The notes under the pieces were generated by a model. That model saw only the letters and a list, made by a program, of their open reading frames with translations, was not told where the DNA came from and did not search any database. Shown piece after piece: positions 1-26,233 of a stretch of DNA of 26,233 bases. Location: the IMG/VR virus record IMGVR_UViG_3300034073_002329, positions 1 through 26,233 of that record; one strand, given 5' to 3'. The DNA comes from a virus. Both the position numbers and the translations under genes were made by a program. How positions within the stretch are numbered: position 1 is the first letter of the stretch; every line of letters begins with the position of its first letter.

Positions 1-1
1 T

Positions 2-220
2 CTTAAGAAGCTGCTCGATCATCTCCAAGAACTCGTAACAGGAAAGGGAGAGCTGGTTGAGAAATTTACAGTTCCAAACAAGGTTATAATCCCGTGTGAT
101 CGGTGCGATCATGCGAACGGCGACAGATGTTCATTTGATTATCCCGAGGCGTTCACATCAGAAGCATACGATTGCTCCATGTTTATAGAAGAGTATAAGA
201 ACGCAAATCTGGTTAAGTGA
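2..220 (+). CDS. Partial hypothetical protein, Cys-rich C-terminus
   Basis: An open frame enters from the left edge and stops at TGA 218-220, giving the last 72 residues of a protein whose start lies outside the window. The visible part is hydrophilic. It carries four cysteines, three of them as C-x2-C and D-R-C within about 12 residues and one further on, which could bind a metal. I do not recognise a family. It is followed by a 119-base gap and another small rightward gene. Confidence 0.55.
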   Translation, partial: LKKLLDHLQELVTGKGELVEKFTVPNKVIIPCDRCDHANGDRCSFDYPEAFTSEAYDCSMFIEEYKNANLVK

Positions 221-339
221 GAGCTGTTTTACAGAAAGTTTCCATTACCAAGCCGTTCGATACGGTATAACAACAAGTTAAACAGTGGTAAAGATAGCGA
301 GCGGCGCTGTGATAAATTGATCCCGCTTTCCTTTATGCC

Positions 340-513
340 ATGCGTAAACAAGAACCGTCGATCAAAGAATTCGACATCTTCAGCAACCACAAGGGGGCGT
401 GGGGTTATCTGTGTACGGTAGAAGCAAATAGCTTAAATGATGCAAAACTAATTGCGATGAGGGACAATGGAATCTACCATCACAACCAAGTCTCAGTTTA
501 TCCGAAAAAGTAA
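340..513 (+). CDS. Small hypothetical protein (57 aa)
   Basis: ATG 340 to TAA 511-513. The protein begins MRKQEPSIKEFDIF and has a mixed charged and aromatic composition with no membrane segment or signal peptide. No Shine-Dalgarno is evident, which is common in this window. The frame avoids stops over its whole length and fills most of an otherwise empty gap. The family is unknown. A competing ATG at 335 is in another frame and hits a stop at about codon 29. Confidence 0.5.
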   Translation: MRKQEPSIKEFDIFSNHKGAWGYLCTVEANSLNDAKLIAMRDNGIYHHNQVSVYPKK

Positions 514-523
514 TTTGTGTTAA

Positions 524-537
524 ACCCTGTACAGGGT
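524..537. promoter_or_regulatory. Perfect 14-bp palindrome, operator-like
   Basis: ACCCTGTACAGGGT reads identically on both strands. It lies just after the preceding stop codon and about 75 bases before the next start, followed 13 bases later by a TACCAT box that could be a -10 element. The size and symmetry suit a dimeric repressor site, but no regulator is known. Confidence 0.4.
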
Positions 538-550
538 GGTGGCTGTGTGC

Positions 551-556
551 TACCAT
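551..556 (+). promoter_or_regulatory. Possible -10 box TACCAT
   Basis: TACCAT follows a TGTGC stretch in the only sizeable gap before the 612 gene. The same hexamer appears before the SSB-like gene at 11586. No convincing -35 is present at normal spacing, so this is a weak prediction. Confidence 0.22.
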
Positions 557-611
557 CCCATCAGGCGGCACCGGCCTTTAACGTGGCGCACACACTTCAC
601 TCTGTATCTAC

Positions 612-1034
612 ATGACCATCAAAACCTCCGATCTGGTTTCCCTCGGTGAGCGTGCTGCCTCGGCGTGGGATGAGTGCGACCAAGCTCTAGCTGCACTGAA
701 TCAAGCCTTCGGCACTCCCTTTGAGGCTGCCAAAGATAACTTGCTGCGCGACATCACAATCGCAGAGTCCGAAGGGATTGATCTCTCGGTCTTCAGCGGA
801 ACTGACAGCCGCTTCAAGTTTCCTGACCTGCGCACGAACATCGTTGTTCGGATCTCTCGTAAACCCACGCCGCACACCAAACTCGAAAAGCTCGCCGACA
901 AAGTGGCGAAGCTGGAACAAGAACTCAAGGTTGCAAAGCTTCAACTCAAGCACACTGCCGAGCAACTTGTAGCCCAGCGTGAGTGCGACGAGCTCACCGA
1001 CAAAATCACTCTGGCGTTTACCCGTCTCAAGTAA
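612..1034 (+). CDS. Hypothetical protein with C-terminal coiled coil
   Basis: A 140-residue soluble protein of unknown family. The N-terminal two thirds have no recognisable motif. Residues about 90-135 are rich in Leu, Lys, Glu and Gln in a heptad-like pattern (KLEKLADKVAKLEQELK), which predicts a coiled coil and probably oligomerisation. The start is the ATG at 612; there is no Shine-Dalgarno, only pyrimidine-rich sequence. The stop TAA overlaps the ATG of the next gene (TAATG at 1032-1036), so the two are probably translationally coupled. Confidence 0.7.
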   Translation: MTIKTSDLVSLGERAASAWDECDQALAALNQAFGTPFEAAKDNLLRDITIAESEGIDLSVFSGTDSRFKFPDLRTNIVVRISRKPTPHTKLEKLADKVAKLEQELKVAKLQLKHTAEQLVAQRECDELTDKITLAFTRLK

Positions 1035-1192
1035 TGCGTAGGAAACTCGAAGACTTCGCTCTGTTCACAGCAGCCAGCATCATCATGGCTGTCACCGCTT
1101 TCGGTGCTCTCGGGATCAACCCCGGCGAGGCTCACCACTCTAAAGACTGCGGATCAACACAAAGTCTTGACGCTAAGTGCGCTAGGCACTAG
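1034..1192 (+). CDS. Small membrane protein (52 aa)
   Basis: The ATG at 1034 overlaps the previous stop codon (TAATG), which favours this start over a longer GTG-type start at 983 inside the neighbour. The protein has a charged N-terminus (MRRKLED), then a hydrophobic stretch at about residues 8-27 able to span a membrane, then a short hydrophilic tail with two cysteines. It could be a single-span membrane protein or an exported peptide. Function unknown. Confidence 0.55.
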   Translation: MRRKLEDFALFTAASIIMAVTAFGALGINPGEAHHSKDCGSTQSLDAKCARH

Positions 1193-1239
1193 TTTAGATC
1201 AGAGCTTGCGCTCCAGTCCCTTGTATGATGCAGGGGACT
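1176..1239 (+). promoter_or_regulatory. Leader with three inverted repeats and a TATGAT box
   Basis: Three short inverted repeats follow one another: AGTGC/GCACT (1176-1180, 1186-1190), GAGC/GCTC (1202-1205, 1210-1213) and AGTCCC/GGGACT (1215-1220, 1234-1239). The last frames a possible -10 box TATGAT at 1224-1229 preceded by TTG. This could be a promoter with an operator over its -10, or a structured leader, for the MoxR-vWA cassette that starts at 1277. No good -35 is seen. Confidence 0.3.
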
Positions 1240-1276
1240 TCTTCTACCCTCCACATCGGCACACATTTAACTAAGT

Positions 1277-2473
1277 ATGAACCACTACCTTCTGTCCTGC
1301 TCAATCTCTGCGGACGTTCGCCAATCAGTTCAGATCAAGTTCGACGACCTTAAACTTCCTCAACAGGTTATCGACACACTCGAAGCCAATAATACCGTCA
1401 GCATCCGCCCGCACTTATCGAATGCGCTGAAGGGTAAACTCGATGCGCTTCGTGTAAAGCAGCGACAACTGTACGATGCTTACTGCATCCATTACGGTGA
1501 TGCTCACTTCGTAACCGCTTCTTACTTTCAGGAAGCAAACGCGATGATTAAAGAGATCAAACGTGATGCTGAGGTTTACAACGCAGAACTTAAAGATCTG
1601 TGGGAGAGCGAGTACACTCGTTGGCAAGAAACAGCTAACGGTATTCTTCGCCCGCTGTTCTCTGAAGACATCGAATACTCCATCGCATTCGATGCGTACA
1701 TGCGGTTCTTCCCCACGCGGGAAGAATATCGGAAACCGATTCGCGTCTCCGTTCTCGGTCCACTTCCTGTCTCGCTGCAGAAAGTAGAGGCTCCTATTGA
1801 GGGAGACATTGATTCCGTTCTTGCTTACGAGAATGCAATCAACACACAACAAGTTTTAGAGGCGGCCAAAGCTTCTGCGTCTGACAAAGCCCTGACACTC
1901 GGTGCACAACTGCTGGACGATCTGGACGTACGGAACGTAACTAAGATCGGACGTCAGCAAACAGGTTCGGAAAAGAAACGCGGCAGCTGGCAAATCACTG
2001 CGGAGAAACTCAAGCTCATCAGCAACAGCGTTCCTACGTTCAGCGATCTGGCTGTGTTGGCTGATCGTCTTCTGCAATCAGGGAACAATTTACAATCCCC
2101 TGACCGTGGCGTGCGCACGAAAGCAGTAGAAGACTTCTACGCAGTACAGGAAGAGATCCGTACGGAGCTCTCTAACATCTGTAACAGCCACAGCAACTCG
2201 CAGGGTCTCGAAAAGCTGCAGCACTCTCTTGCACTTAGCTCCGAGTACAAACTGCTGTGTGAAAAGATCAAGACGGTTGAAAGTGCTAATGCTCTCAACC
2301 TTTTGGTCAAAGACGCCAACACCGAGATCGACATCTACGAACAACGGTCAAAACAGCTTCGTAAGCTCATCGCCCAACGCCGTGAACTTATCCAGGCTGC
2401 AGGCGAAAACCTTGACGAACTTATCGAGGACATCAACGCACAACCTGAACAACAGTTGGAGGCTGACTTCTGA
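1277..2473 (+). CDS. DUF3150-like protein of a MoxR-vWA cassette
   Basis: A 398-residue soluble, largely helical protein. Residues about 55-165 look like the DUF3150 family: a long charged helical stretch leading to an aromatic and proline-rich segment (RFFPTREEYRKP, then GPLPVSL). DUF3150 genes are known to sit beside MoxR/CobS-like ATPase and vWA/CobT-like genes in phages and mobile elements, and the same order is seen here, which strengthens the call. The C-terminal 130 residues look like a coiled coil rich in Gln, Glu and Leu. The stop overlaps the next start (TGATG at 2471-2475), suggesting coupled translation. The role is unknown. It is probably the third component, adaptor or substrate of the ATPase machine. 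Confidence 0.55.
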   Translation: MNHYLLSCSISADVRQSVQIKFDDLKLPQQVIDTLEANNTVSIRPHLSNALKGKLDALRVKQRQLYDAYCIHYGDAHFVTASYFQEANAMIKEIKRDAEVYNAELKDLWESEYTRWQETANGILRPLFSEDIEYSIAFDAYMRFFPTREEYRKPIRVSVLGPLPVSLQKVEAPIEGDIDSVLAYENAINTQQVLEAAKASASDKALTLGAQLLDDLDVRNVTKIGRQQTGSEKKRGSWQITAEKLKLISNSVPTFSDLAVLADRLLQSGNNLQSPDRGVRTKAVEDFYAVQEEIRTELSNICNSHSNSQGLEKLQHSLALSSEYKLLCEKIKTVESANALNLLVKDANTEIDIYEQRSKQLRKLIAQRRELIQAAGENLDELIEDINAQPEQQLEADF

Positions 2474-2682
2474 TGGACAGAAAAGTTTACGTGTTCAAGA
2501 CACACAACGGATACTTATCCGACATTGATCATTACACGCACGATGCAGCGCGAGCAGTATCGTTCGTCGATCTTGATTCAGCGGTCACACGTCTGGCTGC
2601 AGTCAGTGGGGTAATCAACCAACCGATCTCAATCGAAGAAGTTTCACTTCCATTCCCTCTTCCTTTTCCTAAGCAAATCTGA
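2473..2682 (+). CDS. Small hypothetical protein between DUF3150-like and MoxR genes
   Basis: A 69-residue protein joined by TGATG overlaps to both neighbours (ATG 2473 on the previous stop; its own stop overlaps ATG 2682). It starts MDRKVYVFKTHNGYLSDIDH and ends in a Pro/Phe-rich tail (PFPLPFPKQI). There is no membrane segment. The tight coupling means it is probably made in step with the MoxR-vWA machine and may be an accessory subunit. Family not recognised. Confidence 0.65.
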   Translation: MDRKVYVFKTHNGYLSDIDHYTHDAARAVSFVDLDSAVTRLAAVSGVINQPISIEEVSLPFPLPFPKQI

Positions 2683-3869
2683 TGAACGACCAACTTTTCG
2701 GCAAACTTCAAAACTTCCGTGGTGCACTCAACGCTGCCACGCTCGAACGCGAGCACGTTATCGACGGTCTGCTCGCCTCCGTTATCTCAAAACAGAACGC
2801 CTTCTTGCTGGGTGCTCCGGGTACAGGCAAGAGTGATCTAGTTCGCAGTGTATGTAAAGGTATCAAGGGCGCCAATTACTTTGGTTACCTCTTGACACCT
2901 ACGACCGATCCCAGCGAATTGTTTGGTCCTGTCGCGGTCACCAAACTACTTAAAGATGAGTACACACGCGATGTGGATGGCTACCTACCATCCGCACACA
3001 TTGGTTTCCTAGACGAACTGTTCCGCAGCTCATCGGCAATCCTTAACTCTCTCTTGTCGCTATTGAACGAACGGACGTTCAACAACGGTAACCAAGTGAT
3101 CGAAACTCCCCTGCAGTCGATCATTGCTGCAACAAACAGCTGGCCGCAAGAGGAGTCACTTCAAGCTTTCGCGGACCGCTTCTTGTTCCGTCCGACAGTA
3201 GAGATGCTGAAGAAACCAGTATCCAAACGGACATTGGATGAGTGGGCGCTGGGTATCGAAGATCGCCCACAGGTTGGCGAGTTTCTGACACTTTCCGAAC
3301 TGAAGGAGATTCAAGAAGCTGCGAAGAAGGTAAAGGTATCTGATGACTTCTTAGACAAGTTCAACTCGGTGTGGCAGATGCTCGCACAACGGAGCATCAC
3401 GATCTCTGACCGCCGCCGTGTTCAGATTCTTAAATTCCTCCGAGCATGGGCAATTGTCCAGGGCGATGAGGAGCTGTACCCTGAGCACATGCACAATAGT
3501 CTTGTACACATTGTGTACAACGATCTCGAAGATCAAAGCACTATCATCGAGATTCTGGAGCAGGAAGTTCCCACGGCTGAGCGGTTGTTTGCTGATGCGA
3601 AGCGAGCGGCAAGCGGAATCATGACCGAGTTTGCAGCACTACGCTCCAGACAGCAGCAGAACAGCATCGGCTCCCTTAACGATCTCGTCGTTCATCTCCG
3701 TAAATACCATAAGGATATGAACACGGTCAGGGACAAAGTAGATGAGCTTCTTGATGGATCTCGCATTCGTATGAGCATGGCTGTCAGATCCAGAGCCGTT
3801 AAGCTCTCTCAAAACCTTCAGAACAACTGCGACACAATCGCTCAAGCCCTCAACGAAATCACTCACTAA
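2682..3869 (+). CDS. MoxR/RavA-type AAA+ ATPase
   Basis: A 395-residue AAA+ ATPase of the MoxR/RavA/CobS kind. Visible motifs are Walker A GAPGTGKS (residues 44-51), Walker B IGFLDE (107-112), sensor 1 AATN (149-152) and a probable arginine finger in ADRFLFR (164-170). The stretch ending LLSLLNERTF after Walker B is typical of MoxR proteins. The C-terminal 170 residues are helical with basic patches. MoxR ATPases form rings that remodel or load cofactors into target proteins together with a vWA partner; that partner gene follows two bases downstream. Core catalytic motifs look intact, so it should hydrolyse ATP. The target in phage infection is unknown. Confidence 0.92.
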   Translation: MNDQLFGKLQNFRGALNAATLEREHVIDGLLASVISKQNAFLLGAPGTGKSDLVRSVCKGIKGANYFGYLLTPTTDPSELFGPVAVTKLLKDEYTRDVDGYLPSAHIGFLDELFRSSSAILNSLLSLLNERTFNNGNQVIETPLQSIIAATNSWPQEESLQAFADRFLFRPTVEMLKKPVSKRTLDEWALGIEDRPQVGEFLTLSELKEIQEAAKKVKVSDDFLDKFNSVWQMLAQRSITISDRRRVQILKFLRAWAIVQGDEELYPEHMHNSLVHIVYNDLEDQSTIIEILEQEVPTAERLFADAKRAASGIMTEFAALRSRQQQNSIGSLNDLVVHLRKYHKDMNTVRDKVDELLDGSRIRMSMAVRSRAVKLSQNLQNNCDTIAQALNEITH

Positions 3870-3871
3870 CC

Positions 3872-5422
3872 ATGAATCTCCAGAAGAACTCTGAGTTTGT
3901 TCGTCTTGTAAATAACGAGCCGCTAACCCTAGTGTGCTCCGCTCTCGCAGACTTCCTTTGGGAAGATTTTGTCCGCGACACAAAGCCTAACGTTACCTAC
4001 CTCGTTAACACTTACAACATCAAACAACTCTCTAGGTTCGGTAAGGAGGTATTCGAACGTCTATACAGTGCTGACGAAGTTAAGTGGCTAATCAGCGACG
4101 AAGACTTCGAGCAATACTTCAGGGCAATTTGTAACGGTGATACAACTAAAACACCTAAGGGCTACAAACCGGAGAACGCTGTCTGGTATTCGATCATGGG
4201 AGATCTTTCCCAGGCTGCTGCGTGGCCCACGCTGATCCAACGCTGCGTGGGCGAGCAGTTCAACTCCGGGAACAATGCAGTGCGCATCCTCAACGAAATC
4301 TCAAAAGTGATTGAGGAAGCAATCCAGCAGAACATGTTCGATGTTCAGCTGCTGGTGGGCTCCGGTGATCAATTGCAGGAGCTCCGGGACCAGTACAACA
4401 AAGCTGTACAGAACGGAGACAAGGCTGCAGCGAACGAAGCTCGGATGCAGGGTAAGGAGTTGGGGCAGCGTATTCACGACGCGCTGCAGAATGTGAAGTC
4501 TCAAGTACAAGCAGAAGCGAACACGATCGTCGATAAAGTTCTCGGCGAGAGTGACGAACAGAACGAAGATATCAGCAACCTGTTCGGCTCGATGCCCGGT
4601 AACGGAAAGATGCTGAGTGACCTACAGGAAAAGAGGAATCTCGCTAACCGCTTGAGCAGGAACAGAACACTCAAGCAGATTGCTAAGAAACTCGGTGCGT
4701 TACGCCGGGTATGGACTGAGAGGAAACGAGCCAAGCCTGCGAAAGCTAACTACGAAGCGGTAACAGGTGCGAAGTTCAGTGACAGCGTGATCAACGCCTT
4801 CCCCACGGAGCTTGCGCTGGCTGGCTCGAAGGAAGGTCAAGCCCTGTTTGCTCTCAAGTATTCGCAGAAGACGATCCTCACCAAAGACTACACAGCATCC
4901 AGAACGGACTTGGGGCGCGGTCCTGTGATCATGTACGTCGATGTGTCGGGGTCGATGCACGGAGATCTGGAGCTTTGGAGCAAGGCAATTGCCTTAGTTA
5001 TCTCTGAGCAGGCACTGACTGACAAGCGCTCTGTGCACATCCATCTGTTTGATACGGTTGTGGGTCACAGTGTTGAGGTAAAAAGTGGCACACCAAATAC
5101 GAAGGAACTGATTGACTTCGTTGCGGGATGGACGCTGGGTGGGGGCACAAGCTTCAACGCCGTGCTGGCCCACGTGGTGAGTCAGAAGGAGAACTTGAAA
5201 AATTCCGACATTCTGGTTCTCACCGACGGGAATTCGGAGGCAAGCCCCGCTTGGATTTCCAGGGTAGATAGTTTGAAGCAGGAAACCGGCGCACAGATAA
5301 CTACAATTTGTCTGGATATGTCTGTGCCTGAAGTTTGCAAACGGTTCAGCGATGAGACTTACTCTGTAGATACATCGAATAACATCGATTCAATCGATGT
5401 AATTCAAAAGTGTATAAGATGA
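3872..5422 (+). CDS. vWA-domain protein (ViaA/CobT-like MoxR partner)
   Basis: A 516-residue protein. Residues 1-330 are mostly helical with a charged middle (about 165-290), as in ViaA- and CobT-like proteins. The C-terminal vWA domain (about 350-516) has a complete metal-ion-dependent adhesion site: DVSGS (357-361), the threonine of GGGTSF (T426) and the aspartate of LTDGNS (D452). It starts two bases after the MoxR stop, so the two are surely co-expressed. In known pairs (RavA-ViaA, CobS-CobT, NorQ-NorD) the vWA protein recruits the substrate to the ATPase ring. The last residues run directly against the next gene. Confidence 0.9.
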   Translation: MNLQKNSEFVRLVNNEPLTLVCSALADFLWEDFVRDTKPNVTYLVNTYNIKQLSRFGKEVFERLYSADEVKWLISDEDFEQYFRAICNGDTTKTPKGYKPENAVWYSIMGDLSQAAAWPTLIQRCVGEQFNSGNNAVRILNEISKVIEEAIQQNMFDVQLLVGSGDQLQELRDQYNKAVQNGDKAAANEARMQGKELGQRIHDALQNVKSQVQAEANTIVDKVLGESDEQNEDISNLFGSMPGNGKMLSDLQEKRNLANRLSRNRTLKQIAKKLGALRRVWTERKRAKPAKANYEAVTGAKFSDSVINAFPTELALAGSKEGQALFALKYSQKTILTKDYTASRTDLGRGPVIMYVDVSGSMHGDLELWSKAIALVISEQALTDKRSVHIHLFDTVVGHSVEVKSGTPNTKELIDFVAGWTLGGGTSFNAVLAHVVSQKENLKNSDILVLTDGNSEASPAWISRVDSLKQETGAQITTICLDMSVPEVCKRFSDETYSVDTSNNIDSIDVIQKCIR

Positions 5423-5437
5423 GTGAGGAATAAAACT

Positions 5438-5614
5438 ATGGATAATGTGTTCAAGGAGTTAATAGAGGAGTATCACGAGAGATCAAACGGCGCCAATCTC
5501 GTAAACAGTAGCGGCCCGGAGGCCCCGGGCGAGTTCTTTTATGACAGCGAAACAGGAAAGCTGTACATAGCTGGCGCCGATGATGAAGGCGAATTAAAGT
5601 GGTTTGCACTCTGA
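5438..5614 (+). CDS. Small hypothetical protein (58 aa)
   Basis: ATG 5438 is preferred over an in-frame GTG at 5423 because GAGGAA (5425-5430) lies at a good Shine-Dalgarno distance before it. The protein is acidic (MDNVFKELIEEYHER and a DDEGE stretch) with a short segment FFYDSETGKLYIA that could be a beta hairpin. It directly follows the vWA gene and may be the last member of that cassette. Its codons are more AT-rich than those of the MoxR gene. Function unknown. Confidence 0.55.
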   Translation: MDNVFKELIEEYHERSNGANLVNSSGPEAPGEFFYDSETGKLYIAGADDEGELKWFAL

Positions 5615-5624
5615 TGGACGTCTC

Positions 5625-6038
5625 ATGTACTTAGATACAATCCAGGAATCCTTAGAGCAGATTAGAAAAGAATATGAGACACACGAAGGAGGAATGCAAG
5701 ACCTTCTCCGGTGGGTACAGGAGATCCTAGAAAGAGAGTTGATGAATAAGAAACCTGGGCAGTACTCAAAGTTCGATTATCACGGCAACTTAATCCTGTA
5801 CGACTGCCCGTCAAAAGAACCAGGCTGCGGTTTCTTCTTAATCTCAAACGACAAAACAAACATGGAATACACTTATGTAATAGCAGATACGCTAGGTGAG
5901 CAATACGGCATGTCGGTCACTGACGAAGATATAAAATTGACAATCTTAGATCTGAAGGAGCTCGCCATAAACTTCGTAACCGAGTTCTTCCAATTCAAGC
6001 TTTACTCATCAATCGCTTGCGAGGGTTTCGAGACCTGA
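5625..6038 (+). CDS. Hypothetical protein (137 aa)
   Basis: ATG 5625 is chosen; an in-frame TTG at 5604 would add seven residues inside the previous gene. A soluble acidic protein with a helical N-terminus and a cysteine pair spaced C-P-S-K-E-P-G-C in the middle. AT-rich codons such as ATA and TTA set it apart from its upstream neighbours, hinting at a different origin. No family recognised. Confidence 0.6.
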   Translation: MYLDTIQESLEQIRKEYETHEGGMQDLLRWVQEILERELMNKKPGQYSKFDYHGNLILYDCPSKEPGCGFFLISNDKTNMEYTYVIADTLGEQYGMSVTDEDIKLTILDLKELAINFVTEFFQFKLYSSIACEGFET

Positions 6039-6058
6039 GCAAACACCCGAGTAATGGG

Positions 6059-6064
6059 CTAGTA
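6059..6064 (+). promoter_or_regulatory. Possible -10 box TAGTAT
   Basis: TAGTAT lies 35 bases before the ATG at 6099 in the 60-base gap after the previous gene. Its position suits a promoter for the 6099 gene, which is followed by its own terminator. No clear -35 is present. Confidence 0.25.
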
Positions 6065-6098
6065 TGCGCCTTGTCATGACTCCCAACCTTCTTTGAAC

Positions 6099-6872
6099 AT
6101 GGCTTTTCAATTCCTTCTAAACGGCACCCCTCTGGATGCTGGCGACGCTGCCACGCTCATCAAAACCGTGAAGAACAGCCGGTCCGCTCCGACCATTGAG
6201 CTGAGCGAAGTCTTCGATATTTCGAAGCTCGATAGCAAAGCATTGTTCGAGATGGCGGTCGATATGGGATCGCAGGAGCTGGCATCGCTGGCTTGGAAGA
6301 TCTCCGTCGGCAAGCCAACGAAAAAGATGAAAGCCGGTCGCCCGGCTGCCCAGAAAACAGTCTGGGAAGGTCCGGAGGCTCTGATTGAGGAGCTGCATAA
6401 GTCCCAGTCCTACTGGGCTGTGGGAGCAGCGATGATCCTCGATTACTTCTCCGAACTCAACGACTGGAGCACTCTTCGGAAGATCGCCATCTTCTACGTA
6501 AACGATATTGATGCGTCAGACAACAAAGTCCCGCACGATTCCATTCTGTACAAAGGATTTACGTGGTCCGAAGAGCTGGATATGTTTGATCCGTTGGTGC
6601 TCCGGGCAGGGATTGATCGTAAAGATACGTTCCACGTCAGCCCGATGTACCTGTCCCTTCGTGAAGGGATGAACTGGTGCATGAAGAACGGGCTCGTAGA
6701 GCAGAAGTCCCAAGTGTCGTACGGATCGTTGGATGGGGCGAGCGGCAACACGATGCAGCGCGTGTACTACAACCTCCGACTGACGAAGCGGGGGCAAGAC
6801 GTCAGTCTCCTTTGGGCAGACTCGAACGAGTACATCCTTAACTTCTTCGCCTCTCGCCGCCAGGGTTCCTGA
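6099..6872 (+). CDS. Hypothetical protein with possible winged-helix C-terminus
   Basis: A 257-residue protein starting at ATG 6099; a TTG two codons upstream is less likely. Residues 78-85 contain KAGRPA, reminiscent of a minor-groove AT-hook core, followed by a helical region and a C-terminal part (about 190-250) whose helix-helix-strand look (NWCMKNGLVEQKS, then VYYNLRLTKRG) could be a winged helix. This suggests DNA binding but is not proof. It has its own gap upstream and a terminator 30 bases downstream, so it may be a separate transcription unit. Codon use resembles that of the SSB-like gene, suggesting high expression. Family not recognised. Confidence 0.65.
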   Translation: MAFQFLLNGTPLDAGDAATLIKTVKNSRSAPTIELSEVFDISKLDSKALFEMAVDMGSQELASLAWKISVGKPTKKMKAGRPAAQKTVWEGPEALIEELHKSQSYWAVGAAMILDYFSELNDWSTLRKIAIFYVNDIDASDNKVPHDSILYKGFTWSEELDMFDPLVLRAGIDRKDTFHVSPMYLSLREGMNWCMKNGLVEQKSQVSYGSLDGASGNTMQRVYYNLRLTKRGQDVSLLWADSNEYILNFFASRRQGS

Positions 6873-6901
6873 GCTGGTTCTCGATAGCCCGAGTAGACTG
6901 C

Positions 6902-6926
6902 AAGCCTCGCTTCGGCGGGGCTTTTC
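6902..6926 (+). terminator. Rho-independent terminator
   Basis: AAGCCTCGC (6902-6910), loop TTCG, GCGGGGCTT (6915-6923) form a nine-pair stem with one G-T pair, followed by TTTTC. It sits 30 bases after the 6872 stop and just before the polymerase gene. Confidence 0.85.
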
Positions 6927-6949
6927 ATTTCTCTATCATCATTTTCCTC

Positions 6950-8845
6950 ATGCAGGTTCGTTACATCCAAACAGCCGAACAGTTCCAGGAAGTTCTGCCT
7001 GAATTGAAGCAGATTCCGAAAATGTGTTTGGACTGCGAAACAACGGGCCTGCAAGCAACAATCGCAAAGCTTCGCTTACTGCAGCTCTGTGATGCCACGC
7101 CGGATATTGAGGATCGTACGGTTTATGTTCTAGATCTCTTTAAGTTCGAACCAAACGAAGAGCTCAAGGAACTTATAGAGTCCCGCGCCATGCTCCTGGC
7201 GCACAACATGAACTTCGACTTTCAGTTCCTCCTGTCCATCGGGATTGATTTCAAAAACAAGATCTTCGACACGTACGTCGCAGAGCGCGTTCTTCGTTCT
7301 GGCTTTAAGGAGAAACGGGTCAGCCCTAAGTCTCAGACTACGTACTTTACAGATGTCAGCTGCAGCCTGAAAGCTGTGGCAGAGCGCAGGCTCGAAATCG
7401 AAATCAGCAAGGAGCAGCAGAAATCAGACTGGGGCGCCGAAGAACTCGACATCGAACAGATCGAGTACGCAGCAGGAGACGTTGACATCCTTCCACGCAT
7501 CGCAGCATCCCAGCTGGCCGAACTGAAAGAGGAGAACCTTCTATCTGTTTACGGGCTCGAATCTAAGTGCATCCGCCCCGTGGCAATGATGAGCTACAAG
7601 GGATTCTGTGTCGACTTGGCTAAGTTAAACAAGCTCAAAGCATCTATCGAAGCAGAACTGGAACAGAAAACCGAACAGTTCGTTAAATCGCTGGACGATA
7701 GACTTCCAGCAGGTCTGAAACTTCCTCGGGGAATTGACGGAAAGGTCGCAGTCGGTAAGAGACCGAAAAAGGATTTTAATCCTGGATCCACGACGCAAGT
7801 TATTTCCGCCTTTACTGCTTGCGATATCGAGCTGCCTAGAGACGCCAAGACGGAGAAGAAAACCCTCAATCAAATTGCTCTCGCAGAGTTCGATAGCGAC
7901 GACCCCACGCTGAACCTTTATAGGCAGCGTGTAAAAGTAGAAACAAAACTGGAGCACATCACCAAGCTGCTGGAAAATGTAAATCCAGTGACGCTGCGGA
8001 TTCACTCTGGCTACAACCAGACAGGGGCAAACTCAGGACGCTTCACGAGCAACGGCGCCCCGAAAACAGCTAAAAGAGAAAAGAAAACAGTTTTTGCAGT
8101 CAATATTCAGCAAGTCCCTAGAGGTAAAGAATTCAGGGAGTGCTTCGTCGCTGAGCCGGGATTCAAACTTGTGATCTGCGACTGGGCTCAGATCGAGCTG
8201 CGGCTCGGTGCGGAGCTGATCAACATCCCTCAGATGCGGCAGGCGTTTAAAGATGACATCGATTTACACACAATGACTGCTAGTCTTATCTACAAAAAGG
8301 ACTTACACGAAGTGTCTAAAGATGAACGACAAGATGGAAAGACTCTGAACTTCGCCTTGCAATATGGAATGGGTTATCGTAAGTACAAAACATATGCGGC
8401 ACAGAGTGGTCGCAATTTAAGCTTGTCGGAAGCTAAAGTGGCGCACGCTGCTTTCCACGCTGCGTATCCGCGTTTGAGAGAGTGGCACAGGGAAAGAGCT
8501 TCCCTCGTTGAGGACGGCTGGGCTTACGTCAGAACAGCTTGTGGTCGGAGACGCTTATTAAGTTATGACGATGCGACAATGATGTGCTCCGCAAACACAT
8601 TAATCCAAGGAAGTGGCGCAGATATCTTAAAAATAGCTATAGCGGAAATAGGCCCTCATTTAAACGATAGTGTAAGAATGGTTGCGTGTATCCACGATGA
8701 AATCGTTTTAGAAGTATCGGAAGAAAAAGCAGAAGAATATAAAATAATGCTAGAGAACATAATGAAAAATGCAGCTTGTACAGTGCTTAAAAACGTTCCT
8801 GCAGCAGCGGATGCTAATGTAGGCACTTCGTGGGCGGACAAATGA
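6950..8845 (+). CDS. polA: Family-A DNA polymerase with 3'-5' exonuclease
   Basis: A 631-residue replicative polymerase. The proofreading domain has exo I D28-x-E30, exo II around N86-D90 (AHNMNFD) and exo III Y173-x3-D177. The polymerase domain has motif A D411-WAQIELR, motif B R460-x3-K464-x3-F468-x3-YG and motif C H582-D583-E584. All catalytic residues are present. The position equal to E. coli F762 is Phe (F468), which in the family predicts discrimination against dideoxynucleotides, unlike T7 polymerase with Tyr. There is no 5'-nuclease domain, as is normal for phage enzymes of this size. The last third of the gene, after about 8540, switches to AT-rich codons including several ATA. The stop overlaps the HNH gene start (ATGA at 8842). 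Confidence 0.97.
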   Translation: MQVRYIQTAEQFQEVLPELKQIPKMCLDCETTGLQATIAKLRLLQLCDATPDIEDRTVYVLDLFKFEPNEELKELIESRAMLLAHNMNFDFQFLLSIGIDFKNKIFDTYVAERVLRSGFKEKRVSPKSQTTYFTDVSCSLKAVAERRLEIEISKEQQKSDWGAEELDIEQIEYAAGDVDILPRIAASQLAELKEENLLSVYGLESKCIRPVAMMSYKGFCVDLAKLNKLKASIEAELEQKTEQFVKSLDDRLPAGLKLPRGIDGKVAVGKRPKKDFNPGSTTQVISAFTACDIELPRDAKTEKKTLNQIALAEFDSDDPTLNLYRQRVKVETKLEHITKLLENVNPVTLRIHSGYNQTGANSGRFTSNGAPKTAKREKKTVFAVNIQQVPRGKEFRECFVAEPGFKLVICDWAQIELRLGAELINIPQMRQAFKDDIDLHTMTASLIYKKDLHEVSKDERQDGKTLNFALQYGMGYRKYKTYAAQSGRNLSLSEAKVAHAAFHAAYPRLREWHRERASLVEDGWAYVRTACGRRRLLSYDDATMMCSANTLIQGSGADILKIAIAEIGPHLNDSVRMVACIHDEIVLEVSEEKAEEYKIMLENIMKNAACTVLKNVPAAADANVGTSWADK

Positions 8846-9423
8846 CAAGAGCTCCTAAGAAATTCGAAGAATGGGTCTACTCTGATCCAACAAGCAAAAC
8901 GGGTCTTCGCTGGCTGCCTGGTCAAAAGTGGAGGGAAGCTCACACAGAAGCAGGGGGTATAAACCCTAGAACAGGATACGCCGTCCTAACAATTAAAGAA
9001 AACGGGAAAGATGTAAGATTTACGTGTCACAGGATTGTATATTATTTAGAAAAAGGAGTGTGGCCGGACAAAAATAGAATCAATCATAAAAATAGAATTC
9101 GTTCGGATAATTCTATATCTAATCTAGAGTATATAGAGGGATCCGAAAAGGAAGTAGAATCCATACAGAAAATCGATAGAAGGAATAAAGGGGACCTACC
9201 TAGGTATGTCTCTTGGAATAACCGGGATAAACGTTATCAGGGGTCTATAAGATTAGATGGTAAAAGAAAATCACTAGGTTACTCTAAGTGTATTAATACA
9301 TTACACAAAAAAGCTATAGACATAATAAACACAGAGTACAACAGAAATTTCGAATACACCTTCGTCCAAAGCTGTAATTTTTGTGTACGATGTCCCCACA
9401 CGGATTCTGATCAGGAGGAGTAA
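8842..9423 (+). CDS. HNH homing-type endonuclease with AP2 domain
   Basis: ATG 8842 overlaps the polymerase stop (ATGA) and is preferred over GTG 8830. The 193-residue protein has an HNH core: H63 in CHRIVYYL, then INHKNRIRSDNSISNLEYI with H82 and N94. An AP2-like DNA-binding domain at about 121-160 follows (YVSWNNRDKRYQGSIRLDGK). This pairing is typical of free-standing phage homing endonucleases. The tail has C-x2-C-x2-C at 178-184, a possible metal site. Codons are strongly AT-rich (AGA, ATA), unlike most of the polymerase gene, so it was probably acquired. Placement directly behind polymerase motif C fits homing into a conserved gene. Confidence 0.88.
   Translation: MTRAPKKFEEWVYSDPTSKTGLRWLPGQKWREAHTEAGGINPRTGYAVLTIKENGKDVRFTCHRIVYYLEKGVWPDKNRINHKNRIRSDNSISNLEYIEGSEKEVESIQKIDRRNKGDLPRYVSWNNRDKRYQGSIRLDGKRKSLGYSKCINTLHKKAIDIINTEYNRNFEYTFVQSCNFCVRCPHTDSDQEE
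9413..9420 (+). promoter_or_regulatory. Strong Shine-Dalgarno AGGAGGAG
   Basis: A near-perfect ribosome binding site six bases before ATG 9426, formed from the last codons of the HNH gene. It stands out because most genes in this window have weak or no Shine-Dalgarno sequence. Confidence 0.75.
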
Positions 9424-9425
9424 TT

Positions 9426-9920
9426 ATGCTACAACAGGTTACTAAGGATCTAAATAAAGAATTGGTAGTAATAAAAACATCTCTAGGATACATCTCCTTA
9501 GTAGATGGTGACGATTGTTTTTACGTTTGTCCGGAAATTTTTGAATCCCCCTTGAAGGCAAGTAATAATGCAAGAGCTCTAAAAAAGAAGCACAACATTA
9601 AAAAAAAGGTAAAACTGGACACACCTCTAGCGACAAAACGAAAACCAACTAAGATAGCGAAAGTAAATTCCCTCTACACCGAGGAGGAGATGTCCTCGCG
9701 CCCCCATTTAAGATTCCGAGAGGTCTGGGTGATCCTGAGCCCACGCGGGGAGTTTGTCGAAAAAGCAATCGAGAACGCGACTCTCGTTCAATATCAGACG
9801 GACAGAGCGAAAGCTGAGATATTTAAAAGCTACGAGGATGCTCTGTTTAAGTTAAAGACACTCGATATGGTAGTTAAGAAAGGTCACTACCTGCGTAGAT
9901 TTTTCGAAGAGATGAAGTAA
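9426..9920 (+). CDS. Hypothetical protein (164 aa), basic
   Basis: Begins three bases after the HNH stop with a strong ribosome binding site. A soluble, lysine-rich protein with a basic middle (about 50-80: KKKHNIKKKVK, KRKPTK). The DNA is AT-rich up to about 9690, then base use becomes more like the older genes (CCCACGCGGG lies inside at 9740). This suggests a composition boundary inside the gene. No family recognised. The basic stretch could bind nucleic acid. Confidence 0.6.
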   Translation: MLQQVTKDLNKELVVIKTSLGYISLVDGDDCFYVCPEIFESPLKASNNARALKKKHNIKKKVKLDTPLATKRKPTKIAKVNSLYTEEEMSSRPHLRFREVWVILSPRGEFVEKAIENATLVQYQTDRAKAEIFKSYEDALFKLKTLDMVVKKGHYLRRFFEEMK

Positions 9921-9970
9921 CAAGATAGCGATCAAGTAACAGGCACGCGATTTAACGCTCGAAAACTTGC

Positions 9971-9980
9971 TACGATCGTA
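9971..9980 (+). promoter_or_regulatory. Palindrome TACGATCGTA with possible -10
   Basis: A perfect 10-bp palindrome whose first half TACGAT, preceded by TTGC, could be an extended -10 box, 29 bases before the GTG start at 10000. The 80-base gap has no gene. No firm -35 is seen. Confidence 0.27.
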
Positions 9981-9999
9981 AGAGATAGAGTTTAGTCGC

Positions 10000-11028
10000 G
10001 TGGCTGTTCGGCGCCGTCCTTCCTACGGATTTTCGTTAGCAGGTACCTCTTTTGGTGTGAGCCCGGAAGCGGGGGTCTCGAAAAGCACGCTGGCACAGTT
10101 GTTTCCCGAGCTGGACTTTGGTTCCACAGCAGCTGCCGCAAAACCAGAAGAAGTAGAAAAACCAGACGAAACTACCCCAGCAACACCTAACACCGGTGTA
10201 GCTGCGATCGGACCTGAAGAAACCGTGCCTGGATCCGAACTCCAGAAATACAACCTCGAAGGGAAACTTACATACGGAGCACCTTTTAATATCCAGTTCG
10301 GTCCTACTGGACCTCAGGGACGAGGTAGTCGTCTCGGGTATTCCGGAAGTGCTCCGACTCAAACTCCTGCTGGGATGACGACCCCGACACAGGTGGGGGC
10401 TTCCTCTCAATCCTCGGTTGCGCTTCCGCAATATGAAATGCCGGAGTTTGATTACTCACCCTTCGAAAGTCTGCTCGAACAAGGTCGCGGTATCCTGAGC
10501 AGCATTCAAGAGGCAGCTAAGGGTATGACAGCTGCTCAACAAATGGAGCCCGGCGCCGCTGAACCAACGAGCACCGAAGCCCCGACCGCGCCCACGGCTG
10601 GTCCCGCTGCAGCCTCAACGGTTCCGGTCCGGCTCCAAGTTAAACAAGCTGCTGAAGCTGCCGGCGGCGCAACTAATCTTGGTAAAACTGGCGTCCAAGG
10701 TCTGCTGTCCCAGGGCGTCGATCCCACCCAAATCGAGAAACAAGCTCGCGCTGCAGGTGTGTCACTCGGCAGCAAAGCACAGAGTGCTGTCGACCGTGCA
10801 CAAGTCCAGGCAATTGCGCAGGCTCCCACAAATCTCAAAACCCAAGTTCAGCAAGTCGCGAAAGCCACGGATGCCGGAAGGATCACACAAGCCGGTGCTC
10901 AGGCACTGATTGCTAGCGGTGCAAGCGCAGCGCGTATTGAAAGGGTTGCCGAAAAACAAGGCATCGATATCGGCAAGCAAGCTCAGCAACTCATTAACAA
11001 AGCGCAAGATAAAAAAGGTAAGAAGTGA
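10000..11028 (+). CDS. Ala/Gln/Pro-rich protein with tandem C-terminal repeat
   Basis: GTG start; 342 residues of low complexity. Residues 1-205 are rich in Pro, Gly, Thr, Ser and Ala and look disordered. The C-terminus (about 207-335) holds two imperfect copies of a unit of about 55 residues, each starting QVKQ/QVQQ-A and running through a GVQGLLSQGVDP / GAQALIASGASA core and an IE-x7-G(V/I)-(S/D)-(L/I)-G stretch to a helical end (SAVDRAQ / QLINKAQ). The shape, disorder plus a helical repeat, fits a scaffold, adaptor or virion-associated protein. I recognise no family. The stop overlaps the next GTG (GTGA at 11025). Confidence 0.7.
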   Translation: MAVRRRPSYGFSLAGTSFGVSPEAGVSKSTLAQLFPELDFGSTAAAAKPEEVEKPDETTPATPNTGVAAIGPEETVPGSELQKYNLEGKLTYGAPFNIQFGPTGPQGRGSRLGYSGSAPTQTPAGMTTPTQVGASSQSSVALPQYEMPEFDYSPFESLLEQGRGILSSIQEAAKGMTAAQQMEPGAAEPTSTEAPTAPTAGPAAASTVPVRLQVKQAAEAAGGATNLGKTGVQGLLSQGVDPTQIEKQARAAGVSLGSKAQSAVDRAQVQAIAQAPTNLKTQVQQVAKATDAGRITQAGAQALIASGASAARIERVAEKQGIDIGKQAQQLINKAQDKKGKK

Positions 11029-11558
11029 ATCAGTACTCAATTGAACTTGAACGTAATAACAAAAAGTTAGTCCTCGCCGTCCAATCCAACGACACAGCTC
11101 ATGTCCAGGCACAAGCCGTGGATATCTGTAGAGCTGTAGATGCTACACAATATTCTATAAGCTACGAACAAATCGAAGAATCTGCTTTAGCTAAGTTGTT
11201 CCGCGACTTAGCGTTTAATAACTTCGAGTACACGAAGTGTTTCGAATGGCAGGGTTCCTTCTCAAACAAACAACCTTGTTTTTACGTATTCGGAAAACGA
11301 ATATACGCCCGTTATTCGATTCTTCAATATCTGGACATCCCTAAGGACAACTACTACCCAAAGCCACGCTGCGGCAATCCGCAGTGCATCAACCCGCTGC
11401 ACTTCGATTACAAATCAGCTAAGCACTCCAAACTATCGCCAGGCGACATCGAAATCCTCAAAGCACAACGACGCGAGGGAGCCAGCGTAAACCAGATCGC
11501 CAAAATTTTAAAAGTACACAGAGCAACTATATACAGGCACTTACAACAAGTAGCCTGA
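11025..11558 (+). CDS. HNH-like protein fused to helix-turn-helix
   Basis: GTG 11025 overlaps the previous stop. A 177-residue protein. The middle has F-x-W-x-G (73-77) and C116-GNPQ-C121-INP-LH126, a pattern I associate with phage HNH nucleases of the type with a short Cys-x4-Cys-x4-His metal site. Residues about 137-175 form a clear Hin-type helix-turn-helix (KLSPGDIEILKAQR, GASVNQIAKILKVHRATIYR). Such fusions are free-standing phage endonucleases or DNA-binding relics. The N-terminal 60 residues are unknown. It could also be a transcription regulator with a zinc-binding module. Confidence 0.6.
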   Translation: MNQYSIELERNNKKLVLAVQSNDTAHVQAQAVDICRAVDATQYSISYEQIEESALAKLFRDLAFNNFEYTKCFEWQGSFSNKQPCFYVFGKRIYARYSILQYLDIPKDNYYPKPRCGNPQCINPLHFDYKSAKHSKLSPGDIEILKAQRREGASVNQIAKILKVHRATIYRHLQQVA

Positions 11559-11585
11559 TTTAACCCCAAACCGTTCAGGGACTGA

Positions 11586-11595
11586 TACCATGGTG
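11586..11595 (+). promoter_or_regulatory. Possible -10 box TACCAT within palindrome ACCATGGT
   Basis: TACCAT at 11586-11591 overlaps the perfect palindrome ACCATGGT (11588-11595), about 45 bases before ATG 11636. The same hexamer lies before the 612 gene. Flanks AACCG (11569-11573) and CGGTT (11596-11600) pair as an outer inverted repeat. Possible promoter with operator for the SSB-like gene. Confidence 0.27.
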
Positions 11596-11635
11596 CGGTT
11601 CGACTGCGGTCGGACACCCAAACCAAACCGGAACC

Positions 11636-12280
11636 ATGAACGTTTTTATCCTCGGCCTTCGGGTCACAGCGAGCGCCGCTGAAGACGACGGAACTGTAAA
11701 TGTACTTGCAGAGTCCCTGCCTTCAAACGAAAAACGCGTTGCGACGAAGGTCCAGCTTCTGCAAAAGGCTGACCACTACGTCGGCAAGCTGCTGAAGAAA
11801 TTCGAAGAAGGGCAAACCATCCTGGCGATTGGTCCCACGCGGCCAACTCCTGATGGTGTGCTGCAGATGCAGCCCATGCTCGTGGTGACTGAGGAGAACT
11901 TCCAGGACCTCCTGGCAATCAACCTCTTTATCGCAACCGGCGGCTTGGGTCCCAAAGCTGAGGAGATGGAGATCGGTGACAACACCGTCACCAATAGGTC
12001 TCTCGCATGGCAGACCGAAGACCAAGAAACAGCGTGGATGAAGCTATCCGCCTGGGGAGAGCTCTCTGCTCAACTCGCTGAGCTGGCTCCCGGAACTCCG
12101 ACGATTGGTGTGGGTAAAGTCTCAACCTCCGAGAAGGACGATAAGTCTTACCTCAACTACAATCTGGATAAGGTCCTTTACCTGCCTAAGGCATCACGTA
12201 AAGCACCTGTAAAAGCAGCCGACCCCGAAAAAGGGAAGGTTGCCGCTGCTGCTCTCGGTTCGATCGACTTTTCCCTCTGA
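11636..12280 (+). CDS. Probable single-stranded DNA-binding protein (OB-fold)
   Basis: A 214-residue protein. Residues 2-10 (NVFILGLRV) resemble the first SSB strand. Residues 118-184 resemble the rest of an SSB fold: TNRSLAWQ, WMKLSAWGELSAQLAEL, then PTIGVGKVS and YLNYNLDKVLYL. The segment 55-90 could be an extra OB-like strand set, making it longer than classical SSB. A linker rich in Ala, Pro and Lys leads to a C-terminal tail ending GSIDFSL, reminiscent of but not identical to the acidic SSB tip that recruits partners. Its place between replication genes supports the role. The start is ATG 11636 with GGA upstream. Confidence 0.55.
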   Translation: MNVFILGLRVTASAAEDDGTVNVLAESLPSNEKRVATKVQLLQKADHYVGKLLKKFEEGQTILAIGPTRPTPDGVLQMQPMLVVTEENFQDLLAINLFIATGGLGPKAEEMEIGDNTVTNRSLAWQTEDQETAWMKLSAWGELSAQLAELAPGTPTIGVGKVSTSEKDDKSYLNYNLDKVLYLPKASRKAPVKAADPEKGKVAAAALGSIDFSL

Positions 12281-12292
12281 TCCTCACTGACC

Positions 12293-13081
12293 ATGTTTAT
12301 CGCTGGTGATTTTTCGGAATCCGAAATCCTCTGCAACATTCCGCCTCATACTCTGCGTATCGATCTTCAAGCTCGCCGCTGGAAGTCCGATGTTGATCCC
12401 GACAACGCAATCGTAGACCGCAACGACAACGGTATTCCCATTGAGTTCATCCTCATTGGATTCACGCCGTACTTTGGAAACCTCGGGATGCGTAACCAGG
12501 AAGAGTTCCTGCGTATAGCGTACATCGGTGTGTCTCCCAACCACAGGTTGCTTCCGCCTCGGTGCATCACGACTTCGATGATCTCTGGCAAGTCCAGCCA
12601 GAAGAATTTCATCGCCTACTTCCAAACCCTGTATAACAACCGCATTAACTGTGCGTCTATTATCACTTCAACTAAGTTCGTGACCCGCTCCTTTAACGAG
12701 CGTGATCCGATGACCGGTGCCGACGGGGCGAAGATCAACTTCAATTGCCTGGACTTCAGCGACCGTCCGGCTCAGAACGACGAAGAGGAAAAGCTCCTCA
12801 AAGACGTGTCCGAGTGGCTGGCTAAAGACGGAACAGGCATGGCGGCAAACGCACTGAAGAGCAGCATCCCTGGTGCTGATCTGATCGAACTGCCTTTGGG
12901 CAGCGATCACGCTGCGCTCAAAGCTGAGTTTGCGTCCACGCGGGGCCAAGCTCCTGAGCGTACGTTTGCTGCATCCGAACCCGAAGCCAAAGCTCTGAAG
13001 TCCGCTGAACCTCCTTCACCGAAAGCGAAGAAGGTAGAGCTAACCGAAGAACAAGCAAAAGCACTCGGAATCGATTTTTGA
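12293..13081 (+). CDS. Hypothetical replication-associated protein, tail GIDF
   Basis: A 262-residue protein 12 bases downstream of the SSB-like gene, thus surely co-transcribed. Residues 1-170 look globular with beta-strand-rich segments; 170-250 is a charged linker rich in Ala, Glu, Lys and Pro; the end is LTEEQAKALGIDF. The last residues echo the neighbour's tail (GSIDFSL), as if both use the same partner-docking peptide. I recognise no family. It could be a second single-strand binding protein or an SSB partner. A terminator follows at 13107. Confidence 0.65.
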   Translation: MFIAGDFSESEILCNIPPHTLRIDLQARRWKSDVDPDNAIVDRNDNGIPIEFILIGFTPYFGNLGMRNQEEFLRIAYIGVSPNHRLLPPRCITTSMISGKSSQKNFIAYFQTLYNNRINCASIITSTKFVTRSFNERDPMTGADGAKINFNCLDFSDRPAQNDEEEKLLKDVSEWLAKDGTGMAANALKSSIPGADLIELPLGSDHAALKAEFASTRGQAPERTFAASEPEAKALKSAEPPSPKAKKVELTEEQAKALGIDF

Positions 13082-13106
13082 GCTAACGTAAAAACGAAGC
13101 CAAGGC

Positions 13107-13133
13107 AGCGGTCTTTCTCGGAAGGCCGCTTTT
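13107..13133 (+). terminator. Rho-independent terminator
   Basis: AGCGGTCTTT (13107-13116), loop CTCG, GAAGGCCGCT (13121-13130) pair over ten bases with two G-T pairs and run into TTTATT. It closes the SSB-like gene pair. The next gene's ATG (13137) lies only a few bases past the hairpin, so any expression of that gene from upstream would be through leak. Confidence 0.75.
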
Positions 13134-13136
13134 ATT

Positions 13137-13526
13137 ATGTACCTCAACTGCATCTCAACAAAAATAAAGCAAGATGGTGAATGGGTAAGCCTTTTCGTAG
13201 AGGACGTGGGCTACGCGTACAACGTGGGTCTTGCGATTCACAAGTCGAGACGTGCGGCGAACGATTGGTATCGAAACCGCAAGAACAAAAGAGCTCGCTC
13301 AGTTCTTACAAAACAGGGACCTCGCTCACTGGCTGCCTTACGTACAGCACTAGACATATTAAAGATTCACTTAGAAGTTACGACCGCCAAACCCCTCATG
13401 ATTATGCCCAGTACAAAACGAACCGCTGCCTTAGCTAAGTACCTCAAACGACTTGGGTTTAAGGAGTATCCACAGGGTGAGCAACCTCTCTACTTGCTAA
13501 TAACTCGTCAAACGCCGGGAGAATAA
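13137..13526 (+). CDS. Hypothetical protein, weak acyltransferase resemblance
   Basis: A 129-residue protein starting four bases after a terminator hairpin and its short T-run. The second half (KPLMIMPSTKRTAALAKYLKRLGF, then PLYLLITR) resembles the end of GNAT-type acetyltransferases, where a helix carrying RxxLxKYLxRLGF is followed by a last strand. However, the acetyl-CoA pyrophosphate loop (Q/RxxGxG/A) is not visible. Treat as a remote hint only. Its last 68 bases overlap the opposing nblA-like gene, tail to tail. Confidence 0.5.
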   Translation: MYLNCISTKIKQDGEWVSLFVEDVGYAYNVGLAIHKSRRAANDWYRNRKNKRARSVLTKQGPRSLAALRTALDILKIHLEVTTAKPLMIMPSTKRTAALAKYLKRLGFKEYPQGEQPLYLLITRQTPGE

Positions 13527-13701
13527 CTTTGTTCCTCGCACACCACGAGGCGAGGCTGGAAAACAACCGTTTGTTGATCAGAGACTGCTTATGCACCATC
13601 TCAAAGATCTGGAGAAGCCCGTCCTTATCTAACTTCTTCGCATCCATCATCACTCGATTATGTAAGAACTCCTGTTCTTGGCTCATCCAATCGAGTTGCA
13701 T
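13459..13701 (-). CDS. nblA: NblA-like phycobilisome degradation protein
   Basis: An 80-residue minus-strand protein. Residues 7-50 match the NblA pattern without gaps as I recall it from Synechococcus elongatus: E-Q-x-F at 9-12, a central helix with L-x-x-(I/L)-F, V-x-(K/R)-Q and an (I/L)-F-x-x-(M/L) at the end. NblA is a small two-helix dimer that tags phycobilisomes for breakdown by Clp protease; freshwater cyanophages carry it to remodel the host antenna. Here a tail of about 28 residues (CARNKVILPAFDELL...) extends past the usual length of about 60. It is antisense to the surrounding replication genes and its 3' end overlaps the 13137 gene. The start is ATG 13701; an internal ATG at residue 6 is also possible. 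Confidence 0.65.
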   Translation of the reverse strand: MQLDWMSQEQEFLHNRVMMDAKKLDKDGLLQIFEMVHKQSLINKRLFSSLASWCARNKVILPAFDELLASREVAHPVDTP

Positions 13702-13790
13702 ACCGATAGAGCGGCTCCCTCAACGTTAATCACAAAAGCGGTCAGCGCTCAAGCTGTTTGCTAAGCTCCACACATTCTTCCGTTTTACGC

Positions 13791-14345
13791 ATGGCATCGT
13801 TTTACACAATCCCTGAAGGCGTGACGCACCAACTGATTAAGCACAGTTACATCCAAGGCTCGATATTAGTCCCATATGATCCAAACGATACTCTGAGCAA
13901 TCAGCTGCGAGCGCACAATTTTACAGTTACGACCAATAAGGACACTGATAACTTGGTTAACCCGATCTGGTGGACAACCATGCGGGACAAACAGTACGAC
14001 TGGGTTATCGCGAACACAACAGGCATTAACGATTACAGTGAGTACATACTCGACTACGGAATACAAGTAGCTAAGGAAGGCATAGCTGTACTCGATAGGC
14101 TCTCATTCATCGAACCAGTTACAAAACGCAGGAACTTCCTGCTGTCGAACAAACTGTCGAACATGATCGTCTTATCGCCACGGCCTCGTTTCAGCTCGGT
14201 CAGTGCATCTCGTGATTCGGTCACAAGTTGCTGGTTTGTCTTCCAGCGTCCCGATAAGTGGATGGATGGCACACACGTGTCATACGCTGTAAATTGGGAC
14301 GCAGCTCAAACGCTCCCGCCCCTCGATGACATCGCAATCAAGTAA
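13791..14345 (+). CDS. Methyltransferase-fold protein with degenerate active site
   Basis: ATG 13791 (184 residues) is preferred over TTG 13758. The layout follows phage adenine-methyltransferase-like proteins: a motif I position (ILVPYDPN, 25-32), a motif IV position (YDWVIANTTG, 69-78) and the characteristic C-terminal half with LDRLSFIEP (101-109), R-x-F-L, IVLSPRPRF (126-134) and DSVTSCWFVFQRP (142-154). In active members motif I is E/D-x-x-x-G-x-G and motif IV is NPPY/F. Here the glycines are missing and motif IV reads NTTG. I infer a catalytically dead or repurposed protein. It is transcribed divergently from the nblA-like gene and overlaps the next gene by 20 bases. Confidence 0.55.
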   Translation: MASFYTIPEGVTHQLIKHSYIQGSILVPYDPNDTLSNQLRAHNFTVTTNKDTDNLVNPIWWTTMRDKQYDWVIANTTGINDYSEYILDYGIQVAKEGIAVLDRLSFIEPVTKRRNFLLSNKLSNMIVLSPRPRFSSVSASRDSVTSCWFVFQRPDKWMDGTHVSYAVNWDAAQTLPPLDDIAIK

Positions 14346-14682
14346 ACTTGAGAAGTTCCAGCGTGCTGTGTGCGATAGGTTAGATAGGACAAATGAAAAA
14401 CTCGATCGGGTTATTGCCCTACTGGTATCAGCACAGCTCCTCGAAGAGTGCGTGTCCCCCGAGGGAGAGATCCGCGATGCCCAACAGTGCGCGGAGATTG
14501 TTGTTGAAAGTTATTCAGCAGGTCTTTGCCTCACCGAAGAGTTGACGAGCCGCACTCGGGATATCGAGTATCAAAAGTCCGAATTCTTTGTCGACGATGA
14601 CGAAGATGAGGAAGAAGAGGATGATGATAGTGATGAAGATGATGGTCCTGATGAACCTCGACTTTTCTCGATGGCGTTCTGA
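14326..14682 (+). CDS. Small protein with extreme acidic tail
   Basis: A 118-residue protein whose ATG lies 20 bases inside the previous gene. Residues 8-40 form a charged helix (KFQRAVCDRLDRTNEKLDRVIALL), probably a coiled coil. Residues about 87-110 are almost entirely Asp and Glu, followed by the tip PRLFSMAF. Acidic tails of this sort occur in SSB-like proteins, histone-like chaperones and DNA mimics. Neighbouring genes are a pseudo-methyltransferase and a recombination-type nuclease. Function unknown. Confidence 0.65.
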   Translation: MTSQSSKLEKFQRAVCDRLDRTNEKLDRVIALLVSAQLLEECVSPEGEIRDAQQCAEIVVESYSAGLCLTEELTSRTRDIEYQKSEFFVDDDEDEEEEDDDSDEDDGPDEPRLFSMAF

Positions 14683-14694
14683 TTTAATCGACTA

Positions 14695-14718
14695 AGATGT
14701 GTCCAAGTTGACACATCT
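14695..14718 (+). promoter_or_regulatory. Perfect 9-bp inverted repeat just before a GTG start
   Basis: AGATGTGTC (14695-14703), loop CAAGTT, GACACATCT (14710-14718) form a perfect stem ending three bases before GTG 14722. The right arm occupies the place where a ribosome binding site would be. It could be a translational control hairpin or a repressor operator in the 39-base gap. No T-run follows, so it is not a standard terminator. Confidence 0.5.
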
Positions 14719-14721
14719 AAC

Positions 14722-15498
14722 GTGTCCCAAACACGACTTACTCTCAACGGATTACGTCATTACAGATGTGATGGTGTTGATGTTCCGCTCCCTTCCGTAA
14801 CAAGCGTTCTTTCTGCCACGCAGACCGAAGAAACGCGTAAGAAGCTAGCGCATTGGAACTTAGCTAATCCCGGTGCTGCTGATATGGCAGCAGAACGTGG
14901 TTCCTTTATTCATAACAGCGTAGAGAATCACATCAGAGGGCTGGCGGTAAGTCCTCCAGCTCAATACGCTCCATATTGGAAAGACGTACCAGAAAAGGTA
15001 GACGAACTTCTAGAAGGTGGTCGCGTTCTGTGGAGTGAGAAGCCCTATAACAAACCTGAGTGGCACAAATATGTCGGTGATGACGGCGTAGGCCGTCTTC
15101 ACTTTTACGATCCGATCAAAGCTCAGGGGTACGCCGGGTGCCCTGACATCATCTACCAGGACGGAAACGGCGAATTAATCCTGGGTGATTTCAAAACCAG
15201 CAACGGTCCGTACAGTTATAAATTCCCCAGCGCCAAAGTCCAGATGGAGGACAAACTCCGAAAAGCTCTCGTATCTGGGGTTTTTAAATTGAAGAAAACT
15301 AAATTGCAGTTAGCTGCGTACGCAATTGCAGCAGAAACCTGCCTTGGAATCAAAATCAATAAAACTCAGATCATCGTAAGTACCGCAGTTCCTGAGTTTT
15401 CTGTTCAGGTATTTACTTTCGGACCAGAAGATCTGAAAAAAGACAAAGAAATGTGGTTTGAAGTCTTACGAAAGTTTTATGAGACTCGGCTTGCGTAG
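14722..15498 (+). CDS. PD-(D/E)XK exonuclease (RecB/Cas4-like)
   Basis: GTG start, 258 residues. The RecB-family pattern is clear: LPSVTSVL near residue 24, ERGSFIHNSVENH at about 56-68 (G-x-x-(I/V)-H), the catalytic GCPDII at about 139-144, then GELILGDFKTS at about 150-160 (D and K of the D-x-K), and a glutamine/tyrosine helix LQLAAYAIA (motif QxxxY). Phage enzymes of this type degrade or trim DNA ends for recombination, in the manner of T7 gp6 or lambda exonuclease. It follows the acidic-tail gene and precedes the primase-helicase gene. A regulatory hairpin covers the region before its start and a terminator overlaps its stop. Confidence 0.85.
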   Translation: MSQTRLTLNGLRHYRCDGVDVPLPSVTSVLSATQTEETRKKLAHWNLANPGAADMAAERGSFIHNSVENHIRGLAVSPPAQYAPYWKDVPEKVDELLEGGRVLWSEKPYNKPEWHKYVGDDGVGRLHFYDPIKAQGYAGCPDIIYQDGNGELILGDFKTSNGPYSYKFPSAKVQMEDKLRKALVSGVFKLKKTKLQLAAYAIAAETCLGIKINKTQIIVSTAVPEFSVQVFTFGPEDLKKDKEMWFEVLRKFYETRLA

Positions 15499-15511
15499 GC
15501 TCGGGTTTTTT
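15484..15511 (+). terminator. Rho-independent terminator overlapping nuclease stop
   Basis: ACTCGGCTT (15484-15492), loop GCGT, AGGCTCGGGT (15497-15506) pair over nine bases with G-T pairs and one bulged C, running into six T. It includes the TAG stop of the nuclease gene. Confidence 0.6.
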
Positions 15512-15518
15512 GATTAAA

Positions 15519-15566
15519 CCCCTGCACCCACGCGGGGATCCGTGGCACAATGGCTCTGCGCAGGGG
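15519..15566 (+). promoter_or_regulatory. Nested inverted repeats around the primase-helicase start
   Basis: The outer arms CCCCTGC (15519-15525) and GCAGGGG (15560-15566) enclose inner arms CCACG (15528-15532) and CGTGG (15541-15545). The right outer arm includes AGGGG, the Shine-Dalgarno for the second ATG (15571), and the first ATG (15550) lies between the arms. The structure could restrain translation. It also includes one copy of the repeated CCCACGCGG motif. Confidence 0.4.
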
Positions 15567-18330
15567 AACCATGCTTTTTTTCTACTCCAAAAATCAAAAA
15601 GTTCGTCAGTTTGTAAACCCCAAAACTGGAAAGATAAATCCAGGTGGAAACTTCAGATCATTTAATGAAAACTGGAAAGCGTCAGAAGGAGACGCCGAGA
15701 CGATTGTCAAGGCCACAGCAGCCGGTGACGGCTTGTGCGCGTGGCATCTGGTAAACGGTAAAAGAGTTAAAGATTCGACTGGTACGATTAAAGCTGGTCT
15801 GGTGATTATCGACATTGATAATCAAGCAGATCACAAAGATGAAAACGGAAACAAAGTACAGAAGCAAGAGCTAACTGTAAAAGAAGCTCTAGACCTGGAT
15901 ATATGTAAAAAGTACCTCAGCTTCGCGTACTACTCGCCAAGCACGACGCCAGAGTGGCCTCGCTTCCGTCTCGTTTTTGGACTCGAAAGACCCATTGTCG
16001 ATGCTGATTTTTATCAGTGGTTCGTAAGGGAAATCGCTGAGCAGATCCCTGGATCAGACCGGCGAGCAACGCAGGCGGTCAACCTGTTTTACGGCGGTAA
16101 GTCCGAGCAAGATCTGATCTGTTGGTCACACAAATACATACCAGTTTCAAAAATCAACGAGGGGCTGCAGGCTTACAACCTGATTCCCAAGGAAGTCAAG
16201 CGAGACGACGACCCAGCAGAGGCGCTGGAGATCGACACCACGCCGGACGGGATCGACGTCGGGAATCTGCTGAGCTCCTCTGTCAGATCGATGCTGGATG
16301 GGGCTCCGGTGGAAGACCGGTCGTTCAGCATGACGGTTGCGTTGAAGGAGCTGATCGGTTGGGCCAACTGGCTTGGGGCTAATGAGCTGCCGATTAAGCA
16401 ACGACCCCTTGACATGGCGCACCAAATATTCGAGAATATCTACGAGTACGACCCAGCCCTCGATGGCAAGTTCAACCGGATCCTCGGCAGCATCTCCGAC
16501 GCATCCACGCTGCTCCCCGCTGTCGCCATGGCATCCGAGGAAGGCGAGTCCGCACCATGGAAAAAGATAAAATATGTAGACCGGGCTCTGTTTGACAGCA
16601 AGTGCCCCGAAGCGATCAAAGAACAAATCAAAGCCAAAAAACCAAAGCCGAGTAACTCGATCCTGAGCATCGAAGACTTCGAGATCGAAGCGACTCCTGA
16701 ACCGACATTGACATTAACAGTCACAGAAGATCCCCCCGAAATGCCCTCCACCCCTCAAACGCCTGCGCAGTTGGTTCAAATTCAGAACAACAACAGGCAG
16801 TTCTCGGAAAACGACATCGCCGAAATCATCGTAAGCAATTACGGTGACAGCTTCCTATTTGATTCCAGTCTGGACGAGTTCTTTACATACGACAACGACG
16901 AAGGTATCTGGTATCTAAACGACGAACAACATATCAAACGGCGCATCGTAAGCACTCTGGATACATTCATCCAAGCTGGAGTGCTGCCACGCTACAACTC
17001 GGCAACCGTTAACTCGGTGTTCCAGCTGCTGAAAGCCAAGCTGCTGCGCTCAGTTCGGGGTGGTCGCTCCTCGATCTGGCAGACCAACAGAGGAAAGGTT
17101 GCTTTCGAGAATGGTGTGCTCGACACCAAGACTCTGGAGTTCAAGCCTGGAAATCATAAAGACATGTATTTCCAGACAAAGCTTGCTTTCCAATATGGCG
17201 AAGATCCCAACTGCCCGAAGTTCATCAACTGGTTGGAGTGGGCAGTCGGTGCCGACAAGGTGGTAATCATCCAGGCATTCTGCCGGGCTGTACTGACAGG
17301 ATATACAACTGGAGAAAAATTCCTACACCTGATCGGTGCGGGTGGTTCCGGTAAGTCCACGCTGCAGCAGATTCTGATTGCTCTGGCGGGTTTCACGGGC
17401 ACACATACATCTGACCTCGAAACGATTGAGACTAACCGCTTTGAAGCTCACAGCCTGATCGGTAAGCGCTTACTACTCCTGACTGACGAAGCTTCATTCA
17501 GCAAGCGGCTCGACACGCTCAAGAAACTGACGTCGGCTTCTGACACTCTGCGGGCAGAGCGGAAGTATGGAACCCAGATCATCAACTTCAAGCCCGAGCT
17601 ACTGGTCTCCATCGCTAGTAACGAGCACATCAGCTCCTCTGACATCAGCAGCGGTTTGGAGCGTCGTCGTCTCACCATCGTCATGAACAATGTGGTGGCG
17701 CCTTCGAAGCGTCGCAACTTGATCAGCGTGTTCCCAGACCGTGTTGAGGGTGAGCTCGCCGACGAATTGCCGAACATCGCAGCGTGGTGCCTGTCGATGG
17801 ATTTCGACAAAATGCGCGACACGTTGGCAAACCCGGTGAAGTACTGCCCGGACCTAAACACGACGAACATCGAAGCTCTGATCTTCAACAACCCAATCGT
17901 GGCGTGGTTGTCCGAGTGCACCTTGTACGCACCGAATAGTCAAACTCCTCTGGGTGGTGGTGCGTTCCGCCCGACCATCGACGAACAGGAGCGAGGTCTT
18001 TACGTTAAGAACGCCAATTCCGAAATCTACGCATCGTATGCAAACTTCGCTAAATCGAACGGCTACAAAGCTGCAGCAAAGCCACGCTTTGTTGATCGTC
18101 TGAAGGAAACCGTGAACAATGTGCTGAAGATTCAAGGCATCGAGCCTAAGTTCATCAACGGCAAGGCGGTGATCAAAGGGCTTCGTATCAAGCCTTACGA
18201 CCCGTCGACTGATCGGGCTGCAGCGGGTGACAACAGACTGCCATCCCCGGTAGAATTCGTCGCGAACCCCTCTTTGTGGGGTGCAGCATTCCAAGCTCAC
18301 GATCCAAATCCCGAACAAGAATCAAAATGA
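15550..18330 (+). CDS. Primase-helicase: AEP-like primase plus D5/SF3 helicase
   Basis: A 926-residue fusion. The N-terminus looks like an archaeo-eukaryotic primase/prim-pol: GLVIIDIDN with D88-x-D90, then YYSPSTTPEWPRFRLVF (128-143) and CWSHKY (191-196), positions that suit motifs I to III. A Pro/Thr-rich linker at about 370-415 leads to a D5-like region and an SF3 helicase with Walker A GAGGSGKS (596-603), Walker B LLLLTDE (641-647), motif C LVSIASNE (685-692) and an arginine finger in GLERRR (702-707). It would prime and unwind DNA at the fork. ATG 15550 gives the longest form; ATG 15571 has the better Shine-Dalgarno (AGGGG) and could be the true start. The stop overlaps the next ATG. Confidence 0.92.
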   Translation: MALRRGTMLFFYSKNQKVRQFVNPKTGKINPGGNFRSFNENWKASEGDAETIVKATAAGDGLCAWHLVNGKRVKDSTGTIKAGLVIIDIDNQADHKDENGNKVQKQELTVKEALDLDICKKYLSFAYYSPSTTPEWPRFRLVFGLERPIVDADFYQWFVREIAEQIPGSDRRATQAVNLFYGGKSEQDLICWSHKYIPVSKINEGLQAYNLIPKEVKRDDDPAEALEIDTTPDGIDVGNLLSSSVRSMLDGAPVEDRSFSMTVALKELIGWANWLGANELPIKQRPLDMAHQIFENIYEYDPALDGKFNRILGSISDASTLLPAVAMASEEGESAPWKKIKYVDRALFDSKCPEAIKEQIKAKKPKPSNSILSIEDFEIEATPEPTLTLTVTEDPPEMPSTPQTPAQLVQIQNNNRQFSENDIAEIIVSNYGDSFLFDSSLDEFFTYDNDEGIWYLNDEQHIKRRIVSTLDTFIQAGVLPRYNSATVNSVFQLLKAKLLRSVRGGRSSIWQTNRGKVAFENGVLDTKTLEFKPGNHKDMYFQTKLAFQYGEDPNCPKFINWLEWAVGADKVVIIQAFCRAVLTGYTTGEKFLHLIGAGGSGKSTLQQILIALAGFTGTHTSDLETIETNRFEAHSLIGKRLLLLTDEASFSKRLDTLKKLTSASDTLRAERKYGTQIINFKPELLVSIASNEHISSSDISSGLERRRLTIVMNNVVAPSKRRNLISVFPDRVEGELADELPNIAAWCLSMDFDKMRDTLANPVKYCPDLNTTNIEALIFNNPIVAWLSECTLYAPNSQTPLGGGAFRPTIDEQERGLYVKNANSEIYASYANFAKSNGYKAAAKPRFVDRLKETVNNVLKIQGIEPKFINGKAVIKGLRIKPYDPSTDRAAAGDNRLPSPVEFVANPSLWGAAFQAHDPNPEQESK

Positions 18331-18917
18331 AAATCGGAAACGTAGTTCTCGCAACTTTAGGTTTTGGTTGCGCTACAATCGCTTCAGTATCAAATCCTGA
18401 CTCCGCTGCTCTTGCTGCAGCGAGTTTTGGTGGTGGTTTGGTTAGCGCAGCAGTGCTGACTGATAGCGGGCGTCGTCGTAAGGAAGAGGACAAAAGAGTC
18501 GAATCAGCCCGCGTGGCAAAAGTGTTCTCCTTCCTTTACGAAAATAATCGTGGTCTGGTAAGCCCTCAACAGCTTGCTTTCAACGCGGACATCACGCCGG
18601 AGAGAGCTGACATTTTCCTTGAAGCCCTGAGTCAGGATCAGAACGGACAAGCGATCCAAACACAGAGCGGCAAGGTCTACAACTTCCCACACCCGTCAAA
18701 CGCATTGGACGAACTAACGCGGAATGCAACCGCATGGGCTGATGCCAAGTGCGAACCGCTCCTGAGTGAGATCGGTAGTCTTAAACAGCAGATGACAATC
18801 ATGCAGGCTCGTGCTGCGATCAATCAGATCCCAACCAATGACAGTGCATCAAAAACGTTTGCATCCAATAACAACCCACCTCAGTCGACAAACGACCCGT
18901 GGAATAATCTGCTATAG
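18327..18917 (+). CDS. Membrane-anchored protein with possible winged helix
   Basis: ATG 18327 overlaps the primase-helicase stop (ATGA), preferred over an upstream ATG at 18276. The 196-residue protein starts with a short charged tip and hydrophobic stretches at about 4-20 and 26-45, probably a signal anchor or two membrane spans, then a basic-acidic stalk (GRRRKEEDKR). Residues about 60-115 resemble a winged helix (ARVAKVFSFLYENNRGLVSP, then TPERADIFLEALS, then GKVYNFP). A helical segment and a Ser/Asn/Pro tail follow. Coupling to the helicase suggests it may hold the replication complex or DNA at the membrane. This is an inference; no family is recognised. Confidence 0.65.
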   Translation: MKIGNVVLATLGFGCATIASVSNPDSAALAAASFGGGLVSAAVLTDSGRRRKEEDKRVESARVAKVFSFLYENNRGLVSPQQLAFNADITPERADIFLEALSQDQNGQAIQTQSGKVYNFPHPSNALDELTRNATAWADAKCEPLLSEIGSLKQQMTIMQARAAINQIPTNDSASKTFASNNNPPQSTNDPWNNLL

Positions 18918-18936
18918 TTAAGAATACGCGCGTAAA

Positions 18937-18978
18937 GCGAACAAAAAGCCGGGGCCTAATTCAAGCCCCGGTTTCGCT
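18937..18978. terminator. Bidirectional terminator between convergent operons
   Basis: CCGGGGC (18949-18955) and GCCCCGG (18965-18971) make a seven-pair GC stem with a nine-base loop, extended by AA/TT pairs. On the plus strand TTT follows; on the minus strand CTTTTTG follows, so it can stop both directions. Outer arms AGCGAA (18937-18942) and TTCGCT (18973-18978) also match. The rightward unit stops at 18917 and the leftward operon at 18989. Confidence 0.8.
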
Positions 18979-18988
18979 GTATCTGGGA

Positions 18989-19303
18989 TTACTCCTCCTC
19001 CGAGTCCTCCGCAGATCCAGTATCTTCGAGCAGTTTCAAGTCATACTCCTTCGCGACCTGTCGCATCAACTCCGGTGCACGGTATTCGTTAAAGGCAAGC
19101 TGGCACGCACCAGTGCATATGTTTTTCGCAGAAAACCCCTGATAAGCAAGAACTTTCTCGAAAATTTCAAACCACGCGTGGACAGAGGAGTCGATCATGT
19201 CTGCCTCTAACGTGAACTCGTGCTCGGGAGCACTGTCCAGTTCGTACCGAGGGTTCTTGTACGAAATACTTATTTTTAAAGTTGAGGAAGCAGACTCAAA
19301 CAT
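18989..19303 (-). CDS. Hypothetical protein (104 aa), acidic end
   Basis: The last gene of the leftward operon. It starts at ATG 19303, eight bases inside the preceding gene. Residues 1-35 look beta-rich (LKISISYKN, HEFTLEADM), the middle is helical with two cysteines (NICTGACQLAF), and the end is acidic (SAEDSEEE). No membrane segment. Not recognised. Confidence 0.6.
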   Translation of the reverse strand: MFESASSTLKISISYKNPRYELDSAPEHEFTLEADMIDSSVHAWFEIFEKVLAYQGFSAKNICTGACQLAFNEYRAPELMRQVAKEYDLKLLEDTGSAEDSEEE

Positions 19304-19673
19304 CTTTGCTCTCCTTAATGTGGTTAGCTACGATTTCTTGGAGGTAGTCCATAACACACTGTTTCTTAGACGCAGCTAGATTAACCAGATGCCAGTAGTC
19401 CTGTGTAGGTAGATCAACACTGAGGAGAGTACGAGACGATCCAGGCGTGGTGATTTCATAAACAGGAGATTTAGGAAGTTCATTTGGAAAAAGTTGATTA
19501 CAGAGTTTAGCGATACGCTCCGCTTTAGAAGCGCAGTGCTTGTACTCATCAAAAAGGGTGGTCTTGAGGATTCCCACAAGGGATTCGCAGATCTCTTCGT
19601 CGTCTAAGCAGGCGTAGAGACGATCTGTGAAGAAATCAATTGTGCTTTCACGTTGTTTTTGTTCATCAAACAT
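19296..19673 (-). CDS. Hypothetical protein downstream of thyX (125 aa)
   Basis: ATG 19673 (MFDEQKQRESTIDFF) overlaps the end of thyX by eight bases and is preferred to a longer frame starting at 19742 deep inside thyX. A soluble, mostly helical protein with cysteines at scattered sites and a C-terminal helix YLQEIVANHIKE. The segment VDLPTQDYWHLVNLAASKKQCVMDYL looks like a ribbon-helix-helix-type arrangement (strand, helix, helix), which would imply DNA binding; this is a weak impression. Family not recognised. Confidence 0.6.
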   Translation of the reverse strand: MFDEQKQRESTIDFFTDRLYACLDDEEICESLVGILKTTLFDEYKHCASKAERIAKLCNQLFPNELPKSPVYEITTPGSSRTLLSVDLPTQDYWHLVNLAASKKQCVMDYLQEIVANHIKESKDV

Positions 19674-20373
19674 GAATCCAGCCCTCCAAGCCGCTGGTAG
19701 TAGAAGAGGACTCCACAAGTGCTTCGTGGATGACCGGCACACATTCTGCCAGAATTTCTCCGATTTGCTTGGCGATCACCCTGTGTTCGAGCTGCGTGTC
19801 AGGGCGAGCACGCAAACCTACGTAGAAAATCCAGTCGCGAAGTGTTCCCTGCATGTGAAGTCGAGTCGGAGAGCACATAGGGAGGATATTCCTGGCGCAT
19901 TCCTTAGCCACGCCGCTCTGGAGCATCGCTTCGTATATCTCTTGTATATCCTTGTAGACCTCGTGGACGCGTTCCTTTAGCGAGTCCTTGACCTCGCCAT
20001 CAGGGAAGGGAAGACTGTTTTGACGATTTTTAAAATCTTGAGCCCGGATGTCAAAGTCCCAGCATGTATCATTGAGTGTCGCTAGGATGTCTGTAGGATC
20101 ACTATAACGCTGCGAAAGTTCTTGATAATGAAATGCCCTGTGGCGAATTATCTGTGCACTGATAGCACGAGAAGTACAGATGCTAAAAGATGCACAGACT
20201 TGTTCGTAGACAGACCAATGTCCGTGCGCAATACAGTATTTTAAAAGTTTTTTATACTCGTCCCGCTTCGGATTCTTTGTGCTGACTCGGGCGTGCTCAC
20301 CAACCACGTCCTCAGCGTGAGGCGTGATCCAATCAAGCGACGCGAAATGAAGTTCAGTTAGCGGAGTCGACAC
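19666..20373 (-). CDS. thyX: FAD-dependent thymidylate synthase ThyX
   Basis: GTG start, 235 residues. It carries the ThyX signature RHR-x7-S-x-R as RHRAFHYQELSQRY, with RHR at 77-79 and S87 and R89. This binds dUMP and flavin. ThyX makes dTMP from dUMP with methylene-tetrahydrofolate and reduced FAD, supplying thymine for phage DNA. Other family features include YEQVCASFSI (56-65) ahead of the signature and, near the end, SPTRLHMQGTLRDWIFYVGLRA (RxxLxxW-like) followed by an AQ/EI helix. Length is normal for cyanophage ThyX. The start overlaps the preceding 58-residue gene by 20 bases, so expression is coupled. It sits in the late leftward operon rather than with the polymerase. Confidence 0.95.
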   Translation of the reverse strand: MSTPLTELHFASLDWITPHAEDVVGEHARVSTKNPKRDEYKKLLKYCIAHGHWSVYEQVCASFSICTSRAISAQIIRHRAFHYQELSQRYSDPTDILATLNDTCWDFDIRAQDFKNRQNSLPFPDGEVKDSLKERVHEVYKDIQEIYEAMLQSGVAKECARNILPMCSPTRLHMQGTLRDWIFYVGLRARPDTQLEHRVIAKQIGEILAECVPVIHEALVESSSTTSGLEGWIHV

Positions 20374-20530
20374 CGGCAGGCTGATCAGATTCGTTCTGCA
20401 GCATCATAATGCCAGCAGCAATCTGATCAGCGAGACCGGGGTTTTCTTTAACCACCTGACCGGCATAGCGATCACTCAGATACTCCATCTGAGTGGGGTC
20501 AATCCCGATCTGGGGGCCTGCGAAACGCAT
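20354..20530 (-). CDS. Small protein (58 aa) upstream of thyX
   Basis: ATG 20530 to TGA 20354-20356. Begins MRFAGPQIGIDPTQMEYL and holds a helical AGQVVKENPGLADQIAAGIMMLQ, ending in a flexible tail. One base separates its ATG from the preceding stop (TAAGATG), and it overlaps thyX at its end, so it fits the tight operon spacing. The composition (Met, Gln, Asp-Pro-Thr-Gln) resembles the 164-residue gene upstream, hinting at related virion or assembly roles. Function unknown. Confidence 0.6.
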   Translation of the reverse strand: MRFAGPQIGIDPTQMEYLSDRYAGQVVKENPGLADQIAAGIMMLQNESDQPAGVDSAN

Positions 20531-20531
20531 C

Positions 20532-20666
20532 TTATGTACGTGGGAACGTTTGCTGGTATCTTAACCGGGCTGTCACTTCGCTAGGAGTCGTGCGAGCGAG
20601 ACGCTGAGCATCGAGACCAAAGCGCTGGCCCGCCATCCGGACAGGAAAATCGTTGTCGACGACCAT
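20532..20666 (-). CDS. Very small protein (44 aa) in leftward operon
   Basis: ATG 20666 to TAA 20532-20534, filling the space between two genes with two- and one-base gaps. Begins MVVDNDFPVRMAGQRFGL, then a basic helix with several Arg and a Thr/Pro end. The preceding gene's stop lies just ahead (TAAGTAGAGATG). It could be dismissed by length alone, but its fit in the operon supports it. Confidence 0.5.
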   Translation of the reverse strand: MVVDNDFPVRMAGQRFGLDAQRLARTTPSEVTARLRYQQTFPRT

Positions 20667-20668
20667 CT

Positions 20669-21163
20669 CTACTTACCCTGCAGTTTCTGCTTAGATAAAG
20701 CTAACAAGTTGTTCATCATGTTGTGGGTGAGCACGGGGTAATCCTGCTGCACCAACTTGGTATTAAGAAAGTTCTGGTTGGGATTCTGAATCATCTTCTG
20801 CATCATCATGCGGCTCTGGGGAGTCGCTTGCTGCATACTCATCATGTATTCAGCCTGACTCATATCATCAGCACTGTCAGGAAGCGGCACATTACGTTGG
20901 TTGTACCCTGCAGGGCCAACAAGTGCTGTAGACTTTTTAATGTTACCTTCTGAATACTCAACAGGACCAACTGCAGGACGCGCATACAGTCCGCGATCTC
21001 GGGCGAACTGCGTGGCTACACGAGGACCATTATCGAGTTGCATCACCCGACGGATACCCAGTCCGGGTTCCTGGTTAAGGCCCACGCCTCCGGGGGGCAT
21101 GGCGAGTCCGCCCATAGCTTCAGGCTCTTTGCCTGTCTGACTGGAGCCGGGGAGGATAGCCAT
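20669..21163 (-). CDS. Met/Gln-rich hypothetical protein (164 aa)
   Basis: The first 40 residues are Gly/Pro-rich and likely flexible (LAMPPGGVGLNQEPG). Residues about 96-130 are remarkably rich in Met and Gln (AEYMMSMQQ, RMMMQKMIQNPNQNF), and the end is a helix (MMNNLLALSKQKLQ). There is no membrane segment. It overlaps the preceding HNH-like gene by one base. Possibly a virion or assembly protein, because the small neighbours share its composition; the family is unknown. Confidence 0.65.
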   Translation of the reverse strand: MAILPGSSQTGKEPEAMGGLAMPPGGVGLNQEPGLGIRRVMQLDNGPRVATQFARDRGLYARPAVGPVEYSEGNIKKSTALVGPAGYNQRNVPLPDSADDMSQAEYMMSMQQATPQSRMMMQKMIQNPNQNFLNTKLVQQDYPVLTHNMMNNLLALSKQKLQGK

Positions 21164-21384
21164 TACTTGTCGCCTCGATTAGCGCTTCGGTCTCGTACTC
21201 TTATGTTACTCGAAGAATTATTTAGAGGGTTTTTGTCCTTGTGGTCAATATCCTTCCCGTCACCCTTGTGAACTCTGCCATTACGCTCCATATGACGGCG
21301 AGCTTTATTCCTAGCAGCCCGCCGTTTCTTCTGCTTCTCAGTGCCGTGGTACTCGTTATATTCTTCTTTGTAATCTCTAGTCAT
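21163..21384 (-). CDS. Small HNH-like phage protein (73 aa)
   Basis: A very basic first half (KQKKRRAARNKARRHMERN) is followed by GDGKDIDHKDKNPLNNSSSNIRV (residues about 42-64). The D-(I/V)-D-H-K-x-x-N-P-x-N-N-x-x-x-N-(I/L)-R-V pattern is that of small phage HNH-like proteins, often annotated simply as hypothetical. It keeps the central His and Asn but lacks a cysteine zinc frame. It may nick DNA or only bind it. It overlaps the gene upstream by eight bases and sits inside the lysis and virion operon. Confidence 0.7.
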   Translation of the reverse strand: MTRDYKEEYNEYHGTEKQKKRRAARNKARRHMERNGRVHKGDGKDIDHKDKNPLNNSSSNIRVRDRSANRGDK

Positions 21385-21640
21385 CTTCGATGACAGCTTT
21401 ACACTCTAGTTTACCGCAATTAACTTTACTGACGACAGTCTCGATAAAAGACTGATCTTCGTTCAAATTGTCCCGAACGAGCTCAGCTAAGTCAGTGCAA
21501 AACTGCTGCCAAAGACCCGTGTACAGACCGTTATTACGACCGTACAGCCAGTAGAGCCAATCGATGAAGTCTGCCCGACGCTGCTCATCGTTTACGCTCC
21601 AGTTGTCCAGAAGCATTTGGTAATCGACAGGCGCCCGCAT
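21377..21640 (-). CDS. Hypothetical protein (87 aa)
   Basis: An acidic helical protein rich in Trp and Tyr near the middle (FIDWLYWLYGRNNGLYTGLW), which may pack against another protein. The end contains C-x4-C (NCGKLEC) and EDD. The upstream gap of 40 bases includes one copy of the CCCACGCGG motif. Not recognised. Confidence 0.6.
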   Translation of the reverse strand: MRAPVDYQMLLDNWSVNDEQRRADFIDWLYWLYGRNNGLYTGLWQQFCTDLAELVRDNLNEDQSFIETVVSKVNCGKLECKAVIEDD

Positions 21641-21680
21641 TGGTGGAGTGTTGGGGTACCTAATCTACCGCCCACGCGGG

Positions 21681-21935
21681 TCAGTCGTCGTAAATCAGAT
21701 CGATCTTTATTTTTCGGATAGGTTGGCCGAGGTACTCGTCGACCTCGCAGGGAAGCTCCCGGACAATATCCATGAGGATATTGACGTATAGGTTGTCGCG
21801 GTATTCCATCATCAGCGCCATCTCGCGAGTTTGTAAATCTCCGAGCGGGCTACACTCATCGTCCCAATTGAAGGTGCGTTCATTTGCACGCTCATTGGCG
21901 CAGCGGGCGATGTTCGCCCAATCAACACTTGTCAT
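21681..21935 (-). CDS. Hypothetical protein (84 aa)
   Basis: ATG 21935 follows the endolysin stop by three bases. An acidic protein with the stretch RCANERANERTFNWDDECSP and an end KIKIDLIYDD. No membrane span, so it is probably not a holin or spanin, despite its place next to the endolysin. Family not recognised. Confidence 0.6.
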   Translation of the reverse strand: MTSVDWANIARCANERANERTFNWDDECSPLGDLQTREMALMMEYRDNLYVNILMDIVRELPCEVDEYLGQPIRKIKIDLIYDD

Positions 21936-21938
21936 GAT

Positions 21939-23174
21939 TTAAATAGAGGCCCGGATGTACCAGCCTGATGTGGGCGATTCTACGAGCCAACGCGGCCCGA
22001 GGTTCTTTTTAGAGTACTTCAGTTTCGCGCCCTTGGTGCTCACATAAGTACCGTTAATAAGATCAAGGTCACCAAAAGGATCGTTTACATACACGCTCTT
22101 ATTGTCGGCTGTGCGTCCGATAATCACGAGCCAGTGACCCCCTCCAGTCGGGTTGCTGACCGAACCCTTGTGAAGAATACCGATGGGAACAGGGATCCCT
22201 CGTTCCAGAAGGTCGTCGATCTCATCCCACGAGCCGTTTTGTTTAAACGACGCAGCTAACCCATAGTCCTGCAGTGCTTCAAGCTGAGAAGTAGGGCTGG
22301 TTGTATCGCCATACTTGAAGACGGTGTTGATATACTGATCGTCAGATGTAATACTGTTGGGTTTTAAATACTTCAACAGCATCGCACACGAGCTAGAAAA
22401 GCAGGTGCGCATGGGGTCGCGATGATTATCTCGCTGACTGTAGTACGGTACGTTTAAAATAATATCTTTAGGCGTAACAGGTGCAGTCTCGTTAGAGATA
22501 GGATCGTTGATAATTTTAAAGTGATCGGGGAATAACCACCAGTCACGGTCCGGCTGAGCGGTCAGCTTGACCTTGTAGTGGACTTCACCGGGAAGCATCG
22601 AGATCTCATCCCATTCGTGGGCGGATCCCTTCGGCACGAACAACTTCTCCTCAGCAGCGAGGTCAGCGCTCTGCAGAGGACGGCGCTTTAACCACGTGTC
22701 CTGTTTGGCGAGGATGGAGTGGCCCAAGAGAGGATGAGGCGCCTTCGACAAAAATAGCGCCTTCTCAGCGTTTCGCCGTTTTGTTAAGCCTTCCAACACT
22801 TTGTCGCCCGCCTTGTTCCAACGCAAGAACTGCGATGCAACGACATTGCGATCAGCGTTATCGTTCAGGAGCCTTAAAAGCGTGGAGGTTTTGAAGGCAC
22901 CTAAACCAACGTTAAACGCAAATGAGACTAATGCGTCAAATTCAGACTGAGTTAAAGAAACGCGTACGTTAGCCGCAACACCAGACGCGAACCGTCCGAC
23001 ATCCTGAGCAAGGATGTCATCTGCTTGCTTCTGAGTGATGGTGAGACCATCGTGGACATTCGGACCTGTGTGACCGTAGCCTATTGTCCAAATGCCCACG
23101 GCGTCTTGATACGCCTTCAGCTTGCAGCCCTCGAATCTCTTAATGAGATCGAGCCCAGCCTGGGAGAGTTTCAT
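21939..23174 (-). CDS. Modular endolysin: GH24 lysozyme plus C39-like peptidase
   Basis: A 411-residue lytic enzyme with two catalytic domains. Residues 1-143 are a T4-type lysozyme: E15, D24 and T30 in RFEG, YQDAVG and IWTIGYGHT match T4 E11, D20 and T26. Residues about 154-221 form an SH3-like linker (DTWLKRRPLQSADL ... WWLFPDHFKI), of a kind I know from cyanobacterial wall proteins. Residues about 237-411 are a C39-like papain-fold peptidase: Q247 in YYSQRDN, C258, H347 in GGGHWLV and D365 in VYVNDPFG. It would cut both glycan and peptide bonds. No signal peptide is visible, so release depends on a holin; the best candidate is the 62-residue protein at 24304. It overlaps the gene upstream by four bases. 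Confidence 0.92.
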   Translation of the reverse strand: MKLSQAGLDLIKRFEGCKLKAYQDAVGIWTIGYGHTGPNVHDGLTITQKQADDILAQDVGRFASGVAANVRVSLTQSEFDALVSFAFNVGLGAFKTSTLLRLLNDNADRNVVASQFLRWNKAGDKVLEGLTKRRNAEKALFLSKAPHPLLGHSILAKQDTWLKRRPLQSADLAAEEKLFVPKGSAHEWDEISMLPGEVHYKVKLTAQPDRDWWLFPDHFKIINDPISNETAPVTPKDIILNVPYYSQRDNHRDPMRTCFSSSCAMLLKYLKPNSITSDDQYINTVFKYGDTTSPTSQLEALQDYGLAASFKQNGSWDEIDDLLERGIPVPIGILHKGSVSNPTGGGHWLVIIGRTADNKSVYVNDPFGDLDLINGTYVSTKGAKLKYSKKNLGPRWLVESPTSGWYIRASI

Positions 23175-23608
23175 CGCTCTTGGACTTCAATCCCGATGCG
23201 ATACTCAGAACCAGTGCGACCTTTCAGCTGAATGTACGCGGCGTAGGAACCAGAAGCTGCGATGCGCTGCTGAGTCACAGTCGCGCTACGGCTGCTGTAT
23301 TTAGAAGGACGGGCAGTCATCACTTCAGTACCAGCAGAGTTAAGGATGATTACCTCACCGCATTCCCGCTGGTTACGAATATCAACTTGCAGAATCCCGG
23401 TGGCGTTAACGGTCAGTGGGTAATAATCGGAAATACCGTAGAGTCCATCAGCGGTGTACTCGCGAGCACCGGCACTAACAACAACCACGCCGCTTGCATT
23501 CAGAGTGCGGCGTTGATCAAAGTGCGTCGAGTTAGAACGCTGGTTGGTGGTAGAGAGCCCGCTAGCCAGAGTGGGGTCGAGCTCTAAATTTTTCGAAAAT
23601 TGAGTCAT
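23171..23608 (-). CDS. Possible virion protein, beta-rich (145 aa)
   Basis: The first gene of the leftward operon, starting at ATG 23608 a short distance after a TATAAT box. The N-terminus is Ser/Thr/Asn-rich and flexible; residues about 40-145 are beta-rich with short repeats of alternating hydrophobics (GVVVVSAG, GILQVDIRNQ, GEVIILNSAG) and end in YIQLKGRTGSEYRIGIEVQE. The last part resembles PPC-like beta-sandwich domains (G-x-Y-x-(L/I)-x-(I/V)). It is probably a structural or host-binding protein, but this is an inference. It overlaps the endolysin start by four bases. Confidence 0.6.
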   Translation of the reverse strand: MTQFSKNLELDPTLASGLSTTNQRSNSTHFDQRRTLNASGVVVVSAGAREYTADGLYGISDYYPLTVNATGILQVDIRNQRECGEVIILNSAGTEVMTARPSKYSSRSATVTQQRIAASGSYAAYIQLKGRTGSEYRIGIEVQER

Positions 23609-23630
23609 CTTTCGACCCTACGATTCCCTA

Positions 23631-23636
23631 ATTATA
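23631..23636 (-). promoter_or_regulatory. TATAAT -10 box for leftward operon
   Basis: On the minus strand the hexamer is exactly TATAAT, 23 bases before ATG 23608, which implies a short leader. No good -35 is found at 16-18 bases. It would drive the operon that ends at 18989. Confidence 0.5.
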
Positions 23637-23672
23637 AACGTTTACTACCGGTGATCTCTACCGACGATGTTC

Positions 23673-23688
23673 TAAACTTTAGGGGAGG
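23673..23688 (+). promoter_or_regulatory. TAAACTTTAG motif and Shine-Dalgarno AGGGGAGG
   Basis: TAAACTTTAG (23673-23682) recurs at 24976-24985 before the tail fibre gene. It runs into AGGGGAGG (23681-23688), a good ribosome binding site 12 bases before GTG 23701. TAAACT could act as a -10 box for the rightward lysis genes. Confidence 0.4.
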
Positions 23689-23700
23689 CGAAACAACACA

Positions 23701-23964
23701 GTGGAAGCTTTAGTTGCTGCGGTGGGCGTTTTCGCCGCTCTGGTTACATGGAGTCACGAACAACGTCAGCGCGTAGTCAACGACAGATTTGAGTCGATTA
23801 AGACTCGTATTACGACGGCAGAAACACAGTTGAAGGAACTGCCAGAAAAGTACGTTCTAAAGTCAGATTTAAATGCAGAACTAGATGATATTCGGGTATG
23901 GTTGAGGTCAATTAACGACAAATTAGATCGTTTAATTATGGGTAAAGTAAGTGAAAAACTCTAA
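23701..23964 (+). CDS. Small membrane protein with coiled coil (lysis-related?)
   Basis: GTG start with a good Shine-Dalgarno; 87 residues. A hydrophobic N-terminal stretch at about 3-17 (ALVAAVGVFAALVTW) is a likely membrane anchor. Residues about 25-85 are a coiled coil ending ELDDIRVWLRSINDKLDRLI. This layout is common in phage lysis cassettes (spanin-like or holin-associated proteins), and a holin-like gene follows two genes later. No lipoprotein box is present. The stop lies 14 bases inside the next gene, so the two are coupled. Confidence 0.65.
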   Translation: MEALVAAVGVFAALVTWSHEQRQRVVNDRFESIKTRITTAETQLKELPEKYVLKSDLNAELDDIRVWLRSINDKLDRLIMGKVSEKL

Positions 23965-24265
23965 CTACAACATTTGGTTTGCGTTATGTTATGAGCTTTT
24001 AATTAAACTGGGTGAACACTACAAAAGTTTAAAGAACAATTACTGGGTTAAGCTAGCTCTCCGTTACTGCCACGAGGATTGGGTCCTCTGGAAAGTCGAA
24101 AATACCCTGCGATCTGTTGATCGAGATATCGAAAAGATTGTTGAAGAGTGGGATAAACAGGAAAAGCCTAAGTACGAATTAATTGAGCATGAACCCGACG
24201 GATCGAAGGCTCAAGAGTTGCTTGGTGGTGCGATGGAAATTAAATCAACGTGGCGGCGTGATTAA
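23951..24265 (+). CDS. Hypothetical protein (104 aa), Trp/Tyr-rich
   Basis: GTG 23951 overlaps the preceding gene by 14 bases. The N-terminal 45 residues are aromatic and moderately hydrophobic (NIWFALCYELLIKL, NYWVKLALRY) and may sit at a membrane surface; the rest is charged and helical (LRSVDRDIEKIVEEWDKQE). The position between two membrane proteins suggests a role in lysis or entry. Family unknown. Confidence 0.6.
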   Translation: MKNSNYNIWFALCYELLIKLGEHYKSLKNNYWVKLALRYCHEDWVLWKVENTLRSVDRDIEKIVEEWDKQEKPKYELIEHEPDGSKAQELLGGAMEIKSTWRRD

Positions 24266-24276
24266 CTAAGTAGTTT

Positions 24277-24282
24277 TATAAT
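24277..24282 (+). promoter_or_regulatory. TATAAT -10 box before holin-like gene
   Basis: A consensus hexamer TATAAT starting 12 bases after the previous stop and 27 bases before ATG 24304. There is no clear -35, but the position suits a separate promoter for the holin-like gene. Confidence 0.5.
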
Positions 24283-24303
24283 GTAGGTAACCGCCGGAAT
24301 ACC

Positions 24304-24492
24304 ATGACTGCCGCTATCGCTTTCCTTGCCGCCCACTGGGTGGATATCGTCGCTATCGCTGCCGCAGCTCACGCTTTAGCACTGGTTATCGTAAACACTA
24401 CTCCTACGCCTAAAGATGATGAACTGTACGGTAAAGTTTATAAATTTATCGAAGTCATCGCAGGTATCGTGACCAAGATCGCTAAGAAGTGA
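24304..24492 (+). CDS. Holin-like small membrane protein (62 aa)
   Basis: ATG 24304 has its own -10 box. An N-terminal hydrophobic helix at about 2-30 (AIAFLAAHWVDIVAIAAAAHALALVIV) spans the membrane; NTTPTPKDDELYGKVYKFIEVIAGIVTKIAKK is a polar loop and a second amphipathic helix with a basic tip. I associate this layout with small holin-like proteins in marine and freshwater phages. It would permeabilise the membrane so the endolysin can reach the wall. A strong terminator begins 14 bases after the stop. The last 11 bases overlap an opposing HNH gene. Confidence 0.6.
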   Translation: MTAAIAFLAAHWVDIVAIAAAAHALALVIVNTTPTPKDDELYGKVYKFIEVIAGIVTKIAKK

Positions 24493-24880
24493 TTTCTTCC
24501 TCATCGCCTGCTGGGAGCTGTAATGGCTCCTCGCAGGCTTTTTTGTACGCCACGGCGGACTCGGATTGATTTGGATCCGTCGCTATCCATTCCAGAATTT
24601 TAAGTTCCCTGTCGGACGTCCAAAACGTCTGCGACCTAAACCAAAGCATATGATCCGTATCTGACTTCTGAAGATTGCAATCAGCACAAGCTGCTACTAA
24701 GTTATTCCTAATTGTCTTACCTCCTCGGGCCTTAGGTACGATGTGATCCAATGTGGACGGATTTTCGCGTCCACAATAAGCACAACCGTCCCAGGAATCT
24801 AAGATATCCCGACGGAACCGCTTCCTCGCAGTTCTCCTCTGTAAGCACTGGAGGGAGAACAGGAGATCGTTTTCTGACAT
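24482..24880 (-). CDS. HNH endonuclease (McrA-like)
   Basis: ATG 24880 (MSENDLLFSLQC) is preferred; GTG 24889 would add three residues. The 132-residue protein has a canonical HNH zinc-finger nuclease core: C-x2-C in CAYCG, TLDHIVPKARGG with the catalytic Asp-His, NNL and C-x2-C in CADCN followed by LQKSD. All key residues are present, so it could be active. It faces the rightward lysis and tail genes, and its last codons are shared with the strong plus-strand terminator at 24506. It looks like a free-standing homing-type insertion between the lysis cassette and the tail fibre gene. Confidence 0.9.
   Translation of the reverse strand: MSENDLLFSLQCLQRRTARKRFRRDILDSWDGCAYCGRENPSTLDHIVPKARGGKTIRNNLVAACADCNLQKSDTDHMLWFRSQTFWTSDRELKILEWIATDPNQSESAVAYKKACEEPLQLPAGDEEEITS
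24506..24544 (+). terminator. Strong rho-independent terminator inside opposing HNH gene
   Basis: GCCTGC (24506-24511) pairs with GCAGGC (24533-24538), and GGAGC (24514-24518) with GCTCC (24526-24530), followed by six T. It ends the holin-like unit. The same bases encode part of the C-terminus of the HNH protein on the other strand. Confidence 0.88.
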
Positions 24881-25010
24881 CCGGCTCACTCGAAGAGTGG
24901 CTTTAGGTCATTTTAGAAAATTTAAATTACTAAATGATTAAAACACTCTGTAGTCTAAAGAACATTTAAACCAGTTAAACTTTAGTTGTACCTAACGGGG
25001 AAAATGAACC
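24881..25010 (+). promoter_or_regulatory. AT-rich gap with promoter-like elements before tail fibre
   Basis: This 130-base stretch holds no gene. It has a CACTC/GAGTG hairpin (24887-24891, 24895-24899), a run of AT-rich DNA (24911-24985) and the TAAACTTTAG motif at 24976-24985 that also lies before the 23701 gene. GGGGAA at 24997-25002 serves as Shine-Dalgarno for GTG 25011. It is the likely promoter region of the tail fibre gene. Confidence 0.4.
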
Positions 25011-26233
25011 GTGGCTGAAGTTAATTTTCTGGTTAAAAAAGGGCTGACTGTGCCCAAAGGCAGCGAATCCACGCCTGCGATTATTTTCGATGCGTCCGAC
25101 CCGAATACTGGTATTTACTCCCCTGCCGCAGACCAACTAGCCATCTCGACTAATGGCACTGGGCGGTTGTTTGTTGATAGCAGTGGCCGAGTTGGCGTGG
25201 GAACCAGTACTCCTGGCGGTTTGCTTCACTTAAAGAGTCCTTCTGCAACTGCTGCGTATATATACATCTCAGGGAATGACGCCAGCCCAGAAACTTTTTT
25301 TATTGGCCAAGACACGTCTGGGTTGACGCGTCTGTTTCATAATGGTGCATATCCAATTACATTCTGGACAAACGGTACTGAACGCGTCCGACTCACGGGC
25401 GACGGCAAATTAGGTCTGGGGACTAGTAGCCCTAGCGTTAGATTTGAAGCATCGGACACTGCTCCTCCTAACGGCGTTGTCGCTACCTTTAGAAATTCGA
25501 CTGCTGCTGGAGGGACATACGCCGGCATTTCACTGAACAACAGCGGCGGCACTACTCAGTCGGTAAACCTGCTCGCCAATAGAGTAACGGCGTCACCTGG
25601 AGCTGATTTTGTTGTTCAGGTTTCAGATGGTAGTACAGGCGCATTGCAAGAGCGCCTCCGTATTACTGAAACTGGCCGAGTAGGGATTGGTACTACGAGT
25701 CCTTGGAGCCAGTTTAGCGTCAACATGGACGCTAACAATATGCGTTTTGGCACAGCTCTTGACGCAGGAGGCAATCCATCTATTGATCTTTATCGTTGGC
25801 AAGGCACTAGCACTAACTATAAATCTGCAAGAATATCTTGCCTTACTGACGGCAGCATTTCAATCCTTAACGCTACAGCAAACTCAACTGATTTTTCTGC
25901 TCAGAGTTTCACCGAACGCGCCCGCATCACATCAAGTGGGCAGCTTTTGGTTGGCACGTCTACTGCGCGTAGTGCTGTAAGCGGCGGATCACCACTCGTC
26001 CAGATTGAGGGAGGCAGTGGAACGTCGGGAAACCTTTTGTCCGCTGTGCGTAACAGCAATGATGTTTACTCAGCTTCAATTATTCTTGGTAAGACTAGGG
26101 GAACAGTCGGTACAACTACTATTGTCCAAAATAATGACTGGCTTGGCTATATCGCATTCGATGGGGCTGATGGCGGCAATCTCAAGGAAGGAGCTTCAAT
26201 TAAAGCCGAGGTAGACGGCACCCCCGGCCCTAA
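25011..26233 (+). CDS. Tail fibre protein, partial (runs off right edge)
   Basis: GTG 25011 opens a frame that remains free of stops for 407 codons to the window end. The N-terminus contains DPNTGIYSPAADQLAISTNGT (about 30-50), then the typical phage fibre repeat with an ER-x-R-(I/L) strand and a G-x-(V/L)-G-(V/I/L)-GT-(S/T)-x-P turn: copies at 59-68, 124-141, 214-231 and a degenerate copy at 302-319. The visible end reads ASIKAEVDGTPGP. Such fibres bind the host surface. Many end in a self-cleaving S74 chaperone domain, which would lie beyond the window. An out-of-frame ATG at 25004 ends after four codons, so GTG is the start. Confidence 0.9.
   Translation, partial: MAEVNFLVKKGLTVPKGSESTPAIIFDASDPNTGIYSPAADQLAISTNGTGRLFVDSSGRVGVGTSTPGGLLHLKSPSATAAYIYISGNDASPETFFIGQDTSGLTRLFHNGAYPITFWTNGTERVRLTGDGKLGLGTSSPSVRFEASDTAPPNGVVATFRNSTAAGGTYAGISLNNSGGTTQSVNLLANRVTASPGADFVVQVSDGSTGALQERLRITETGRVGIGTTSPWSQFSVNMDANNMRFGTALDAGGNPSIDLYRWQGTSTNYKSARISCLTDGSISILNATANSTDFSAQSFTERARITSSGQLLVGTSTARSAVSGGSPLVQIEGGSGTSGNLLSAVRNSNDVYSASIILGKTRGTVGTTTIVQNNDWLGYIAFDGADGGNLKEGASIKAEVDGTPGP

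Follow-up and report, generated by a model that had tools for sequence, protein, structure and literature searches.

The stretch of DNA analysed here (the window) comprises positions 1 to 26,233 of IMGVR_UViG_3300034073_002329, an IMG/VR virus record of an uncultured phage. It contains a gene for a family A DNA polymerase (Pfam matches DNA_pol_A_exo1, 1.3e-22, and DNA_pol_A, 9.1e-63), followed by a gene for an HNH protein and by a conserved gene starting at 9426 (the 9426 gene), all three open and tightly spaced (Table 1). The HNH gene is free-standing, as it has its own ATG, lies outside an intron or intein, and follows a polymerase frame that is open and full length. Its likely start is the ATG at 8842, which overlaps the polymerase stop codon as ATGA (the ORF list gives a GTG at 8830). 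A group I intron within the polymerase gene was rejected, as Rfam gave zero matches up to an E-value of 1 at 6500-11500. The 3' part of the polymerase gene encodes an HDE motif, which we take to be motif C.

Table 1. Features of the polymerase-HNH region of the window
Feature	Coordinates	Strand	Basis
Putatively imported tract, whole	8361..9650	.	Identity drop against six records; two-breakpoint fit
Polymerase gene (family A), native codons 1-470, encoding the 3'-5' exonuclease and the first polymerase motifs	6950..8360	+	Pfam; identity
Polymerase gene, replaced 3' part (about codons 471-631 plus stop), with HDE motif	8361..8845	+	Identity drop; 4-fold sites
HNH gene, 193 codons	8842..9423	+	PF13392 HNH_3; junction compared with 13 loci
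Conserved 9426 gene, replaced 5' part, no function assigned	9426..9650	+	Amino acid identity
9426 gene, native 3' part	9651..9920	+	Nucleotide identity

A GC3 scan with amino acid correction, covering 35 genes chosen from the ORF list and the 7800 degenerate codons in them, placed the lowest-GC3 segment of the window at 8532-9667 (369 codons, GC3s 0.309 versus 0.523 overall, z -8.54), and GC3 is low from 8532 on in all three genes. The minimum z in 200 permutations, run on a coarser length grid, was -5.09, and the second-lowest real segment (23855-26149) reached -5.23, so that the permutations slightly understate the variation of the real background. A preliminary description of this DNA had proposed a codon-use switch from about 8540 to about 9690, with which the borders of the scan agree to ~25 bp, and had pointed to three ATA codons within eight codons near 8630, which are found at 8633, 8639, and 8648 and thus even inside six codons. 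Equally confirmed was its statement that isoleucines earlier in the polymerase gene are nearly all ATC or ATT: this applies to 28 of the 29 located 5' of 8532 (20 ATC, 8 ATT, and 1 ATA), and from 8532 on the gene uses 5 ATA and 4 ATC. Comparison with 12 relatives lacking the HNH gene, suggested in the same description, revealed a dip in them as well, but a mild one, with GC3s of 0.42-0.52 in polymerase codons 528-631 versus 0.55-0.60 in codons 1-463, and of 0.42-0.51 in the 5' half of the 9426 gene. The corresponding values of the window, 0.28 and 0.30, are lower.

Where alignable, six near relatives share mostly 82-95% identity with the window, with a sudden drop near 8361 and a return to high values near 9650. 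The nearest six are 81-98% identical at the nucleotide level at 8000-8359, ten near relatives drop to 48-78% in 60-nt bins past the left border, and ten relatives have returned to 90-96% by the 60-nt bin that starts at 9680. Position 8361 is the first within 8280-8430 at which the window differs from all six records, and 9645 and 9662 are the last such positions within 9600-9730. A two-breakpoint fit, in which a mismatch is a base of the window present in none of seven relatives, delimited the tract at 8410-9648 (support ranges 8379-8410 and 9647-9653), with a mismatch of 0.334 within and 0.019 outside, and gained 223.5 in lnL versus a maximum of 9.7 in 50 coarser permutations. The mismatch rule of this fit pushes the left border inward to 8410, which is why we retain the direct reading of 8361; both borders sit in conserved stretches. 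Thus, the foreign block with sharp ends that had been proposed earlier stands, but its left border had to be moved from 8540 to about 8361, where identity collapses. The true left border lies ~170 bp 5' of the GC3 step because the relatives, too, have a mild GC3 dip. Among 1190 windows of 100 nt with enough alignment, 42 are less than 80% identical to every aligning record (six compared); they are confined to four places, and 18 of them begin at 8381-8781, adjoining the HNH gene. The chance that a random 582-nt gene lies wholly inside the tract, reckoned after the fact, is ~0.03. About 1.3 kb around the HNH gene, including the last quarter of the polymerase gene, looks to have been exchanged for the sequence of a much more distant relative.

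The two parts of the polymerase gene have different histories. Residues 1-463 are 97-98% identical to those of the nearest loci (L002-L010), and 166 of 194 4-fold sites upstream of the border are shared with L002, versus only 18 of 54 in the ~485 bp replaced (Fisher 2.8e-13). No such drop is seen between relatives: L002 and L005 share 119/186 and 49/74 sites (p 0.78), and the difference between L002 and L006 (133/187 and 64/76, p 0.028) goes in the opposite direction. It is only in the window that identity at synonymous sites is lost at the left border, over a span of tens of bases. In the nucleotide tree of residues 1-463, the window branches with seven near relatives (100%), and the AU test rejects a topology in which 12 relatives form a clade that excludes it (p-AU 0.0019). 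In the nucleotide tree of residues 472-631, the same 12 relatives do form such a clade (99%). For residues 472-631, the AU test did not reject a joining of the window with its near relatives, either with nucleotides (p 0.088 and 0.37) or with amino acids (p 0.54 and 0.65, the constrained trees scoring slightly above the free search). The expectation that separate trees would place the two parts differently is thus borne out by the nucleotide trees, but not by the AU test of the second part. As synonymous sites and nucleotide trees separate residues 1-463 from 472-631, the polymerase of the window is, judged by its sequence, a chimera.

The relatives also reveal the empty site. In all 13 of the 13 HNH-less loci the polymerase stop overlaps the next start as ATGA, in some with identical sequence, and it is this overlap between the polymerase and the next gene that the HNH gene occupies in the window. 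The HNH protein matched none of 149 other loci at an E-value of 1e-3, and it is absent from the polymerase site of the relatives examined. All of the 71 distinct polymerase 3' ends that are followed by 300 nt or more of sequence have a homologue of the 9426 gene behind them. Within this gene, amino acid identity to 12 relatives is 41-47% in alignment columns 1-85 versus 77-95% in columns 86-166. Three loci (L052, L068, and L072) carry other open frames between the polymerase gene and the 9426 homologue, which do not match the HNH gene of the window.

The HNH protein matches PF13392 (HNH_3) at 1.1e-9, above the curated cut-off. We aligned it with 37 chosen relatives (34 of 39 prepared frames and three from G001 and G002, five being omitted to shorten the list); HNH_3 was found in 38 of the 38 rows and AP2 (PF00847) in 31. 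The protein of the window itself had no match to PF00847 at 0.01, and its structure model matched the AP2 domain 1gcc with a probability of 0.93 but an E-value of 0.39. Among solved nucleases, I-HmuI was the best for the family by profile (8.3e-8) and also ranked top by fold, at an E-value of 9.1e-3, no fold match being obtained at 0.001. The catalytic residues of I-HmuI are given as D74, H75, and N96 in PMC12724721. Their equivalents in the window are N81, H82, and K103, at places where the relatives have D (37/37), H (37/37), and N (33/37), and two further conserved residues are lost, with E96 in place of R (37/37) and E106 in place of N (37/37); the calls of K103 and E106 hinge on an alignment with a 2-residue insertion of the window just after both. 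As conserved catalytic residues are missing, this copy has probably decayed and lost its activity. Other HNH_3 proteins, too, can carry an N at the position of D74, which makes the loss of activity likely rather than certain.

Searches for a donor, or for a close copy of the HNH gene, in viral_contigs, genome_contigs, and the phages collection found none. Searched alone, the polymerase 3' part (8384-8842) had no match exceeding 82% amino acid identity among the 80 loci listed of 114. The HNH protein had no match in viral_contigs or genome_contigs, where the searches reach close relatives only, and a 33-base exact pattern from its gene was absent from viral_contigs. In the phages collection, 99 records match the protein; identity stays below 60% in every one of them, and no match extends over 80% of the protein. 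Of 80 distant HNH relatives listed (of at least 154), only 2 lie within 3 kb of a PolA-like match, and distant HNH matches occur elsewhere in 4 of 50 records.

We regard HNH-associated gene conversion, that is, intronless homing, as the best explanation of the tract, and as a fairly probable one. Homologous recombination with a much more distant, AT-richer relative would have introduced the tract (about 8361-9650) into a phage of this group, and with it a free-standing homing-endonuclease-type HNH gene flanked by ~485 bp of polymerase 3' end and ~225 bp of the next gene, both flanks presumably arriving from the donor together with the gene. The most likely driver would be a donor HNH enzyme cutting or nicking the HNH-less allele in or near the polymerase 3' end; the break would then have been widened and repaired by copying the donor allele with both flanks, until copying ended where the donor and recipient sequences are conserved. 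The HNH gene would have taken over the ATGA stop-start overlap formerly formed by the polymerase and the next gene, and its key active-site residues may have been lost afterwards or already in the donor. Of the earlier proposal of homing with co-conversion of the polymerase 3' end, the foreign block around the HNH gene, including that 3' end, is upheld, but the HNH enzyme is no more than its likely driver, given that no donor was found in the searches, that catalytic residues are missing, and that the AU test of residues 472-631 left the joining with near relatives unrejected.

The HNH gene may instead have been a non-cutting passenger of ordinary homeologous recombination between co-infecting phages, which we consider unlikely, though it is the strongest competitor of homing. 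The group is mosaic, as a gene at 10000-10900 is nearer to G005/G006 than to G001-G003, a swap without an HNH gene in the same phages; HNH_3 genes are common (25 of 41 records), so that chance alone should bring some of them together with swaps; the copy of the window looks catalytically damaged; and the slot between the polymerase and the 9426 gene is filled by non-matching genes in L052, L068, and L072. Against a passenger, the HNH gene lies inside the foreign tract, with replaced sequence on either side of it, and two other HNH genes of a relative, G002, lie at borders of exchange or divergence: the first is at the end of 1.8 kb that match another lineage with 97-100% identity, and the second adjoins a divergent lysozyme 3' end. 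What counts against homing is that the G005 record matching these 1.8 kb has no HNH gene at that place. An assembly chimera of the metagenome, jumping to the allele of another population and back at conserved stretches, would fit the location of both borders and the searches of viral_contigs and the phage loci, which gave no second witness of the tract, but it requires two jumps within 1.3 kb that leave the polymerase, HNH, and 9426 genes open and tightly spaced and GC3 low in all three from 8532 on, and we judge it improbable. That nothing was imported, and that a local codon-use change, rapid evolution in situ, or a property native to the gene produced the pattern, would agree with the dip of the near relatives in the same pieces, but a native codon shift was rejected since this dip is mild and synonymous identity collapses at the border in the window only, so that this reading appears already contradicted and is very improbable.

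HNH genes located behind the polymerase genes of these phages could act as domain shufflers, which provoke repair at the polymerase 3' end, swap the polymerase part after the FALxYG motif between lineages that otherwise differ there by ~20% in amino acids, and then decay. We consider this view less likely than not; if it is true, such an event would make the polymerase permanently chimeric and would add a gene to the overlap in the polymerase operon. The locus is a well-resolved natural case, from uncultured phages, of a homing-endonuclease-type gene linked to the part-replacement of an essential enzyme. Its borders defined to tens of bases, the exact empty site, and a relative with two more HNH genes at borders make the link between HNH genes and recombination statistically testable. 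Furthermore, it calls for caution, as phage polymerase trees can mix two histories in one gene.

The tract is a clear natural case of a known kind of gene conversion and not a new system. In T3-type collaborative homing beside a DNA polymerase gene, the target of the endonuclease is the intron insertion site in the polymerase gene, as Bonocora and Shub reportedly described in 2009 for T3 gp5.3/F-TslI. T3 is mentioned in this sense in PMC10448857, which also deals with nuclease genes placed at exchange borders and with the HNH-AP2 (IPA-HNH) proteins of ICP1-like phages, of which 29% of 431 genes were near DNA polymerase genes. Most of the aligned proteins of the family studied here likewise combine HNH with a C-terminal AP2-type domain, but IPA-HNH proteins are described there as too divergent for the HNH_3 profile, which the protein of the window matches. 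As in the Seg system described in PMC2988022, a free-standing endonuclease-type gene is present in one phage, absent from relatives, and flanked by sequence that here presumably stems from the donor (co-conversion); however, Seg enzymes are GIY-YIG proteins with shown activity, whereas the HNH_3 protein of the window has probably lost it. The enzymes I-HmuI, I-HmuII, I-BasI, I-TslI, and I-PfoP3I, as treated in PMC3428280, are also HNH proteins connected with phage DNA polymerase genes, but they reside inside group I introns of these genes, whereas the HNH gene of the window stands free after the polymerase stop. Variable free-standing I-HmuI-like HNH genes are also known from lactococcal Skunavirus, where, according to PMC12724721, they occur at set places between core genes, with 97 of 121 in the replication module and 56 of 268 HNH genes incomplete. 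That is a different phage group, in which marker exclusion was measured.

Short of reads, it is as good as shown that a tract of about 8361-9650, enclosing an HNH gene together with the polymerase 3' end and the 5' part of the 9426 gene, has been replaced in the window, a virus record of 26,233 bases. Identity to the six nearest relatives, in 60-base bins, is 81-98% at 8000-8359, 53-78% over the remaining polymerase gene and 91-96% in the bin starting at 9680. The first site within 8280-8430 where the window differs from all six records is 8361, and the last two such sites within 9600-9730 are 9645 and 9662. A two-breakpoint fit gave 8410-9648, with a mismatch of 0.334 inside versus 0.019 outside and a gain of 223.5 log units, whereas 50 coarser permutations never exceeded 9.7. 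The preliminary description, which proposed a block imported by homing with the polymerase 3' flank, was largely right in kind, but its left border near 8540 was wrong. Polymerase residue 471 (8360-8362) is Q (FALQYG) in the window and L in 13/13 near loci as well as in L052, L068 and L072. Taken together, the six records cover 23,868 window bases, and 42 of the 1190 100-base windows scored were below 80% identical to every record aligning there.

Genes at the locus and places of low identity to all aligned records
Feature	Position	Remarks
Family A DNA polymerase gene	6950-8845	Pfam
HNH_3 protein gene	8842-9423	ATG at 8842 likelier start; ORF list gives 8830-9423; HNH_3 match 1.1e-9
9426 gene	9426-9920	function unknown; no match in Pfam or PHROG searches
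Low-identity place 1	8381-8880	flanks HNH gene
Low-identity place 2	10041-10300	neighbours at 10521 and 10881-10901; without HNH
Low-identity place 3	22101-22320	lysozyme 3' end, adjoining HNH gene in relative G002
Low-identity place 4	24701-24900	inside an HNH gene of a different type in the window (24482-24889)

That the region is merely variable is ruled out, as four-fold sites collapse between the window and the near locus L002 (166/194 the same in polymerase residues 1-463, 18/54 in residues 472-631; Fisher 2.8e-13) but not between relatives (L002-L005: 119/186 and 49/74, p 0.78; L002-L006: 133/187 and 64/76, p 0.028 in the opposite direction). Compared with 12 near relatives, the window has amino acid identities of 0.79-0.98 in the first polymerase part and 0.80-0.82 in the second; in the 9426 gene they are 0.41-0.47 over columns 1-85 and 0.77-0.95 over columns 86-166. 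One relative group (e.g. L030, L031, L037) matches this gene only from residue ~72 onward, so that the N-terminal part appears to be a module of its own.

In nucleotide trees (56 rows), the first polymerase part unites the window and seven near relatives with 100% support and rejects a 12-relative clade that leaves the window out (lnL 58 lower, p-AU 0.0019), whereas in the second part the same 12 relatives form a clade without it at 99%. There, forcing the window with the seven costs 18.6 log units (p-AU 0.088) and with all twelve 3.9 (p-AU 0.37), and its pairing with L082 is an unreliable join of two long branches. In amino acid trees (64 rows) the contrast is one of branch length, the window end branch being 0.012 in the first part versus 0.58 in the second, where 12 relatives cluster without it at 95%; here a grouping of the window and its near relatives stays acceptable under the AU test (p 0.54; larger set 0.65), and trees holding them together scored slightly above the free-search result. 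The split placement that the preliminary description envisaged appears in the nucleotide groupings but not in the AU test of the second part; what supports discordance is thus the synonymous sites, the branch lengths and the borders.

The AT-rich codon block described earlier at about 8540-9690 was recovered by a scan over 7800 degenerate codons, whose most extreme GC3-poor segment is 8532-9667 (GC3s 0.309 versus 0.523, z -8.54; lowest in 200 permutations -5.09). Other low segments of the real window reach z -5.23, so that the background spreads slightly beyond the permutations, and 8532-9667 clearly stands apart from it. The second-lowest segment of the window is 23855-26149 (GC3s 0.42, z -5.2). 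The ATA cluster reported near 8630 also held: ATA makes up 1/29 isoleucine codons before 8532 versus 5/9 after, three of them inside six codons at 8633-8648. In relatives without the HNH gene, GC3s is 0.55-0.60, 0.48-0.63, 0.42-0.52 and 0.42-0.51 in polymerase residues 1-463, 472-527, 528-631 and the first half of the 9426 gene, respectively, and in the window 0.56, 0.49, 0.28 and 0.30. The window does lie below these relatives in the last two pieces, but since they dip there as well, the step at ~8532, about 170 bases inside the true left border, is best read as a native slope steepened by an AT-richer donor. An AT-rich donor is plausible because AT-rich polymerase relatives exist (L048, L022, L017 and L082, N-part GC3s 0.21-0.37); none of the loci found was the donor.

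The polymerase search found 210 stretches, of which the best 80 loci were used (identity down to 66%), and a search with the C part added 69 locus numbers, some on contigs already represented; among these 149 loci, the HNH protein had no match at E 1e-3 besides the window's own. Of the distinct polymerase 3' ends in these loci that are followed by 300 bases or more, 71/71 have a 9426-gene homologue downstream. In 13/13 near loci examined, some identical in sequence, the polymerase gene ends in ATGA, whose ATG starts the next gene. In the window, the ATGA at 8842 opens the HNH gene instead, which therefore takes up exactly this overlap; two bases after the HNH stop (9421-9423), the 9426 gene begins with its ATG, closely preceded by GGAGGAG. 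Distant HNH matches (24-27% identity) occur at other places in 4/50 whole records, G001 and G002 among them, and HNH_3 matches in 25/41.

Together with 37 chosen relatives, the window protein carries HNH_3 in 38/38 rows and AP2 in 31/38, its own AP2 match falling short of 0.01. In profile searches, the solved structures that came closest were a plant AP2 factor (5.9e-11) and I-HmuI (8.3e-8), neither of which was found with the window protein alone. Its structure model (mean pLDDT 86.4) had no structural match at E 0.001; the best was I-HmuI (E 9.1e-3, match probability 1.00), and the model also matched the AP2 domain 1gcc (E 0.39, match probability 0.93). The catalytic residues of I-HmuI are described as D74, H75 and N96 (PMC12724721). 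D74-H75 aligns to window N81-H82, the residue preceding the histidine being D in 37/37 relatives and in 80/80 among the HNH matches listed. At the N96 place, 33/37 relatives have N and the window K, although a two-residue insertion after window E106 could shift the alignment of the N places; E96 stands in place of an R, and E106 in place of an N, each invariant in 37/37. With these four replacements, the open and intact-looking gene probably represents a decayed or impaired homing endonuclease. Loss of function is likely, not certain, since other HNH_3 proteins also have N at the D74 place.

Exchanges or sharp divergence are seen elsewhere in these phages. The related record G002 (loci L157/L158) carries an HNH_3 gene flanked by homologues of the window's genes 14326 and 14722; here the alignment of the window to G001, G004 and G005 has no gap as large as a gene. 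Left of it (~12801-14600, 1.8 kb), G002 is 97-100% identical to G005 but 77-93% to the window and to G001, while the window and G001 agree with one another at 98-100%. Since G005 has no HNH gene at this site, the one in G002 marks the edge of an exchange and is no simple copy from a donor. A second G002 HNH gene directly follows the 3' end of its lysozyme gene (window 21939-22131 region), where identity to the window is 67%, compared with 82% deeper in the gene and 95.7% on the other side; either genome could be the recombinant. The window lysozyme gene (21939-23174) additionally encodes a C39-like peptidase domain (Phage_lysozyme 7.3e-48, Peptidase_C39_2 5e-12).

What, then, drove the replacement at the polymerase gene? 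The main rival to homing is that the HNH gene was a passenger in ordinary recombination. Most of the gene at 10000-11028 is nearer G005/G006 than G001-G003, opposite to the pattern in most of the window, and this swap at 10000-10900 without any HNH gene counts against a special role of HNH. Both tract borders fall within protein stretches conserved across relatives. Recombination between divergent genomes would be expected to stop at such shared stretches; an assembly error might do so too, and the chance of a chimera is small.

Our best inference remains that the HNH enzyme caused the replacement: by intronless homing, it would have replaced the tract with its flanks co-converted. In such homing, the flanks are described as co-converted and the cut as lying hundreds to thousands of bases away from the gene (PMC2988022), and phage HNH enzymes are reported both in introns of DNA polymerase genes (PMC3428280) and next to such genes (PMC10448857). 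The case adds a new example to a known kind of event.
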